Below the pieces are notes generated by a model that saw only the letters and a program-made list of their open reading frames with translations, made no database searches and had not been told where the DNA came from. A program made the position numbers and the translations under genes. 64,000 nucleotides of DNA from Neoaquamicrobium microcysteis (GTDB taxonomy: Bacteria > Pseudomonadota > Alphaproteobacteria > Rhizobiales > Rhizobiaceae): the NCBI RefSeq assembly GCF_008180155.1, contig NZ_VSZS01000062.1:62001-126000 (forward strand), given 5' to 3'. This document shows positions 1 through 64,000 of this stretch, one piece after another. Within the stretch, counting starts at the first letter, position 1, and the number at the start of each line of letters is the position of its first letter.

Positions 1-567
1 GCGCATACGGGCTCGACCCCGATGCCCAAGCGGCGCAATGCGGGCTTGGGCATGGCGCGCGTGACCGAGCTGGTGCACGAGGTGGCGATGGACTACCAGC
101 CCGACGCGGTGGGCGCGGTGGGCCATGTCGAGGTCTATCCGAACTCGCGCAACGTGATCCCCGGCAAGGTGGTCTTCACCATCGACATCCGCACGCCGGA
201 CGCGCAGGTGCTGGCCGAGATGCGCGCGCGCATCGAGGAAGGCATTGCCACCATCTGCGAGGCGATGGATATCGGCTTCGAGGTCGAAGCTGTCGGCCAT
301 TTCGAGCCGGTGACGTTCGACGAGACCTGCGTGAAGGCGGTGCGCGACGCCGCCGAGCGCCTTGGCTACACGCATCGCAACATCGTGTCGGGCGCGGGCC
401 ACGACGCCTGCTGGATCAGCCGGCTCGCGCCGACGTCTATGATCTTCTGCCCCTGTGTGGACGGGCTGAGCCACAACGAGGCCGAGGAGATCAGCAAGGA
501 ATGGGCGGGCGCCGGCGCGGACGTTCTGTTCCACGCGGTGGTGGAGACGGCGGAGATCGTGGAGTAA
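1..567 (+). CDS. N-carbamoyl-L-amino acid amidohydrolase / beta-ureidopropionase, 3' end
   Basis: Only the last 188 residues are present; the frame is open to the left edge, so the start lies outside the window. The visible part starts with the HTGSTPM stretch and contains an RRNA motif, then the dimerisation region and the C-terminal GLSHNEAEE motif. This is the pattern of the M20/M40 metallopeptidase-like N-carbamoyl-amino-acid hydrolases and allantoate amidohydrolases; the His in SHNEAEE is a known metal ligand of the family. The enzyme would remove the carbamoyl group from N-carbamoyl-beta-alanine or similar compounds in the cytoplasm, which is the product of the dihydropyrimidinase encoded 72 bases downstream. 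Allantoate amidohydrolase is the main alternative; the neighbour favours pyrimidine or hydantoin use. Confidence 0.87.
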   Translation, partial: AHTGSTPMPKRRNAGLGMARVTELVHEVAMDYQPDAVGAVGHVEVYPNSRNVIPGKVVFTIDIRTPDAQVLAEMRARIEEGIATICEAMDIGFEVEAVGHFEPVTFDETCVKAVRDAAERLGYTHRNIVSGAGHDACWISRLAPTSMIFCPCVDGLSHNEAEEISKEWAGAGADVLFHAVVETAEIVE

Positions 568-639
568 TCTGAATCACTTGAACGCGAACGTTGAAGCCGC
601 TCGACAGAAGCCGGCTCCGACAATCAGGGGAACGAAAGA

Positions 640-2091
640 ATGACAAAAGTCATCAGGAACGGAACCATCGTCACCGCCGACCGGACCTACAAGGCCGACG
701 TGCTGGTGAAGGACGGCAAGATCGTCGCCATCGGCAACGACATTCACGGCGACCACGAATACGATGCGACCGGCTGCTATGTGATGCCCGGCGGGATCGA
801 CCCGCATACGCATCTCGAAATGCCCTTCATGGGCACCTATTCGGCCGACGATTTCGAGAGCGGCACGCGGGCGGCCCTTTCGGGCGGCACGACCATGGTG
901 GTCGATTTCTGCCTGCCTTCGCCGGGGCAGTCGCTGCTGGAAGCGATCCAGATGTGGGACAACAAGTCGGGCAGGGCGTGCTGCGACTACTCGTTCCACA
1001 TGGCGATCACCTGGTGGGGCGAGCAGGTCTTCAACGAGATGCCGGAGGTGGTGAAGCGCGGCATTCCGACCTTCAAGCACTTCATGGCCTACAAGGGCGC
1101 GCTGATGGTGGACGACGACGAAATGTTCTCGTCGTTCCAGCGATGCGCCGAACTGGGCGCGCTGCCGCTGGTTCATGCCGAAAACGGCGACGTGGTGGCG
1201 CAGCTTTCGCAGAAGCTGCTGGCCGAGGGCAATAACGGGCCGGAAGGCCACGCCTATTCGCGCCCGCCGGAAGTGGAGGGCGAGGCTACCAACCGCGCCA
1301 TCATGATCGCCGACATGGCGGGCGTGCCGCTCTATGTCGTGCACACATCCTGCGAGCAGAGCCACGAGGCGATCCGCCGCGCGCGGCAGAAGGGCATGCG
1401 CGTGTTCGGCGAGCCGCTGATCCAGCACCTCGTGCTCGACGAGACCGAGTATTTCAACAAGGACTGGGACCATTCGGCGCGCCGCGTGATGAGCCCGCCC
1501 TTCCGCAACAAGCAGCATCAGGATTCGCTGTGGGCCGGGCTTTCGGCCGGCTCGTTGCAGGTGGTGGCGACGGATCATTGCGCCTTCACCAGCGAGCAGA
1601 AGCGCTTCGGCGTCGGCGACTTCACCAAGATACCCAACGGCACGGGCGGGCTGGAGGACCGGCTGCCGGTGCTGTGGACCTTCGGGGTGAACACCGGCCG
1701 GCTGACGCCGAACGAGTTCGTCGCCGTGACCTCGACCAACATCGCCAAGATCCTCAACATGTATCCCAAGAAGGGCGCGATCCTCGAAGGGGCGGACGCC
1801 GACATCATCGTCTGGGACCCGGAGAAGACCAAGACGATCTCGGCAAAGGCGCAGCAATCGGTGATCGACTACAACGTGTTCGAGGGCATCGAGGTGAAGG
1901 GCCTGCCGCGCTACGTCTTCACGCGGGGCGAGGTGGCTGTGAACGACGGCAAGGTCGAGGCGAGACCCGGCCATGGCGAATTCGTCGCTCGCGAGCCGCA
2001 CATGGCGGTCAACAAGGCGCTTTCGACGTGGAAAGAGGTCGTCGCGCCCCGCAAGATAGAGCGCACGGGCATTCCGGCGACGGGGGTTTGA
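640..2091 (+). CDS. hydA: Dihydropyrimidinase / D-hydantoinase
   Basis: A 483-residue cyclic amidohydrolase that opens dihydrouracil, dihydrothymine or 5-substituted hydantoins to the N-carbamoyl acids used by the preceding enzyme. The first metal site HTH is at residues 56-58, the YKG segment with the candidate carboxylated lysine lies near residue 150, later metal His residues are in VHAENGD and VVHTSCEQS, and the catalytic Asp is in ATDHCAF. Length and motif order match the dihydropyrimidinase family closely. The ATG at 640 is preceded by GGGGAACG, a usable ribosome site. The gene follows the amidohydrolase by 72 bases and is followed after 6 bases by a small ORF and then the ABC importer, suggesting one catabolic operon. 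Confidence 0.95.
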   Translation: MTKVIRNGTIVTADRTYKADVLVKDGKIVAIGNDIHGDHEYDATGCYVMPGGIDPHTHLEMPFMGTYSADDFESGTRAALSGGTTMVVDFCLPSPGQSLLEAIQMWDNKSGRACCDYSFHMAITWWGEQVFNEMPEVVKRGIPTFKHFMAYKGALMVDDDEMFSSFQRCAELGALPLVHAENGDVVAQLSQKLLAEGNNGPEGHAYSRPPEVEGEATNRAIMIADMAGVPLYVVHTSCEQSHEAIRRARQKGMRVFGEPLIQHLVLDETEYFNKDWDHSARRVMSPPFRNKQHQDSLWAGLSAGSLQVVATDHCAFTSEQKRFGVGDFTKIPNGTGGLEDRLPVLWTFGVNTGRLTPNEFVAVTSTNIAKILNMYPKKGAILEGADADIIVWDPEKTKTISAKAQQSVIDYNVFEGIEVKGLPRYVFTRGEVAVNDGKVEARPGHGEFVAREPHMAVNKALSTWKEVVAPRKIERTGIPATGV

Positions 2092-2097
2092 GGGGCG

Positions 2098-2277
2098 ATG
2101 CATTGTATCTGTGGATATAATCTGCCCACCAAGGGTGGACGCTTCTTGCCGGGTCATGACCAGAAACTGAGGGCTGCAATCGAGCATGAAGCAGGAGGGA
2201 TTGAGGCTCTGCGATTGATCGTTGAAAAGGCGGTAGGAAAGTCAATCGTAGTTGAAGCGGAACAGAAATCTGTATGA
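2098..2277 (+). CDS. Small coupled ORF, 59 residues, CxC and PGHD motifs, function unknown
   Basis: An ATG-started frame six bases after the dihydropyrimidinase stop; the GAGGGG overlapping that stop can act as ribosome site. It ends in TGA overlapping the ATG of the ABC ATPase (ATGA), so translation is probably coupled both ways. The product starts MHCICGYNLPTKGG, carries RFLPGHDQKLRAAIE and ends in a charged helix-like tail. Two Cys at positions 3 and 5 and the GHD turn might bind a metal; this is inference. G+C is about 49 percent by count, well below its neighbours, hinting at separate origin. I do not recognise the family with certainty. It could be an adaptor or regulator of the operon, or a conserved domain that is usually found alone. 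Confidence 0.6.
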   Translation: MHCICGYNLPTKGGRFLPGHDQKLRAAIEHEAGGIEALRLIVEKAVGKSIVVEAEQKSV

Positions 2278-3050
2278 GCGTCGTCCAAGCCCAAGGCCTC
2301 GGTCTCACTTTCAATACCAATGACGGGCCGGTTCATGCGCTTTCAAACGTCAACCTGACCATCGAGAAGGGCGAGTTCGTTTCGTTCATCGGGCCGTCGG
2401 GTTGCGGCAAGACGACCTTCCTGCGCGTGATCGCAGACCTCGAGCAGCCGACGGACGGGACCATCACCGTGAACGGGCTGTCGCCGCGCGAGGCGCGGGA
2501 GGCGCGGGGCTATGGGTACGTGTTCCAGGCGGCCGGGCTGTTTCCGTGGCGTACCATCGAGCGCAACGTCGCGCTGCCGCTGGAGATCATGGGCTATCCG
2601 AAGGTGGAAATCGCCCAGCGCATCGCCCGCACGCTCGACCTGGTCAATCTCAAGGGCTTCGAGAAGAAGTTTCCGTGGCAGCTTTCGGGCGGGATGCAGC
2701 AACGCGCGTCGATCGCCCGCGCGCTGGCGTTCGATGCCGATCTGCTCTTGATGGACGAGCCGTTCGGCGCGCTGGACGAGATCGTGCGCGACCACCTCAA
2801 CGAGCAGCTTCTGCAACTGTGGGACCGCACCAACAAGACAATCTGCTTCGTCACGCACTCGATCCCCGAGGCGGTGTACCTGTCGACCAAGATCGTCGTG
2901 ATGTCGCCGCGCCCCGGCCGCGTGACGGACGTGATCGAGTCCACCCTGCCGAAAGAGCGCCCGCTCGACATTCGCGAGAGCCCCGAATTCCTGGCGATCG
3001 CGGCCCGTGTCCGCGACGGCCTGAGGGCAGGGCACAGCTATGATGATTGA
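2274..3050 (+). CDS. ABC transporter ATP-binding protein, NitT/TauT family
   Basis: A 258-residue nucleotide-binding subunit. Walker A is GPSGCGKTT near residues 41-49, the Q-loop region reads FQAAGLFPWRT, the signature is LSGGMQQR, and Walker B is LLLMDEPFGALD followed by the switch His in FVTHSI. The FPWRT and MDEPFGALDE variants are typical of the nitrate/sulfonate/taurine/aliphatic-amine importers. It starts within the stop of the preceding small ORF and is followed 12 bases later by the first permease. The substrate is inferred from context to be a pyrimidine, hydantoin or degradation product, because the operon begins with the enzymes that consume them. Confidence 0.93.
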   Translation: MSVVQAQGLGLTFNTNDGPVHALSNVNLTIEKGEFVSFIGPSGCGKTTFLRVIADLEQPTDGTITVNGLSPREAREARGYGYVFQAAGLFPWRTIERNVALPLEIMGYPKVEIAQRIARTLDLVNLKGFEKKFPWQLSGGMQQRASIARALAFDADLLLMDEPFGALDEIVRDHLNEQLLQLWDRTNKTICFVTHSIPEAVYLSTKIVVMSPRPGRVTDVIESTLPKERPLDIRESPEFLAIAARVRDGLRAGHSYDD

Positions 3051-3062
3051 GGCGACGGCCAC

Positions 3063-3944
3063 ATGACGGACCGTTTTCGCGACAAGATTCTGCCGGTGAC
3101 GGCCATTCTGCTAGCCATCGTGGCGGCCTGGTATGTCGGGGCGTACATGCTGAACGCGCCGTTCCAGCGCGATCTGGACCGCAGGGCGGGGGAAACGCCG
3201 ACGTTTTCCGAGTTCGTCGTGAAGACCATGACGCAGCCGAAGCCCACGCTGCCCGCGCCGCATCAGGTGGCGGTGAATTTCTACGAAAACACGTTCCTGC
3301 GCTCCGTCACCTCGGCGCGCAGCCTCGTCTACCATTCGTGGGTGACGCTTTCATCGACGCTGGCAGGCTTCGCGATGGGGACCCTGCTGGGCATCGTGAT
3401 CGCGGTGGGCATCGTGCATGTGACGACGCTCGACCGGAGCCTGATGCCTTGGATCATCACCTCGCAGACGATCCCCATCCTCGCGCTGGCGCCAATGATT
3501 ATCGTGGTGCTCGCGGCGGTGGGGATCACCGGGTTGCTGCCCAAGGCGCTGATCTCGACCTACCTGTCGTTCTTCCCCGTGGCCGTCGGCATGGTGAAGG
3601 GCCTGCGCTCGCCGGACGCGATCCACCTCGACCTGATGCGGACCTACAATGCCAGCAAGGCAGAGACGTTCTGGAAGCTGCGGCTGCCGGCCTCGGTGCC
3701 GTTCCTGTTCGCGTCGATGAAGGTCGCGGTCGCGGCGAGCCTGGTGGGCGCCATCGTCGGCGAACTGCCCACCGGGGCGGTGGCAGGCATCGGCTCCAAG
3801 CTGCTTTCGGGCTCCTACTACAGCCAGACCATCGACATGTTCGCGGCGCTCGTGGCCGGATCGGTGGTGGCGGTGCTGCTTGTGACGGCGGTTGGCCTGA
3901 CCGGGCGCATCGTCGAACGCGCGATGGGAGCGCGACCGGCATGA
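3063..3944 (+). CDS. ABC transporter permease, NitT/TauT family (first subunit)
   Basis: A 293-residue inner-membrane protein with an N-terminal hydrophobic anchor at about residues 10-30, a periplasmic stretch of about 60 residues and then the binding-protein-dependent transport domain. The EAA-like loop that docks to the ATPase is visible around LMRTYNASKAETFWKLRLP. It belongs with the SsuC/TauC group. The next permease begins inside its stop codon (ATGA), so the two form a coupled heterodimer. The long periplasmic segment between the first and second membrane spans is longer than in SsuC. Confidence 0.9.
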   Translation: MTDRFRDKILPVTAILLAIVAAWYVGAYMLNAPFQRDLDRRAGETPTFSEFVVKTMTQPKPTLPAPHQVAVNFYENTFLRSVTSARSLVYHSWVTLSSTLAGFAMGTLLGIVIAVGIVHVTTLDRSLMPWIITSQTIPILALAPMIIVVLAAVGITGLLPKALISTYLSFFPVAVGMVKGLRSPDAIHLDLMRTYNASKAETFWKLRLPASVPFLFASMKVAVAASLVGAIVGELPTGAVAGIGSKLLSGSYYSQTIDMFAALVAGSVVAVLLVTAVGLTGRIVERAMGARPA

Positions 3945-5059
3945 GCGGGCTGCGCGTTTCATGGCAGGGCGGGCTGGCCGCACTTCTGGCGCTGGCGGCG
4001 CTGCTGATGCTGCCGATTGCCGAGCCGTCGGCAGGCGGACCTTCGGTGACGGCCGCGATCCTGCTGCTGGTGGCGCTGGCCATCGCGGTGGATGCAGCGC
4101 CGGCGGGCACGATGGTGCGGGCAGCCGCGCTGCTGGTGGGCGCGCATGCCGGGGTCTACCTGCTGCTGGGCGATCTGGGCAGCGTCAATGGCGCGGCGCG
4201 CGGGGCGTTCTACCTGCTTCTGGTATCCTGCTGGCTGCTGGCGTGGCGGCTCGTCAGCGTGCTGTCGTCGATCCGCGCCGCCAGCCGGACGGGCGAGGTG
4301 GCGTTGAGGCTGGTCATTCCGTTCCTGTTCGGCGTGTGGATACTGGTGCTGTGGGAAGCGATCGTGCGCGGGGCGGGCATACCCTTCGTGCTCCTGCCGC
4401 CGCCATCGGCCATCGCCGCGCGGATCGGCAACTCGCTGCCGATCCTGGCTGCCGACGTGAACCAGACCATCTTCAAGGCGGTGCTGGTGGGCTATGTGAT
4501 GGGCTGCGGGGCGGGCTTTCTGGCGGCCATCGCGGCTGACCGTTTCGTCTTCATGCGGCGCGGGCTTTTGCCGGTCGGCAACATGGTATCGGCGCTGCCG
4601 ATCATCGGCGTCGCGCCCATCATGGTGATGTGGTTCGGGTTCGACTGGCAGTCGAAGGCCGCCGTCGTGGTCATCATGACCTTCTTCCCGATGCTGGTGA
4701 ACACAGGGGCGGGGCTGGCGGCATCGGGCCATATGGAGCGCGACCTGATGCGCACCTATGCCTCGGGATACTGGCAGACGCTGTTCAAGCTGCGGCTGCC
4801 GGCCGCGATGCCTTTCATCTTCAACGCACTCAAGATCAACTCGACGCTGGCGCTGATCGGAGCCATCGTGGCCGAGTTCTTCGGGACGCCTGTCGTGGGC
4901 ATGGGCTTCCGCATTTCGACGGAAGTGGGACGCATGAATGTCGACATGGTGTGGGCGGAAATCGCGGTTGCGGCGCTCGCGGGTTCCGTCTTTTATGGCG
5001 TGATTGCTCTCCTCGAGCGAGCCGTCACGTTTTGGCATCCGTCTATCCGTGGTGGGTAG
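3941..5059 (+). CDS. ABC transporter permease, NitT/TauT family (second subunit)
   Basis: A 372-residue permease whose start is set by the ATGA overlap with the preceding gene; upstream in-frame starts would run through that gene. The first 110 residues form three or four extra hydrophobic segments that SsuC-like permeases lack. The C-terminal 250 residues are the standard transport domain with the docking loop LMRTYASGYWQTLFKLRLP, nearly the same as in the partner permease. The two permeases therefore look like diverged paralogues, and this one has acquired or retained a membrane extension. It completes the channel of the putative pyrimidine/hydantoin importer. Confidence 0.9.
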   Translation: MSGLRVSWQGGLAALLALAALLMLPIAEPSAGGPSVTAAILLLVALAIAVDAAPAGTMVRAAALLVGAHAGVYLLLGDLGSVNGAARGAFYLLLVSCWLLAWRLVSVLSSIRAASRTGEVALRLVIPFLFGVWILVLWEAIVRGAGIPFVLLPPPSAIAARIGNSLPILAADVNQTIFKAVLVGYVMGCGAGFLAAIAADRFVFMRRGLLPVGNMVSALPIIGVAPIMVMWFGFDWQSKAAVVVIMTFFPMLVNTGAGLAASGHMERDLMRTYASGYWQTLFKLRLPAAMPFIFNALKINSTLALIGAIVAEFFGTPVVGMGFRISTEVGRMNVDMVWAEIAVAALAGSVFYGVIALLERAVTFWHPSIRGG

Positions 5060-5082
5060 GCGCAAATCCAGAGGGTAACAAA

Positions 5083-6048
5083 ATGAAGAAATACATCGTA
5101 TCGATGCTGGCCGGCGCGATGTCGCTGGCTGCCGCGCAGGCGTGGGCCGCCGACGCGGTGACGCTGCAGCTCAAATGGGTGGCCCAGTCGCAGTTCGCCG
5201 GCTATTTCGTGGCCAAGGACAAGGGCTTTTACGAGGAAGAAGACCTCGACGTCACGATCAAGCCGGGCGGCCCGGACATCGCGCCCGAGCAGGTGATCGC
5301 CGGCGGCGGCGCGGACGTGGTTGTGACCTGGATGGCGGCGGCGCTGGCCGCGCGCGACAAGGGCGTGCCGCTCGTCAACATCGCGCAGCCCTACAAGAAG
5401 GCCGGCATGCAGCTCGTCTGCCCGACCGACGGGCCGGTGAAAACCACCGACGACTTCAAGGGCCACACGCTGGGCGTCTGGTTCTTCGGCAACGAGTATC
5501 CGTTCTACGCCTGGATGAACAGCCTGGGCATCCCGACCGAAGGCGGCGCCGACGGCGTGACGGTGCTGAAGCAGTCTTTCGACGTGCAGCCGCTGATCCA
5601 GAAGCAGGCCGACTGCATCTCGGTGATGACCTACAACGAGTACTGGCAGCTGATCGACGCCGGCTACAAGCCGGAAGACCTGATCGTCTTCAACTATACG
5701 GAAATGGGCGTCGACCTGCTGGAAGACGGCCTCTACGTGATGGGCGACAAGCTGGAAGACGAGGCGTTCAAGGACAAGATGGTGCGGTTCGTGCGGGCCT
5801 CGATGAAGGGCTGGGAATACGCCATCGCCAACCCCGAGGAAGCAGCCGGGATCGTCATGGACAATGGCGGCCAGGACGAGGCGCACCAGGTGCGCATGAT
5901 GGGCGAGGTGGCCAAGCTGATCGACCAGCCGGACGCCAAGCTGATCCCCGAGGCGTACGAGCGCACCGCCAAGGCGCTGCTGGACCAGAAGATCATCGAG
6001 AAGGAGCCGGAAGGCGCCTACACGACCGACATCACCGACGCGCTGTAA
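5083..6048 (+). CDS. ABC transporter substrate-binding protein, NMT1/THI5-like
   Basis: A 321-residue periplasmic binding protein. The ATG at 5083 is preceded by GAGGGTAAC and opens a signal peptide with hydrophobic core ending in AQAWA before ADAVTLQLKW. The mature protein shows the NMT1/THI5-like fold pattern: LQLKWVAQSQFAGYFVAKDKGFYEEE near the N-terminus and GGADVVVTWMAAALAARDKG. This family binds thiamine precursors, pyrimidines, sulfonates and nitriles. In E. coli-like nomenclature there is no direct equivalent; context suggests uracil, thymine, dihydropyrimidine or hydantoin. It ends the operon, followed by a clear terminator at 6072. Confidence 0.92.
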   Translation: MKKYIVSMLAGAMSLAAAQAWAADAVTLQLKWVAQSQFAGYFVAKDKGFYEEEDLDVTIKPGGPDIAPEQVIAGGGADVVVTWMAAALAARDKGVPLVNIAQPYKKAGMQLVCPTDGPVKTTDDFKGHTLGVWFFGNEYPFYAWMNSLGIPTEGGADGVTVLKQSFDVQPLIQKQADCISVMTYNEYWQLIDAGYKPEDLIVFNYTEMGVDLLEDGLYVMGDKLEDEAFKDKMVRFVRASMKGWEYAIANPEEAAGIVMDNGGQDEAHQVRMMGEVAKLIDQPDAKLIPEAYERTAKALLDQKIIEKEPEGAYTTDITDAL

Positions 6049-6071
6049 GCGTTTCGGGGTTGCGAACGGGG

Positions 6072-6096
6072 AAGGGGCGGGCGACCGCCCCTTTTT
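6072..6096 (+). terminator. Rho-independent terminator after the ABC importer operon
   Basis: A nine-base-pair stem AAGGGGCGG / CCGCCCCTT with a four-base loop is followed by a T-run. It lies 23 bases after the binding-protein stop and ends the pyrimidine/hydantoin operon. Confidence 0.88.
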
Positions 6097-6284
6097 CGTT
6101 GGTGGCTTCTAGCCGTCGTCTGTACCGCGCGCCTGCCGTTCTGCGGCAGCCCTGACGTCGGAGGAGGCATTGTCGCCGTCACGCAGACACAGCGTAGCGC
6201 GCGGTCGTGGCCACACGTATTGAGTGAAGGCGTTGCACCGCCTACCTGTGTGGTAACTCCTCTCCAGCCTCTGGCGGTATTTTT

Positions 6285-7307
6285 ATGAAGAAGATCGGAT
6301 TTCTCTCGTTCGGCCACTGGTCGCCATCTCCGCAATCCGGCACGCGCTCGGCGGCGGATGCACTGCTGCAGTCGATCGACCTTGCGGTCGCGGCAGAGGA
6401 GGTGGGCGCGGACGGCGCGTATTTCCGCGTGCACCATTTCGCGCGGCAGCTCGCGTCGCCGTTTCCGCTGCTGGCCGCGGCGGGCGCCAAGACCAGCCGG
6501 ATCGAGCTGGGCACCGCCGTGATCGACATGCGCTACGAGAACCCGCTCTACATGGCCGAGGATGCCGGTGCCGCCGACCTGATCGCCGGCGGGCGGCTGC
6601 AGCTCGGCATCAGCCGGGGCTCGCCCGAGCAGGTGATCGACGGCTGGCGCTATTTCGGCCTCGTGCCGCAGGAGGGCCAGAGCGACGCCGACATGGCGCG
6701 CGGCAATGCGGAAGTGTTCTTCGAGCTGCTGAAGGGCAAGGGGTTCGCCCAGCCCAACCCCAGCCCGATGTTTCCGAACCCGCCCGGCCTCTTGCGGCTG
6801 GAGCCGTTCTCGGAAGGGCTGCGCGACCGCATCTGGTGGGGAGCGGCTACCGACGCCACGGCGATCTGGGCGGCGAAGCTGGGTATGAACCTGCAAAGCT
6901 CGACGCTGAAGTTCGACGAGACCGGCGAGCCGCTGCACGTGCAGCAGGCCAAGCAAATCCGCGCCTATCGCGAGGCGTGGAAGGAAGCGGGTCACACGCG
7001 GGAGCCGCGTGTCTCCGTCAGCCGTTCGATCTTCGCGCTGGTGAACGACATGGACCGCGCCTATTTCGGCCGCGGCGGCGAAAGCACTGATCATTTCGGC
7101 TACATCGAGCCGGAGAAGCGTGCCGTGTTCGGCCGTACCTATGCTGCAGAACCCGATGTCCTGATCGAGCAGCTGCGCGGCGACGAGGCGATCGCGGAGG
7201 CAGACACGCTGCTGCTGACCGTGCCGAACCAGCTCGGCGTCGACTACAACGCGCATGTGATCGAATCGATCGTGAAGCATGTCGCGCCGGGCCTCGGCTG
7301 GCGCTGA
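6285..7307 (+). CDS. LLM-class flavin-dependent oxidoreductase (luciferase-like)
   Basis: A 340-residue protein starting MKKIGFLSFGHW, with the bacterial-luciferase-like TIM barrel: VGADGAYFRVHHFARQLASPFPLLAAAGAKTSRIELG type sequence in the first 90 residues and SRGSPEQVIDGW near residue 110. Such enzymes use reduced FMN supplied by a separate reductase to oxidise small organic molecules. No flavin reductase is adjacent, and the gene has its own 190-base leader after the terminator. It reads in the same direction as the following PLP-enzyme gene, 84 bases away, so a sulfur- or nitrogen-related role is possible but not shown. Confidence 0.85.
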   Translation: MKKIGFLSFGHWSPSPQSGTRSAADALLQSIDLAVAAEEVGADGAYFRVHHFARQLASPFPLLAAAGAKTSRIELGTAVIDMRYENPLYMAEDAGAADLIAGGRLQLGISRGSPEQVIDGWRYFGLVPQEGQSDADMARGNAEVFFELLKGKGFAQPNPSPMFPNPPGLLRLEPFSEGLRDRIWWGAATDATAIWAAKLGMNLQSSTLKFDETGEPLHVQQAKQIRAYREAWKEAGHTREPRVSVSRSIFALVNDMDRAYFGRGGESTDHFGYIEPEKRAVFGRTYAAEPDVLIEQLRGDEAIAEADTLLLTVPNQLGVDYNAHVIESIVKHVAPGLGWR

Positions 7308-7391
7308 CATCTTTTCGGCGGGAGCCTCCGGCAGAACTTCCATCCGGACTGGGCTAGAATGCCCGCGACCGGCCGGAAGAAGGAGGCTCCC

Positions 7392-8675
7392 ATGACCGCT
7401 CCACGTCCCTCGAAGACCCATATCGGAAATCATCGGCTTCATCCCGAGACGCTGATGCTGAGCTACGGCTTCGACCCCGAGCTGTCGGAAGGGGCGGTGA
7501 AGCCGCCGGTGTTCCTGACCTCGACATTCGTGTTTCATTCGGCGGAGGAGGGGCGCGACTTCTTCGACTATACTGCCGGCCGCAAGGAGCCGCCGGAAGG
7601 GTCCGGCGCGGGGCTGGTTTATTCGCGCTTCAACCATCCCAACAGCGAGATCGTCGAAGACCGGCTGGCCGTGTACGAGGGCACGGAGGCGTGCATCCTG
7701 TTTTCGTCGGGCATGTCGGCCATCGCCACCACGCTGCTGGCCTATGCGCGGCCGGGCGACGTGGTGCTGCATTCGCAACCGCTGTATGGCGGGACGGAAA
7801 CGCTGCTGGCGAAGACCCTGAAGGGGTTCGGCATCGATGCGGTGGCGTTTGCCGACGGCGTGGACGAGGCGATGGTCCAGGTGGCGGCCGACGAAGCGGC
7901 GAGCAGGGGGCGCGTTTCGGTGATCCTGATCGAAACGCCATCCAACCCCACCAACACGCTGGTCGACATCGCGCTGATGGCGCGTATAGCGACCGAACTG
8001 GAAGAGCGACAGGGCATGCGCCCGGTCGTGGTGTGCGACAACACGCTGCTGGGGCCGGTGTTTCAGCGGCCGATCGAGCATGGGGCGGACATCTCCGTCT
8101 ATTCGCTGACCAAATATGTCGGCGGACATTCCGATCTCATCGCAGGTGCGGCGCTGGGCTCGAAGGCGGTGACGAAGCCGGTGAAGGCGCTGCGTGGGGC
8201 CATCGGCACGCAGCTCGACCCGCATTCATGCTGGATGCTGGGCCGCTCGCTGGAGACGCTGGCGCTGCGCATGGAAAAGGCCAACGCCAATGCGGCGCGG
8301 GTGGCGGCGTTCCTGTCGGACCACGCGCGTGTGACCAGGGTGCACTATCTGCCGTTCATCGACGAGGGAACGCCGGCGGGCAAGGTTTTCGCCGCGCAGT
8401 GCACCGGCGCGGGCTCGACCTTCTCGTTCGACATCGAGGGCGGGGAGGCGGCGGCGTTCCGGTTTCTCAACGCGCTGCAAATCATCAAGCTGGCCGTGAG
8501 CTTGGGCGGTACGGAATCGCTGGCAAGCCACCCGGCCGCCATGACGCATTCGGGCGTGCCCGTGGAGGTGCGCAACCGGATCGGCATTCTGGACACGACG
8601 ATCCGGCTTTCCATCGGCGTGGAGCATCCCGACGATTTGATCGCCGATCTCGCGCAGGCGCTGGCCGCGAGCTAG
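7392..8675 (+). CDS. Cystathionine gamma-synthase family PLP enzyme (methionine gamma-lyase-like)
   Basis: A 427-residue Cys/Met-metabolism PLP-dependent enzyme. The ATG at 7392 is preferred over an upstream ATG at 7359 because AAGGAGG lies just before it. The YSRFNHPN motif, the FSSGMSAI segment, the ETPSNPTN stretch and the PLP lysine in [12 protein letters not shown] all match the family. Members catalyse trans-sulfuration, gamma-elimination of methionine or O-acetylhomoserine sulfhydrylation; the sequence does not decide which. The stop codon overlaps the stop of the convergent AraC-type gene in the shared tetramer CTAG. Confidence 0.9.
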
Positions 8676-9556
8676 ACTGCGAGCCGGCGCCTTTCGCGCT
8701 CGCGGAAGGCGCCGGGCGTGACGCCGGCATGGCGGCGGAAGAAACGGTTGAAGTAGGCGGGGTCGGCGAATCCCAGCGAATAGGCGATTGCCTGAATGGG
8801 CGTGGGCGTGAAGACGAGATCGCGACGCGCGGCCTCGACGACGTGGCGCGCCGCAAGGCCCTGCACCGAGAAGCCGGTGGCGGCGCGCGTGACGCGGTTG
8901 AGGTGGGCTGGCGAGAGGCCAAGCTGCGCGGCGTAGAAGGCGACGGGCGGGTGCTCGCGGAAATGGGCAGCGATCATGGTCAGCAGCGCCTCGATACGGC
9001 CGCCATCGTCAGCGGTCTCGCTTGCAGCTTCGACGCCACGGTCGGCCCGCGCCAGCGCCACGACGGCGGCGGTCATCAGCGGCTCAAGCAGCAGCATGCG
9101 CCCCGGCGCACGGCCGAGCAGCTCTTCGTGAAGACGGGTGACGCTGTCGATGGCGAAGGATGCATCGATCTCCTCACCATGGAGCGCGACGATGCGGGTC
9201 TGCGCCACGAAACCGGCGATGCGGCGTTCGGCGGCAGCGATGGAGGCCAGCCTGTCGCCCAGCGCAGTGACGACCAGACCGTCGATCTGCCGCGAAAAGC
9301 GGAAGCCGTGCACAGCGCCGGGCGGGATGAACAGGGCGCAGGGCGCGACGAAACGGCGAACCTGCTGCTCGCCCACGATCTCTCCCTCACCGGCGGTGAG
9401 CAGGAATATCTGGAAGAAGGAATCGTGACGGTGCTGTGCGATCTCCCAATTGTGCAGGTGCGTGCGCTCGGGGATCGTCTCGCTGTGAATCCAGAAATCG
9501 CCGGATTCGCCTGATTCTTCACGATAAAGACGGTAGGAGGGGATAGAGGTCGTCAT
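8672..9556 (-). CDS. pobR: AraC-family transcriptional regulator, probably of 4-hydroxybenzoate use (PobR-like)
   Basis: A 294-residue regulator. The start at 9556 ([14 protein letters not shown]) is chosen because longer frames run into the promoter region shared with pobA. The N-terminal half is a cupin-like ligand domain ([17 protein letters not shown] and [10 protein letters not shown]) and the C-terminal 100 residues hold the two helix-turn-helix units of the AraC family, including [19 protein letters not shown]. It is transcribed divergently from pobA with 121 bases between them, the arrangement of AraC-type PobR proteins that activate pobA when 4-hydroxybenzoate is present. The effector is inferred from position. 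Confidence 0.88.
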
Positions 9557-9614
9557 GGCCGGCTCGAAAAACGATGCGCGGATAGTGCAAGCGTTTGCCG
9601 CGATTGTCCATTGA

Positions 9615-10847
<1,233 letters not shown>

Positions 10848-10866
10848 GACAATGCGGGAGCAGTCG

Positions 10867-11262
10867 ATGAACGATACGTCGAAGCGGCACGAACAGGGCA
10901 TGGCAACTCGCCGGGCGGTGCTGGGCGACGCCCATGTGAACCGCGCCGAGGCGGCAAAGACCGAGTTCGACGGGGCTTTCCAGGCGCTGATTACGGAAGC
11001 GGCCTGGGGGCATGTCTGGTCGCGGGACACGATCACGAAACGGGAGCGCTCGATGATGACGCTGGCGCTTCTGGCGGGGCTTGGCAATTACGAGGAACTG
11101 GCGCTGCACACGCGCGCGACGGCCAACACGGGCGCGACCCGCGACGACATCATGGAAGTGATGCTGCACGTGGCGATCTATGCCGGCGTGCCGCGCGCCA
11201 ACCATGCGATAAAAGTGGTCAAGCAGGTGCTGGCCGAGATGGACAAAGAGGCAGGGAAATGA
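10867..11262 (+). CDS. pcaC: 4-carboxymuconolactone decarboxylase
   Basis: A 131-residue protein starting [11 protein letters not shown]; the ATG at 10867 has GGGAG at a good distance, while an ATG five codons upstream does not. It carries the carboxymuconolactone-decarboxylase fold ([36 protein letters not shown]). It decarboxylates gamma-carboxymuconolactone to 3-oxoadipate enol-lactone, two steps after the ring-opening dioxygenase. It lies 19 bases after pobA and its stop overlaps the pcaH start in ATGA. It is not fused to pcaD, which is absent here. Confidence 0.94.
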
Positions 11263-12014
11263 GCGAGAACAGGCTCTCCAACCGCAAGCCGGAGACCGGC
11301 GCGTTCTTCCAGCGCGACCGCGAGTGGCACCCGCAGGGATACACGCCCTGGTACAAGACCTCGGTGTTGCGCTCGCCGCAAAAGGCGCTGCTGTCGCTCG
11401 ACAACACGATCTCGGAGATTACGGGCCCGGTGTTCGGCCACAACATTCTGGGCGAACTGGACCACGATCTGATCCACAATTTCGCCAAGCCGGGCGAAAG
11501 CGCCATCGGCCCGCGCATCATCGTGTACGGCCGGGTGCTGGACGAGCGTGGGAAGGGCGTGCCGGGCGCGCTGCTGGAGTTCTGGCAGGCCAATGCGGGC
11601 GGACGCTACCGCCACAAGAAGGAAGGCTACATCGCGCCGCTGGACCCGAATTTCGGCGGCTGCGGACGCACGATCACCGACGAGGACGGCGGATACGCCT
11701 TCCGCACGATCCAGCCCGGGCCATACCCGTGGCCGAACGGCCCGAACGACTGGCGCCCGGCGCATATCCATTTCTCGGTCTTCGGCCACGGCTTTGCGCA
11801 GCGGCTCATCACGCAGATGTATTTCGAGGGCGACCCGCTCATTCCGTTGTGCCCGATCGTCAAGACGATCAACGATCCGGTCGCGATCTCGGACCTGACG
11901 GCGGTGCTGGACATGGGGGCGACGAAGCCGATGGACAGCCGGGCCTACAAGTTCGACATCGTGCTGAGGGGGCGGCGCTCGACGCTGTTCGAGAACCGCA
12001 TGGAGGGGAACTGA
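11259..12014 (+). CDS. pcaH: Protocatechuate 3,4-dioxygenase beta subunit
   Basis: A 251-residue subunit that holds the catalytic non-haem iron. The iron ligands known for the family are visible: the first Tyr in [11 protein letters not shown], the second Tyr in [14 protein letters not shown] and two His in AHIHFSVFG. The C-terminal [11 protein letters not shown] stretch is also conserved. The ATG lies in the pcaC stop. The enzyme cleaves protocatechuate between the two hydroxyls to beta-carboxy-cis,cis-muconate and needs the alpha subunit for structure. Here the alpha gene is 556 bases away, with a toxin-antitoxin module between them, although the two are normally adjacent. Confidence 0.96.
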
Positions 12015-12016
12015 GG

Positions 12017-12060
12017 TTGCCGGCATGGCGATTTCTGAATACAATGAATACATGTATTCA
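12017..12060 (+). promoter_or_regulatory. Promoter with palindromic operator of the RelBE-like module
   Basis: A -35-like TTGCCG (12017-12022) and -10-like TACAAT (12040-12045) are separated by 17 bases. A perfect 16-bp palindrome TGAATACATGTATTCA lies at 12045-12060, and an extra half-site TGAATACA at 12036-12043 overlaps the -10. This arrangement would let the ribbon-helix-helix antitoxin repress its own promoter. It begins three bases after the pcaH stop. Confidence 0.72.
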
Positions 12061-12083
12061 AATCGGATGCTGGAGCACCTGCC

Positions 12084-12311
12084 ATGCCTACATCAGTGAG
12101 ACTGGAGCCGGAGATCGAGGCCCGGCTGGACGCGCTGGCCAAGAAGACAGGCCGTACCAAAGCTTACTATCTCAGACACCTCATCGAAGAAGGTCTGGAC
12201 GATCTGGAGGACTACTATCTCGCTGTCGAGGTTTCGGAGCGTATTCGACGCGGTGAGGAAACGACCAAGCCGCTCGAGCAGGTGATGCGTGAACTCGGCC
12301 TGGACGATTGA
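12084..12311 (+). CDS. RelB/StbD-like ribbon-helix-helix antitoxin
   Basis: A 75-residue protein. The first 45 residues fit a ribbon-helix-helix DNA-binding domain ([34 protein letters not shown]); the acidic tail ([27 protein letters not shown]) fits the toxin-neutralising arm of RelB-type antitoxins. The toxin gene overlaps its 3' end by 23 bases. The strong palindrome just upstream is the likely operator. G+C and codon use are a little below the flanking pca genes, consistent with a mobile module. Confidence 0.88.
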
Positions 12312-12561
12312 GATCTCGGCCGCGGCCGAGAAACAGCTTTCGAGGCTGGATCGGGTCGTCGCCAAGCGTGTAGCGCGTTTTCTCCTCGAACGGGTCGCGG
12401 GCTCCGCCGATCCGCGTGCGATCGGCAAGGCCCTTCAGGGAAACAAGAACGAATTCTGGAGCTATCGGGTGGGTGATTATCGCGTGATCTGCGAGATACA
12501 CGATCAACGAGTTGTCGTTGTAGTGATCGATGTCGATCACCGCTCGAAAGTCTATCGTTAG
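12289..12561 (+). CDS. RelE/ParE-superfamily toxin
   Basis: A 90-residue protein that begins at a GTG inside the antitoxin gene. The family pattern is clear: [24 protein letters not shown], then [12 protein letters not shown], then [14 protein letters not shown]. RelE-type toxins cut mRNA on the ribosome, while ParE relatives poison gyrase; the RVGDYRVI and HRSKVYR motifs favour RelE. It ends nine bases before the pcaG start, so transcripts from pca genes or from the module promoter would both read into pcaG. Confidence 0.9.
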
Positions 12562-12570
12562 GAGAGCAAG

Positions 12571-13185
12571 TTGGTACAGTCGTTGAACCGCCTGAAGGAA
12601 AGCGCCTCGCAGACCGCGGGCCCGTATGTCCATATCGGCCTGACGCCGAATTTCGCGGAGATCGGCGGGGTCTATCCCGAAGATCTGGGCACGCAGATGG
12701 CGGGCGAGAAGGCCAAGGGCGAGCGCATCGTCATCACCGGTCACATCTTCGACGGAACCGGAACGCCGCTGAAGGACGCGCTGGTGGAAATCTGGCAGGC
12801 GGACGCCGACGGGCTCTACAATTCGCCTTCGGAAACACGAGGCTCGGCCGACCCGAACTTTTCCGGCTGGGGGCGCTGCCCGACCGATATGACGAGCGGC
12901 GAGTTCCGCTTCGAGACGATCAAGCCGGGGCGCGTGCCTTTCAAGGACGGGCGGATGATGGCGCCGCACGTCACGTTCTGGATCGTAGCGCGCGGCATCA
13001 ATATCGGCTTGCAGACGCGCATGTATTTCGGCGACGAGGAAGCGGCGAACGCGGAAGACCCGGTGCTCGCGCGCATCGAGCATCGCGTGCGGGTGCCGAC
13101 GCTGATTGCCGACAAGGTCGATGGCGGCTACCGTTTCGACATCCATCTCCAGGGGGAGAAGGAAACCGTTTTCTTCGACATCTGA
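12571..13185 (+). CDS. pcaG: Protocatechuate 3,4-dioxygenase alpha subunit
   Basis: A 204-residue subunit homologous to PcaH but without its iron ligands, as is usual. It shows TAGPYVHIGL-like N-terminus (TAGPYVHIGLTPNFAEIGG), EIWQADADGLYNSP and PHVTFWIVARGINIGLQTR. The chosen start is TTG at 12571 with GGAGAG just upstream; no ATG exists near the expected N-terminus. It forms the structural half of the dioxygenase with PcaH. The gene normally follows pcaH by a few bases; here the RelBE-like module separates them, and the weak TTG start may reflect a rebuilt junction. Confidence 0.95.
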   Translation: MVQSLNRLKESASQTAGPYVHIGLTPNFAEIGGVYPEDLGTQMAGEKAKGERIVITGHIFDGTGTPLKDALVEIWQADADGLYNSPSETRGSADPNFSGWGRCPTDMTSGEFRFETIKPGRVPFKDGRMMAPHVTFWIVARGINIGLQTRMYFGDEEAANAEDPVLARIEHRVRVPTLIADKVDGGYRFDIHLQGEKETVFFDI

Positions 13186-13195
13186 GCGGATCGCC

Positions 13196-14260
13196 GTGAC
13201 CGTAACGCCCTTCGACCATCCGTTTCTCTCCGGGCTGCTCGGCGACGAGGAGATTGCCGCCAGCTTTTCCACCAAGGCCGACATCGAGGCAATGCTTGCC
13301 TTCGAGATGGCGCTGGCGCGGGCCGAGGCGGACGAGGGCGTGATACCGGCCGAAGCAGCCGAACTGATCGCGGCGAAGCTTGCGACCTTCGGGCCGGATG
13401 TCGCGGGCTTGCGCGAAGGTGTGACGCGCGACGGCGTGGTCATTCCGGCGCTGGTCAGGCAGTTGCGCGCCGCGGTGGGCGAACCGCATTCGGCGCATGT
13501 CCATTTCGGCGCGACGAGCCAGGATGTCATCGACACCAGTCTGGCGCTGCGGCTGAAAAGCGTGGTCGGGGTGCTGGATGCCCGGCTGGGAGCGCTGATC
13601 GAGGCGCTTTCGCAGATCGAGGCCCGCGACGGCGACATTCAGACGATGGGACACACGCGCATGCAGGCCGCCATACCGGTGTCGGCAGCGCGCAAGATCG
13701 CAAGCTGGCGCGAGCCGCTGGAGCGTCACCGCGAACGGCTGGAAGCCGTGAAGGGCGACGTGCTCGTGCTGCATTTCGGCGGCGCGGCCGGCACGCTGGA
13801 AAAGCTTGGCGACAAGTCGGGCGCGGTGACGCAAAGGCTGGCCGGCGCGCTTGGCCTGCGGGCGCTTGCGCGGCCCCGCCACAACGAGCGCGACGGGGTG
13901 GTGGCCCTGGCTTCGTGGCTTTCGATGGTGACCGGATCGCTGGGCAAGATGGGGCAGGACATTGCGCTGATGGCGCAGTCCGCAGTGGGCGAGGTGAAGC
14001 TTGCGTCGGGCGGCGGGTCTTCCGCGATGCCGCACAAGGTGAACCCGGTGGGAGCGGAGACGCTCGTGGCGCTTGCGCGGTTCAACGCGACGCTGGTGGC
14101 AGGCATGCACCAGTCGCTCGTGCACGAAAACGAGCGATCGGGCGCGGCGTGGACGCTGGAATGGCTGCTCCTGCCGCAGATGACGGTTGCGACCGGCGCA
14201 TCCTTGAATAATGCGCAAGCACTGATTGCTTCGCTGTCCTTCGCTCGCACCTCCGGTTGA
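13196..14260 (+). CDS. pcaB: 3-carboxy-cis,cis-muconate cycloisomerase
   Basis: A 354-residue member of the fumarase/aspartase superfamily. It starts at GTG 13196 ten bases after pcaG; an earlier ATG at 13106 would lie inside pcaG. Conserved parts are HFGATSQDVIDTS near residues 100-112, and the superfamily signature GGSSAMPHKVNP near residue 280. It lactonises beta-carboxymuconate to gamma-carboxymuconolactone, the substrate of PcaC. The length equals that of rhizobial PcaB, shorter than the 450-residue pseudomonad form. The order pobA-pcaCHGB lacks pcaD and pcaQ. Confidence 0.94.
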   Translation: MTVTPFDHPFLSGLLGDEEIAASFSTKADIEAMLAFEMALARAEADEGVIPAEAAELIAAKLATFGPDVAGLREGVTRDGVVIPALVRQLRAAVGEPHSAHVHFGATSQDVIDTSLALRLKSVVGVLDARLGALIEALSQIEARDGDIQTMGHTRMQAAIPVSAARKIASWREPLERHRERLEAVKGDVLVLHFGGAAGTLEKLGDKSGAVTQRLAGALGLRALARPRHNERDGVVALASWLSMVTGSLGKMGQDIALMAQSAVGEVKLASGGGSSAMPHKVNPVGAETLVALARFNATLVAGMHQSLVHENERSGAAWTLEWLLLPQMTVATGASLNNAQALIASLSFARTSG

Positions 14261-14284
14261 CCAAAATCACCTTTCAAGACTGGC

Positions 14285-14301
14285 GATGACGCAGCGTCAT
14301 C
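14285..14301. other. Perfect palindrome after pcaB
   Basis: GATGACGC-A-GCGTCATC is a perfect inverted repeat with eight-base arms, 25 bases after the pcaB stop. There is no T-run, so it may be a factor-dependent end of the pca transcript, an mRNA-stabilising hairpin or an operator for the chemoreceptor gene. Confidence 0.45.
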
Positions 14302-14340
14302 AGCCGACTTTGCATCCGTATCGACGTTTTCGGTCCGGGC

Positions 14341-14355
14341 TTAATTCTCAATTAA
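14341..14355 (+). promoter_or_regulatory. AT-rich inverted repeat upstream of the chemoreceptor
   Basis: TTAATT-CTC-AATTAA lies in an AT-rich island of about 40 bases, 160 bases upstream of the chemoreceptor ATG. It is the only AT-rich stretch between pcaB and that gene and probably marks its promoter. Exact promoter elements cannot be assigned. Confidence 0.35.
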
Positions 14356-14517
14356 CTAAAAGACTAGCTATTGCGCGGTGGACGGGCCTCTCTTTGCTTC
14401 CATCGCAATCAAGTTTTCTCTCATGGCTGGCAGATGCGGTGTTCGTCTTCTCTTTCCGGTTGCGCCGGGCGGAGGCGAACGGGGCCGCTTTTTCTTGAAA
14501 CTTTGGGGGTTTCTGCC

Positions 14518-16485
14518 ATGAAGATTGGTAGCAAGATTTATGCGATCGTGGGCCTGATGGGCCTCGTCGCAGTAGCGATCGGCGGCATGGCCGGTTACAC
14601 GATCACACAATACAACCAGCGGCTGGACGCGCTCGAGAATGCCGCCGAGCGCGCGCACAAGGGCGAGCGGCTGAACCGCTACGTGACCGCCGTGGTCATG
14701 GAATCGCGGGGCATCTATGCATCGCCCACAACCGAGGAAGCGACGCCGTTTGCCGAAGGCATCATGCGCTTCCTCGACCAGATCGACGAGCTGCTGGCCG
14801 AATGGCGGCCGATGGTCGATGCCGAGGGGCTTGCCGCGTTCGACGCGGTGGTTGCGCGCGCCGCAGAGTTTCGCGGTTTCCGCACCGAGACCGCGCGGCT
14901 TGGCCGCGAGGTCGACCCCGCCAGCGCAAACGCCCAGGGCAACAACCAGGAAAACCGTGCCAACCGCCGCGCCTACCAGGGCGAGATCGACGCGGTGGTG
15001 GAGCGCGACCAGCAGCGGCTGGCCGACATCAAGGCCGACATCGAGACGTTCCAGTCGCGCATGGCGCTGCTGATCGGGGCCGTGGTCGTATTCGGGCTGA
15101 TGGCCGGCGCCGGCGTGGCCGCCTATATCGGCACCGCGCAGCTCAGCCGCCCGATCCGCCGCCTGACGGAAACCATGAAAACGCTGGCCGACGGGCATCT
15201 CGACGCCGACGTGCCGTTTGCCGGCCGCAAGGACGAGATCGGCGAAATGGCTGCGGCGGTGGAGGTGTTCAAGCAGAACGGCATCAAGGTGCGCGAGCTG
15301 AATGCGCAGGAGGCTGCCTTGCAGGCCAAGAGCGCCGACCTCCAGACCAGCATCGCGGAAGTGGTGTCGAGCGCGGTGCGGGGCAATTTCGAGCGCCGCA
15401 TCACCAAGGACTACGACGATGCCGACCTCAACCGTTTTGCCGCCAGTGTGAACGAGCTGGTCACAAGCGTCGATTCGGGCATCGCAGAGGTGCGCCGCGT
15501 GGTCGCCAGCCTTGCCGAGGGAGACCTGACGCAAGCGATGGAGGGATCCTTCCAGGGCGCTTTCGCGGAACTGCAGCAGAACGTGAACACCACCATGTCG
15601 ACACTGCGGACGGCGCTGCGCGAGGTGCGCATCACTTCCGACACGATCGGCTCGAACACGGTCGAGTTGCGGTCGGCTGCCGACGACCTCTCGCGCCGCA
15701 CCGAGCAGCAGGCAGCTTCGCTGGAGGAAACGTCGGCTGCGCTGGACGAGATCACCGCGACGGTGCGCGAGTCGACCGAGCGTGCGCAGGAGGCGAGCCG
15801 CATGGTCGACGAGGCACGCCGCTCGACCGAGCAGTCCACCAAGGTGGTGGCCGAGGCGGTGAGCGCGATGAGCCGCATCGAGCAGGCATCGGGCGAGATC
15901 GGGCAGATCATCAGCCTGATCGACGAGATCGCGTTCCAGACCAACCTGCTGGCGCTCAACGCCGGCGTGGAGGCCGCGCGTGCCGGCGAGGCGGGCAGGG
16001 GCTTTGCCGTGGTGGCGCAGGAAGTGCGCGAGCTGGCGCAGCGTTCGGCCACCGCCGCCAAGGACATCAAAGACCTCATCACCAAGTCGGGCGAGGAGGT
16101 CTCCACCGGAGTCCGCCTCGTGACGGCGACGGGCGAGGCGCTGGACACGATCCAGAACCATGTCGTCCACATCAACGAGCATGTCCATTCCATCGCGAGC
16201 GCGGCAGGCGAGCAGTCCACCGGTCTCTCCGAGATCAACACCGCGATGAACCAGATGGATCAGGTGACCCAGCGCAACGCGGCGATGGTGGAGGAGACGA
16301 CGGCGGCGACGCATCGCCTGTCGGCCGAGTCGTCCAACCTGACCAAGCTCATCTCGCGGTTCAAGGTCGAGGGCGGGACGGGCGTGCGCGAGGCCGACGG
16401 CTACAGCGCCTCGGTCCCATCTCCGGCACATGCGCTGGGCCGCCGCGTGGCGGGTGCGTTCGGGGGCGTGGTGGCTGCCGAGTAG
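14518..16485 (+). CDS. Methyl-accepting chemotaxis protein
   Basis: A 655-residue chemoreceptor. A first membrane segment at about residues 5-28, a periplasmic four-helix-type sensor of roughly 150 residues and a second membrane segment near residues 182-205 are followed by a HAMP domain ([17 protein letters not shown]) and a second HAMP-like unit ([19 protein letters not shown]). The cytoplasmic signalling hairpin tip ([21 protein letters not shown]) lies near residue 470. The ATG at 14518 starts the anchor directly; the longer frame upstream adds no recognisable sequence. There is no C-terminal CheR-binding pentapeptide visible. Its position after the pca operon suggests sensing of aromatic acids, but the ligand cannot be read from sequence. 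Confidence 0.93.
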
Positions 16486-16512
16486 CCACAGTCTTCAGGG
16501 GTGAAGGAAAAG

Positions 16513-16543
16513 GGGCGGCCGCGAGATGCGGCCGCCCTTTTTT
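16513..16543 (+). terminator. Rho-independent terminator after the chemoreceptor
   Basis: A ten-base-pair stem GGGCGGCCGC / GCGGCCGCCC with a five-base loop is followed by six T. Its A-rich upstream flank also allows it to work for the convergent paaZ transcript. Confidence 0.9.
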
Positions 16544-16578
16544 CTGGACGGGTGAAGCCCTGAGAATGCCGGATAAAT

Positions 16579-18609
16579 CTACATCGCGTTCATCGTCAGC
16601 AGTTCGTAGGCGGCGACGTGCTCGTCGTCTTGGTTGACCACGGCGACGTCCCAGCGGACCTCGCCATACTCGTCGTTGCGGCGGGTCTTGTGCTTTGCGG
16701 TGAGGCGGACCTTGAGGGTGTCGCCGGGCGAGACCGGCTTCATGAAGCGCAGATTGTCGAGGCCGTAATTGGCCAGAACCGGGCCGGGGGCGGGATCGAC
16801 AAAGAGCCCTGCGGCGAATGACAGAATGAGATAGCCGTGCGCCACGCGGCCGGGGAAGAACGGGTTGGCCTTTGCCGCTTCCTCGTCCATGTGGGCGTAG
16901 AAGGTGTCGCCGGTGAAATCGGCGAAATGCTCGATGTCTTCGAGCGTGACCTCTCGGCTATCGGTCCACAGCGTATGGCCGATCTCCAGCTCCCCGAAGC
17001 GCATGCGGAACGGGTGCTGCTCCTTTTCGGCAGTCTGCGAGCCCGCGACCCAGCCTTTGGTGATGGCGGTCATCAGGTCGGGGCTGGCCTGTATCGCGGT
17101 GCGCTGCATGTAGTGCATGACGCCGCGAATGCCGCCCATTTCCTCGCCGCCGCCGGCGCGGCCGGGGCCGCCATGGACCATGTGGGGCAGGGGCGAGCCG
17201 TGGCCGGTCGCCTCCTTGCCGGTGTCGCGGTTGGCGAAATAGAGCCTGCCGTGGAACGCGCCCGACGCTTCGACCATCTGCCGCGCGACGGCCGGATCGT
17301 GGGTGAAGACGGACGCGACCAGCGAGCCGCCGCCGCGATTGGCGAGAGCGGCCGCGTGATCGACATCGCGATAGCCCATGACGGTGGAGACCGGGCCGAA
17401 GGCCTCGACGGCGTGGACGTTCTGTGCGCCGTCCGGGTCGTCGCAGGAAAACAGCAGCGGCGAGACGAACGCGCCGCGCTCGGTGTCGGCGCTTGCCGCA
17501 TCGACCGTGTCGGGGTTGCCGAAGACCAGCTTCGCCTCGCGGGCGATGATGGCGGCCTTCTCGCGCACGTCGTCGCGCTGGGCGATGCTGGCCAGCGCGC
17601 CCATGCGGGTGGTCTCGTCACGCGGGTTGCCGATGGTGGTCTTGCCAAGGCTATCCGACAGCGCCTCGATGACAGACTGCCGGTGCGCGTCAGGCACGAT
17701 GATGCGGCGGATGGCGGTGCATTTCTGTCCGGCCTTTGCCGTCATCTCGCGATGGACTTCTTTGATGAACGCGTCGAATTCCGGCGTACCGGGGGCTGCG
17801 TCCGGGCCGAGGATGGACGCGTTGAGCGAATCCTGCTCGGCGATGAAGCGGACGGAGTTTTCAAGCAGGTTCGGCTTGGCGCGCAGCATCATGGCGGTCG
17901 CGGCCGAGCCGGTGAACGACACCACGTCCTGCGAGCCGAGGCGGTCGAGCAGATCGCCGGTGGACCCGGCCACGAACTGCACCGCGCCATCCGGAAGCAG
18001 GCCGGATTCGACCATCATGCGGAAGGCGGCTTCGGCCAGCCATGCGGTGGCCGAGGCGGGCTTGACGATGGCGGGAACGCCAGCGAGCAGCGTGGGCGCC
18101 AGCTTTTCCAGCATGCCCCAGACGGGGAAGTTGAACGCGTTGATGTGAACGGCCACGCCATGCAGCGAGGTGGCGACGTGCTGGCCGAGGAAGTTGCCGC
18201 CGCGTGAAAGCTGCTCGAACGAGCCGTCTATGTAGATCGTGTCGTCGGGGAGTTCGCGCCGCCCCTTGGAGGCGTAGACGAACATGGTGCCGATGCCGCC
18301 GTCGATGTCGATCATCGAGTCGGATTTGGTTGCGCCGGTCTCGTATGAGAGCTCGTAAAGCGGGTCGCGGCGCTCGTTGAGATATTGCGCGACGCCCTTC
18401 AGCATGGCGGCGCGCTGGTGGAATGTCATGGCGCGCAGGGCAGGGCCGCCGACGGTGCGGGCGTGGTTTGCCATGGCGGCGAAGTCGAGGCCGCCGGAGC
18501 CGATTTCGGCGACGGCATCGCCGGTGACGGCGCTGGCAAGCGTCGCGATCTTGCCGGACGGGGCGATCCAGCGGCCGGTGGCATAGCTGTTGAGGGAAAT
18601 GACGGTCAT
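16579..18609 (-). CDS. paaZ: Bifunctional oxepin-CoA hydrolase / semialdehyde dehydrogenase
   Basis: A 676-residue fusion that opens the oxepin-CoA ring and oxidises the resulting semialdehyde in phenylacetate breakdown. Residues 1-520 are an NADP-type aldehyde dehydrogenase with the catalytic Cys in GQKCTAIRR and the FTGSAATA cofactor loop. The last 150 residues are a MaoC-like hot-dog hydratase ([28 protein letters not shown]). The start at 18609 ([12 protein letters not shown]) has AAAGGACC upstream; the longer frame extends into the P450 gene. It lies 11 bases after the P450 gene and is transcribed away from paaIK. Fusion length agrees with known PaaZ. Confidence 0.95.
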
Positions 18610-18620
18610 TTGAGGTCCTT

Positions 18621-19850
18621 TCAGTTCACGCGCGCGGGCAGGTGCGAGAACCCGCGAAATCTTACGCGGCCGGTGCGGCGGGGTGAGCCGGACGGGGCGT
18701 ATTGCGGGAAGCGGGCGAGGAAACGCTGGATGGCGATGCGGCCCTCCATGCGCGCGAGCGAGAAGCCGGCGCACAGATGCGGGCCCTGCGCGAAGGCGAG
18801 GTGGCGGTTGGGTTTGCGGGCGATGTCGAGCCGGTCGGGTTCGTCATACTGGCGCGGGTCGCGGTTGGCCGCGCCGATGGCGAGGTGGATGCGCGTGCCG
18901 GGCGCGATCTCATGCCCGTGGAATTCGACCGGCTCGACCGTCATGCGGTTGCCGAGCTGGTTGGGCGACTGGAAGCGCAGGAACTCGTCCACGGCCGTGT
19001 CGATGAGGGCCGGATCGTCCAGCAGACGCTGCTTCTGGTCGGGCCATTGCAGCAGCTCGTGGAGCGCATTGCCGATGAGATTCGTCGTTGTCTCGTGGCC
19101 GGCATTGAGGATGAAAATGCAGTTCTGAAGAAGCTCTATGTCGGAAAGCTGCTCGCCCTCGTTGCCGGCGATGAGGCGTGTCAGCACGTCGGTCGCCGGA
19201 TCGCCTGGCCTGGCTCTGCGGCGCGCGGCGAGGTCGGCGAGATAGGCCTTGAACTCCGTGACCGCGCGGTTGCCGCGCTCGTGCTGCTCCGGCGTGAGCG
19301 TCGGTTCGAGTGCGCCGAGGATCGCGAGCGACCAGTCGCGCAGCGGGCCGCGTTCCTCGTGCGGCATGACGAACAAATTGCCGATCACCTCGACGGGAAT
19401 GGCGGACGCGAAATCCTCGATCAGATCGACGTCACCTTTGTCGGCCATGCGGTCGAGCAAACCGTCGACCAGCGCGATCAGGCCGGGCTCCATCGCGGCG
19501 ATGGCGCGGGGCGTGAGCGCGCCCATCATGATCTTGCGCACGCGGGTGTGCAGCGGCGGATCGTTGAAGACGAGGCTGGTGGTGTGGTGCTCGTAGAGCG
19601 GCGTGTCGCCGAACTTGGGCAGGAACTCGACCTTCTTGTCGGAGGAGAACGCCCTGGTGTCGCGATAGACGCGGTCGAGGTCTGAATAGCGCGACAGCAT
19701 GATCGAGCCGTCGGCGAAGCGCTTGACGGGCGCGTGTTCGAGCAGCGCGGCGTATGTGGGGAACGGGTCTTCCGCGAAGCCCGTCGGGAGTGCCGCGATG
19801 TCGAATGCATCCGCAATCACGGCATGCGCCGTTTTCGTGTCCTGCGCCAT
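18621..19850 (-). CDS. Cytochrome P450
   Basis: A 409-residue soluble bacterial P450. The I-helix oxygen motif is AGHETT near residue 255, the ExxR motif is EFLR, and the haem-binding loop is FAQGPHLCAGFSLAR with the thiolate Cys near residue 358. The N-terminus has no membrane anchor. It is the first gene of a two-gene unit with paaZ and is divergent from paaI-paaK across a TetR-type palindrome, so it is probably co-induced with phenylacetate genes. No ferredoxin or ferredoxin reductase dedicated to it is adjacent; PaaE, or a partner elsewhere, might supply electrons. The substrate is unknown; a phenylacetate precursor or derivative is plausible. Confidence 0.93.
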   Translation of the reverse strand: MAQDTKTAHAVIADAFDIAALPTGFAEDPFPTYAALLEHAPVKRFADGSIMLSRYSDLDRVYRDTRAFSSDKKVEFLPKFGDTPLYEHHTTSLVFNDPPLHTRVRKIMMGALTPRAIAAMEPGLIALVDGLLDRMADKGDVDLIEDFASAIPVEVIGNLFVMPHEERGPLRDWSLAILGALEPTLTPEQHERGNRAVTEFKAYLADLAARRRARPGDPATDVLTRLIAGNEGEQLSDIELLQNCIFILNAGHETTTNLIGNALHELLQWPDQKQRLLDDPALIDTAVDEFLRFQSPNQLGNRMTVEPVEFHGHEIAPGTRIHLAIGAANRDPRQYDEPDRLDIARKPNRHLAFAQGPHLCAGFSLARMEGRIAIQRFLARFPQYAPSGSPRRTGRVRFRGFSHLPARVN

Positions 19851-19882
19851 ATGCTCCTCCTCAGCGCTGAGCGAGTATTATT

Positions 19883-19894
19883 GACCGGCCGGTC
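19883..19894. promoter_or_regulatory. Palindromic operator between P450-paaZ and paaI-paaK
   Basis: GACCGGCCGGTC is a perfect 12-bp palindrome in the 86-base divergent intergenic region. The ACCGnnCGGT style is typical for TetR-family operators, and a TetR gene lies two genes downstream. It could control both directions. Confidence 0.6.
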
Positions 19895-19936
19895 GGTTTA
19901 TGCAAGTCTCAGAGCGGGTTGCGAAGGGAGGATCGC

Positions 19937-20374
19937 ATGTCGCTGACGGCCGAGGAAATCGCGCGCAGAAGCGCTGACGCCATGTGGGCGCGCGACGACG
20001 CGTCGAAATGGCTGGGCATGAGCCTGGACGCGGTGGGGCCGGGCACGGCGACCACTTCGTTCACCGTCGAGAAGCACCACACCAACGGGCACGACATCTG
20101 CCACGGCGGCTACATCTTCACGCTCGCCGACAGCGCGTTCGCGTTTGCCTGCAACTCCTACAACCAGCTGGCGGTGGCGCAGCACAACACGATCAGCTTC
20201 CTGCGGCCGGGAAAGCTGGGCGAGCGCCTGACCGCGGAGGCGAAGGAACTGACGCGGGCGGGGCGCTCCGGCGTGTATGACGTGACGGTGACCAATGGTG
20301 AGGGCAAGGTGGTCGCCACGTTTCGCGGCGCTTCGCGGGTGATCGACGGCAAGCATTTCGAGGAGGAGACATGA
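19937..20374 (+). CDS. paaI: Hydroxyphenylacetyl-CoA thioesterase
   Basis: A 145-residue hot-dog thioesterase. The ATG at 19937 has GGGAGG upstream. The family motif GHDICHGGYIFTLADSAFAFA includes the conserved Asn/Gly-His region and catalytic Asp. PaaI releases CoA from dead-end ring-hydroxylated or epoxide-derived thioesters during phenylacetate breakdown, protecting the CoA pool. Its stop overlaps the paaK start in ATGA. Confidence 0.92.
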   Translation: MSLTAEEIARRSADAMWARDDASKWLGMSLDAVGPGTATTSFTVEKHHTNGHDICHGGYIFTLADSAFAFACNSYNQLAVAQHNTISFLRPGKLGERLTAEAKELTRAGRSGVYDVTVTNGEGKVVATFRGASRVIDGKHFEEET

Positions 20375-21681
20375 AGGATCTGACGCCGAGAAAGGAAGAC
20401 CTCGACCCGATCGAGATTTCCTCGCGCGACGAAATCGCGGCGTTGCAGCTTCATCGGCTGAAATGGTCGCTGAAGCATGCCTGCGAAAACGTGCCGCATT
20501 ATCACAGAAGCTTCGAGGCTGCCGGGGTGCATCCCGACGATTTGAAGCAGCTGTCGGATTTGTCGCGGTTCCCGTTCACGGTGAAGTCGGACCTGCGCGA
20601 GAACTATCCGTTCGGCATGTTTGCCGTGCCGCGCGAGAAGGTGGCGCGGGTGCACGCTTCGTCGGGCACGACGGGCAAGCCGACCGTGGTGGGCTACACT
20701 AAGAACGACATCGACGTATGGGCGCAGTGCGTGGCGCGCTCGATGCGGGCTTCGGGCACGCGGCCGGGCGACATCGTGCACATCGCCTATGGCTACGGGC
20801 TGTTCACAGGCGGGCTCGGCGCACATTACGGCGCGGAGCGGCTGGGCTGCACGGTGGTGCCGGTCTCGGGCGGGATGACACAGCGCCAGGTGACGCTGAT
20901 CGAGGATTTCGGCGCGAGCACCATCATGGTGACACCGTCCTACATGCTTTCGATCCTCGACGAATATCGCGCGCAAGGGCTGGACCCCCGAAAGAGCCCG
21001 TTGCAGGTGGGCATCTTCGGTGCCGAGCCGTGGACGAACGCGATGCGCGCGGAGATCGAGGATGCGTTCGACATGCACGCGGTGGACATTTACGGCCTGT
21101 CGGAGGTGATGGGGCCGGGCGTGGCCAACGAATGCGTCGAGACGAAGGACGGGCTGCACATCTGGGAAGACCATTTCTACCCCGAGGTGATCGACCCGCA
21201 GACGGGTGAAGTGCTGCCGGATGGCGAGAAGGGCGAACTGGTGTTCACCTCGCTGACCAAGGAGGCATTCCCGATCATCCGCTACCGCACGCGCGACCTC
21301 ACACGGCTGCTGCCGGGGACCGCGCGCACCATGCGGCGGATGGAAAAGATCACCGGGCGTTCCGACGACATGATGATCCTGCGCGGGGTCAACGTGTTTC
21401 CGACGCAGATCGAGGAGCAGATCCTGAAGGTGGCGGGGCTCAGCCCGCATTTCCAGATCGAGCTTCTGCGCGAAGGGCGCATGGACGAGATGGTGGTGCA
21501 TGTCGAGGCGATGACCACGCATTCGGCGGCCGACGCGCGCAAGGCGTGCGCGGCGGACCTGGTGCTGCGGATCAAGGATGTGGTGGGCGTGTCGGTGCGG
21601 GTGGACGTGATGGAGCCGGAGCAGGTGGCGCGCAGCCAGGGCAAGGCCGTACGCATCGTCGACAACCGGCCAAAGACCTGA
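20371..21681 (+). CDS. paaK: Phenylacetate-CoA ligase
   Basis: A 436-residue adenylate-forming enzyme that activates phenylacetate with ATP and CoA, the entry step of the pathway. The AMP-binding loop ASSGTTGKPTVVGYT is at about residues 94-108, followed by the YGLSEVMGPGVA motif and the hinge RTRDLTRLLPG. The C-terminal domain has GRSDDMMILRGVNVFPTQIE. Length is typical. The stop codon overlaps the start of the TetR gene (TGATG). Confidence 0.96.
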   Translation: MKDLTPRKEDLDPIEISSRDEIAALQLHRLKWSLKHACENVPHYHRSFEAAGVHPDDLKQLSDLSRFPFTVKSDLRENYPFGMFAVPREKVARVHASSGTTGKPTVVGYTKNDIDVWAQCVARSMRASGTRPGDIVHIAYGYGLFTGGLGAHYGAERLGCTVVPVSGGMTQRQVTLIEDFGASTIMVTPSYMLSILDEYRAQGLDPRKSPLQVGIFGAEPWTNAMRAEIEDAFDMHAVDIYGLSEVMGPGVANECVETKDGLHIWEDHFYPEVIDPQTGEVLPDGEKGELVFTSLTKEAFPIIRYRTRDLTRLLPGTARTMRRMEKITGRSDDMMILRGVNVFPTQIEEQILKVAGLSPHFQIELLREGRMDEMVVHVEAMTTHSAADARKACAADLVLRIKDVVGVSVRVDVMEPEQVARSQGKAVRIVDNRPKT

Positions 21682-22280
21682 TGGCTCGCAGCCGCGCCAA
21701 GGATCATGACGAAAAGCGCGAGGCTATCCTGCATCGCGCGGCGAGCGCGTTTGCGCGCGACGGGTACGACCGGGCCTCGATGGCGCGGCTGGCTGCCGAG
21801 TGCGGCGTGTCGAAGGCGCTGCTCTATCACTACCACGCCTCGAAGGAGGCGCTGCTTTTCGACATACTGCAGAATCACTTGAGCGCGCTGGTTGAAGCGC
21901 TGGAAGAGGCCGACGACGCCGCGCTGCCGCCGGAGCAGCGGCTTGAGGCGCTGGTGGCTGCGCTGCTGGAGGCGTATCGCGACGCCGACGCCGAGCACAA
22001 GGTGCAGGTGGACGCGCTGCACCTGCTGCCCGATGCCGAGCAGGAGCGTCTGAAGGCGCTGGAACGGCGGATGGTCGCCATCGTGGCGGACGCGGTGCGG
22101 GCGCTGGACCCCGAAGCGTTCGACGGCAAGCCGCTGCTCAAGCCTGTGACGATGAGCCTCTTCGGCATGGTCAACTGGGCCTATATGTGGTTCCGCGACG
22201 GCGGAGTGGTAAGCCGGAGCGACTATGCGCGGCTCGCGACGCGATTGCTGGTCGGCGGGGTGAGGGGCCTGCCGCGCTGA
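21681..22280 (+). CDS. paaR: TetR-family regulator of the phenylacetate cluster (PaaR-like)
   Basis: A 199-residue regulator with an N-terminal helix-turn-helix (ASMARLAAECGVSKALLYHYHASKEALLFDIL) and a helical ligand domain. The start is fixed by TGATG overlap with paaK. TetR-type PaaR proteins in other Proteobacteria respond to phenylacetyl-CoA and bind GACCGxxCGGTC-like palindromes; such a palindrome lies ahead of paaI. Coexistence with the GntR-like PaaX encoded next is unusual. The symbol is assigned by context and similarity of pattern. Confidence 0.82.
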   Translation: MARSRAKDHDEKREAILHRAASAFARDGYDRASMARLAAECGVSKALLYHYHASKEALLFDILQNHLSALVEALEEADDAALPPEQRLEALVAALLEAYRDADAEHKVQVDALHLLPDAEQERLKALERRMVAIVADAVRALDPEAFDGKPLLKPVTMSLFGMVNWAYMWFRDGGVVSRSDYARLATRLLVGGVRGLPR

Positions 22281-22302
22281 GCTTGCCAGCGGCTCGTGCG
22301 CC

Positions 22303-23181
22303 ATGGCATCTGATGCGGCGATGAAGGATGCCGCAGCAGTTATCGAAAGCCTGATCGACCGCCTGCACGAGCGCGGGCGGCTACGCGTCTGGTCGCTGGT
22401 GGTTACCGTCTTCGGCGACGCCATCGTGCCGCGCGGGGGGCGCGTGGCGCTTTCCACGTTGCAGGTGATCATGGCGCGGCTGCGGGTGGAGCCCGGCGCG
22501 CTGCGCACTGCGATGTCGCGGTTGGCGGGCGACCAGTGGGTGACGCGCGAGCGGCAGGGCCGCAACTCGTTCTTTAGCCTCGACGAGCACGGCCGCCACG
22601 CCTTCGACCTCGCAACGCGCCGCATCTATGCCGCGGGCCCGCCGGCGTGGGACGGAAAGTGGACGGTGGCCATCGCCCCGCCGGGCGCAAACGGGGCGGG
22701 CGGCGACCTTGCCGATCTGGGTTTCGTGCGCATCAATGGCGGCGTGTTCCTGCGGCCGGAGACGGCGGATGCACCCGATGCGTCGGGGGAGCTGGCGGGA
22801 ATGCTGGTGGTGCATGGCGAAAGCGCGGAGCATCCCGACAATTTTCGCGCGCTATGGCCCTCGCAGGAGATTGCGGAGGCGTATCGCGCGTTCATCGAGA
22901 GGTTTCGTCTGCTGCTCGACGCGCTGGAAGGCGGCGCGTCGCTGGTTCCGCTGGATGCCATTGCCGCACGGACCCTGTTGGTCCACGACTGGCGGCGCAT
23001 CGTGCTGCGCGACCCCGGCCTGCCTGCGCGGTTGCTGCCGCCGGACTGGCCTGCCGAGGAAGCGCGGGCGATCGCGCGCGGCATCTATGCGGCGTTGCGC
23101 GCGCCGAGCGAACGCTGGCTGGACAGCGCGGAGTTGCCTGCGCCACGCGATCCTGGGCGGTTTGCCGCGCGGTGGGCCTAA
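22303..23181 (+). CDS. paaX: Phenylacetic acid degradation repressor PaaX
   Basis: A 292-residue repressor. An N-terminal winged-helix part (LRVWSLVVTVFGDAIVPRGG and LRTAMSRLAGDQWVTRERQGRNS) is followed by the PaaX-like central and C-terminal domains (LVHDWRRIVLRDPGLPARLLPPDWP). These features are specific for PaaX, which leaves DNA when phenylacetyl-CoA binds. It lies 22 bases after the TetR gene and its stop overlaps that of the convergent thioesterase gene. The inverted repeat over the paaA promoter is a good candidate target. Confidence 0.94.
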   Translation: MASDAAMKDAAAVIESLIDRLHERGRLRVWSLVVTVFGDAIVPRGGRVALSTLQVIMARLRVEPGALRTAMSRLAGDQWVTRERQGRNSFFSLDEHGRHAFDLATRRIYAAGPPAWDGKWTVAIAPPGANGAGGDLADLGFVRINGGVFLRPETADAPDASGELAGMLVVHGESAEHPDNFRALWPSQEIAEAYRAFIERFRLLLDALEGGASLVPLDAIAARTLLVHDWRRIVLRDPGLPARLLPPDWPAEEARAIARGIYAALRAPSERWLDSAELPAPRDPGRFAARWA

Positions 23182-23597
23182 TCCTCCAGATAGGCGAAGG
23201 CTGATGTGGCGGTGACGGCGACGCGGTGGTCGCCTTTAGCGCGCATCTCGACGCGGGCGTAGGCCATGCGCTTGCCGTTTGACAGCACTTCCACGCGGAC
23301 ATCGATGTCGCCGGGCTTGAGCGGGCGGACGAAATGCGTCGTCAGGTCGACCGTCGTGCATATGCGGAAGCGGCCGTTGAGCGCGGCCAGCGTGACGACG
23401 CAGGCCGTGTCGGCGGCAGATGCCGTGGCCTGCCCGCAGACCACGCCGCCGACATGCACGAGCCGGGCGTTCTCGGGCAGGAGGAAGTTTCCGCCCGTCT
23501 CGTCGAAGCTGACCGGCCTTAGCCCGAGATCTACGATCCAAGGCGCGAACACCGTGTCGAGCGCCTTTTGCGCGACCTCGATTGCCGATTGTGGCAT
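23178..23597 (-). CDS. PaaI-family hot-dog thioesterase (second copy)
   Basis: A 139-residue protein with the hot-dog thioesterase pattern (NARLVHVGGVVCGQATASAADTA and TVDLTTHFVRPLKPGDIDVRVEV). It belongs to the same superfamily as PaaI but to the DUF4442/acyl-CoA thioesterase side. It starts at 23597, 104 bases from paaA on the opposite strand, and shares the paaA regulatory region. It may act on CoA esters of the pathway; the substrate is not known. Its stop (TAG) overlaps the paaX stop (TAA). Confidence 0.8.
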   Translation of the reverse strand: MPQSAIEVAQKALDTVFAPWIVDLGLRPVSFDETGGNFLLPENARLVHVGGVVCGQATASAADTACVVTLAALNGRFRICTTVDLTTHFVRPLKPGDIDVRVEVLSNGKRMAYARVEMRAKGDHRVAVTATSAFAYLED

Positions 23598-23613
23598 GGC
23601 TTTCCCCTCAACG

Positions 23614-23654
23614 TGTTACGAATTGTTGAAATATGCGATGATTTTCGTTACATA
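23614..23654 (+). promoter_or_regulatory. paaA promoter with inverted repeat, candidate PaaX operator
   Basis: TTGAAA (23626-23631) and TACATA (23649-23654) stand 17 bases apart, a good sigma-70 promoter for paaABCDE. The half-sites TGTTACGAA (23614-23622) and TTCGTTACA (23644-23652) form an inverted repeat with one mismatch and a 21-base spacer; one flanks the -35 and the other covers the -10. A repressor bound here would block both paaA and the divergent thioesterase gene. Confidence 0.62.
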
Positions 23655-23701
23655 TTAGCTCAGCTTCGGATATGATACCATCCGATCACGGAGGAACAGC
23701 C

Positions 23702-24697
23702 ATGTACAGCCAGGGCCTCATCGGGGCGAAGACCGAGACGACCGAGGACGAGGCGTTTCTCGCCGCCTTTCAGCGCCGGATCGACGCCGAGGAAAAGATC
23801 GAGCCCAACGACCCGATGCCGGAAGGCTATCGCCGCACCTTGATCCGGCAGATCGGCCAGCATGCGCACTCCGAGATCGTCGGCATGCTGCCCGAGGGCA
23901 ACTGGATCACGCGCGCGCCCTCGCTGCGGCGCAAGGCGGCGCTGCTGGCCAAGGTGCAGGACGAGGGCGGCCACGGGCTCTACCTCTATTCGGCCGCCGA
24001 GACGCTGGGCGTCAGCCGGGAGCAGATGACCGAGGAACTGCTTGCGGGCAAGGCGAAATACTCCTCCATCTTCAACTATCCGACGCTGACATGGGCCGAT
24101 ATCGGGGCGATCGGCTGGCTGGTGGACGGTGCGGCGATCATGAACCAGATTCCGCTGTGCCGCTGCTCCTACGGGCCTTATGCGCGCGCGATGATCCGGG
24201 TGTGCAAGGAAGAAAGCTTCCACCAGCGCCAGGGCTACGAGATCATGATGACGCTGGCGAACGGCACGCCGGAGCAGAAGGAACTGGCGCAGGATGCGCT
24301 GAACCGCTGGTGGTGGCCGTCGCTGATGATGTTCGGCCCGCACGACAGCGACAGCCAGCACGGCGACCAGTCGATGCGGTGGAAGATCAAACGCTTCACC
24401 AATGACGAGTTGCGCCAGCAATTCGTGGACTCGACCGTGCCACAGGCCGAGTTCATCGGGCTGACGCTGCCCGACCCCGAGCTGAAGTGGAACGAGGAGC
24501 GCGGCCATTACGATTTCGGGCCGATCGACTGGGACGAATTCTGGCGCGTGGTGAAGGGCGGCGGACCGATGAACAAGGAGCGGCTGGAAGCGCGCCAGAA
24601 GGCCTGGGACGAGGGCGCATGGGTGCGCGAGGCAGCGTTGGCTCACGCGGAAAAGCGCAAGGCGCGCCGCGAGGCGGCGAAGATGGCGGCGGAATAG
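23702..24697 (+). CDS. paaA: 1,2-phenylacetyl-CoA epoxidase catalytic subunit
   Basis: A 331-residue bacterial multicomponent monooxygenase subunit with a di-iron site. The ligands lie in [12 protein letters not shown] (ExxH) and in [10 protein letters not shown] (second ExxH). The ATG follows GGAGG by eight bases. With PaaC it forms the core that epoxidises the aromatic ring of phenylacetyl-CoA; electrons come from PaaE. First gene of the paaABCDE operon, with a clear promoter 48 bases upstream. Confidence 0.97.
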
Positions 24698-24708
24698 GGG
24701 AGACGACG

Positions 24709-24996
24709 ATGGCGAAGAACGAAATACCCTTGTGGGAAGTCTTCATCCGCCCGCGCAACGGGCTGTCGCACAAGCATTGCGGCTCCGTGCATGCGGCAGA
24801 CGAGGTTATGGCGCTGAACGCGGCGCGCGACGTCTACACAAGGCGGGGCGAGGGCGTGTCGATCTGGGTAGTGCCTTCGGCGGCGATCGTGGCGTCGGAC
24901 CCCGAACACAAGGACGAGAATTTCGAGCCGGCGCTTTCGAAGGTCTATCGCCACCCGACCTTCTACAAAATCCCCGACGATGTGGGGCATATGTGA
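24709..24996 (+). CDS. paaB: 1,2-phenylacetyl-CoA epoxidase subunit B
   Basis: A 95-residue protein starting MAKNEIPLWEVFIRPRNGLSH, the invariable N-terminus of PaaB, which bridges PaaA-PaaC dimers. The start is preceded by GGGGAGACG. Twelve bases separate it from paaA, and its stop overlaps the paaC start (TGATG). Confidence 0.95.
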   Translation: MAKNEIPLWEVFIRPRNGLSHKHCGSVHAADEVMALNAARDVYTRRGEGVSIWVVPSAAIVASDPEHKDENFEPALSKVYRHPTFYKIPDDVGHM

Positions 24997-25757
24997 TGAG
25001 CGTTGCGCGCGAGCACCTCGTCACCCTCCTGCTGCGGCTGGCGGACGACCATCTGATCCTCGGCCACCGGCTTTCGGAATGGTGCGGCCATGCGCCGATG
25101 CTGGAGGAAGACCTTGCCATGCCCAACATCGCGCTCGACCTGATCGGGCAGGCGCGGGCGCTGTTCCAGTATGCCGGCGAAGTGGAGGGCAGGGGGCGGA
25201 GCGAGGACGACCTCGCCTATCTGCGGCGCGAGCGCAAATATCTCAACTGCCTGATGGTGGAGCGGCCGAATGGCGATTTCGCGCACACCATGCTGCGCCA
25301 GTTCTATTTCGCGGCCTTCATGCACGCGTTCTGGGAGAAGGCGGCGGCCTCTTCGGACGAGACGGTTGCCGGCATCGCGGCCAAGGCGGTGAAGGAAGTG
25401 GCCTATCACATCCGCCATTGCGGCGAGTGGGTGATAAGGCTGGGCGACGGCACGGAGGAAAGTGCCGCGCGTATGCAGGCGGCCGTCGAGGCGCTGGCGC
25501 CGTATGTGGACGAATTGTTCGAGACGGATGCGGTGAGCGAAGCGGTGGCGCAGGAGGGGGTCGCGCCGAGCCCGGCGAGCCTGCGGGGAGCGTTCGAGGC
25601 GACAGTCTCGCGCGTGTTTGCCGAAGCGATGCTGGAGATGCCGGCGGCTGCATGGCCGCAGACGGGCGGGCGGCAGGGACGCCATGGCGAGGCGATGGGC
25701 TATCTGCTGGCCGACCTGCAACATATGCAGCGGACCTATCCGGGAGCGGTGTGGTGA
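24996..25757 (+). CDS. paaC: 1,2-phenylacetyl-CoA epoxidase structural subunit
   Basis: A 253-residue helical ferritin-like subunit that pairs with PaaA but lacks a complete di-iron site. The DDHLILGHRLSEWCGHAP and YLRRERKYLNCLMVERPNGDFA segments are diagnostic. It overlaps paaB at its start, and its TGA overlaps the GTG proposed as paaD start (GTGA). Confidence 0.95.
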   Translation: MSVAREHLVTLLLRLADDHLILGHRLSEWCGHAPMLEEDLAMPNIALDLIGQARALFQYAGEVEGRGRSEDDLAYLRRERKYLNCLMVERPNGDFAHTMLRQFYFAAFMHAFWEKAAASSDETVAGIAAKAVKEVAYHIRHCGEWVIRLGDGTEESAARMQAAVEALAPYVDELFETDAVSEAVAQEGVAPSPASLRGAFEATVSRVFAEAMLEMPAAAWPQTGGRQGRHGEAMGYLLADLQHMQRTYPGAVW

Positions 25758-26425
25758 GGGCATCTTCGGGTCAGCGCGAGGCAGCACCCCCACCCCTTAC
25801 CCCTCCCCTCAAGGGGGAGGGGGATTCTGAAAAGTTCACGCCTGGGACAATTGTTGCAATGTCAGGCGCGACGCATATGTCTCCCTCCCCCTTGAGGGGA
25901 GGGGTAAGGGGTGGGGGTGTTGTCACGTCGGCAGAACGGACGGGGGAGACCTCGCGCGGTGGAGCGTGGGACGCCGCGGCCGCCGTGCCGGACCCGGAAG
26001 TGCCGTGCGTGACGGTGGCCGATCTGGGCATATTGCGCTCGGTCGAGATCATCGACGGCGTGGCGGTGGCCAAGGTGACGCCGACCTATTCGGGTTGCCC
26101 GGCGGTGCTGGCGATCGAGCTTGCCGTGGAGGTGGCGTTGCGGGATGCCGGCTTCGAGGCACGGGTCGAGCGGGTCATCTCGCCCGCCTGGACGACAGAC
26201 TGGATCACGCCGGAGGGTCGCGAGAAGCTGCTCGAATACGGCATCGCGCCGCCTGCGCAATCGTCCAACTCGATCCGCGCGCTGTTCGGTGAAACGCAGG
26301 TCGATTGCCCGCAATGCGGCTCCAGCGAAACGGAGCGGGTTTCCGAGTTCGGCTCTACCGCGTGCAAGGCGCTCTACCGCTGCACGGCGTGTCGCGAGCC
26401 GTTCGATTATTTCAAGTGCATATAG
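25754..26425 (+). CDS. paaD: PaaD, iron-sulfur assembly-like protein, enlarged by an in-frame palindromic insert
   Basis: PaaD helps mature the iron-sulfur cluster or metal site of the epoxidase. The conserved region starts at VPDPEVPCVTVADLGILR (MIP18/DUF59-like fold) and ends in a zinc-ribbon with CPQC and CTAC pairs. The coupled GTG at 25754 overlaps the paaC stop and gives 223 residues. Between this start and the conserved domain lies a 135-bp palindromic repeat (25785-25919), exactly 45 codons, without a stop. Removal would leave 178 residues, the normal size. An ATG at 25859 inside the repeat is the only alternative in-frame start close to the domain; it would leave a 188-residue product. 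Whether the extension is translated and tolerated is open. Confidence 0.88.
   Translation: MRASSGQREAAPPPLTPPLKGEGDSEKFTPGTIVAMSGATHMSPSPLRGGVRGGGVVTSAERTGETSRGGAWDAAAAVPDPEVPCVTVADLGILRSVEIIDGVAVAKVTPTYSGCPAVLAIELAVEVALRDAGFEARVERVISPAWTTDWITPEGREKLLEYGIAPPAQSSNSIRALFGETQVDCPQCGSSETERVSEFGSTACKALYRCTACREPFDYFKCI
25785..25919. repeat. Palindromic repeat element inside paaD
   Basis: Two perfect 37-base inverted arms, 25785-25821 and 25883-25919, flank a 61-base centre. The arms consist of C-rich/G-rich blocks such as CCCCTCCCCTCAAGGGGGAG. Similar CCCCTCCCC-AAGGGGGAGG palindromes are, from general knowledge, frequent intergenic repeats in rhizobial genomes. Here the element is within a reading frame, with length divisible by three. 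No second copy is visible in this window. Confidence 0.92.
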
Positions 26426-26434
26426 GCGACCGAG

Positions 26435-27514
26435 ATGGCAGCCCGTTTCCATGAACTGAAAGTCGCCTCGATCGAGCGCCAGACGCCCGAAGCGGTCGCG
26501 GTGGCGTTCGAGATACCCGACGGGTTGAAGGACGCCTTCGCCTTCCGGCCGGGGCAGTATCTGACGCTTGCCGCCGATATCGACGGGCAGGAGGCGCGGC
26601 GCTCCTATTCGATATGCTCTGCGCCGGGCGACGAGACGCTGCGCGTCGGCGTGAAGCGGGTGGCGGACGGGCGGTTTTCCAGCTTCGTCAACGAGACCCT
26701 ATCGGTGGGCGACACGATCCGCGTGATGCCGCCGGAAGGGCGCTTTACCTCGCTGACGGGCGAGCGGCACGACTATGTGCTGGTCGCGGCCGGTTCCGGC
26801 ATCACGCCGATGCTGTCGATCGCCAAGACGGTGCTGGGGCACGAGGCGGACAGCACGATCACGCTGGTCTACGGCAACCGCTCGACCGACACGATCATGT
26901 TCCGCGAGGAACTGGAGGACCTGAAGGACCGCTATATGCGACGGTTCTCGCTGATCCATATGCTGTCGCGCGAGGCGCAGGACGTGGAACTGCTCAACGG
27001 GCGCATCGACGGCCCGCGGATCGGCGAACTGTCGCGGCGCGGCCTGATCGACCTGGCGGGTGCCGACGGCGTCTTCCTGTGCGGACCGGGCGAGATGATC
27101 GACGACGTTTCGGCATCGCTGAGGACGCTGGGCGTGGAAGAAGACCGCATACGGTTCGAGCGGTTCACGCCATCCGGCGACGCGCCCAAGCCGCGGCCGC
27201 GATCTGCCGAGGCGCAGCAGGCAGCGGAAGCGGGCGTGCAGATCGAGGTGGTGCTGGACGGCGTGCGCCGAGCGTTCCCGATGGGCGAGGCCGATGCCAC
27301 GGTGCTGGACGCCGCGCACCGCGCGGGACTGGAAATCCCCTATTCATGCGCGGGCGGCATGTGCTGCACCTGCCGCTGCCGCGTGGCGGAGGGGGAAGCC
27401 GAGATGGCGGTGAACTATTCGCTGCAGCCATGGGAGATCGAGGCGGGGTTCACGCTGGCCTGCCAAACACGCCCGACCTCGAAGAAGCTGGTGCTGGATT
27501 TCGACGCGGCGTAG
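26435..27514 (+). CDS. paaE: 1,2-phenylacetyl-CoA epoxidase reductase subunit
   Basis: A 359-residue reductase. An FAD-binding ferredoxin-reductase domain (RRSYSICSAPGD near residue 55), an NAD-binding domain (LVAAGSGITPMLSIAKTVL) and a C-terminal plant-type 2Fe-2S domain with CAGGMCCTC plus a last Cys in ACQTRP are present in order. It passes electrons from NADPH to the PaaA di-iron centre. It begins nine bases after paaD. It ends the paaABCDE operon; the minus-strand toxin gene ends seven bases later. Confidence 0.95.
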   Translation: MAARFHELKVASIERQTPEAVAVAFEIPDGLKDAFAFRPGQYLTLAADIDGQEARRSYSICSAPGDETLRVGVKRVADGRFSSFVNETLSVGDTIRVMPPEGRFTSLTGERHDYVLVAAGSGITPMLSIAKTVLGHEADSTITLVYGNRSTDTIMFREELEDLKDRYMRRFSLIHMLSREAQDVELLNGRIDGPRIGELSRRGLIDLAGADGVFLCGPGEMIDDVSASLRTLGVEEDRIRFERFTPSGDAPKPRPRSAEAQQAAEAGVQIEVVLDGVRRAFPMGEADATVLDAAHRAGLEIPYSCAGGMCCTCRCRVAEGEAEMAVNYSLQPWEIEAGFTLACQTRPTSKKLVLDFDAA

Positions 27515-27521
27515 GGGGGCG

Positions 27522-27830
27522 TCAATCGTCGGAGAGATCGGCTTCCCAGTCGCGGCCGGCGCGGAAGATGCGCAGGATCTCGACGCGCTCGTCATGAACC
27601 GCGAAGGCGATCGTCAGCCGACGCTCGAACCCGACGATGCGCAGGCCTGGTCGAATGTCATCACGCCCGTGACCTCGCTGCGAGGCGATATCCAGTGCTT
27701 CGCAAAAGGCGAAAATGCGGGCTATAAACTGCTCGGCAATGTCAATTGAAGCGGCTTCAACAAGCCATTCTTCTATGCCGACGAGATCAGCATCGGCTTC
27801 CGGTGAGATGATGATGGCGCGGCGTTTCAA
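27522..27830 (-). CDS. RelE/ParE-superfamily toxin
   Basis: A 102-residue ParE-like protein: AIIISPEADADLVGIEEWLVEAAS, then GHGRDDIRPGLRIVGFERRLTIAFAV, then EILRIFRAGRDWEADL. The RIFRAGRD end is typical of ParE toxins, which block DNA gyrase in known cases. Its TTG start overlaps the antitoxin stop (TTGA). The gene points toward paaE and ends close to it. Confidence 0.88.
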   Translation of the reverse strand: MKRRAIIISPEADADLVGIEEWLVEAASIDIAEQFIARIFAFCEALDIASQRGHGRDDIRPGLRIVGFERRLTIAFAVHDERVEILRIFRAGRDWEADLSDD

Positions 27831-28108
27831 TCGCCACCTTTGCGGCGCTCGATAGCCTTTTTGCGGAATTTTTCAGCGACGGTCTGAAGCGGGATGCCCC
27901 GGGCGGGATCATTCCGCATCCGGTCATACGTCTCGGCCACTTCCGTTTGCAGCCAGTGCTCGATGACCTCGTCATGCTTCTGGAGCGCCCGTATGCCGGC
28001 GCGTACGACTTCGCTGGCCGAGCCGTATTCGCCCGAGGCGACGAGGCGGTCGATATAGTCGGCCTGTTCGACCGGCAGGCTGACGGTGCGGCGATCGATC
28101 TTGTTCAT
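27827..28108 (-). CDS. ParD-like antitoxin
   Basis: A 93-residue ribbon-helix-helix protein: RRTVSLPVEQADYIDRLVASGEYGSASEVVRAGIRALQ is the ParD DNA-binding pattern, followed by a charged tail that binds toxin. The start at 28108 (MNKIDRRTV) has AAGGAT upstream; an earlier ATG lies in the operator. It is the upstream gene of the pair. Confidence 0.9.
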   Translation of the reverse strand: MNKIDRRTVSLPVEQADYIDRLVASGEYGSASEVVRAGIRALQKHDEVIEHWLQTEVAETYDRMRNDPARGIPLQTVAEKFRKKAIERRKGGD

Positions 28109-28123
28109 GGCGACATCCTTCCA

Positions 28124-28140
28124 GTATGAAGGATTCATAC
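28124..28140. promoter_or_regulatory. Operator of the ParDE-like module
   Basis: GTATGAA-GGA-TTCATAC is a perfect inverted repeat with seven-base arms, 16 bases upstream of the antitoxin start. It is the expected autoregulatory site of a ribbon-helix-helix antitoxin. Confidence 0.68.
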
Positions 28141-28308
28141 CACAATCCGAGGTCGCCTGAAAGGCTTCGGGCCGGGCGGGACAGGCGCTCGTCTGCCGTT
28201 TCGTTGGCCGAAGGAAGAAACCGGGAAAATCCCTTCGTTCGCCGTACCGCCGCGCCCGGTTGACGCGGCCCGAAGCATGGGGTCAACGATGCCGCACAGA
28301 TATGGTTG

Positions 28309-29958
28309 CTACTTTCCTTCGCGTATCTGCGTGAGCGTGCGGGTGGGCGTGATCGCCTCGGGGTCGAGCTTGATTTCGATGATGGACGGCTTGCCGCTGG
28401 CGCGGGCGCGCTCGAAGGCGGGGGCAAACTCGTCCGTCGTCGCGACCGTCTCGCCGTGACCGCCGAAGGCGCGGGCGTAGGCGGCGAAGTCGGGGTTCTT
28501 CAGCGTGGTGCCGGACACGCGGCCGGGATAGTCGCGCTCCTGATGCATGCGGATGGTGCCGTAGATGCCGTTGTTGAGGATAACCACGATCACCGGACGG
28601 TCGTACTGCACGGCGGTCGCGAACTCCTGCCCGTGCATCATGAAATCGCCGTCGCCCGCCCAGATGACAACCTCGCGATCCGGGAAGATGCCTTTGGCTG
28701 CGACGCCGGCGGGAACGCCGTAGCCCATGGAGCCCGAGGTGGGCGCGGCCTGCCCGTTGAAGCGGCGATAGCGGTGGAAGCGGTGCATCCACGTAGCGAA
28801 ATTGCCCGCGCCGTTGGCGACGATGACGTCTTCGGGCAGGTTTTCCTCCAGCCACGCCATCACCCTGCCCATCTTGACGTCGCCGGGGCCGTCCTGCGGC
28901 GGGGTGGACCACTGAAGATAGCTCTGGTGCAGCTCTTCCGTGCGGTTCGCCCAAGCGGGCGTCGCATCGGGCGCGGTTTGCGAGAAGGCTTCGGCAAAGG
29001 CGGTGTTGGAGGCGTTGATGGCGAGGTCCGGCCGGTAGACGCGGCCGAGCTCTTCGGGATCAGGGAAGATATGGACCAGCTTCTGGTCGGGGTAGGGGCT
29101 CTTGAGCAGGGTGTAGTCGGCCGACGGCATCTCGCCGAAGCGGCAGCCGACGAGGATCACGAGATCGCTGTCCTTGATGTATTGCGACAGCTTCGGGTTG
29201 GCGCCGATGCCGATGTCGCCCGCGTAGCATTCGTGCAGCTGGTCGCACAGCGTCTGGCGGCGGAAGGAGCAGCCCACCGGCAGCTTCCAGCGGCTGATGC
29301 CGGCGCAGACCTGCTTGACGGCCTCCTCCGTCCACCGCGTGCCGCCGAGAACGAGGAACGGTCGTTCCGCACCGTTGAGAAGTTCGACGAGCCAGTCCAT
29401 TTCCGGCTGGCCTGGGCGGGTTTCGACAGGCGTGAAGGGGCGCGGCTGCGGAGCCTCGACCTCGTCGGTGAGCATGTCTTCGGGCAGGGCGACGACGACC
29501 GGGCCGGGGCGGCCGGAGGTGGCGACCGCGAACGCGCGGGTGACGAGCTCGGGCACGCGGGCGGCGTCGTCGATCTCGACCACCCATTTGGCGATGGAGC
29601 CGTAGAAGGCCTTGTAGTCGACCTCCTGGAACGCCTCGCGCTCCTTGATGCCGCGCGCGACCTGGCCGATAAAGAGGATCATCGGGTTGGAATCCTGCGC
29701 GGCAATGTGGACGCCTGCGGACGCATTGGTGGCACCGGGGCCGCGTGTGACGAAGCAGATGCCGGGCTTGCCGGTAAGCCTGCCTTCGCAATCGGCCATC
29801 ATGGCGGCCCCGCCTTCCTGCCGGCAGACGATGTTCTCGATGCCCGAATCGTGCAGCGCGTCGAGCACGGCCAGATAGCTTTCGCCCGGGACCGAGTAGA
29901 TGCGCTTGACGCCGTTGGCTTCGAGCGCGTCGACCACCAGTTGTCCGCCTGTTCTCAT
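28309..29958 (-). CDS. Thiamine-diphosphate-dependent enzyme, acetolactate synthase-like
   Basis: A 549-residue enzyme with the three domains of the acetolactate synthase/decarboxylase family. The activating Glu is in YSVPGESYLAVLDAL near residue 26, and the ThDP/Mg motif runs from GDGDFMMHG to ILNNGIYG. The middle domain lacks obvious FAD-specific features. It starts inside the stop of the CoA-transferase gene (ATGA), so the two act together. The pairing recalls oxalyl-CoA decarboxylase with formyl-CoA transferase, but the sequence looks closer to generic acetolactate-synthase-like proteins. The reaction is unassigned: decarboxylation or carboligation of a 2-oxo acid or acyl-CoA. Confidence 0.85.
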   Translation of the reverse strand: MRTGGQLVVDALEANGVKRIYSVPGESYLAVLDALHDSGIENIVCRQEGGAAMMADCEGRLTGKPGICFVTRGPGATNASAGVHIAAQDSNPMILFIGQVARGIKEREAFQEVDYKAFYGSIAKWVVEIDDAARVPELVTRAFAVATSGRPGPVVVALPEDMLTDEVEAPQPRPFTPVETRPGQPEMDWLVELLNGAERPFLVLGGTRWTEEAVKQVCAGISRWKLPVGCSFRRQTLCDQLHECYAGDIGIGANPKLSQYIKDSDLVILVGCRFGEMPSADYTLLKSPYPDQKLVHIFPDPEELGRVYRPDLAINASNTAFAEAFSQTAPDATPAWANRTEELHQSYLQWSTPPQDGPGDVKMGRVMAWLEENLPEDVIVANGAGNFATWMHRFHRYRRFNGQAAPTSGSMGYGVPAGVAAKGIFPDREVVIWAGDGDFMMHGQEFATAVQYDRPVIVVILNNGIYGTIRMHQERDYPGRVSGTTLKNPDFAAYARAFGGHGETVATTDEFAPAFERARASGKPSIIEIKLDPEAITPTRTLTQIREGK

Positions 29959-31130
29959 CGACCTGCCTTCTCCAATTCCGCCAGTATCTCTTCGGTGTGC
30001 TGCCCCAGCCGGGGCGAGGGGCGCTCGTATTGTAGCGGCGTGCCGCCCATGACCATCGGCGCGCGCACCGAGGGAAGCGTGTTGCCCATGCCGTCGTCGA
30101 GGTCCATGCGCATGCCGCGCGCGACGACCTGCGGGTCTGCGAACATCTGCGCGATGTCATTGATTGGGCTCGCAGGCACGGCGGCGGCATCGAGCAGCGG
30201 CAGCAGCTTTTCGCGTTCCCAATCGGCCAGCGTCGCGACGAGCGTTTCGCGCAGGCGGACACGGTTGGTCACGCGGGCAGGGTTGGTCGCAAAGTCGGGG
30301 TCGGTGGCCAGATGGCCGAGCCCGACCACCTTGCAGAAGCGCTGGAACTGGCCGTCATTGCCGACGGCCAGGATGAAGAACCCGTCCTTTACCGGCAGCA
30401 CCTCGTAGGGCGCGATGTTCATGTGGGCGTTGCCCATCTGCACGGGCGCCTTGCCCGATACGAGATAGTTGAGGTTTTGGTTGCCGAGGATGGAAACCTG
30501 CGTGTCGAGCAGGGCCATGTCGATGTGCTGGCCTTCGCCCGTTGCCTCGGCGTGGCGCAGAGCCGCCTGTATGGCGATGACGGAATAGAGCCCGGTGAAG
30601 ATGTCGGAGACGGCCACGCCCACCTTCTGCGGCTCGCGCCCCGGTTCTCCCGTGATCGACATCAGCCCGCCGATGCCCTGGATGATGAAGTCGTAACCGG
30701 CACGAGGGGCATAGGGGCCGTCCTGTCCGAAGCCGGTGATGGAACAGTAGACGAGGCGTGGGTTGATCGCCTTCAGGCTTTCATAGTCGAGGCCGTATTT
30801 CTGCAAGCCGCCGAGCTTGAAATTCTCGATCAGCACGTCGGCGGTGGCCGCGAGCCTGCGGATCGCGCCGGCGCCTTCGGGCGTGGAAAAATCGACCGCG
30901 ATGGAGCGCTTGCCGCGGTTGGTCGAGTGATAGTAGGCGGCCGAAAGGTTCTCGCCGTCATGGCTCTTAATGAAGGGCGGGCCCCATTTGCGGGTATCGT
31001 CACCGCCGTCGGGGTTCTCGACCTTGATGACGTCCGCGCCCAGATCGGCCAGCAACTGCCCCGCCCACGGCCCGGCCAGAATGCGGGCGAGCTCGATGAC
31101 GCGTATGCCTTTGAGCGGCGGTTCGGCCAT
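29955..31130 (-). CDS. CaiB/BaiF family CoA-transferase
   Basis: A 391-residue class III CoA-transferase. Family marks are GIRVIELARILAGPWAGQLLADLGADVIKVE at the N-terminus, NRGKRSIAVD near residue 75, ITGFGQDGPYAPRAGYD with the catalytic Asp near residue 165, and AVSDIFTGLY. An ATG at 31145 would add five residues; the ATG at 31130 with GGAG nine bases upstream is preferred. These enzymes move CoA between carboxylic acids. It is upstream of, and coupled to, the ThDP enzyme. Confidence 0.88.
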   Translation of the reverse strand: MAEPPLKGIRVIELARILAGPWAGQLLADLGADVIKVENPDGGDDTRKWGPPFIKSHDGENLSAAYYHSTNRGKRSIAVDFSTPEGAGAIRRLAATADVLIENFKLGGLQKYGLDYESLKAINPRLVYCSITGFGQDGPYAPRAGYDFIIQGIGGLMSITGEPGREPQKVGVAVSDIFTGLYSVIAIQAALRHAEATGEGQHIDMALLDTQVSILGNQNLNYLVSGKAPVQMGNAHMNIAPYEVLPVKDGFFILAVGNDGQFQRFCKVVGLGHLATDPDFATNPARVTNRVRLRETLVATLADWEREKLLPLLDAAAVPASPINDIAQMFADPQVVARGMRMDLDDGMGNTLPSVRAPMVMGGTPLQYERPSPRLGQHTEEILAELEKAGR

Positions 31131-31222
31131 GGCGGAAGGCTCCATTGTCTACAGGTGGTGCCTATCAGATGGAGCCACGCCGGTTAACCGAAAACTCCGA
31201 ATAGGATCATGCGGTTTATGCA

Positions 31223-32155
31223 TCAACGCGCCGATACCGCCCGGACGGCCCATTCGGCGAAGTCCTTCATGATGATGTCGCGATTGATCTCGTTGAGAGA
31301 TTCGTGGCGGGTTTCGCCGTAAATCCTTGTAACGAGATTCGAAAAGCCCATCGCGCGCATGCGGCTTTCCAGATGCTGCACCGTCTTGCCGAACTCCGAT
31401 TCCGGATCGCCGCCGCCGCCGACAAGGTTGAAAGGCAAGTCCCGCCTGACGCCGGTGAAGTTGCGGTCGTTCGCGCCGGCAAAGACGAAATCGAACACGG
31501 CCTTCCACATGCCGACGGAAGCGTTCCAGCCGCAAAGCGGGTCGGCGATGTATTTGTCCACTTCCGCATGATCGCGCGACAGCCAGTCGAACGGCGTGCG
31601 GCCATCGCTGGCCTTTTTGGCCCACGCGTCGAAAGTGAGTTTGGGCAGGATGCGCGAGGGCACGTCGGAACCGAGCCTGAACTTTTCCCATGCAAGTACC
31701 GCCTGCGCGAGGCCGCCCAAAAGGCCGGCGGAAAAATTGCCGTTCCAGATCGCCGCGCCGGCGATGCGGTGCGAGTGGGCAAGCACGAAGTTCATCGCGA
31801 TGAGCGAACCCATCGAGTGGCCGAAGACGATAACCGGAACGCCCGCATGCTCCGTGGCGATAAGATCGTGGACGGCGGCCACATCGGCGATGACCTTTTG
31901 CGCTGCAGGTTCCGCGCCGAAAGAGCCAAGCGGCGCGCCCGGCGCTTTCGTGTGTCCATGCCCGCGATGATCGTGGGCGTAGACCGCGAAGCCGTAGCCG
32001 CGCAGGAACTCGGCGAAGCGGGCATAGCGGGCGGCGTGCTCAGCGAGGCCGTGATTGACCTGCACCACGCCGCGCGGCGCGGACAACTGCGTCACATAGA
32101 GATTGATTTCCGCGCCGGTGGGCGACAGGATGCCGCTCTGCCGATCGAAGCCCAT
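31223..32155 (-). CDS. Alpha/beta hydrolase, lysophospholipase/monoacylglycerol lipase type
   Basis: A 310-residue hydrolase. HDHRGHGHT near residue 62 and the nucleophile elbow FGHSMGSL near residue 113 fit the serine aminopeptidase S33/monoacylglycerol lipase group (Hydrolase_4). The catalytic His is likely in GETRHESLNE near the C-terminus. It is monocistronic, divergent from the second ABC importer. Substrate unknown. Confidence 0.85.
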   Translation of the reverse strand: MGFDRQSGILSPTGAEINLYVTQLSAPRGVVQVNHGLAEHAARYARFAEFLRGYGFAVYAHDHRGHGHTKAPGAPLGSFGAEPAAQKVIADVAAVHDLIATEHAGVPVIVFGHSMGSLIAMNFVLAHSHRIAGAAIWNGNFSAGLLGGLAQAVLAWEKFRLGSDVPSRILPKLTFDAWAKKASDGRTPFDWLSRDHAEVDKYIADPLCGWNASVGMWKAVFDFVFAGANDRNFTGVRRDLPFNLVGGGGDPESEFGKTVQHLESRMRAMGFSNLVTRIYGETRHESLNEINRDIIMKDFAEWAVRAVSAR

Positions 32156-32248
32156 GGTGCTGCCCTCCGTTGTGCAGGGTGAGGGGAAGACGAAAAGCCG
32201 CCTGCGTCAAGCGTGCCCTGCCTTTTGCGAAGGCGTAAAGTGACCGCG

Positions 32249-32305
32249 GCACAAGCATTCTGCCACCATCTTGTGCAATGCACAAAATTGCTGAACCCTT
32301 GTGCA
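32249..32305 (+). promoter_or_regulatory. Repeated TTGTGCA half-sites upstream of the second ABC importer
   Basis: A perfect palindrome TTGTGCA-A-TGCACAA lies at 32271-32285, with further half-sites GCACAA at 32249 and TTGTGCA at 32299-32305. The group lies 70-130 bases upstream of the binding-protein start, in the divergent region with the hydrolase gene. It looks like a multi-site operator; no regulator gene is adjacent. Confidence 0.55.
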
Positions 32306-32375
32306 GATTGCGCTTGCAATGCGTCCAGCTACCCGTTTTTATGCGGTCAAACATAGAATGGGTGAGGTTTCCCAC

Positions 32376-33410
32376 ATGATTTCTCGCAGAGTGTTTTCGT
32401 TCGTCGCCGCGGGGCTGATGGCGGGCTCTATGCTCGGCATCGCCGCGCCGGCCGCCGCGCAGACGACCGACATCAAGTTCACGCTCGACTGGAAGTTCGA
32501 GGGGCCGGCCGCCGGCTTCTTCCTCGCCATCGACAACGGGCATTTCGAGGAAGCCGGTCTCAACGTCACGATCGATTCGGGTAACGGCTCGGTCGAGGCG
32601 ATCCCGCGCGTGGCTACCGGCGCCTACCAGATGGGCTTCGGCGACATCAACTCGCTCATCAAGTTCCTCGACGAAGATCCGTCGCAGAAAATCCGCGCCG
32701 CGATGGTGGTCTACGAGCGTCCGCCGTTCTCCATCATCGGCCGCAAGTCGCAGGGCGTGACGGAAGACCCCAAGTCGGTGGAAGGCAAGAAGCTGGGCGC
32801 GCCGCCGCCGGATGGCGCGTTCGCGCAGTGGCCGGCCTTCGTGCAGGCCGCTGGCATCGACGAAAGCAAGGTTACGATCGAGAGCGTGGGCTTCCCGGTT
32901 CGCGAGCCGATGCTGGCGCAGGGCCAGGTGGATGGCATCTTCGGCTTCGCGTTCTCCTCCGTGCTGAACCTGAAGGCGCAGGGCGTGGATGCCGATGACA
33001 TCTCCATGATCCTGATGGCCGAAAACGGGCTCGACCTTTACGGCAACTCGATCCTTATCAACACCGACTTCGCGGAAGCAAACCCCGATGCGGTGAAGGG
33101 CTTCCTCGGCGCGCTCGCCAAGGGCTTCGCCGACGCCGTTGCCGATCCCGATGCCGGTGTCGCCGCCGTGATGAAGCGCAACGAAGTGCTGGACGCCGCC
33201 ATCGAGCGCGAGCGCCTGGATATGGCCAATGCGCTGAACATCAAGACGCCCTACGTCGTGGAAAACGGCTTCGGCGGCATCGACGAGGATAAGCTCGCCA
33301 AGTCGATCGAATATCTCAAAGTGTCGATGAACCTGAAGGGCGCAGTCGGCCCCGCCGACGTGTTCGACGCATCCTATCTGCCGCCGAAAGAAGAGCGAAT
33401 GCTCCCTTGA
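32376..33410 (+). CDS. ABC transporter substrate-binding protein, NMT1/THI5-like
   Basis: A 344-residue periplasmic binding protein. MISRRVFSFVAAG opens a signal peptide that ends after APAAAQ, and the mature part starts TTDIKFTLDWKFEGPAAGFF. A second start at 32358 would lengthen the leader without ribosome site. The TLDWKF, GHFEEAGLNVTI and GDINSLIKFLDE segments match NMT1/THI5-like proteins (ThiY and relatives). The ligand may be a pyrimidine, thiamine precursor or organic amine; no enzyme in the operon tells which. A strong stem-loop separates it from the ATPase gene. Confidence 0.9.
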   Translation: MISRRVFSFVAAGLMAGSMLGIAAPAAAQTTDIKFTLDWKFEGPAAGFFLAIDNGHFEEAGLNVTIDSGNGSVEAIPRVATGAYQMGFGDINSLIKFLDEDPSQKIRAAMVVYERPPFSIIGRKSQGVTEDPKSVEGKKLGAPPPDGAFAQWPAFVQAAGIDESKVTIESVGFPVREPMLAQGQVDGIFGFAFSSVLNLKAQGVDADDISMILMAENGLDLYGNSILINTDFAEANPDAVKGFLGALAKGFADAVADPDAGVAAVMKRNEVLDAAIERERLDMANALNIKTPYVVENGFGGIDEDKLAKSIEYLKVSMNLKGAVGPADVFDASYLPPKEERMLP

Positions 33411-33428
33411 TCTCGGCCTAGAGGGGAC

Positions 33429-33462
33429 GCGGGAGCCGGCGCGGGGAAACGCCGGCTCCCGC
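33429..33462 (+). terminator. Intercistronic stem-loop, partial terminator
   Basis: GCGGGAGCCGGC and GCCGGCTCCCGC form a perfect 12-base-pair stem with a ten-base loop, followed by GCGCCATTTTT. It sits between the binding-protein gene and the ATPase gene; such hairpins commonly raise the binding protein level above that of the membrane components. Confidence 0.7.
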
Positions 33463-33488
33463 GCCATTTTTCAGGGGGAAGTGTTCAC

Positions 33489-34280
33489 ATGGGCAGGCCA
33501 CTCGTCACCATCGAAGATGTCGACATGCGCTATGGCGGGCCGGAAGGCCTGCTGGCGGTCGAAGGGCTGACGCTCGAAGTGGCGACCGGCGAGTTTGCCG
33601 CGGTGGTGGGGCCGTCGGGCTGCGGCAAGTCCACGCTGATGAAGCTGGTGACCGGGCTCTACATTCCGCAGAAGGGAAATGTGACGGTGGCCGACGAGCC
33701 GGTGACGAAGCCGGTGAACATCGTGGGCATGGCGTTCCAGAACCCGACGATGCTGCCGTGGCGCACGACGCTGGACAACATCCTGCTGCCGCTGGAGGTG
33801 GTGGATCGCCACCGCCACCGGCTGCGCCGCAACAAGGCCGAATATGTCGAGAAGGCCGAGAAGCTGCTCGAGACGGTGGGGCTGAAGGGCTTCGGCCAGA
33901 AATTTCCATGGCAGCTTTCGGGCGGGATGCAGCAGCGCGCGAACCTGTGCCGCGCGCTGATCCACGAGCCCGACCTGCTGATGCTGGACGAGCCGTTCGG
34001 CGCGCTGGACAGCTTCACCCGCGAGGAACTGTGGTGCGTTATCCGCGACCTGCACGCCGCGCAGGGGGTGACCATCGTGCTGGTGACGCACGATTTGCGC
34101 GAGGCGGTGTTTCTGGCGGACCGCATCTTCGTGATGAGCGCGCGGCCCGGCCGCATCATCAAGAACCAGACTGTGCCTTTCGCGCGGCCGCGCGACCTCG
34201 AAATCCTCTACCAGTCGGATTTCAACGACATAGTCCATGAACTGCGCGGCAACATCGCCGACGCGAGGAAGGCAGCATGA
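33489..34280 (+). CDS. ABC transporter ATP-binding protein, NitT/TauT family
   Basis: A 263-residue ATPase. Walker A GPSGCGKST is near residue 43, the Q-loop region AFQNPTMLPWRTTLDN follows, the signature is LSGGMQQRANLCRAL, Walker B is LLMLDEPFGALDSF and the switch His is in VTHDLREA. GGGGGAAGTG precedes the ATG. Its stop overlaps the permease start (ATGA). Confidence 0.93.
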   Translation: MGRPLVTIEDVDMRYGGPEGLLAVEGLTLEVATGEFAAVVGPSGCGKSTLMKLVTGLYIPQKGNVTVADEPVTKPVNIVGMAFQNPTMLPWRTTLDNILLPLEVVDRHRHRLRRNKAEYVEKAEKLLETVGLKGFGQKFPWQLSGGMQQRANLCRALIHEPDLLMLDEPFGALDSFTREELWCVIRDLHAAQGVTIVLVTHDLREAVFLADRIFVMSARPGRIIKNQTVPFARPRDLEILYQSDFNDIVHELRGNIADARKAA

Positions 34281-35059
34281 GCACGCCATCCAAAGGGTTC
34301 GACTGGGTGAAGGCCGCCCCGTGGCTGTACACGATCGGGCTGTTCGTGATCTGGGAACTGGCGGTGCGCATATTCGGCCTGCCGCAGTATATCCTGCCCG
34401 CACCGTCGCGGATCGCGCAGGCGATCTGGCAGTACTGGCCGGCGATCTGGAAGAACTCGCTGCAGACGCTCTACACCACGACGGTCGGCTTCGCGCTGGC
34501 GGTGGTGGGTGGGCTGGCGCTGGGCATCCTCGTCGGCTGGTCGCGCTTCATCTATGCCGGGCTCTACCCGCTGATGGTCGGCTTCAACGCCATCCCCAAG
34601 GTGGCGGTGGTGCCCATTCTCGTCATCTGGTTCGGCATCGGCACGATCCCCGCGATCCTGACCGCCTTCCTGATCGCGTTCTTCCCAATCGTGGTGAATG
34701 TCGCGACGGGGCTTGCGACCATCGAGCCGGAGATGGAGGACGTGCTGCGCGCGCTGGGCGCGAAGAAGATGGACATCATGCTGAAGGTCGGCATTCCGCG
34801 TTCGATGCCGTATTTCTTCGGCTCGCTGAAGATCGCCATCACGCTGGCCTTCGTGGGCTCGGTGATCGCCGAGACCGTGGCGGCCAATTCCGGTCTTGGA
34901 CACATGATGCTTGCCGCGCAGAGCCAGTTCAACGTGCCGCTGGTATGGGCCGGGCTCATCATGCTCGCGGTGGAAGGCATCATCATGTACGCCGTGATGG
35001 CGTGGGTGGAGATGCGCATGACCGGCTGGGCGCACCGCAGCCAGATGGCGAACGCTTAA
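34277..35059 (+). CDS. ABC transporter permease, NitT/TauT family
   Basis: A 260-residue inner-membrane permease with about six membrane segments and the ATPase-docking loop RALGAKKMDIMLKVGIPRSM near residue 160. It is of normal SsuC/TauC length and probably works as a homodimer, in contrast to the two-permease system at 3-5 kb. It ends three bases before the stop of the convergent MFS gene. Confidence 0.92.
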   Translation: MSTPSKGFDWVKAAPWLYTIGLFVIWELAVRIFGLPQYILPAPSRIAQAIWQYWPAIWKNSLQTLYTTTVGFALAVVGGLALGILVGWSRFIYAGLYPLMVGFNAIPKVAVVPILVIWFGIGTIPAILTAFLIAFFPIVVNVATGLATIEPEMEDVLRALGAKKMDIMLKVGIPRSMPYFFGSLKIAITLAFVGSVIAETVAANSGLGHMMLAAQSQFNVPLVWAGLIMLAVEGIIMYAVMAWVEMRMTGWAHRSQMANA

Positions 35060-35062
35060 AGC

Positions 35063-36280
35063 TCAGATCTGGGGGACGGTGCGGCGCGCGTCGTGCCACG
35101 CGATGAGCCAGATCAGCAGGCCGGTGACGGCCAGCCCCGCGCCGACGAAGCCGGCCGATTCGAAGCCGTAGCCGCGCATGATCGCGATGCTGGCCAGCCA
35201 AGGCCCGAGCGCGTTGGCGGCGTTGAAGGCGCTGTGGTTGAGGGCTGCGGCCAGCGTCTGCGCATCGCGCGCGACGTCCATCAGGCGGCTTTGCAGTACG
35301 GTGCCGAGGCCACCGCAGAAACCGACCATGAAAATGACGGTAGCGAGCGCGCCGAGGTGGGGCGCTGCGAAGGGGAAGCAGGCCAGAACCACAGCGCTGG
35401 AGGCAAGCAGTGCCGCCGCGGTCTTCATCAGCCATCGGTCGGCGGCCCACGCGGCAGCCAGCGTGCCAAGCGTCATGCCGACGCCGAAGATGCCCATGAC
35501 GACAGGAACGACGGACGGGGAAACCTGCGTAACGGAAAGGAGTGTCGCGCTGGTGTAGGAGTAGACCGCGAACATGCCGCCCGAGCCGACGGCGGCCGTG
35601 GCGAGGATGAGCCAGACCTGCCGGTTGCGCAGCGCCGTGAGCTCGCGCGTCGGACTCGCATCGGGGTCTGGCGCGTGGCGGGGAGCGTACAGCCACAGCA
35701 ACGCCACGGTGACGAGCGCCAGCAGGCCGGTGATCGCGAAGCCCCAGCGCCAGCCGAAGGTCTGGCCGAGCCATGTGGCGAGCGGCACGCCGAGTATGGT
35801 GGCGATGGTGAGGCCCAGCATGACGCGCGCTACGGCCTGCGCGCGCTTGTTTGGCGGTACGAGCGATGCGGCGACGAGTGCCGCGACGCCGAAGTAGGCG
35901 CCGTGCGGCAGGCCGCTCATGAAGCGGAAGATGAGCATCCAGCCATAGGAGGGCGACAGGGCGCTGAGGCAGTTGGCGACGGCGAAGACCGCCATGAGCC
36001 CGAGCAGCAGCGTGCGGCGCGACACGCGGGCCGCGAGCACTGCGATCAAGGGCGCGCCGACCACGACGCCCAGCGCATAGGCGCTGATGACATGCGATGC
36101 GGTGGCCTCGTCGATGGCGAGCCCGGCCGAGAAATAGGGCAGGAGGCTCATGGCGGCGAACTCGGTCGTGCCGATGGCGAAACCGCCCATGCCGAGCGCC
36201 AGCATGACGAGCCATGGTTTCGTCGTGGCGTGCTGCCGGGGTGCGAGATCGCCGAATTCCGGCGTGACGACTGCCGTCAT
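35063..36280 (-). CDS. MFS transporter, AraJ/sugar- or drug-efflux type
   Basis: A 405-residue twelve-helix transporter. Conserved parts are FAIGTTEFAAMSLLPYFSAGL at helix 1, RVSRRTLLLGLMAVFAVAN after helix 2 and RFMSGLPHGAYFGVAALVA at helix 4, typical of the DHA1 efflux group containing AraJ, YdhP and chloramphenicol exporters. Likely a proton-driven exporter of small molecules. It is not obviously linked to its neighbours. Confidence 0.88.
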   Translation of the reverse strand: MTAVVTPEFGDLAPRQHATTKPWLVMLALGMGGFAIGTTEFAAMSLLPYFSAGLAIDEATASHVISAYALGVVVGAPLIAVLAARVSRRTLLLGLMAVFAVANCLSALSPSYGWMLIFRFMSGLPHGAYFGVAALVAASLVPPNKRAQAVARVMLGLTIATILGVPLATWLGQTFGWRWGFAITGLLALVTVALLWLYAPRHAPDPDASPTRELTALRNRQVWLILATAAVGSGGMFAVYSYTSATLLSVTQVSPSVVPVVMGIFGVGMTLGTLAAAWAADRWLMKTAAALLASSAVVLACFPFAAPHLGALATVIFMVGFCGGLGTVLQSRLMDVARDAQTLAAALNHSAFNAANALGPWLASIAIMRGYGFESAGFVGAGLAVTGLLIWLIAWHDARRTVPQI

Positions 36281-36369
36281 GGGAGTACCGCCCTTGAGAT
36301 GGCCGGCCTCCCGCCAGCGTAATCGAGACGAGCGACGCTACGACGCGCCGCTCAACTCGACAAGCTGGG

Positions 36370-36388
36370 TTGCTGCATTGCAGCAATG
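36370..36388. promoter_or_regulatory. Palindrome upstream of the MFS gene
   Basis: TTGCTGC-ATT-GCAGCAA, with the nested CATTGC-A-GCAATG shifted by a few bases, lies 90-108 bases upstream of the MFS start and 24 bases after the curlin stop. It may be the operator of an efflux-pump regulator encoded elsewhere, or a weak transcription end for the curlin gene. Confidence 0.4.
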
Positions 36389-36411
36389 CGTTTTTGCGGG
36401 GATGCGCGGGT

Positions 36412-36831
36412 CTACCAGCCGAACTGGAAGGTGGCTCCGGTGCCGCCATTGCCGTACTGGCTGACATTGGCGTTCGTGTTGCGGCCGAACTGGAACAGGC
36501 CGTAGCTGTTGTTGTTGCCGTTCTGGGTGATCGTGCCGTTGTGGCCGTTGCCGCGCTGGTAGACATGGCCCTGATTGCCGCGACCGTCCTGGGCGATGCC
36601 GCCGGAATTGCCGTTGCCGTTCTGGCGGATGCTGGAGCCGCTCCTGACCGAATTGACGATGGAGTAGATGGCGAAGCCGGCGCGCATGGCGCGTTCCTCG
36701 TCGGCGTTGCGCGGCTGGACGTGGACGCTCACCGAGCCGTTGGCATGCGCAGGCGCGGAGGCCAGCGCAGCGGTGGCGAGCACGGTGGCGGCGAGGGCAG
36801 CGGTGGCGGTCTTGCGGACGGTGCGGATCAT
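36412..36831 (-). CDS. Curlin-repeat protein (CsgB/CsgA-like amyloid subunit)
   Basis: A 139-residue secreted protein. GGGAG precedes the ATG at 36831; the signal peptide ends near ASAPAHA. The C-terminal 75 residues are imperfect curlin repeats of about 20 residues with the NGNxN/QxG pattern: IRQNGNGNSGGIAQDG, VYQRGNGHNGTITQNG, LFQFGRNTNANVSQYG. These fold into the beta-solenoid of curli fibres outside the cell. It is the last gene of the three-gene curli set, following a terminator, and has its own leader. Confidence 0.87.
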   Translation of the reverse strand: MIRTVRKTATAALAATVLATAALASAPAHANGSVSVHVQPRNADEERAMRAGFAIYSIVNSVRSGSSIRQNGNGNSGGIAQDGRGNQGHVYQRGNGHNGTITQNGNNNSYGLFQFGRNTNANVSQYGNGGTGATFQFGW

Positions 36832-37013
36832 TGGTCGTCTCCCTGGAAAGGCGGTCTGCAATTCGATGAGGGGATATTGCGCCACACCGGCTGAACGGGT
36901 TCGGAACCTGTCGTTCATGTGGCGTTTAGATGGTTCAGAGGTCCGCTGGATCGTCCTCCCGCGGCGCCACGAGTAGACAGCGGATCTGGCCGTGCCGGTG
37001 GTCGCGCAAAGAA

Positions 37014-37035
37014 AAGCCCCGGTGAACCGGGGCTT
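37014..37035 (-). terminator. Terminator after the CsgH-like gene
   Basis: AAGCCCCGG and CCGGGGCTT form a nine-base-pair stem with a four-base loop; on the minus strand it is followed by TTTTC. It lies just after the CsgH-like stop and separates that gene from the second curlin. Confidence 0.8.
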
Positions 37036-37058
37036 GTTTGAAACAGATTTGCGCAGGC

Positions 37059-37439
37059 TCAGAGCCACTTGCCGACACGTTCGGTGCAGGAGGTAGTCTT
37101 GCCGCCGGCGGTGACCTCGAGCTTCACGTCGTAGCTGCTGCCGTTGCCCCCGAGCGTGACGGAGCCGAGGGTCGCCGCGCGACCGGGAGAGGCGTCGAAG
37201 TCGCCGCCCTGGCTGATGTTGGCGCCGGGGCCGGTGATGCGGAGCTGGTAGGAGCCGGTGAGCTGGCGGTCGGCATGGGCGACGCCTTCGATCGACGTCA
37301 TGCCGCCCGATGCCCGGGTGACGATCTCGCAGCTCAACGGGCCGGCATTTGCCTTCTGACCTGCGGTGGCAAAGCCGGCACCGACGGTTGCCGCCAGGCC
37401 GAGGGCGAGGATCGGCAGGTGCTTCTTTCCAATGCTCAT
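37059..37439 (-). CDS. csgH: CsgH-like curli assembly/inhibitor protein
   Basis: A 126-residue exported protein with a signal peptide ending near QKANAG. The mature part GPLSCEIVTRASGGMTSIEGVAHADRQL... has an immunoglobulin-like beta pattern with one Cys near each end (SCEI and TSCTERVG), fitting CsgH, the alphaproteobacterial counterpart of CsgC that keeps curlin from aggregating in the periplasm. Its place between two curlin genes supports this. Assignment is by pattern and context. Confidence 0.76.
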   Translation of the reverse strand: MSIGKKHLPILALGLAATVGAGFATAGQKANAGPLSCEIVTRASGGMTSIEGVAHADRQLTGSYQLRITGPGANISQGGDFDASPGRAATLGSVTLGGNGSSYDVKLEVTAGGKTTSCTERVGKWL

Positions 37440-37528
37440 GGTCTTGCTCCTTGGTCTTCGGGCGAGCCGCCGGAAGGGTCGTCCCTTCCGGCTATCGCGG
37501 GTTCATATCGAGGTTCAGCGGCCGAGGT

Positions 37529-37963
37529 TCAGCGGCAGGTCTGGACGAAGGCCGCGACGTTGCCGCTGCCGTTCTGGCGAACTTCGGCGTCGCAGCCGTT
37601 GCCGACCTGCACGCCTGCCGCGATGTTACCGCGCCCGTCCTGAATGATGATGGAGTTGTGGTTGGTGCCGAACTGCGCCGCGCCGGCCTGGTTGTAGCGG
37701 CCGCGCTGTTCTGCACGGGCGGCGTTGCGCGAGCCGTTCTGGCCGATGGCGATCGTGTTGCCGCGGCCGCGCTGGTTGCCGATCGCGCTGTTGCGCCAGC
37801 CGTCCTGGTGGACGCCGATGTTGTTGTTGTAGCCGGTCTGGCGGCCGCCTGCCTCGTTGCGGTGACCGAACTGCTCCAGCCAAACGCTGTTGGCCATGGC
37901 GGGAACCGAGGTGAAGCCCATGATTGCTGCGACTGCGGCGGTGATGAAAAACTTCGTGTTCAT
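37529..37963 (-). CDS. Curlin-repeat protein (CsgA-like major subunit)
   Basis: A 144-residue protein with a signal peptide ending PAMA and repeats such as IGVHQDGWRNSAIGNQRG, IAIGQNGSRNAARAEQRG and IIIQDGRGNIAAGVQVG. Regular Gln/Asn positions about every 20 residues define the curlin family. Two Cys in the last quarter (GNGCDAEV, QTC) are unusual for CsgA and could form a disulfide or link fibres. It is the first gene of the set. Confidence 0.87.
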   Translation of the reverse strand: MNTKFFITAAVAAIMGFTSVPAMANSVWLEQFGHRNEAGGRQTGYNNNIGVHQDGWRNSAIGNQRGRGNTIAIGQNGSRNAARAEQRGRYNQAGAAQFGTNHNSIIIQDGRGNIAAGVQVGNGCDAEVRQNGSGNVAAFVQTCR

Positions 37964-38086
37964 GTCTGTTGCTCCGGGTCAGGGTGTGTTCGTTTCGAGA
38001 ACGATGCGACTATCGCGCAGCGCTCTCGAACCGACGCTGAACCGGGCGTTCAGCCGGCGTTCACCGGAAAACTTGCGGGGAGGCTT

Positions 38087-38536
38087 TCAATCGCGCCGGG
38101 CGGACATTCGGGCTTCGAGATCGAGAATGTCGCGCTCTTCGAGATGTTTGCGCAGCAGGCGGACGTTTCTCTTGGACGCCTTGAAAAGAACGTCGAACAC
38201 CGTGCCGGCGATCGGCACGGAGCCGAACACGACATCTATGCCGACATTCATCATCATCTGGAGGATCAGCCTGCGAGGCGCGCCGTGCCGGGCCGCCTGA
38301 TGAATGACGTAGGCGGCCATGAGGCCGCCGGCGAGATCGCCCGCCACGGGCACCAGGCTGATGACGGGGTCCAGGCCGAAGCGGATTTTCGTGCCGGGAA
38401 TGCGCCATTCCGCATCGAGGAAGGTTGCGAGCCCATCAAGACGCGCGAGGGCCGCCCCGCGTTGTGCACGAAGCTCGTCCTGTTCTTCCGACCACGTTCC
38501 CGGTCCTTCGACGTCAATCGTGTCAGTGATGTCCAT
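38087..38536 (-). CDS. DUF4112 family protein
   Basis: A 149-residue protein starting MDITDTIDVEG, with GGAGG before the ATG. LDAEWRIPGTKIRFGLDPVISLVPVAGDLAGGLMAAYVI and NVGIDVVFGSVPIAGTVFDVLFKASKRN are the hallmark of DUF4112, small proteins with two likely membrane segments and unknown function. The C-terminus is charged (NVRLLRKHLEERDILDLE). Confidence 0.85.
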   Translation of the reverse strand: MDITDTIDVEGPGTWSEEQDELRAQRGAALARLDGLATFLDAEWRIPGTKIRFGLDPVISLVPVAGDLAGGLMAAYVIHQAARHGAPRRLILQMMMNVGIDVVFGSVPIAGTVFDVLFKASKRNVRLLRKHLEERDILDLEARMSARRD

Positions 38537-38610
38537 GCCTCCGGGGTGCCAGATCGCCCGCCCCCAAGATGGTGATCGTCGATCGGAACGACAATGGAAG
38601 TGATCGCCTG

Positions 38611-39249
38611 TCAGTCGCGCCAGAGTGTAAGCGGCTGTCCCGAGGACAATCTGCCCGAATAATAGTTCGGGCCGTCGCGCGTAAGCACCGCGATGCGGTT
38701 GCCGTTCTGTGCGTATAACAGCAGTTCGGCATCGAGACCGGTCATGGTCTCGTCGAGGCGCCAGTCGTTGGCGGTTGCCAGAAGCGCGTTGTTGCAGCCT
38801 GAAGAACTTGCGGCGCCGCGCGGCTGGTTTGCACCCGTCCAGCTGCCGGTGGCAGCAAAGGACAGAGAGCAGCCGCAATCGGCCGTCGCGTCGGTGATCT
38901 TCCACTGGCCGCGAATGTCGAATTCGGAGGGCAGGGCGCGCGCTGCGAGGTTGCCCGCAACCGCACCGCCGACCGGGCCTGCGACAAACGTGCCAGCACC
39001 GGTGATGGCGTTACGGCCGACATTGCGCCCGACATTCCATGCTGCGGCGGTGCCGAAAGCGCGCAGACGGTCGGGCTTTTCGGGCGGGCCGGACGGCAGC
39101 GGCATGGCGCACTGCATCGGCCCGACGAACGAACCCTGCGCCGCGACGGCCGCATTGTCGCCGCCGCCCGACTGGCATGACGCGAGCGCCAATGTCGCCA
39201 GAACGGCGCAAAGCGACGGTGTCTTGGTGTGTGGTCTGGCCCGCATCAT
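38611..39249 (-). CDS. Lipoprotein with AprI/Inh-type protease inhibitor domain
   Basis: A 212-residue lipoprotein: the signal peptide ends in LALASC with lipidated Cys 25. A small Gly/Ala-rich middle part (NAITGAGTFVAGPVGGAVAGN) may enter the membrane. The C-terminal 105 residues (FDIRGQWKITDATADCGCSLSF to GRLSSGQPLTLWR) fit the eight-stranded AprI/Inh inhibitor fold of serralysin-type metalloproteases. No protease gene is nearby, so a housekeeping role in the envelope is possible. Confidence 0.78.
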   Translation of the reverse strand: MMRARPHTKTPSLCAVLATLALASCQSGGGDNAAVAAQGSFVGPMQCAMPLPSGPPEKPDRLRAFGTAAAWNVGRNVGRNAITGAGTFVAGPVGGAVAGNLAARALPSEFDIRGQWKITDATADCGCSLSFAATGSWTGANQPRGAASSSGCNNALLATANDWRLDETMTGLDAELLLYAQNGNRIAVLTRDGPNYYSGRLSSGQPLTLWRD

Positions 39250-39379
39250 CGTCGCCCCATGAGCGACGACCGTGGCGAGAGTTTGAACGCCGGCGACAAC
39301 ATTGCCCTTGCGCGCGCTTTCGCCTACATACGCGCCAACCGATATCTCCCCAACAGGAACAATGGAGTTTCAGCGCGCC

Positions 39380-41029
39380 ATGGCACGCCAGTTCATCTAT
39401 CACATGTCCGGCCTGACCAAGGCCTACGGGGCCAAGAAGGTGCTGGATAATGTCCACCTTTCCTTCTACCCCGACGCCAAGATCGGCATTCTCGGCCCCA
39501 ACGGCGCCGGCAAGTCGACCATCCTCAAGATCATGGCCGGTCTCGACAAGGAATGGAGCGGTGAAGCCTGGCTGGCCGATGGCGCGACCGTGGGCTACCT
39601 CGCGCAGGAGCCGCAGCTCGATCCGCAACTCGACGTGTTCGGCAACATCATGGAAGGCGTTGCGAAGAAGACGGCCATCATCGAGCGCTACAACGAGCTG
39701 ATGATGAACTATTCGGACGAAACGGCCGACGAGTCGTCTCATCTTCAGGACGAGATGGACCGCCTCAACCTCTGGGACCTAGAGCAGCAGGTGGAGATGG
39801 CGATGGAAGCGCTCGCCTGTCCGCCGAAGGATGCCGACGTCGAAAAGCTTTCCGGTGGCGAGCGCAGGCGCGTCGCGCTCTGCAAGCTGCTTCTTTCGGA
39901 GCCCGACCTGCTTCTTCTCGACGAGCCGACCAACCATCTCGACGCCGAGACGACGGCGTGGCTGGAAAAGCATCTGGTTGCCTATAAGGGCGCAGTGATG
40001 ATCATCACCCACGATCGCTACTTCCTCGACAATGTCACGGGCTGGATTCTCGAACTGGATCGCGGACGCGGGATTCCCTACGAGGGCAACTACACCGCCT
40101 ACCTCGAAGCCAAGGCCAAGCGCCTAAAGCAGGAGGGCCGTGAAGACGATGCCCGCCAGCGCGCGATCACCCGCGAGCGCGAGTGGATTTCGTCCAGCCC
40201 AAAGGCACGCCAGACCAAGTCGAAGGCGCGTATCCAGGCTTTCCAGGACCTTCTGGATGCTGCCGACAATCGCCGCCCGACCGACACGCAGATCGTCATT
40301 CCGCATGGCGAGCGTCTGGGCAATGTCGTCATCGAGGTCGAGGACATCTCGAAAGGCTTCGCCGACAGGCTGCTGGTCGAGGATTTGAGCTTCAAGCTGC
40401 CGCCCGGCGGCATCGTCGGTGTCATCGGGCCGAACGGCGCCGGCAAGACCACGCTCTTCAAGATGATCACGGGTCAGGAGCAGCCTGACAAGGGCTCCAT
40501 CCGCGTCGGCGATACGGTGAAGCTCGGCTATGTCGATCAGAGCCGTGACGCGCTCGATCCCAACAAGACCGTGTGGGAAGAAATCTCCGGTGGCGCGGAA
40601 GTGGTGAAGCTGGGCAAGCACGAAGCCAACACGCGCGCCTACTGTTCGTCCTTCAACTTCCGTGGCGGCGATCAGCAGCAGAAGGTCGGCAACCTGTCTG
40701 GCGGCCAGCGCAACCGGGTGCATCTGGCAAAGATGCTGAAGACCGGCGGCAACGTCCTGCTGCTCGATGAGCCCACCAACGATCTCGACACCGAGACGCT
40801 GGCGGCACTGGAAGACGCGCTGGAGAACTTCGCCGGCTGCGCCGTCATCATCTCGCACGATCGCATGTTCCTCGACCGGCTGGCGACGCATATCCTGGCC
40901 TTCGAAGGCGACAGCCACGTCGAATGGTTCGAGGGCAATTTCGAGGATTACGAGCAGGACAAAATCCGGCGCCTGGGGCCGGAGTCGGTCAATCCCAAGC
41001 GGGTTACCTACAAGCGCCTGACGCGCTGA
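39380..41029 (+). CDS. ettA: Energy-dependent translational throttle protein, ABC-F ATPase
   Basis: A 549-residue ABC-F protein with two ATPase domains and no membrane part. The N-terminal Walker A is GPNGAGKSTILK, with LSGGERRRVALCKLLL and LLLLDEPTNHLD; the C-terminal set is GPNGAGKTTLFK, LSGGQRNRVHLAKML and LLLDEPTNDLD. The linker (P-site tRNA interaction motif) region and total length fit EttA, which binds the ribosomal E site and gates the first peptide bond according to ATP. The start MARQFIYHMSGLTKAYG is chosen by family; an ATG at 39362 would add six residues. Confidence 0.95.
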   Translation: MARQFIYHMSGLTKAYGAKKVLDNVHLSFYPDAKIGILGPNGAGKSTILKIMAGLDKEWSGEAWLADGATVGYLAQEPQLDPQLDVFGNIMEGVAKKTAIIERYNELMMNYSDETADESSHLQDEMDRLNLWDLEQQVEMAMEALACPPKDADVEKLSGGERRRVALCKLLLSEPDLLLLDEPTNHLDAETTAWLEKHLVAYKGAVMIITHDRYFLDNVTGWILELDRGRGIPYEGNYTAYLEAKAKRLKQEGREDDARQRAITREREWISSSPKARQTKSKARIQAFQDLLDAADNRRPTDTQIVIPHGERLGNVVIEVEDISKGFADRLLVEDLSFKLPPGGIVGVIGPNGAGKTTLFKMITGQEQPDKGSIRVGDTVKLGYVDQSRDALDPNKTVWEEISGGAEVVKLGKHEANTRAYCSSFNFRGGDQQQKVGNLSGGQRNRVHLAKMLKTGGNVLLLDEPTNDLDTETLAALEDALENFAGCAVIISHDRMFLDRLATHILAFEGDSHVEWFEGNFEDYEQDKIRRLGPESVNPKRVTYKRLTR

Positions 41030-41037
41030 AGAGAAGG

Positions 41038-41070
41038 GCCAGTCGGCAACGGAACCATTTGCCGACTGGC
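41038..41070 (+). terminator. Hairpin after ettA
   Basis: GCCAGTCGGCAA and TTGCCGACTGGC form a perfect 12-base-pair stem with a nine-base loop, nine bases after the ettA stop. It lacks a T-run, so it may be a factor-dependent stop or an mRNA end protector. Confidence 0.55.
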
Positions 41071-41132
41071 ACGTTCCACCACCGCGCGAGCGACTTGCCG
41101 ATGGCAAGGCGCCGCAAAACGATGGGGGACGT

Positions 41133-42590
41133 ATGAGCATCGACTACGGGCGGCTGTTTGCAGCGTTGCCTAGCCCGCATATGGTCCTCGACCACAATTT
41201 CAACTACGTCGCCGTCAATCCCGCCTATGAAGCCGTTGTCATGCGGAGCGGCTCCGAACTGATCGGTCGCAACCTCTTCGACCTGTTTCCCAACGAGGGA
41301 GAAGGTGGAAAGCGGTTGCGCGCATCGTTCACCCGCGTGTTCGAAACCGGCAAGCAGGATACGCTGGCCTACATCCCATACGACATCCCGCGCCCCGAGG
41401 CCCAAGGCGGCGGGATGGAGCAGCGGTTCTGGACGGCGGTGCACACGCCGCTCGCAGACGAGAACGGCGCGATCGCTTATCTGGTGCAGAACACGGTCGA
41501 TGTTACCGATATCGCCCGCCTGAGGCAGGCGGCGTCGCTGCCTTTCGCGTCAAAGGCGGGCGAAACGAGGCTGCTGGAGCGCGCCCGCGAGGCCGAGCAG
41601 CAGCATCAGGCGCTGCTGGCCGAGAGCGACGAGTTCCGCCGGCTGTTCCAGCTTGCGCCGGGCTTCTTCGCGGTGCTCTCGGGGCCGACGCACGTTTTCG
41701 TCTTCGCCAACGATGCTTACGGCAAGCTGGTGGGCAACAGGCCGGTCATCGGCCAGCCGGTGAAGGAGGCCCTGCCGGAGGTGGTGGAGCAGGGGTTCGT
41801 CGCGCTGCTGGACGCGGTCTATCGAACGGGGAAGCCAGCGGGTGGAGAGGCGGTACGCCTGATGCTTCAACGAGGGCCGGAAGAGGCACCGAAGGAAACC
41901 TATCTCGACTTCTCCTATGATGCGATCCGCAACCGTGACGGCGAGATAACCGGCATATTCGTGCAAGGGATGGACCGCACGGAAGCCGTGCGCACGCAGC
42001 AGCGCCAGAAGCTGCTGCTGGACGAATTGAACCACCGCGTCAAGAATACGCTGGCGACGGTGCAGTCGATAGCCTCGCAGACATTGCGCGCGATCGACGA
42101 CCCGGTCGAGGCGAAGACAAGGTTCGAGGCGCGCCTGCGGGCGCTTTCCAACGCCCACAACCTGCTGAGCGAGCGCGAATGGGCGAGCACGTCCCTGAGC
42201 ACCATCCTGTCCCAGGAACTGAGCATCTACGAGAGCTCGCGCGTCGCGGCCAAGGGGCCGGCGGTGACGCTTTCGCCCAAGACGTCGATCGCCATAGCGA
42301 TGGTGGTGCACGAGCTGGCGACGAACGCCGCCAAGCACGGTGCGCTGGCGGGCGATGACGGGTCGCTTCGCGTCGACTGGCAGAAGCGCGGCGACAGGCT
42401 GATGCTGGACTGGACCGAACGGGGAGGGCCGCCAGCGAGGCCGCCCGAGCGGCGTGGCTTCGGCTCTCGGCTCATCGAACGCGTGGTCAATGGTGAACTG
42501 GGCGGCGAGATCGAGACGCGCTACGACGCGGCAGGCTTTTCCTGCACCATCGACGTTCCCAATCCCGAATACGAGGAGCAGGTGCTGTGA
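41133..42590 (+). CDS. PAS-domain HWE-family sensor histidine kinase
   Basis: A 485-residue cytoplasmic kinase. Two PAS domains (residues about 5-125 and 165-290) precede the HWE core: phospho-acceptor His 301 in LDELNHRVKNTLATVQ, the N-box HELATNAAKHGAL and the WxE motif in LDWTERGGPP. There are no membrane segments, so it senses an internal or diffusible signal such as light, redox state or a ligand. The receiver gene overlaps its stop. Confidence 0.92.
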   Translation: MSIDYGRLFAALPSPHMVLDHNFNYVAVNPAYEAVVMRSGSELIGRNLFDLFPNEGEGGKRLRASFTRVFETGKQDTLAYIPYDIPRPEAQGGGMEQRFWTAVHTPLADENGAIAYLVQNTVDVTDIARLRQAASLPFASKAGETRLLERAREAEQQHQALLAESDEFRRLFQLAPGFFAVLSGPTHVFVFANDAYGKLVGNRPVIGQPVKEALPEVVEQGFVALLDAVYRTGKPAGGEAVRLMLQRGPEEAPKETYLDFSYDAIRNRDGEITGIFVQGMDRTEAVRTQQRQKLLLDELNHRVKNTLATVQSIASQTLRAIDDPVEAKTRFEARLRALSNAHNLLSEREWASTSLSTILSQELSIYESSRVAAKGPAVTLSPKTSIAIAMVVHELATNAAKHGALAGDDGSLRVDWQKRGDRLMLDWTERGGPPARPPERRGFGSRLIERVVNGELGGEIETRYDAAGFSCTIDVPNPEYEEQVL

Positions 42591-42976
42591 TGCACACCTC
42601 ACGATCAAACCTGGTTTCGGGGCTGCGGGTCTTCATCGTCGAGGACGAAGCGCTGGTGATGATGAACCTCGAGGCGATGCTGGAGGATCTGGGCTGCGTA
42701 CTGGCGGGCAGCGCGATGCGGCCGGCGCAGCTGGAAGCCAGCATCGCACGCGGCATCGACGCCGATGTGGCCATCCTTGACGTCAATCTCGGCGGGACGC
42801 TGGTGTTCGACTACGCACGGGCGCTGGTCGACAGCGGCATGCGCATCGTATTCGCCACCGGTTACGGGCGAGGCGGCCTGCCAGAAGAATGGCGCGACCG
42901 GCCGATCCTGCAAAAGCCATACACCGAACAGGAAGTCGCAGAGGGGATCGCGGCCGCGTTGGCGCTGGCGCGGTAG
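42587..42976 (+). CDS. Single-domain response regulator receiver
   Basis: A 129-residue receiver. The acidic pair is in FIVEDEALV, the phospho-acceptor Asp 65 is in VAILDVNLGG, the Thr is in VFATGYG and the Lys in ILQKPYT. There is no output domain; it probably acts as phosphate sink or interacts with a protein partner. GTG 42587 overlaps the kinase stop; ATG 42590 is an alternative start. Coupling to the HWE kinase indicates a cognate pair. Confidence 0.92.
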   Translation: MMHTSRSNLVSGLRVFIVEDEALVMMNLEAMLEDLGCVLAGSAMRPAQLEASIARGIDADVAILDVNLGGTLVFDYARALVDSGMRIVFATGYGRGGLPEEWRDRPILQKPYTEQEVAEGIAAALALAR

Positions 42977-43021
42977 CCGCTCACCACAGATTGTTTTGCG
43001 CTGAGCCTGCACGCAGCGGTT

Positions 43022-43034
43022 ACATGCTGCATGT
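43022..43034. promoter_or_regulatory. Palindrome upstream of the ketoacyl synthase
   Basis: ACATGC-T-GCATGT is a perfect 13-base palindrome 100 bases ahead of the ketoacyl-ACP synthase start. It is possibly an operator; no regulator is adjacent. Confidence 0.4.
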
Positions 43035-43134
43035 GCGAAATTAAGCTGTCATAAAGACCGCATCCGTAAATTTGCCCGACGCGACGCACAAAGTCGCGCC
43101 GCAGCCGCATGACTGCAGATTCGGGACGGATAGA

Positions 43135-44256
43135 ATGAAGCGCGTCATCATCAGCGGCATCGGCGTCGAAATCCCGCAGGCATCAATCTCCAACGAAGAC
43201 CTCGTCGAAAGCTTCAATGGCTGGGTCGAAGAGGAGAATGTACGCCGCGCCGCGGCGGGACAGGAGCCGCTGCAGAAGTCGAGCGCGGAGTTCGTCGCGC
43301 ATGCTTCCGGCATTCTCAACCGCCACGTTCATACGCGTGACGGCATTCTCGACACGTCGAGGATGGCGCCGCGCATCGCCGTCCGCCACGACGACGACCT
43401 GTCGGTTACGGCAGAGTTCGGCGCGGCGGCGGCGCGGCACGCGCTGGCCGACGCCGGCGTGGAAGCCGAGACCGTCGATCTGGTGATCTGCGCGGGATCG
43501 CATCTGCAACGCATGTACCCGTCGATCGGCATCGAGATACAGCAGGAAATCGGCGCGCAGGGCGCGGCTTTCGACCTGAGCCTCGGCTGCTCCTCGGCCG
43601 CCGCCGGCCTGCACGTCGCGTTCAACCTCGTGCGCAGCGGGGCGCATCGGCGTGCCCTGGTGGTGACGCCGGAACTGATTACCGCGCATCTCAACTTCCG
43701 GGACCGGCAGACGCATTTCATCTTCGGCGATGCCGCGACGGCGCTGCTGATCGAGGCGGTGGACGGGGAGGACGAGACGGCCGGGCGGTTCGAGGTGATC
43801 GACACGCGCAACTGGACGCAGTTCTCCAACAACATCCGCTCGAACTTCAGCTATCTGAACCGCGCGGCGGAAGAAGACGTCAGCCGCGTGCCGATGGCCG
43901 ACAACCTCATCAAGCAGCAGGGCAACCGGGTGTTCAAGGACGTGACGGTGGCAAGCCATCGTTTCATCGTGGATTTTCTGGCTGAACACGGACACACGCC
44001 CGATACGGTGCGCCGCTTCTGGCTGCATCAGGCCAATGCGCGCATGAACCAGATGATCCTCAAGCTCGCCTTCGGCCGGGAAATGGGCCACGATCGCGCG
44101 CCGATGGTGCTGGACAGGCTGGGCAACACGGCAGCGGCCGGGGCGGTGGTTGCCCTCCACGAAAACCACAAGGACCTGAAGGCCGGCGACTACGGCCTGC
44201 TGTGCACCTATGGCGCAGGCTATTCGATCGGCGGAGCGCTGCTGCGGATGATGTAG
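43135..44256 (+). CDS. Beta-ketoacyl-ACP synthase III family protein
   Basis: A 373-residue condensing enzyme with the complete KAS III triad: Cys 152 in LSLGCSSAAAG, His 298 in WLHQANARM and Asn 331 in GNTAAAG. It is some 45 residues longer than FabH and has an N-terminal insert (NGWVEEENVRRAAAGQEPL). A FabH-like function in fatty-acid initiation is possible, but fabH normally lies with plsX, which is absent here; a special acyl starter, or a BioZ-like role, could apply. The start at ATG 43135 follows GGGACGGA. Confidence 0.86.
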   Translation: MKRVIISGIGVEIPQASISNEDLVESFNGWVEEENVRRAAAGQEPLQKSSAEFVAHASGILNRHVHTRDGILDTSRMAPRIAVRHDDDLSVTAEFGAAAARHALADAGVEAETVDLVICAGSHLQRMYPSIGIEIQQEIGAQGAAFDLSLGCSSAAAGLHVAFNLVRSGAHRRALVVTPELITAHLNFRDRQTHFIFGDAATALLIEAVDGEDETAGRFEVIDTRNWTQFSNNIRSNFSYLNRAAEEDVSRVPMADNLIKQQGNRVFKDVTVASHRFIVDFLAEHGHTPDTVRRFWLHQANARMNQMILKLAFGREMGHDRAPMVLDRLGNTAAAGAVVALHENHKDLKAGDYGLLCTYGAGYSIGGALLRMM

Positions 44257-44357
44257 CGCATCAGGCCGGCGAATAGGTTCATCAGCGATTTTCGCTGGAC
44301 GGGCCGGGAAGGCGTGGGCAAGGTCGCGGCCTTGCAGACGACCAACGGCAGGCAACC

Positions 44358-44975
44358 ATGCTCGACATGTTCGCGCGACGCGACGACGAAATCGAAATAC
44401 GGCCCGGACGGAAACTGGCGGCGAAGGTCGCCGGGGCATATGTCGCTCCCTTCGACCATTTCCAGACGCGGGCGGTGGACGGGCTGGAGCTTTCCTTCGA
44501 GGGCATAGCGGGAGATTACCATGCCGGCTACACGCGGCGCTCGGGCGGCCGCGAGCCGTGGTATCCGCGCGGCACCGAAATGCGCAACGAGCGCCAGCTT
44601 TCCATCGTCGCGCCTGACGAACTGGCAGTCATCGCCGGCCGGATGGAGCTTGCCGAGGTGAAGCCGGAATGGATCGGCGCGAACCTGCTGATCGAGGGCG
44701 TTCCGCAGCTTTCGATGCTGCCCGCAGGCACGATGCTGTTCTTCAAGGGCGGGGTGACGCTGAAGGTCGACGGCCAGAACGTGCCCTGCCGCATTGCCGG
44801 ACGCTCGATCGCCGAAAATGCGCGCATGGCCGACCATGAAGCCGGGTCGTTGCTGTTTCCCAAGGTAGCACGCCGCCTTCGCGGCGTGGTCGCCTGGGTG
44901 GAAAAGCCCGGGCGTATCGAGGCCGGAGAAGACGTGTCGGTAAGGGTGCCCGAGCAGTGGATCTATTCCGCGTAA
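44358..44975 (+). CDS. MOSC domain protein
   Basis: A 205-residue protein of the MOSC family. ELSFEGIAGDYHAGYTRRSGGREPWYPRGTEMRNERQLS is the N-terminal beta-barrel entry, and the conserved Cys lies in DGQNVPCRIAGRSI. MOSC proteins handle molybdenum-cofactor sulfur or reduce N-hydroxylated compounds (YiiM type). It lies 101 bases after the synthase gene and 19 bases before a SnoaL-like gene in the same direction. Confidence 0.85.
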   Translation: MLDMFARRDDEIEIRPGRKLAAKVAGAYVAPFDHFQTRAVDGLELSFEGIAGDYHAGYTRRSGGREPWYPRGTEMRNERQLSIVAPDELAVIAGRMELAEVKPEWIGANLLIEGVPQLSMLPAGTMLFFKGGVTLKVDGQNVPCRIAGRSIAENARMADHEAGSLLFPKVARRLRGVVAWVEKPGRIEAGEDVSVRVPEQWIYSA

Positions 44976-44994
44976 CGATGCGAAGGGGCAAGCC

Positions 44995-45369
44995 ATGAAG
45001 GTGCCGGACGTGATCGCGGCGTACATAGAGGCCTACAACGCCATCGACGTCGATGCGATGCTGGCATGCCTTGCCGACGACGTGCACTTCCAGAACATCT
45101 CGGCAGGCAATGTGGACACGGAGACGCGTGGCAAGGCGGAATTCGAGAAGCTTGCCCGTATGGGCGCGGGAGCTTTCAGCGCGCGTCGCCAGTCTGTCAC
45201 TCAGACCATCACCGTGGCCGAGCGGACGATGATCCGCATCGACTATCAGGCGACCGTCGCGGCCGACCTGCCGAATGGGTGGAAGGCAGGACAGTCGCTG
45301 GCATTCTCTGGCGCGAGCTATTTCGAGGTCCGCGACGGCCTGATCGTCCGGATCATCGACGAGAGCTGA
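44995..45369 (+). CDS. SnoaL/NTF2-like protein
   Basis: A 124-residue protein with the cone-like NTF2 fold pattern: VIAAYIEAYNAIDVDAMLACLADDVHFQNISAG at the N-terminus and FSGASYFEVRDGLIVRIIDES at the end. Such proteins act as isomerases, hydratases or ligand binders; the pocket residues do not tell which. It ends seven bases before the convergent DUF2293 gene. Confidence 0.8.
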   Translation: MKVPDVIAAYIEAYNAIDVDAMLACLADDVHFQNISAGNVDTETRGKAEFEKLARMGAGAFSARRQSVTQTITVAERTMIRIDYQATVAADLPNGWKAGQSLAFSGASYFEVRDGLIVRIIDES

Positions 45370-45377
45370 TCGCCCAC

Positions 45378-45695
45378 TTACTCTCCATCCATATCATCGG
45401 CTTCCAGCAGGCGCGTGGAGCGCCAGCGGGTGAGCGTCTCGTTCATCTCGTCGACGACGAAATGGCGGGCGGAGTCGCGGTCGTAGCCTTCGGCCAGCAG
45501 AGCGTCGTAGCTGGAATGCTCGTGGCGGACATAGGTCGTCGTCGCGATCCAGACGGCGATGGAGGCCGGCAGGTCGCGCATCTTTGCGGCGCTTGCCATC
45601 TCCCTGATCTTTTCGATGTCGGCATAGGGTGCGATCGGCAGCAGCGTGGTGAGCGCCTTTGCGATGGCACGCTGGCGGTTTGTGGACGGTTTCAT
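45378..45695 (-). CDS. DUF2293 domain protein
   Basis: A 105-residue protein with MKPSTNRQRAIAKALTTLLPIAPYADIEKIREMA, then RHEHSSYDALLAEGYDRDSARHFVVDEMNETLTRWR. The pattern YDxLLxxGxxRxxAR fits DUF2293, a short family of unknown function. The start overlaps the trmO stop (ATGA), so the two genes form an operon and may share a role in RNA or translation. Confidence 0.82.
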   Translation of the reverse strand: MKPSTNRQRAIAKALTTLLPIAPYADIEKIREMASAAKMRDLPASIAVWIATTTYVRHEHSSYDALLAEGYDRDSARHFVVDEMNETLTRWRSTRLLEADDMDGE

Positions 45696-46189
45696 GGCTG
45701 GGAGACCGTGGCTTCGGGCACGGCGTCGGTCGAGGCGTAGTAGGGTTTGACGTCTATGACGGGTGTGCCGTCGAGCACGTCTATGGCTTCGAGATGCAGC
45801 AGGCCGGTCACAAGGTCGATGCCGGTGAGGCGCACGATGTGAAGGCCCACGGGATTGGGGCGGGCTGGCGAGCGCAGGGCGAAGACGCCGCGCGGGTTTT
45901 TTGCGTGGCGCGGCTGCTGCACGATGAGATTTCGGGCGGAGCGGTCTAGCCATGTGAGGATCGCAACGTGGCTGACATTTTCGAGGCCTGCCAGCCCCTC
46001 GCGCCATGCAGCGTCGATCTCGACGGAGGCTGGGATGCCCGCTTCGCGGGCCGCGGCCATGTTCTTCGGGCAATGCTGCCGGTCCGTCCATGGCGAGCGG
46101 ACGCGGCCGATGAAGACGAGCCGGGCATCCGAGGCGGTTTCGGCCGGGTCGAAGGGCAGTTCTATCTCGCCGGGGCGCTTTTCAGTCAT
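45692..46189 (-). CDS. trmO: tRNA (N6-threonylcarbamoyladenosine(37)-N6)-methyltransferase TrmO
   Basis: A 165-residue UPF0066/TsaA-type protein. FIGRVRSPWTDRQHCPKN is the typical strand-loop start, and RSPARPNPVGLHIVRLTGID is the diagnostic motif of the family. TrmO methylates t6A37 in tRNA-Thr(GGU) using S-adenosylmethionine. The start at 46189 (MTEKRPGEIELP) is chosen since upstream sequence is the promoter region shared with the ArsR-methyltransferase gene. Confidence 0.88.
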   Translation of the reverse strand: MTEKRPGEIELPFDPAETASDARLVFIGRVRSPWTDRQHCPKNMAAAREAGIPASVEIDAAWREGLAGLENVSHVAILTWLDRSARNLIVQQPRHAKNPRGVFALRSPARPNPVGLHIVRLTGIDLVTGLLHLEAIDVLDGTPVIDVKPYYASTDAVPEATVSQP

Positions 46190-46263
46190 GGACCTGATTT
46201 CCGGAATGGAAGCGGCATTTTTCGTTCGGATCGCGACACGCCGCTTGCCAGCGCGTCGAGATC

Positions 46264-46277
46264 GATATAAATATATC
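46264..46277. promoter_or_regulatory. Inverted repeat, candidate ArsR-type operator
   Basis: GATATA-AA-TATATC is a perfect inverted repeat 24 bases upstream of the ArsR-methyltransferase start, in the only AT-rich stretch here. ArsR-family regulators of the methionine cycle (SahR type) bind similar AT-rich ATATC-containing palindromes, so autoregulation together with metF is likely. Confidence 0.65.
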
Positions 46278-46300
46278 TTTATGTCTTTCTGGAGATCGGA

Positions 46301-47320
46301 ATGCTGACGCGCTCCTCCACCGGCCTGAACATGATGGTTGATATCTTGAAGGCGGCTGCCGAATCCAGCCGGCTGAGGATCTTGCTGCTGCTCGCCCGCG
46401 GCGACCTGACCGTCACCGACCTTACCGACATTCTCAACCAGTCGCAGCCTCGCGTCTCGCGCCACCTGAAGCTGTTGATGGAAGCGCAGCTTATCGAGCG
46501 CTACCAGGAAGGGTCGTGGGCCTATTTCCGGCTTTCGGACGGCGAATCGGCGCGCGATTTTCTCAACGGCGTCATTGGGCGGATCGACAGCGGCGATGCA
46601 GTGGTTGAACGCGACCTCGAGCGGTTGGCGGCGGTGAAGCGCCGGCGCCAGGAGAGGGCGGCAGACTACTTCAGCGCCAATGCCGCGAGCTGGGACGAAA
46701 TCCGCTCGCTGCACGTGCCGGACGGCGCGGTGGAAACGGCGCTGAAGGAACTGGTGGGCGAACGGCCCTTCCAGTCCATGCTCGACCTGGGTACGGGCAC
46801 AGGTCGGCTGCTGGAGCTTTTCTCGCCCCTCTATCGGCGCGGGGTCGGCATCGACCTGTCGCGCGAGATGCTTTCGGTGGCGCGCGCAAATCTCGACAAG
46901 GCCGACGTGGCGCATGCGCAGGTGCGGATGGGCGATCTCTACGCGCCGCCTGTCGAGCGCGACACATTCGACCTCGTGACCATGCACCAGGTGCTGCACT
47001 ATCTGGAAGAACCCGGCCTCGCGATACGGGAGGCCGCGCGACTTCTGCGCCCGGCCGGCCGGCTGGTGATCGTCGATTTCGCGCCGCATGCGCTGGAGTT
47101 TCTGCGCGAGGACCATGCCCATGTCCGCCTCGGCTTTTCCGACCGGCAGATCGAGGACTGGCTGGACGAGGCCGGGCTGGACCTGGAGGCCGAGCGCGCC
47201 TTTGCGCCAGCGAACGGAGCTTCGGGCCTGACGGTCCGGCTGTGGCTGGCCCGCGACCGCCGCCTGCTGATCGCCGACGCTTCCCAAGCAACTGCCACCG
47301 CCACCAAGGAGACCGTTTGA
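46301..47320 (+). CDS. ArsR-family regulator fused to a SAM-dependent methyltransferase
   Basis: A 339-residue fusion. Residues 10-95 form an ArsR winged helix (ESSRLRILLLLARGDLTVTDLTDILNQSQPRVSRHLKLL), without a CxC metal site. Residues 135-310 are a class I methyltransferase with motif I LDLGTGTGRLLELF and TMHQVLHYLEEPG. It is coupled to metF, whose start overlaps its stop (TGATG), and preceded by an AT-rich palindrome. A reading consistent with all this is that the methyltransferase-like domain senses SAM or S-adenosylhomocysteine to control the methionine cycle. Catalytic activity is not excluded. Confidence 0.9.
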   Translation: MLTRSSTGLNMMVDILKAAAESSRLRILLLLARGDLTVTDLTDILNQSQPRVSRHLKLLMEAQLIERYQEGSWAYFRLSDGESARDFLNGVIGRIDSGDAVVERDLERLAAVKRRRQERAADYFSANAASWDEIRSLHVPDGAVETALKELVGERPFQSMLDLGTGTGRLLELFSPLYRRGVGIDLSREMLSVARANLDKADVAHAQVRMGDLYAPPVERDTFDLVTMHQVLHYLEEPGLAIREAARLLRPAGRLVIVDFAPHALEFLREDHAHVRLGFSDRQIEDWLDEAGLDLEAERAFAPANGASGLTVRLWLARDRRLLIADASQATATATKETV

Positions 47321-48231
47321 TGGCCGATCCCCGCCTTTCCCGCCGCACCGATATCGGCGACCGGATCAAGGTCTCGTTCGAGTTCTTCCCGCCGAAGAAC
47401 GACGAGATGGAAGGCCGCTTGTGGGAGACGATTACGCGGCTCGAGCCGCTGTCGCCGCAATATGTGTCGGTGACATATGGAGCCGGCGGTTCGACGCGCG
47501 AGCGCACGGCCCGCACGATCGGCCGCATCCTGACGGGCAGCGGCCTGAAGCCCGCCGCGCACATGACGTGCGTGGACGCCACCCGCGAGGACGTGGACGC
47601 GGTGGTGCGTGATTTCGCGAGCCTCGGTGTCACGAGGTTCGTGGCGCTGCGCGGCGACCCGGCGGCAGGCGTGGGCGAGGCCTACCGCCCGCATCCGCAA
47701 GGCTATTCGAACGGGGCCGAGCTTGTCGGCGCGATCCGCCGCATCGGCGATTTCGAGGTGTCGGTTTCGGCCTATCCGGAGAAGCACCCCGAGAGTGCGG
47801 ATTTCGCAACCGACATCGACATGCTGAAGCGAAAGGTGGACAACGGCGCGACGCGGGCGATCACCCAGTTCTTCTTCGATAACGATCTCTATGAGCGGTA
47901 TGTCGAGCGCGTGCGGCGCGCGGGCATCTATATCCCTATCGTGCCGGGGGTGCTGCCGATCCACAATTTCGCGCAGGTGGCCAACTTTTCCGCTCGGTGC
48001 GGAACGCACGTACCGGCCTGGCTGGCGGAGCGCTTCGCCGGGCTGGAAAAAGACCCGCAAACCCATGCGCTGGTGGCGGCCGCCATTGCGGCCGAGCAGG
48101 TGCTGGACCTCGTTGAGCGCGGGATCGAGGAGTTCCATTTCTACACGATGAACCGTGCGGACCTCGCTTTTGCGATGTGTCACTTGATCGGTATCAGGCC
48201 GCAGGTTGGAACGGCCGCCGCAGCCGCGTGA
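47320..48231 (+). CDS. metF: 5,10-methylenetetrahydrofolate reductase
   Basis: A 303-residue FAD enzyme that makes 5-methyltetrahydrofolate for methionine synthesis. KVSFEFFPPKN at residues 18-28, VSVTYGAGGSTRERT, TRFVALRGDP and ITQFFFDNDLYERYVERV are all canonical. The start overlaps the regulator stop and has AAGGAGA upstream. metH is not next to it in this window. Confidence 0.96.
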   Translation: MADPRLSRRTDIGDRIKVSFEFFPPKNDEMEGRLWETITRLEPLSPQYVSVTYGAGGSTRERTARTIGRILTGSGLKPAAHMTCVDATREDVDAVVRDFASLGVTRFVALRGDPAAGVGEAYRPHPQGYSNGAELVGAIRRIGDFEVSVSAYPEKHPESADFATDIDMLKRKVDNGATRAITQFFFDNDLYERYVERVRRAGIYIPIVPGVLPIHNFAQVANFSARCGTHVPAWLAERFAGLEKDPQTHALVAAAIAAEQVLDLVERGIEEFHFYTMNRADLAFAMCHLIGIRPQVGTAAAAA

Positions 48232-48237
48232 CAAAGA

Positions 48238-48265
48238 AAAAGGCCGGAGCATCATCCGGCCTTTT
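48238..48265 (+). terminator. Rho-independent terminator after metF
   Basis: AAGGCCGGA and TCCGGCCTT form a nine-base-pair stem with a six-base loop, with A-rich left and T-rich right flanks. It could function in both directions. Confidence 0.9.
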
Positions 48266-48312
48266 CCGTCGTGTTCGTATGTCGCTTCAGGGAAGTGACA
48301 GCCCCGCCGTGG

Positions 48313-48399
48313 CTATGCAAGCAGCCCCATTATGAGGGCGCCAATGAAGGCAAACGCGGCACAAATCATCAATGCGTTGATTGGTCGTGCAAGTCCCAT
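48313..48399 (-). CDS. 28-residue single-span membrane peptide
   Basis: A short frame starting MGLARPINALMICAAF and ending GALIMGLLA. GAGGAG lies eight bases ahead of the ATG at 48399. Two basic residues in the first half-turn and a continuous hydrophobic helix give a plausible small membrane protein. No neighbour explains it. It is too small for ordinary gene finders; the strong ribosome site is the main support. Confidence 0.5.
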   Translation of the reverse strand: MGLARPINALMICAAFAFIGALIMGLLA

Positions 48400-48579
48400 G
48401 GCATAGTCTCCTCTACGACTATGGAATGAGATTCTAGAGGCGTTTGGGGGAGTGGCAAGCCATATTTGTGCTGCATTGCGACATGGATGAAGCAAAAACG
48501 ACCCACCGGCACCTTCACTTTGTTGATTTTGCTGGCAAAACGAAAACAGCGATCCTGTGAATAAAAAATGGCCGCCGCG

Positions 48580-49497
48580 CTATCTTCGGGCGAGCAGCCG
48601 ACCGTCGATAATGAGAAACCCGGCGGCGATGAGCACCATGCCGGCGACCTCGAAGATCTCCAGCCGCTCGCCGAGAAACACCGCGCCCAGAATGATGGCG
48701 CTTACGGGAACGATGAGCGTCACCAGCGACGTGTTGCTGGCGCCGGCCGAGCGGATCAGGCTGAAAAACAGGATGTAGGCGAAGGCGGTGGCAAGAACGG
48801 CAAGGCCCAGAACGGCGGCCCACGCCTGCGGACTTGCCGTGAACATGCCTTCCGCATGCCAAAGCAGAACCACCGGGAGCATCATGACGGTCGACGCGGT
48901 CAACTGGCCTGTGGCAACGATCTGCGGCGGCAGAGCCCGGAACCTGCGCGCAAAGATGGCTGCGCAGCCGTAGGAAAGAGCCGTGCCGATCAACGCCAGC
49001 TTGGCCCATACCGGCCCGCCCAGCCCGGCGAACACGCCCGGCCCGATCATGACGGCGGTGCCTGCCATGCCGAGACCCACGCCGGCGACCTTGTTCCACG
49101 ACAGCTTCTCGTCGTCGGTGAGAAGATTGGCGAGGATCATCGTCCAGAAGGGGGTCGTGGCATTGAGGATCGAGGCGAGGCCGGCGCCGATCTCCGTCTG
49201 GCCGGCGAACATCAGCGTAAAGGGTATGATGTTGTTGAGCAGCGCGAGGAGGAAGAAGCTGCCCGCCATGGAGAAGGCGAGCCTGAAAGACGGACCGGCC
49301 ACCGCCAGATAGAGATGCAGCGCCAGCGCCGCGATGCCGACGCGAAACAGAACGAGGGTGAGGGGCGGGATCTCGGCTACCGCCACCTTGGCAAAGAAGA
49401 ACGACCCGCCCCAGATGGCCCCGAGCAGCACGAGCATGAACCAGTCGCGCGCGTTCATCGCGCGCCGGATCGGCTGGGAGGCGGTGGTATCGGTCAT
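48580..49497 (-). CDS. EamA/DMT family transporter
   Basis: A 305-residue ten-helix exporter. Two EamA repeats are visible: LLGAIWGGSFFFAKVAVAEIPPLTLVLFR at the start and ALIGTALSYGCAAIFARRF onwards in the second half, ending GMVLIAAGFLIIDGRLLARR. These proteins export amino acids or other metabolites. The start MTDTTASQPIRRAM at 49497 is preferred over a longer frame. Confidence 0.88.
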   Translation of the reverse strand: MTDTTASQPIRRAMNARDWFMLVLLGAIWGGSFFFAKVAVAEIPPLTLVLFRVGIAALALHLYLAVAGPSFRLAFSMAGSFFLLALLNNIIPFTLMFAGQTEIGAGLASILNATTPFWTMILANLLTDDEKLSWNKVAGVGLGMAGTAVMIGPGVFAGLGGPVWAKLALIGTALSYGCAAIFARRFRALPPQIVATGQLTASTVMMLPVVLLWHAEGMFTASPQAWAAVLGLAVLATAFAYILFFSLIRSAGASNTSLVTLIVPVSAIILGAVFLGERLEIFEVAGMVLIAAGFLIIDGRLLARR

Positions 49498-49671
49498 CGG
49501 GGCAATCGGCGTGAAAGGTTTCGCGCCTTCCCCTACGCCCGTGCCATGATGCGGGCCACCCGTTTCGTGCATTGGTCTAGCGGTTGGGCGGTATTGGCCG
49601 GAACGAGCGTCGGCACTTTTTCATGACATCCTAGACTGTTAGGTTCGCGTCCAAACAAGGAGACACTGCCC

Positions 49672-50892
49672 TTGCAGCGATTCGACAATGCGACCGAAGC
49701 AGCGCTCGCGCTTCGTCCCGACGATCCCATCTACTGCTTTCGACCAGACGTGCTGAAGGAAGACTGCCGGCAGTTCATGTCGATGTTTCCCGGCAAGACC
49801 GCCTATGCGGTGAAGACCAATGGCGAGAAGATGGTGCTGAAGGCGCTGTCGGAAGCCGGAGTGACGGCGTTCGACGTGGCCTCGCCGCAGGAGATAGCCG
49901 ACGTGCGCGCGATCGCGCCGGAGGCGGAGATGCTCTACATGCACCCGGTGAAGGCGCAGTCGCATATCAGGCTGGCGCTCGAGGAATACGGCATCCGCGT
50001 GATCGCGGTCGACCACGAGGACGAGATCGTCAAGCTGACGCGGGTGGTGAAGGCGCTGGACATCGACCCCGGCACGATCACCGTGTTCGTGCGCATCCAG
50101 ACCAAGGGAAGTGCCGCCTACGAACTGTCGAAGAAATTCGGGGCAGGGCCGGCGACGGCTGTCGAGCTGGTGGACCGGCTGGCGCGCTACGGCTTCAAGG
50201 TGGGACTGTGCTTTCATGTCGGCAGCCAGATCGAGGACCCGGACACCTACGAACGCGCGCTCGCCTCGGCCGACTGGGTGCGCAACCGCGCCAACGCGCC
50301 CATAGCGGCGCTGGACGTCGGCGGCGGCTTCCCGGCCGAATACGGCCACGACCCCAACCGGAAGAAGGCAGAGATGCCTTCGCTCGGGCAGATCATGTCA
50401 CGGCTGCGCAACGATATTCAGGAATGGGGATTCGGCGAAACGCCGCTCGTGGCGGAGCCGGGCCGCGTGATCGTGGCGCGCGCGTTCTCGCTGATCGTGC
50501 GGGTGCTTTTGCGCAAGGGCAGGCGGCTCTACATCAATGACGGCATCTGGGCATCGCTGTCGGATTCATGGACGGGCAAGATCACCCTGCCGGCGCGCTT
50601 CATTCCCGACCCCGCCATCCGCAACCGCAATGGCGACAAGGAAAAGATCGTGCCGTTCAAGGTCTGCGGCGCGACATGCGACAGCGTCGATATCCTGTCA
50701 CGACCGTTCTGGCTGCCGGAGACCGTGGACACCGGCGACTGGATCGAGATCGGCCATATCGGGGCCTATTCCCTGTCGCTGCGCAGCCGGTTCAACGGAT
50801 TTTATCCAGACACTTTCGTCGAGGTGACGACACCGTTCGACGAAGGCAAGGCACCGGAAGGCTTTGCAAGTCTGGAGACGATGGCGGATTGA
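49672..50892 (+). CDS. Type III PLP-dependent decarboxylase (ornithine/diaminopimelate decarboxylase family)
   Basis: A 406-residue fold-type III enzyme. The PLP lysine is K48 in AYAVKTNGEKMVL, the phosphate loop is ALDVGGGFPAEYG, and the partner-subunit motif with the catalytic Cys is KVCGATCDSVDILS. A TTG start with AAGGAGA at proper distance is used; no ATG exists nearby. Orn/Lys decarboxylase is the likely function, producing a diamine for polyamine synthesis; carboxynorspermidine or diaminopimelate decarboxylase are less likely from the CDSVD motif. Confidence 0.85.
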   Translation: MQRFDNATEAALALRPDDPIYCFRPDVLKEDCRQFMSMFPGKTAYAVKTNGEKMVLKALSEAGVTAFDVASPQEIADVRAIAPEAEMLYMHPVKAQSHIRLALEEYGIRVIAVDHEDEIVKLTRVVKALDIDPGTITVFVRIQTKGSAAYELSKKFGAGPATAVELVDRLARYGFKVGLCFHVGSQIEDPDTYERALASADWVRNRANAPIAALDVGGGFPAEYGHDPNRKKAEMPSLGQIMSRLRNDIQEWGFGETPLVAEPGRVIVARAFSLIVRVLLRKGRRLYINDGIWASLSDSWTGKITLPARFIPDPAIRNRNGDKEKIVPFKVCGATCDSVDILSRPFWLPETVDTGDWIEIGHIGAYSLSLRSRFNGFYPDTFVEVTTPFDEGKAPEGFASLETMAD

Positions 50893-50910
50893 GCGGAATC
50901 CGCCTGGAAC

Positions 50911-52083
50911 TCACAGATTCGACAGCAGCGCAGGCGTGGGCCAGCCATCGACCACGAGGCCGAGGCGCTGCTGCTCGGTGCGCACCGCCTCGCGCGTCAT
51001 GACGCCCAGAATGCCGTCTATGCCGCCGACATCGTGTCCGCGGTCCTGCAGCTTCTGCTGGAGCAGTTTCATGGCGTCGCCGGTGAGGCCCTGTTCGGGC
51101 GTGCGCGCCTCGAAGCGCGGCGCGCCGGCAAGGCGGGTAGCGAGGTTGGCGGCCGTGAGCGTGTAGGTGAAGGACTGGTTCCACTCGAGATAGATGTCGA
51201 AGTTCGGGTAGACCAGGAAGGCCGGGCCCTTGTGACCCATCGGGAGTGCGAGGCCGGCTTCGGGCGCGTTCTGGTCGAGTGGGCTGCCGTCGCGCTTGGT
51301 GACGCCCCATGCGGCCCACTGCGAAACCGGCAGCTTGTTGGAGCGGCCGGTCTGCTCCCACGGAAGGTTTTCGGGAAGCTGCACTTCCTGCATCCACGGC
51401 TCGCCGGCGCGCCAGCCGCGTGCCTGAATCTTGCGGCCGGTGGTGAGAATCACGTCGGGGACGCTGCGGCGCATGTCGACCACGCCGTCGCCGTCGCCGG
51501 CCACGCCCAGGCGCAGGATGTCGGAGGGGAGCATCTGGGTCTGGCCGATCTCGCCGGCCCATGCACCCTGCGTGTCGGCGGGCAGGGTGCCGGTGTCGAT
51601 GAGCGTCAGCATGGGCACGACCTGCGGGCGGAAGAGTTCCGGCCGGCGGCAATCGTGCGCCAGCGTGACCAGCGCGTTGAGCGTGTTGAAATCGCCCTGC
51701 ACGGCGCCGAAATCCGTCTCAAGCGCCCAGAAGGCTGCGATGACGGGGCCGGGGACGCCGTAGTCACGCTCGGCCTTCGCGAACAGATCGCCATGCCGGC
51801 GCAGGAGTGCTGCGCCCTGTTCGAGCCGGTAGCTGCTGATCATCCGGCCGGCAAACTCGGCGAAGGTCTGCGTGAAGACGCCCTGTGCCCGATCGCGCTG
51901 GAGAACCCGCTGGTCTGCGCGCGCATTCTGCAACGCCGCCATGCCGCGCTGGCCTACGCCTGCGGCCTGCGCTTCCTGCGCGATGACGGCCTTCCACGCC
52001 GCGAAGTCGCCGCCGCATTCCTGCGCGATTGCCGGGGTGGCCGTCGCGAGCGCAAGGGCGAGGGCGGCTGTGGTGGTTCTCAT
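50911..52083 (-). CDS. Lytic murein transglycosylase, MltB/GH103 type
   Basis: A 390-residue exported enzyme: signal peptide MRTTTAALALALATATPAIA, then the MltB-like catalytic domain with Glu in FWALETDFGAVQG and GEIGQTQMLPSDIL. The C-terminal 60 residues are a peptidoglycan-binding domain (LLQQKLQDRGHDVGGIDGILGVMTREA). It cleaves glycan strands with formation of anhydromuramic ends. The ATG at 52083 follows GGAGAAG. Confidence 0.92.
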   Translation of the reverse strand: MRTTTAALALALATATPAIAQECGGDFAAWKAVIAQEAQAAGVGQRGMAALQNARADQRVLQRDRAQGVFTQTFAEFAGRMISSYRLEQGAALLRRHGDLFAKAERDYGVPGPVIAAFWALETDFGAVQGDFNTLNALVTLAHDCRRPELFRPQVVPMLTLIDTGTLPADTQGAWAGEIGQTQMLPSDILRLGVAGDGDGVVDMRRSVPDVILTTGRKIQARGWRAGEPWMQEVQLPENLPWEQTGRSNKLPVSQWAAWGVTKRDGSPLDQNAPEAGLALPMGHKGPAFLVYPNFDIYLEWNQSFTYTLTAANLATRLAGAPRFEARTPEQGLTGDAMKLLQQKLQDRGHDVGGIDGILGVMTREAVRTEQQRLGLVVDGWPTPALLSNL

Positions 52084-52152
52084 CGGGCTTCTCCGGCAAA
52101 TGGGATCGAGTTTTTTAGCCATCAACCGCCCGATAAGGGCATAAATTCGGCG

Positions 52153-52986
52153 TTACCGCGCATTCTCGCGCAGCCACGCCTGCCATTGGGCCTCGCTGCC
52201 GTTGAAAACGTTGATGTCGGCGTCGCCCCTGATGCCGGGAACCTCGCCGGTTCCGGTGTACTGCCAGAACAGGAACCGCTCGTTGTTGTAGATCTTGTCG
52301 GGGTGGTTTGCGACGGAGCGCAGCCACCACTCGTAGCCCTTGAACTCGTGCAGCCGGTTGTCGTGGTAGAAATCGACCGAGGTGTAGATGATCGGGCGCT
52401 TGCCGTAGTGGCGCTCGATCATGTCGAGGAAGACGCGCATCTCGCTCTGCACCGTGGCGGCCGGCGGACGCAGGCGGCAGGTCGGCGAGAGATGGTTCCA
52501 TTCCATGTCGAGGACGTGAGGCAGGACGCCGGCCTCCTTCGGCACGTTGCGGATGAACCATTGCGCCTGCTCGCGTGCCGAGCGGCAGAAATAGAAGAAG
52601 TGGTAGGCGGAGCGGGGAATGCCGGCCGCCTTTGCGCCGCGCCAGTGCTCGTTGAAGAATTCGTCGAACATGTCGCCGCCTTCCGTCGCCTTGATGAAGA
52701 CGAAGGAGATGCCGGCAGCTTTCGCTTCCTGCCAGTTCACCGAACGCTGATATTTGGACACGTCCGTGCCGTGCACCGCGTAGGTCCATGGGGCACGGCC
52801 ATCCCAGGGATGGGGCTTGCGGTCGCCGAAGCGGGGATTGCGCACCGCGACGCGATGGGGAGACGCGGCGGACCGCGATGCCGCAGGGGAGGCGGACGCG
52901 CCTGGAGCGATGTCGCCGAAATCGTAGCTGACGCTGGTGCAGGCGGCGAGCAGCGCGGTCAATGCAAGGGCCGCAAGTCGCAGCAT
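52153..52986 (-). CDS. GH25-family lysozyme-like lipoprotein
   Basis: A 277-residue protein with lipobox LLAAC (Cys 16). The GH25 muramidase domain has HGTDVSKYQRSVNWQEAKAAGISFVFIKATEGG with catalytic Asp and Glu, HVLDMEWNH and FLFWQYTGTGEVPG. It would act on peptidoglycan from the outer or inner membrane anchor. A very strong purine-rich ribosome site precedes the ATG at 52986. It follows the same direction as the transglycosylase, 69 bases upstream of it. Confidence 0.9.
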   Translation of the reverse strand: MLRLAALALTALLAACTSVSYDFGDIAPGASASPAASRSAASPHRVAVRNPRFGDRKPHPWDGRAPWTYAVHGTDVSKYQRSVNWQEAKAAGISFVFIKATEGGDMFDEFFNEHWRGAKAAGIPRSAYHFFYFCRSAREQAQWFIRNVPKEAGVLPHVLDMEWNHLSPTCRLRPPAATVQSEMRVFLDMIERHYGKRPIIYTSVDFYHDNRLHEFKGYEWWLRSVANHPDKIYNNERFLFWQYTGTGEVPGIRGDADINVFNGSEAQWQAWLRENAR

Positions 52987-53198
52987 GTTCCCCCCAAGGT
53001 TTTTTCGCCGGCAGGCGTTCGAATCAACGGATTGCAGCCAGCAATAGTTGAACAGTGCTGCCCCGTCACCGCCCGGAATGGCCGCAGCGTCGGCACTTGC
53101 GCTGAAGGCATTGATTTTTCGGCCTCGGCTGCACAAGAGTTCACGGCAAAGTCATCGGGCGCCGATGGCGATTTGCGAAGCGGGAGCGGAGGGGCGAC

Positions 53199-54560
53199 GT
53201 GCGGCTGTTGGGGATATTGCTGAAAGCGCTGCTGGCGCTCGTGGTTGTGGTCGTGGCGGGCATTGCCGGCTGGCTCTATTTTTCACCGCCGGCGCTGATC
53301 CGCGTCGGCACGGCCTATTCGGCCAAGATCGTGTGTTCCAGCCACTTCGTTTCGGGCAGGCCGGCGGACGCCGTGCTGGCGCTGGACGTGCAGGCGCCGG
53401 GCCACTGGCTGCTGAAATACATCTCCGTGGACGTCAACCAGGGCGAGGGCAGCGTTTCGGCAAGGCTGCTGGGCGCGTTCGGCGAGAGCCGCGCGATCTA
53501 TCGCGAGGGTGCGGGATGCAGCAGCGTGCCGGCGGGCGCGGAAGCCTCCGCGGTGCCGGCATTCGCCACGCCGCGGCAGAACGACGCCAACGCACTGTGG
53601 CCGGTGGGCGATGGCGTGCAGCCCTCGCAGGACCCGGCACTGGCGGCAATACTGGACGACAGCGCGCTGACGGGCGACGGGATGCGCGCCGTGGTGGTGG
53701 TGCAGAACGGCCGCATCGTCGGCGAACGCTACGGTGACGGGTTCTCGGCCGGGACGCCTCTGCTGGGCTGGTCGATGACCAAGACGGTCACCGCCGCGAT
53801 CATCGGTACGCTGGTGGAGGAGGGCAGGCTCTCGCTCGAGCAGGACGGGCTTTTCGAGGAATGGACCGTCGATGAGCGGGCGGAGATCACGCTTGCCGAC
53901 CTGATGGCGATGTCGAGCGGGCTGGAGTTCAACGAGGACTACGGCGATGTGACCGACGTGACGCGGATGCTCTATCTGCAGGCGGACATGGCGACCTTTG
54001 CCGCCGACAAGCCGCTGGCCGGCGCGCGGGGCGAGGTGTTCAACTATTCGAGCGGCACGTCGGTGCTGCTTTCGCGCATATGGCAGAATGCGTTCGACAA
54101 TGCGGAGGCTGCCTATGCCTATCCGCGCGAGGCGATCTTCGGCCCGCTGGGCATGAGCAGCGCGGTGCTGGAGCCCGACGCCAGCGGCACGTTCGTAGGC
54201 TCGTCCTATCTCTACGCCACTGCACGCGACTGGGCACGCTTCGGCCAGATGCTGCTGGACGGCGGGGCATGGCAGGGCCGGCAGGTTCTGCCGGAAGGTT
54301 TTGCCGAATGGATGCGGGAGGAAGCACCTGCTTCCGAAGGCCAATACGGGCGCGGGCAGCTATGGCTGGCAGGGCCGGGCGGGCTGGAAGAAAACGGCAC
54401 GTTGCCCGCCGACACGTTCTGGCTGCGCGGACATGACGGCCAGACGATCGCGGTCGTGCCTTCCAGCAATCTGGTTGTGGTCAGGCTGGGGCTGACGCCG
54501 TCGCGGCTCGCCTATCGCCCGCAGCGGATGGTCGAGGCGCTGGTGGGGCATTTCGAGTAG
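53199..54560 (+). CDS. Serine hydrolase, beta-lactamase class C/penicillin-binding family
   Basis: A 453-residue protein with one N-terminal membrane anchor (LLGILLKALLALVVVVVAGIAGWLY). The hydrolase domain has nucleophile Ser 192 in the SxxK motif SMTK, a YSSGTS motif and HDGQ in place of the third KTG-like box. Such proteins are often amide or ester hydrolases rather than true beta-lactamases. GTG start with GGAGGGG upstream. Confidence 0.86.
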   Translation: MRLLGILLKALLALVVVVVAGIAGWLYFSPPALIRVGTAYSAKIVCSSHFVSGRPADAVLALDVQAPGHWLLKYISVDVNQGEGSVSARLLGAFGESRAIYREGAGCSSVPAGAEASAVPAFATPRQNDANALWPVGDGVQPSQDPALAAILDDSALTGDGMRAVVVVQNGRIVGERYGDGFSAGTPLLGWSMTKTVTAAIIGTLVEEGRLSLEQDGLFEEWTVDERAEITLADLMAMSSGLEFNEDYGDVTDVTRMLYLQADMATFAADKPLAGARGEVFNYSSGTSVLLSRIWQNAFDNAEAAYAYPREAIFGPLGMSSAVLEPDASGTFVGSSYLYATARDWARFGQMLLDGGAWQGRQVLPEGFAEWMREEAPASEGQYGRGQLWLAGPGGLEENGTLPADTFWLRGHDGQTIAVVPSSNLVVVRLGLTPSRLAYRPQRMVEALVGHFE

Positions 54561-54610
54561 GCGATTGAGGGACGCGCCAAGGCGCGCCCTTCACACCGTC
54601 TTTCGGCCTA

Positions 54611-57600
54611 TCAGGCCTTGCCGAAACCGCCGGCCGTCGGCGTAGTCAGGATCACCGCCTCGCCGGCCTCCAGCGTGGTCTGGTCGCAGGCCTTGAGCGT
54701 TTCCACCTCGCCCCCGAGCCTGCGCACCTTGGTTGCGCCGACCGCGCCGTCGCCGCCGCCATCGACGCCACGTGGCGGCGCGCCGCGGTGCGACGACAGT
54801 ATCGCGCATTCCATGCCTTCGAGGAAACGAATGGTGCGGCTGGTGCCGTCGCCGGCACTCCATTTGCCCTTGCCGCCCGAACCCTCGCGAATGTGGAAGT
54901 CCTCCAGCAGCACCGGGAAGCGCAGCTCGAGAATCTCCGGGTCCGTCAGGCGCGAGTTGGTCATGTGTACGTGGACGCCAGACGTACCGGCAAAGCCGCG
55001 CCCGTCATTCATGCGCCCGGCAGGAGAGCCCGAGCAGATCGTCTCGTAATACTGGTAGGTCTCGTTGCCGAAGGTGAGGTTGTTCATGGTGCCCTGCGAA
55101 TTGGCGAGCGCGCCCATGGCCCCGAAGATCGCGTTGGTGACGTGCTGCGAGGTCTCCACATTGCCGGCGACCACGGCGGCCGGGTAGGAGGGCCGCAGCA
55201 TGCAGCCTTCGGGGATGACGATGTTGATTGGCCGCAGGCAGCCGGCGTTCATCGGGATGTTGTTCTCGACCATCACGCGGAAGGCATAGAGCACGGCGGC
55301 GCGGGCGACCGGCTCAGGGGCGTTGAAGTTGTTCTTCATCACCGGCGAGGTGCCGGTGAAATCGACCGTTGCCTCGCGCCTGTCGCGGTCGACGGTGATT
55401 TTCACCTTGATGGTCTGGCCGGTGTCGGTCGGGTATTCGTATTCGCTGCTGTCGGGCAGGCGCTCCAGCACGCGGCGCACGCTTTCGGCGGCGTTGTCCT
55501 GCACGTGGCCCATATAGGCCTCGACCGTCTCCAGCCCGAAATGCGTGACCATCTTGCGCAATTCGGCCACGCCCTTCTCGTTGGCGGCGATCTGAGCCTT
55601 GAGGTCGGCGACGTTCTGATGCGGGTTGCGGGCCGGATAGGGGTGGTCGGTCAGAAGGTGGTGCAGTTCCTTCTCACGGAAGCGGCCGCGCTCGACCAGC
55701 CTGAAATTGTCGAACAGAACGCCTTCCTCGTCGACCGTGGTGGCAAGCGGGGTCATCGAGCCGGGCGCGGTGCCGCCGACATCGGCATGGTGGCCGCGAG
55801 AGGCCGCATAGAAGAGGATTTCCTTGCCGGCGTCGTCGAACACCGGCGTCACCACGGTGATGTCGGGCAGGTGAGTGCCGCCATTGTAAGGCGCGTTGAG
55901 CGCGAACACGTCGCCGGGATGGATGTCGCCTTCGTTGAGCCGGATGATGGTCTCCACCGAGCGGTCCATCGAGCCCAGATGTACCGGCATGTGCGGAGCG
56001 TTGGCCACCAGCGCGCCGGTGCGGTCGAAAACGGCGCAGGAGAAGTCCAGCCGCTCCTTGATGTTGACCGAATAGGCGGTGTTCTGGAGCGTCACGCCCA
56101 TTTGCTCGGCGATCGACATGAAAAGGTTGTTGAAAACCTCCAGCATGACCGGATCGGCGGCGGTGCCGAGCGCGGCGAGGCGCTTCTTCTTTTCGACGCG
56201 GCGCAGAAGGACGTGGTTCTTCGCGGTGATCTGAGCCTGCCAGCCGGGCTCGATGACGATGGTCTGGTGGCTCTCGATGAGCAGAGCGGGGCCGGCGATG
56301 CGGTGGCCGGGTGCCAGGTTCTCGCGGCGGTGGATGGCGGTTTCGTGCCACTCTCCCTCGAAGAACACGCGGCGCGTTTCGGTCACGCGCGCGTCTGCTT
56401 CCTGAGTTGCGGCGTCGGTTTCGTCACGGCCGGAACTGCGGGTGTCGACGCCCTCGAGGCTGATCGATTCCACCACGATGGGCTTGTCGTCGTAGACGAA
56501 GCCGAACTGCGCCTTGTGCGCGGCCTCGAAACCCTTGCGGGCCTCGTCGATGCCGGCGTCGAAATTGACGGGAAGGGCGGTGTCGGTGCCGTCGTAGCGG
56601 ATCTGGAGCATGGGCTTCCAGCCGATGCGATCCTCGGGCACGCCCTGCCGGACGAGTTCGCCGGCAACCGCGCCGCGCAGGGTGGCGATGGCGGTTTCGA
56701 TGTCGCCCAGCGCGGACTGTGCAAGAGGGACGAGCAGCGCCTGCTGGCGCGATGCAAAGATGGCCGAAAGCCCGATGCCGTAGGCCGAAAGCAGGCCGGA
56801 GAAGGGATGGATCAGCACCGCTTCCATGCCCAGCGCGTCGGCCACCAGACAGGCGTGCTGGCCACCGGCGCCACCAAAGCAGTTGAGCAGATATTCGGTG
56901 ACGTCGTAGCCGCGCTGGACCGATATCTTCTTGATCGCGTTGGCCATGTTTTCCACCGCGATGGTGATGAAGCCTTCGGCCACGGCTTCCGGCGCGCGTC
57001 CGTCGCCGATCTCTCCGGCCATGGCCGCGAACCTGTCGCGCACAACCTCGGTGTCCAGATGCTGGTCCTGCCTGGGACCGAAGATGGCGGGGAAGAAGTC
57101 GGGCTGCAGCTTGCCCAGCATGACGTTGGCGTCTGTGACGGCGAGCGGGCCGCCGCGGCGATAGCAGGCGGGACCGGGGTTGGCGCCGGCCGAATCCGGG
57201 CCTGCCTGAAAGCGCCCGGCCTCGTAGTGGAGGACCGAACCGCCGCCGGCCGCGACCGTGTGGATGCGCATCATCGGCGCGCGGACGCGAACGCCGGCGA
57301 CTTCGGTGTCGAAGGCACGCTCGTATTCGCCGTCATAATGGGCAACGTCGGTCGACGTGCCGCCCATGTCGAAGCCGATGACCTTGTCGAAGCCCGCTAG
57401 CCGCGCCGTTTCGACCATGCCGACTACGCCGCCGGCAGGACCGGACAGAAGCGCGTCCTTGCCTTGGAACATGTCGGCCGCGGTGAGCCCGCCGGATGAC
57501 ATCATGAACATCAATCTCGGGCTCGCGGCCGAGCGCTCGCTTCGCTCGCTGGCCTCCGCCGGGGCGGCCTGCCCGGCCGACGCCGGGTCGGGCTTGCGGC

Positions 57601-58312
57601 CTTCGACCGATCGGTCTGCGCCAAGCTCGCCTGCAACCTGGGCGACGTAGCGCGACAGGATGGGCGAGAGGTAGGCGTCGACGACGGTGGTGTCGCCGCG
57701 GCCCACCAGCTTGATCAGCGGGGAAGCGCGGTTGGAGACCGATATCTGCGAGAAACCGGATTCTTCGCAGAGGCTTGCGGCCATTTCCTCATGCTGCGGA
57801 TATTTCCATGCGTGCATGAAGACGATGGCGACTGCGTCGATGCCGTCTGCCTTCGCCTGTGCCACCGCATCGCGAACCGTGGCGGGGTCGAAGGCGGCCT
57901 CGACCGTGCCGTCGGCGCGCACGCGCTCGTCTACCTCGATGACGCGCTCGTAAAGCTGTTCGGGAAGGATGATTTCCTTGGCGAAGATGTCTGGGCGAGC
58001 CTGATAGGCGATACGCAGGGCATCGCGAAAGCCCTTGGTGATGAGCAGGAGGACGCGATCGCCCTTGCGCTCCAGCAGCGCATTGGTGGCTACCGTGGTG
58101 CCCATCTTGATCTCGCCGATGCTGCCAGCCGGAATCGGCGCGTCAGCGGAGACCTGCAGGAGGCGGCGAATGCCGGCAATCGCAGCGTCGCGATAGGCTT
58201 CCGGGTTTTCCGACAGCAGCTTCAGCGGGTGCAGCCCACCCTGCGGATCGCGCCCGATGACGTCGGTGAACGTGCCGCCGCGATCTATCCAGAAATCCCA
58301 ATTGCCGGTCAT
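54611..58312 (-). CDS. Fused hydantoinase/5-oxoprolinase (HyuA-HyuB)
   Basis: A 1233-residue ATP-dependent amidohydrolase. Residues 1-700 are the HyuA half: [14 protein letters not shown] at the N-terminus, [31 protein letters not shown] and the ASKHA-type ATP sites; residues 715-1233 are the HyuB half with [20 protein letters not shown] and GLRP-like glycine-rich elements. Single-chain forms act as 5-oxoprolinase or hydantoinase. About 27 extra residues near 236-262 are encoded by short GC palindromes. The gene is divergent from a TRAP importer likely supplying its substrate. Confidence 0.93.
57527..57605. repeat. GC palindromic in-frame insert within the hydantoinase gene
   Basis: CCCGGC-CGAC-GCCGGG at 57572-57587 and a nested GAGCG/CGCTC pattern at 57531-57546 lie in a stretch that codes a low-complexity segment (ending ASERSERSA) between DRSVEGR and the conserved [10 protein letters not shown] motif. 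Its composition differs from its flanks and suggests a small repeat insertion that kept the frame. Boundaries are approximate. Confidence 0.5.
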
Positions 58313-58354
58313 GGAACCATCTCCCTCTCGCGGGGGGCAGCGGCCATCCGATGC

Positions 58355-58404
58355 CCCAACGTCAAAAGTTATTGACGATTTCTCGATAAACTGTCAACGT
58401 TGGG
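58355..58404. promoter_or_regulatory. Nested inverted repeats between hydantoinase and TRAP operons
   Basis: Outer arms CCCAACGT (58355-58362) and ACGTTGGG (58397-58404) are perfect. Inside are CGTCAA/TTGACG (58360-58377) and TTGAC/GTCAA (58372-58397). On the minus strand TTGACA is a perfect -35 for the hydantoinase gene. The site probably binds the regulator that controls both directions; the winged-helix gene at 61406 is a candidate. Confidence 0.6.
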
Positions 58405-58481
58405 TTCTGCCGGAGTTCAAACGGCATGCTCCGGACACAGAAGTCGAAGCATCACGTCATAACGACGAAAAGGGGAACGAC

Positions 58482-59462
58482 ATGAAATACACGATGCCAT
58501 TTGCTGCGGGCGTGCTCGCAACGGGACTTTTCGCGACGGGCGCAGCGTTTGCCCAGACCTCCTGGGACATGCCGACGCCATATCCGGACGGCAATTTCCA
58601 CACCCGCAACATCCTGCAGTTTGCCGAGGAAGTCGGCGAGAAGACGGGCGGTGAGCTGACAATCACGGTCCACGCCAACCAGTCGCTGATCAAGCACCCC
58701 GACATCAAGACCTCCGTGCGCGACGGCGTGGTGCCGGCAGGCGAGCTGCTTGTTTCGCGCCTCGAGAACGAGAGCCCGATCTTCGGCGTCGATTCCGTGC
58801 CGTTCCTGGCATCCAGCTACGAACTGTCGAGGAAGCTCTACGACGCCCAGCGCCCCTATCTTGAGAAACTGCTGGAAGAGCAGGGGCTGCAGCTGCTGTT
58901 CTCGGTCGCCTGGCCTCCCCAGGGCATCTACGCCAAGAAGGAAGTGACCTCGCTTTCCGAGATGGAAGGCATGAAGTTCCGCGCCTACAACCTCGGCACC
59001 GAGCGCGTGGCGGAGCTGGCCGGCATGGTGCCGACGCAGATCGAGGCTTCCGACATTCCGACCGCGTTCGCCACCGGCCGCGTCGAGGCGATGATCACCT
59101 CGCCGTCTACGGGCGTCGATTCCAAGGTGTGGGACTTCCTGACCCATTACCACGACACGCAGGCCTGGCTGCCGCGCAACATGGTGATCGTCAACAAGGC
59201 GGCGTTCGACGCGCTGGGCGACGACGTGAAGGCGGCGGTGCTGGAAGCTGCGGCCGAGGCGGAAACCCGGGGCTGGGAGATGTCGCAGGTCGAGACGGCC
59301 GAAAAGACCCAGGCGCTGACCGACAACGGGGTGACGGTCGTGGCGCCCTCGGAAGAGCTGAAGGCCGGCTTCGCGGAAATCGGCGCCAAGATCGCCGACG
59401 AGTGGAAGGCGAGCGCAGGCGCCGACGGCGAGGCCCTGCTCCAGACCTACGGCGGCAACTGA
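58482..59462 (+). CDS. TRAP transporter substrate-binding protein, DctP family
   Basis: A 326-residue periplasmic binding protein; the signal peptide ends in GAAFA. The DctP fold is shown by WDMPTPYPDGNFHTRNILQFAEEV, GMKFRAYNLGTERVAELAG with the conserved carboxylate-binding Arg and AFATGRVEAMITSPSTG. AGGGGAACGAC precedes the ATG. First gene of the TRAP operon; the substrate should be a carboxylate such as 5-oxoproline or a hydantoin derivative, given the divergent hydantoinase. Confidence 0.93.
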   Translation: MKYTMPFAAGVLATGLFATGAAFAQTSWDMPTPYPDGNFHTRNILQFAEEVGEKTGGELTITVHANQSLIKHPDIKTSVRDGVVPAGELLVSRLENESPIFGVDSVPFLASSYELSRKLYDAQRPYLEKLLEEQGLQLLFSVAWPPQGIYAKKEVTSLSEMEGMKFRAYNLGTERVAELAGMVPTQIEASDIPTAFATGRVEAMITSPSTGVDSKVWDFLTHYHDTQAWLPRNMVIVNKAAFDALGDDVKAAVLEAAAEAETRGWEMSQVETAEKTQALTDNGVTVVAPSEELKAGFAEIGAKIADEWKASAGADGEALLQTYGGN

Positions 59463-59540
59463 GCCGACCGCATGTGACGGCGGACCGGGCGGCGCAGGCC
59501 GTCCGGCCCCTGCTTCAACGCTCTTTGAAGGGACGGTCCC

Positions 59541-60071
59541 ATGCGGCGTTTTCTCGACGCGCTCTATCGCTATGCCGGTTGGGCGGCGGCGATCTCGATC
59601 TTCATGATCTTCGCCCTGGTCGGGCTGCAAGTCTCGGCGCGGCTGCTCGATGCCGGACTGCGGCTGGCGGGCCAGCGACCGTTGGGTCTCATCATCCCCT
59701 CCATAGCGGAAATCTGCGGCTTCCTACTTGCAACCGCGAGCTTTCTGGCGCTGGCCTATACGCTGACGACCGGCGGCCACATCCGCGTGAGCCTGCTGCT
59801 TCACCGCGTGGGTCCGCGCGTGCGCCACGTCTTCGAGGTGGTGGTGGGGCTCTGCGCCATCGCGCTCTCGCTTTATATGACGGTCGCAATGGCACGGCTG
59901 ACACTGCGCAGCTGGAACTTCAACGACGTTTCCTACGGCTTCATCCCGGTGCCGCTGGCGTTGCCGCAAGGCGCGATGACCCTCGGCCTCGCGATCCTGA
60001 CGATCGCGCTGGTGGATGTGACCCTTCGCGCCTGGCTGCACAGGAAATACGTACAGAGCTCGGAGGCCTGA
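59541..60071 (+). CDS. TRAP transporter small membrane subunit, DctQ family
   Basis: A 176-residue protein with four hydrophobic segments, beginning MRRFLDALYRYAGWAAAISIFMIFALVG. The loop TLTTGGHIRVSLLLHRVGPRVRHVFE with the GGHIRV motif is diagnostic for DctQ. It joins the binding protein and the large subunit in sodium-driven uptake. It ends three bases before dctM. Confidence 0.92.
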   Translation: MRRFLDALYRYAGWAAAISIFMIFALVGLQVSARLLDAGLRLAGQRPLGLIIPSIAEICGFLLATASFLALAYTLTTGGHIRVSLLLHRVGPRVRHVFEVVVGLCAIALSLYMTVAMARLTLRSWNFNDVSYGFIPVPLALPQGAMTLGLAILTIALVDVTLRAWLHRKYVQSSEA

Positions 60072-60074
60072 ACC

Positions 60075-61379
60075 ATGGGTATCTTCGAACTCTCGATACT
60101 TCTCATCATCGTGATGTTGGTGGCGCTGGCGACGGGCCTTTGGATCGCGTTCTCGCTCTCGGCGGTCGCGCTCGTTGCGCTGGCGTCCAAGCCTGCGCTG
60201 CCTGCCGCACAAGTCATGGCGACATCCTTCTGGAGCGCGTCGATCTCGTGGGACCTGACCGCGCTGCCGATGTTCATCTGGATGGGCGAAATCCTGTTCA
60301 GGTCGCGGCTCTCGGAGAACATGTTCACCGGCATCTCGCCCTTCGTGCGGCGAATCCCGGGCCGGCTGGCGCATGTGAACGTGCTGGGATGCACGGTTTT
60401 CGCCGCCGTTTCGGGCTCGTCTGCCGCCACGACGGCGACCATCGGCAAAATCTCGCTGCCGGAACTCCAGAAGCGCGGCTATGACGACCGGCTTGCCATC
60501 GGCAGCCTCGCGGGCTCCGGCACGCTGGGGTTGCTCATCCCGCCGTCGATCATCCTGATCGTCTATGGCGCGGCGGTGGAGGAATCGATCGCGCGCCTGT
60601 TCGTGGCCGGCGTCATTCCGGGCCTCATGCTGGGTGCGCTCTTCATGGGCTACGTCGCGGTGTGGGCGCTGCTGAACCCCGACAAGATGCCGCCGCGCGA
60701 GGCGCGGGTGCCGTGGAGGCAGAAGCTTCAGGCAATCCGCGAACTGCTGCCTGTCGTGGTGCTCATCGCGGGCGTCATCGGCTCGATCTATGGCGGGCTT
60801 GCCTCGCCGACCGAGGCTGCCGTGGTCGGTGTTGCACTGAGCCTCGTGCTGGCACGGATGCAGGGCGCGCTGGACTGGCTGCGCTTCAAGGAGGGGCTGC
60901 TGGCCGCGACCGTCACTTCATGCATGATCGCGTTCATCCTCGCGGGGGCGGCGGTTCTGACGACGGCCATGGGGTTCACCGGCCTGCCGCGCCAGCTGGC
61001 GACGTGGATCGGCGAGCTCGGCCTGTCGCCGATGATGCTGCTGGCCGCGCTGACGCTGCTGTTCATCATCCTCGGCTGCTTCCTCGACGGCATCTCCATG
61101 ATCGTGCTTACCACGGCGGTCATCATGCCGCTGGTGGTCGCGGCGGGCTTCGACCTCGTCTGGTTTGGCATCTATCTCGTCGTGGTCGTCGAAATGGCGC
61201 AGATCACGCCACCTGTGGGCTTCAACCTGTTCGTGATCCAGGGGCTGACGGGGAGGGATCTTTTCGCCATCGCGCGGGCGGCCCTGCCGTTCTTCTTCCT
61301 GTTGCTGCTTATGGTGGTGCTTCTCGCGCTGTTTCCCGATATCGCATTGTGGCTGCCGCGCACGATGTTCTCAGCGTAA
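60075..61379 (+). CDS. TRAP transporter large membrane subunit, DctM family
   Basis: A 434-residue sodium-coupled channel subunit with about twelve membrane helices. GSSAATTATIGKISLPEL with the conserved SGSSAAT core, GSLAGSGTLGLLIPPSIILIVYG and ASPTEAAVVGV are typical. It lies three bases after dctQ. The end of the gene is followed by the winged-helix regulator in the same direction after 26 bases. Confidence 0.94.
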   Translation: MGIFELSILLIIVMLVALATGLWIAFSLSAVALVALASKPALPAAQVMATSFWSASISWDLTALPMFIWMGEILFRSRLSENMFTGISPFVRRIPGRLAHVNVLGCTVFAAVSGSSAATTATIGKISLPELQKRGYDDRLAIGSLAGSGTLGLLIPPSIILIVYGAAVEESIARLFVAGVIPGLMLGALFMGYVAVWALLNPDKMPPREARVPWRQKLQAIRELLPVVVLIAGVIGSIYGGLASPTEAAVVGVALSLVLARMQGALDWLRFKEGLLAATVTSCMIAFILAGAAVLTTAMGFTGLPRQLATWIGELGLSPMMLLAALTLLFIILGCFLDGISMIVLTTAVIMPLVVAAGFDLVWFGIYLVVVVEMAQITPPVGFNLFVIQGLTGRDLFAIARAALPFFFLLLLMVVLLALFPDIALWLPRTMFSA

Positions 61380-61405
61380 GGCAAGCCAAGGGAGGAGGGC
61401 AGCTT

Positions 61406-61924
61406 ATGTCGGAAAAACCGGAATTCGGTCCCATCGTCTCGTCGGCCCATCTGGCCGACGGAGCACTGCCCGCACTCTCGGAACTGGAGTTCGGGATGAC
61501 GCTGGCCGGCAACGCCTTCGAGCGTTGGATGGTAAGGTGCATGACGGCAGCTGGCGAGGCGGGGCTGACGCCCATCGACGTGCAGGTTCTGCACTCGTCC
61601 AATCATCGCGGGCGGCCCAAGCGGCTTTCCGACCTGTGCATCATGCTGGGCATAGAAGACACGCACATCGTCATCTACGCCATCAAGAAGCTGGAAAAGC
61701 GCGGGCTGGTGAAAAGCACGCGCGCGGGCAAGGAGAAGCTCGTGGGGGCGACGCCGAAGGGTGTCGAGACCTGCATACGCTATCGCGCGGTGCGCGAGGC
61801 GCTGCTGGTCGAGTCGGTCAAGGGCCTGGGGCTCGACCCAAAGGCGATCTCCACCGTGGCGGCCACGCTCAGGGCGCTTTCGGGCCATTACGACCAGGCG
61901 GCGCGCACCGCAGCCTCGCTGTGA
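61406..61924 (+). CDS. MarR-like winged-helix regulator
   Basis: A 172-residue protein with a winged helix in the centre (LTPIDVQVLHSSNHRGRPKRLSDLCIMLGIEDTHIVIYAIKKLEKRGLVKSTRAG). GGAGG is eight bases before the ATG. It resembles the MarR-type proteins (winged helix DNA-binding domain family) coded at the end of transporter operons. It probably senses the imported compound and controls the hydantoinase/TRAP divergent promoter. Confidence 0.85.
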   Translation: MSEKPEFGPIVSSAHLADGALPALSELEFGMTLAGNAFERWMVRCMTAAGEAGLTPIDVQVLHSSNHRGRPKRLSDLCIMLGIEDTHIVIYAIKKLEKRGLVKSTRAGKEKLVGATPKGVETCIRYRAVREALLVESVKGLGLDPKAISTVAATLRALSGHYDQAARTAASL

Positions 61925-61937
61925 GCGCGTAACTCCC

Positions 61938-62858
61938 GTGCACGGGTTTCTCGCCACAGCCGCACGTCATGGCAGGCTGGTGCTGGTGCTCGGGCTTGCG
62001 GCCGGCATCGCCCTGCCCGGACTGGCGCTGGCCATGCGGCCATGGATCGGCGAGATGGTGGCGGGTCTGCTTTTTCTCGCCGCGCTGCGGGTCGGGCCGA
62101 AGCAGGCCGTCGGGGCGCTGGGCGATCTGGGCGCGTCGGTCGGCCTGGCGATGCTGTTCCAGGTGGTGCTGCCGCTGGCCGCCATAGCGCTCTTTGCGGT
62201 GACCGGGATGACGGGGGCGGCAATCGCCACGTTCTTCGTGCTGATGCTGGCGGCCGCACCGGTGACCGGCAGCCCCAACCTCACCATCATGAGCGGTAAC
62301 GATCCGGCACCAGCCCTGCGGCAGATCGTGGTGGGCACAGCGTTGCTGCCGCTGACGGTGGTTCCGGTCTTCTGGCTGACGCCGTCGTTCGGGCGCGCAG
62401 GCGACGTGCTTGCGGCCGCAGGCGGGCTGATGGCCCTCATCGCGCTGGCGACGGGGGCCGCGTTCCTGCTTCGGGCCACAGTGCTGAAAAACCCGAGCGA
62501 GCGCGCCGTTCGCTCGATAGACGGCGTTTCGGCGATCGCCATGGCCGTCGTGGTGATCGGGCTGATGTCGGCGGTGGGGCCGGCGATGCGCGAGACGCCG
62601 CTGATCTTCGCGGGCATGCTTCTTCTCGTATGCGCGGTGAACTTCACCATCCAGATCGTCGTTGCGACCCTCGCGCGCCGGGCCGGCCATGACGGCCGGG
62701 CCGCCGCACTGGGCATCGTGGCGGGGAACAGGAACGTCGCGCTGTTTCTGACGGTTCTGCCGGCGGAGACTGTCGATCCCATCCTGCTTCTCATCGGATG
62801 CTACCAGATACCGATGTACCTCACCCCGGCAGTGCTGGGGCGCTTCTATCGAAGGTGA
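61938..62858 (+). CDS. Bile acid:sodium symporter/AEC-like membrane carrier
   Basis: A 306-residue hydrophobic protein with about nine or ten membrane segments. FLVLGLAAG-like entry (LVLVLGLAAGIALPGLA), the APVTGSPNLTIMSGNDPAPALRQ loop and GIVAGNRNVALFLTVLP are reminiscent of the bile acid:sodium symporter fold (BASS/ArsB-like). The GTG at 61938 is the only start near the regulator stop. It could be an alternative carrier for the same substrate or for its product. Family is assigned with moderate certainty. Confidence 0.7.
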   Translation: MHGFLATAARHGRLVLVLGLAAGIALPGLALAMRPWIGEMVAGLLFLAALRVGPKQAVGALGDLGASVGLAMLFQVVLPLAAIALFAVTGMTGAAIATFFVLMLAAAPVTGSPNLTIMSGNDPAPALRQIVVGTALLPLTVVPVFWLTPSFGRAGDVLAAAGGLMALIALATGAAFLLRATVLKNPSERAVRSIDGVSAIAMAVVVIGLMSAVGPAMRETPLIFAGMLLLVCAVNFTIQIVVATLARRAGHDGRAAALGIVAGNRNVALFLTVLPAETVDPILLLIGCYQIPMYLTPAVLGRFYRR

Positions 62859-62970
62859 TTCCTCTTACAAAGAGTCACACAACGTTATGAAACGGTATGG
62901 CGCGGCGGGCATTTCTCTCTCGAACGCCTGATCGAACAGGTTGGGCGGTCGATGAAGAAGGAGATTGAAA

Positions 62971-63135
62971 ATGAAAAAGCTGATCCTCGCTTCCGCGTCC
63001 GCTATTGCGCTGATGGGCCTTGCCGCCTGTAGCGATACGGATGGGACCACCACCCAGGCTGTTCCTGAGCAGGAAGCCCCGATGGCGGCTCCTGAGCCGG
63101 CGACCCCGGCACCTGAGCCGGCTCCGGTCGACTAA
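62971..63135 (+). CDS. Small lipoprotein with Pro-Glu-Pro-Ala tail, 54 residues
   Basis: MKKLILASASAIALMGLAAC is a classic lipoprotein signal ending at Cys 20. The mature 35 residues are acidic and rich in Pro, Ala and Glu (repeats like APEPA), with no fold expected. AAGGAGA precedes the ATG, and a strong terminator follows 55 bases after the stop. It might be a spacer-like envelope lipoprotein; function unknown. Confidence 0.75.
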   Translation: MKKLILASASAIALMGLAACSDTDGTTTQAVPEQEAPMAAPEPATPAPEPAPVD

Positions 63136-63190
63136 CACAGGTTTGCTGCAGGGGCTGAGAGCGCTCCCGTAGCGATCACAGCCCAAGCGG

Positions 63191-63220
63191 AAAAAGGCCG
63201 GTCCCCATCCGGCCTTTTTC
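63191..63220 (+). terminator. Rho-independent terminator after the small lipoprotein
   Basis: AAAAAGGCCGG and CCGGCCTTTTT form an eleven-base-pair stem with a seven-base loop followed by T-rich sequence. It is symmetric and can work in both directions. Confidence 0.92.
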
Positions 63221-63277
63221 TTTTGGGCGGCGTAATCTTTGTGCGCGGACGCGATGGTGGTCGATGAACGCCACGCC

Positions 63278-63317
63278 ATGCCGAAAACCGGTTTCCACTT
63301 TTCCGCCCGATGCTCTA
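63278..63317. repeat. Rhizobial-type intergenic repeat fragment
   Basis: The stretch contains CCGAAAACCGGTTTCCACTT and, 13 bases later, TGCTCTAA. From general knowledge very similar short segments are scattered in Rhizobiales genomes (RIME-like intergenic mosaic elements). Only one copy is seen here, and it forms the leader of the next gene. Confidence 0.5.
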
Positions 63318-63327
63318 ATAAGCCCCA

Positions 63328-64000
63328 ATGTCGATCTGGGCGCGCATCAGCGAATTTCTCACAACGGTACCGGCAAACGCCTTGTCGAACCTGATCGAGG
63401 CCGTGCGAACGGTCTTCGAAGGCAATCCCGAATTGCGCCGGCGCGTGGCGTTCTCGATCGCGCTGATCGCGCTATCGGCAAAGATGGCGCGAGCCGACGG
63501 CATCGTCACTCAGGCCGAGGTGCGAGCCTTTCAGCAGATATTCGTCGTGCCGCCCGACCAGACCAGGAATGTGGCGCTGCTGTTCGACCTCGCCAAGCAG
63601 GACGTCGCCGGTTTCGAGGCCTATGCGCATCAGATGGCTGGGCTTTGCGGTTCCGGCCAGCGCAACTGCGCGATGCTGGAAGATATTCTCGACGGATTGT
63701 TCCATATCGCCAAGGCCGACGGGCATATCCATGAGCGCGAAGTGGCGTTCCTGCGCCGCGTTGCCGAGATTTTCGAGATCGACGAGACCCATTTCGAGAG
63801 CATCCTGTCGCGGCACGCCATTCTGGGCGAGAACGATCCCTGGCGGGTGCTGGGGCTGGAGCGCGGCACGCCGTTCGACGCCGTGCGGAGCCACTATCGG
63901 CGGCTGGTTGCCGACAACCATCCCGACAGGCTGATCGCGCGCGGCGTGCCGGAGGAATTCCTCGCCATCGCCAACAGCAGGCTGGCCGCCATCAACGGCG
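63328..64000 (+). CDS. TerB-DnaJ (DjlA-like) co-chaperone, 5' part
   Basis: The frame is open to the right edge: 224 residues are present. Residues 40-170 fit a TerB/tellurite-resistance-like helical domain (FSIALIALSAKMARADGIVTQAEVRAF; GLFHIAKADGHIHEREVAFLRRVAEIF), and a J-domain begins near residue 172 with the HPD motif at residues 198-200. The order TerB then J-domain is that of DjlA-type co-chaperones of DnaK, here without an N-terminal membrane anchor. ATG 63328 is the first start; no strong ribosome site precedes it. The end is missing. Confidence 0.86.
   Translation, partial: MSIWARISEFLTTVPANALSNLIEAVRTVFEGNPELRRRVAFSIALIALSAKMARADGIVTQAEVRAFQQIFVVPPDQTRNVALLFDLAKQDVAGFEAYAHQMAGLCGSGQRNCAMLEDILDGLFHIAKADGHIHEREVAFLRRVAEIFEIDETHFESILSRHAILGENDPWRVLGLERGTPFDAVRSHYRRLVADNHPDRLIARGVPEEFLAIANSRLAAING

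Follow-up and report, generated by a model that had tools for sequence, protein, structure and literature searches.

Palindromic repeats within bacterial genes

The described systems that come closest include the Rickettsia palindromic elements (RPEs), palindromes of about 150 bp that lie in frame within unrelated protein genes; for proteins decorated by one of them, RPE-1, expression in vivo is stated (PMC10969869, PMC3733652). A second group are the intragenic REPs, tagged by GTAG/CGTC, which occur inside genes as dimers of hairpin repeats – including different REPs at approximately the same recB site in two Xanthomonas species – and of which most N-terminal examples in three named species are suspected to be non-coding (PMC3733652). 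Small mobile repeats that supply coding sequence to genes are also known as ERIC/RU elements and QMITEs (PMC2759123, PMC5896051), and palindromic repeats of bacteria related to those considered here include RIME and Bru-RS, the latter classed as intergenic (PMC2267715).

The subject of this study is the paaC–paaD junction of a phenylacetate gene cluster harboured by the window, by which we mean the whole stretch of 64,000 nucleotides that was analysed. There, as at the same junction in some other Rhizobiaceae, a palindromic repeat is found in frame near the beginning of paaD. The paaD repeats resemble RPEs in being palindromes placed in frame in protein genes (24 of 26 paaD elements are open, and HrpB has such inserts in 4 of 35 genomes). 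They differ in having other hosts and, apparently, in being other, GC-rich repeats, and also in that a single N-terminal position in a single gene is used by several repeat families in different members of a bacterial family. Three loci whose junctions are identical to those of family members (L083, L085 and L088) come from Rhizobiaceae, Mesorhizobium and Nitratireductor, and because of these hosts the window repeat is not classed as an RPE.

With the intragenic REPs, the paaD repeats have in common that hairpin repeats lie inside genes and that different repeats occupy about one site. Unlike REPs, they show no GTAG/CGTC tag (by reading, neither tetranucleotide is present on either strand of the window arms), no associated Y1 transposase and a frame evidence that favours coding. 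As for the transposase, PF01797, the profile of the RAYT type, has no match in the 68-contig genome to which the window belongs, its control being positive in 5 of 14 genomes; a RAYT-driven REP is thereby ruled out. ERIC/RU elements and QMITEs are enterobacterial and Coxiella repeats, for which the available portions of the sources mention no single site shared by several families, and RIME and Bru-RS are set beside the five families distinguished below (F1–F5) as palindromic repeats of related bacteria.

A literature search, in which sources were available in part and few subscription journals were covered, brought up no earlier account of palindromes lying in frame in paaD or at the paaC–paaD site. 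For this reason, although coding palindromes as such are already known, the paaD site with these hosts and repeats appears to be new as a variant. Judging by the sequences compared here, we consider it likely that families of mobile palindromes repeatedly insert in a permissive N-terminal tail of PaaD, and that only the in-frame insertions survive, on the pattern of the RPEs though with different repeats and hosts.

A palindrome between the start and the domain of PaaD

In the window, paaC, which encodes a subunit of 1,2-phenylacetyl-CoA epoxidase, occupies positions 24996–25757 of the plus strand (TIGR02158, E = 7.5e-85) and ends with a TGA stop at 25757. On the same strand, paaD extends over 25754–26425, with 223 codons counted from a GTG that overlaps the paaC stop (GTGA); its frame is open through 25754, and residues 78–223 match TIGR02159 (E = 8.1e-57). 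A Shine–Dalgarno-like GGGAG at 25742–25746 (+), inside the end of paaC and 7 nt upstream of the paaD GTG, may serve this start.

The initial annotation of this DNA had described a palindrome with perfect arms between the coupled GTG and the PaaD domain, and an inverted-repeat scan finds it as described: two 37-base arms, at 25785–25821 and 25883–25919 (+), flank a 61-base centre at 25822–25882 (+), all of it upstream of the TIGR02159 match that begins at residue 78. When mismatches are tolerated, the inverted repeat widens to 25777–25824 and 25880–25927, with 92% identity over 48 bases. Matches to a 21-base core of the arm are confined to the two arm positions, and the palindrome is the sole inverted repeat in the 64-kb window with a score of at least 16 and a span of at most 260; the same scan of one Markov-1 simulated window, run as a control, gave none. 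Folded as RNA, it reaches −111.3 kcal/mol (z = −13.4).

From 25785 to 25919, the palindrome measures 135 bases, that is, 45 codons, and these prove to be free of stops in the paaD frame – open from 25754 – just as had been claimed; over the whole spacer, both other forward frames are closed. The further remark that the protein would have the normal size without the repeat also holds, since the window PaaD minus the insert has 178 residues, compared with 165–175 in 14 translated relatives scored as empty.

An assembly artefact is an unlikely source of the palindrome, because the site lies inside a contig of 287,578 bases and comparable elements are found at the same site in other genomes. A conserved, divergent protein segment is ruled out by the relatives, which have different palindromes there.

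Copies of the repeat elsewhere

A search of the whole genome with the window element returned 61 rows, which correspond to 30 stretches and, after merging of strands and neighbouring arms, to 23 places, paaD included. The further genomic copies for which the initial annotation had suggested looking are therefore present, many of them partial and matching an arm only. Of the features that define MITEs, terminal inverted repeats and multiple copies are both found in the window repeat; for target-site duplication, the filled and empty sites are too diverged for a reading. Nor was an exact empty site found for the window's own element: the four closest congeners have other palindromes or arms, and the tails of empty relatives have diverged.

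The lengths of copies elsewhere were estimated from alignment spans and are approximate. They show no preference for multiples of three, which make up 2 of the 12 two-arm copies elsewhere in the window's genome and 2 of 13 copies of family F2, the latter chosen among the matches listed and leaving out one copy of 119 bases in genome G166. None of 150 named plasmid records exceeded 80% identity. At the paaC–paaD junctions of seven loci, Rfam yielded nothing above its cut-off; on the paaE side of one locus (L029, 241–347, plus strand), it gave a match to RF02496 (Atu_At1) of 109.5 bits, the cut-off being 60.

The junction across Rhizobiaceae

The family sample comprised 394 genomes, evenly drawn from a larger group, of which 135 had a match, with one more genome (G002) contributed by a separate search; 136 paaC–paaD junctions from 135 genomes were readable, one genome having two. 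A palindromic element or its remains is present in 26 of these junctions and missing from 108, and two doubtful cases – an F2 remnant (L167) and a possible half element (L251) – enter neither the filled nor the empty count. Loci L037–L039, which belong to other families, were left out of the family count, and L038 was also left out of the tree. L064/L306, from genome G240, was dropped because the contig breaks off within an F3 arm there, between paaC and paaD; this break (L306, at the end of contig C51) suggests that junction repeats may break assemblies and so hide more cases.

Families F1–F5, as well as seven decayed copies, were assigned by eye. F1 is the window type, F2 the CTTCTCCCCG type (in L028), F3 the CCCCCCTCTGGCCTGCCGGCC type (in L029 and L030), F4 the CCCTCCCC...GGCGGC type (in L031, as a single arm) and F5 a fifth type (in L073). 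In the oriented junction of L073, 287 bases long, the F5 palindrome apparently sits within what is left of an F3 element, and the two jointly form an in-frame stretch of 97 residues. Among the congeners whose paaD is close, five with the window's genome included, every junction has a palindromic repeat or arm, albeit of differing kinds. A survey of 40 loci, each about 3.4 kb long, shows 16 strong palindromes, 14 of them in the paaC–paaD interval and 2 after paaE.

In a quick tree built from PaaC and PaaD (79 rows), all 25 elements of the first set fall within one clade of 35 rows (support 97), compared with none among the other 44 rows; ten rows of the clade are scored element-free. Mapped on this tree, the element labels imply at least 19 changes, in which gains and losses are indistinguishable. 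The 59 more distant junctions contribute one clear element and one doubtful one. A supply of repeats alone fails to explain the site, because F3 matches are abundant in genomes G076, G095 and G169, which lie outside the clade and have a paaD scored as empty. The overlapping GTGA is found at all 26 element junctions versus 47 of the 108 others, an enrichment that may perhaps reflect mere descent. Since the junctions share descent, 26 is not a count of insertions, and the independent ones may be as few as the five families plus L260.

The confinement of the first set to a single clade is what would be expected if one ancient in-frame element had been inherited and then overwritten through recombination with other repeats, with no insertion hot spot involved. 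The F3 tails, which share their reading frame and have similar edges, would agree with such a history, as would the nesting of one family in the apparent remains of another in L073. Even so, we hold it to be unlikely: one genus has different families at different distances from the start, genome G337 has F3 copies elsewhere that are 93% identical, pointing to a recent arrival, and L260 is found among the more distant junctions, out of phase.

Reading frame and stem

Repeated insertion with survival of the in-frame copies, the reading preferred here, finds support in the phase of the elements. Measured between the paaC stop and the PaaD helix, the spacing leaves a remainder of 2 on division by three, the value that is in phase with the coupled GTG, for 25 of the 26 elements, with L260 as the exception; in the 108 other junctions, uncoupled starts included, the three phases are represented 59, 27 and 22 times. 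The stretch is fully open in all elements but L030 and L260 (24 of 26). In the first set, the paaD frame is open in 24 of 25 cases and the two other forward frames in 13 of 50. On the assumption of five insertions, one per family, and with probabilities of 1/3 (length) and 13/50 (openness), this outcome would be expected about 5 times in a million, a figure that is rough because insertion events are hard to count.

The element of L030 contains an in-frame stop, downstream of which there is no ATG, GTG or TTG. The stop is possibly a sequencing error, because L030 differs from L029 in, among other things, single-base gaps at three runs of C or G, and because the hrpB gene of the same genome (G004, L208) has an apparent frameshift; the co-occurrence suggests indel errors in the assembly.

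The seven decayed copies, recognised by eye from arm remnants, have palindrome scores of 9 or below and thus no long palindrome, and they keep the frame; some (L031, L174) retain a short single-arm hairpin. As the frame outlives the long stem, we argue that the reading frame, rather than the long stem, is the target of selection. Pooled, 24 of the tails contain 13% Gly and 12% Pro.

Selection might instead act on the RNA. With a strong stem separating paaABC from paaDE, ribosomes could be slowed or the upstream message shielded, and subunit ratios so fixed, the tail being a by-product; the stem is highly stable (−111 kcal/mol), strong palindromes are concentrated at the paaC–paaD junction within the operon, and the hairpin design looks alike across families when compared by eye. 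That the hairpin is kept for this reason is nevertheless quite unlikely, given that the seven elements without a long palindrome are still in frame (though some have a short hairpin), that 10 of the 35 clade rows are scored empty and that in-frame copies occur within HrpB too. Decidedly improbable, in our estimate, is a related possibility: that the junction is a true hot spot at which palindromes of several families are favoured, the in-frame stem slowing ribosomes on their way from the oxygenase-subunit genes to those for PaaD/PaaE and so adjusting the proportions of these proteins, with an inert coded tail. If true, a selfish repeat would have been recruited many times over to brake translation.

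Where PaaD starts

Besides a new protein segment, the initial annotation had envisaged that paaD now starts at an ATG inside the repeat, and the element does contain two such codons in the paaD frame, at 25859–25861 and 25877–25879 (+). A start is expected upstream of the AWxAAAxVPDPE stretch at 25964–25999 (+), because an alignment of 31 PaaD proteins shows this to be conserved, with several residues (A71, A75, V78, D80, P81 and E82) unchanged throughout. Were paaD to restart at 25859 or 25877, the repeat would be only partly coding and would have supplied paaD with its start codon. Beyond +25 (25 bases past the paaC stop), 18 of the 26 elements, the window's among them, have at least one ATG, GTG or TTG in frame, and in these an inner start may be used. 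L260 goes further: stops interrupt the paaD frame in its left arm, GTG and ATG codons lie in frame inside the element, which is out of phase with the coupled start, and paaD seems to start within it.

As an account of the elements in general, however, restart inside the repeat is very unlikely. By eye, no convincing ribosome site precedes either ATG of the window, and inner starts, as a rule, would not preserve the coupled-GTG phase in 25 of 26 elements. Seven relatives with an open frame (L028, L059, L060, L061, L069, L172 and L174) have no in-frame ATG, GTG or TTG beyond +25 and before the conserved helix. In these seven species the repeat should be translated, barring a rare start codon, because the frame is open and no such codon occurs in or after the element ahead of the helix. 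The idea of an inner start thus stands for L260, seemingly, and as an option elsewhere, but not as the general rule. Read from its GTG, the window paaD has the predicted tryptic peptides EAAPPPLTPPLK and FTPGTIVAMSGATHMSPSPLR, the former within residues 1–35.

HrpB and other genes with copies

Apart from paaD, the window repeat has 22 places, 17 of which were inspected, and the open frame running through ten of these was scanned against family libraries. In the window's genome, one copy lies in hrpB, in frame and within a single TIGR01970 match. The corresponding HrpB linker was compared in 35 genomes, four of which have an in-frame insert (L201, L205, L243 and L244; three clear, L244 weaker), the other 31 segments being 28–41 residues long. 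The inserts consist of one arm in G000, full palindromes in G001 and G293 (scores 32 and 27, respectively) and a weaker hairpin in G296, and the left arm is read in different frames in G001 and G000. Because these inserts are internal, a misplaced start is excluded for them. The site is split over two contigs in G229, and G091 and G280 gave no match. With inserts in 4 of 35 genomes, the HrpB linker is ruled out as a family-wide hot spot.

In an acyl-CoA ligase gene (L018, 794–2971, minus strand), the repeat lies in frame between the Succ_CoA_lig and ATP-grasp domains, a linker that is variable among congeners regardless of the repeat. Further copies are found in open frame before the genes for prmC (L011), methylmalonate-semialdehyde dehydrogenase (L017) and a DUF1330 protein (L016), possibly upstream of the true starts.

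A model for PaaD and its implications

The broader suggestion of the initial annotation, that mobile palindromes can give rise to protein segments, gains support at the level of sequence from 26 of 136 junctions – 25 of them frame-keeping and 24 open – and from the HrpB linker. In the mechanism that we favour, a dispersed repeat, consisting of two inverted hairpin-forming arms and a variable centre, would land, by a mode of movement that is itself conjectural, between the coupled paaD GTG and the folded domain. We infer that ribosomes finishing paaC would begin again at the GTG that overlaps its stop and continue across the element, so that PaaD, otherwise normal, would be preceded by some 45 residues in which Pro, Gly and Ser are abundant. 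The N-terminal tail, presumably disordered, would be dispensable; insertions would persist if they keep the frame and are free of stops, and others would be purged by selection, because a break would separate the start from the domain. Several palindrome families would have reused this one permissive spot across a clade of Rhizobiaceae, in what we take to be separate insertions, and old copies would decay in frame.

Rickettsia is the best-known source of coding palindromes, and expression is stated for some of the proteins that carry them there (PMC3733652). The paaD junction offers a natural series within one gene, comprising filled, decayed and empty states as well as several repeat families, and in some species reading through the repeat seems to be the sole route to the enzyme. 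Cultured carriers of such elements include one Mesorhizobium and one Nitratireductor isolate. With this system one could test whether, outside Rickettsia too, protein segments arise from selfish repeats, and what effect an in-frame stem has on a translationally coupled operon.
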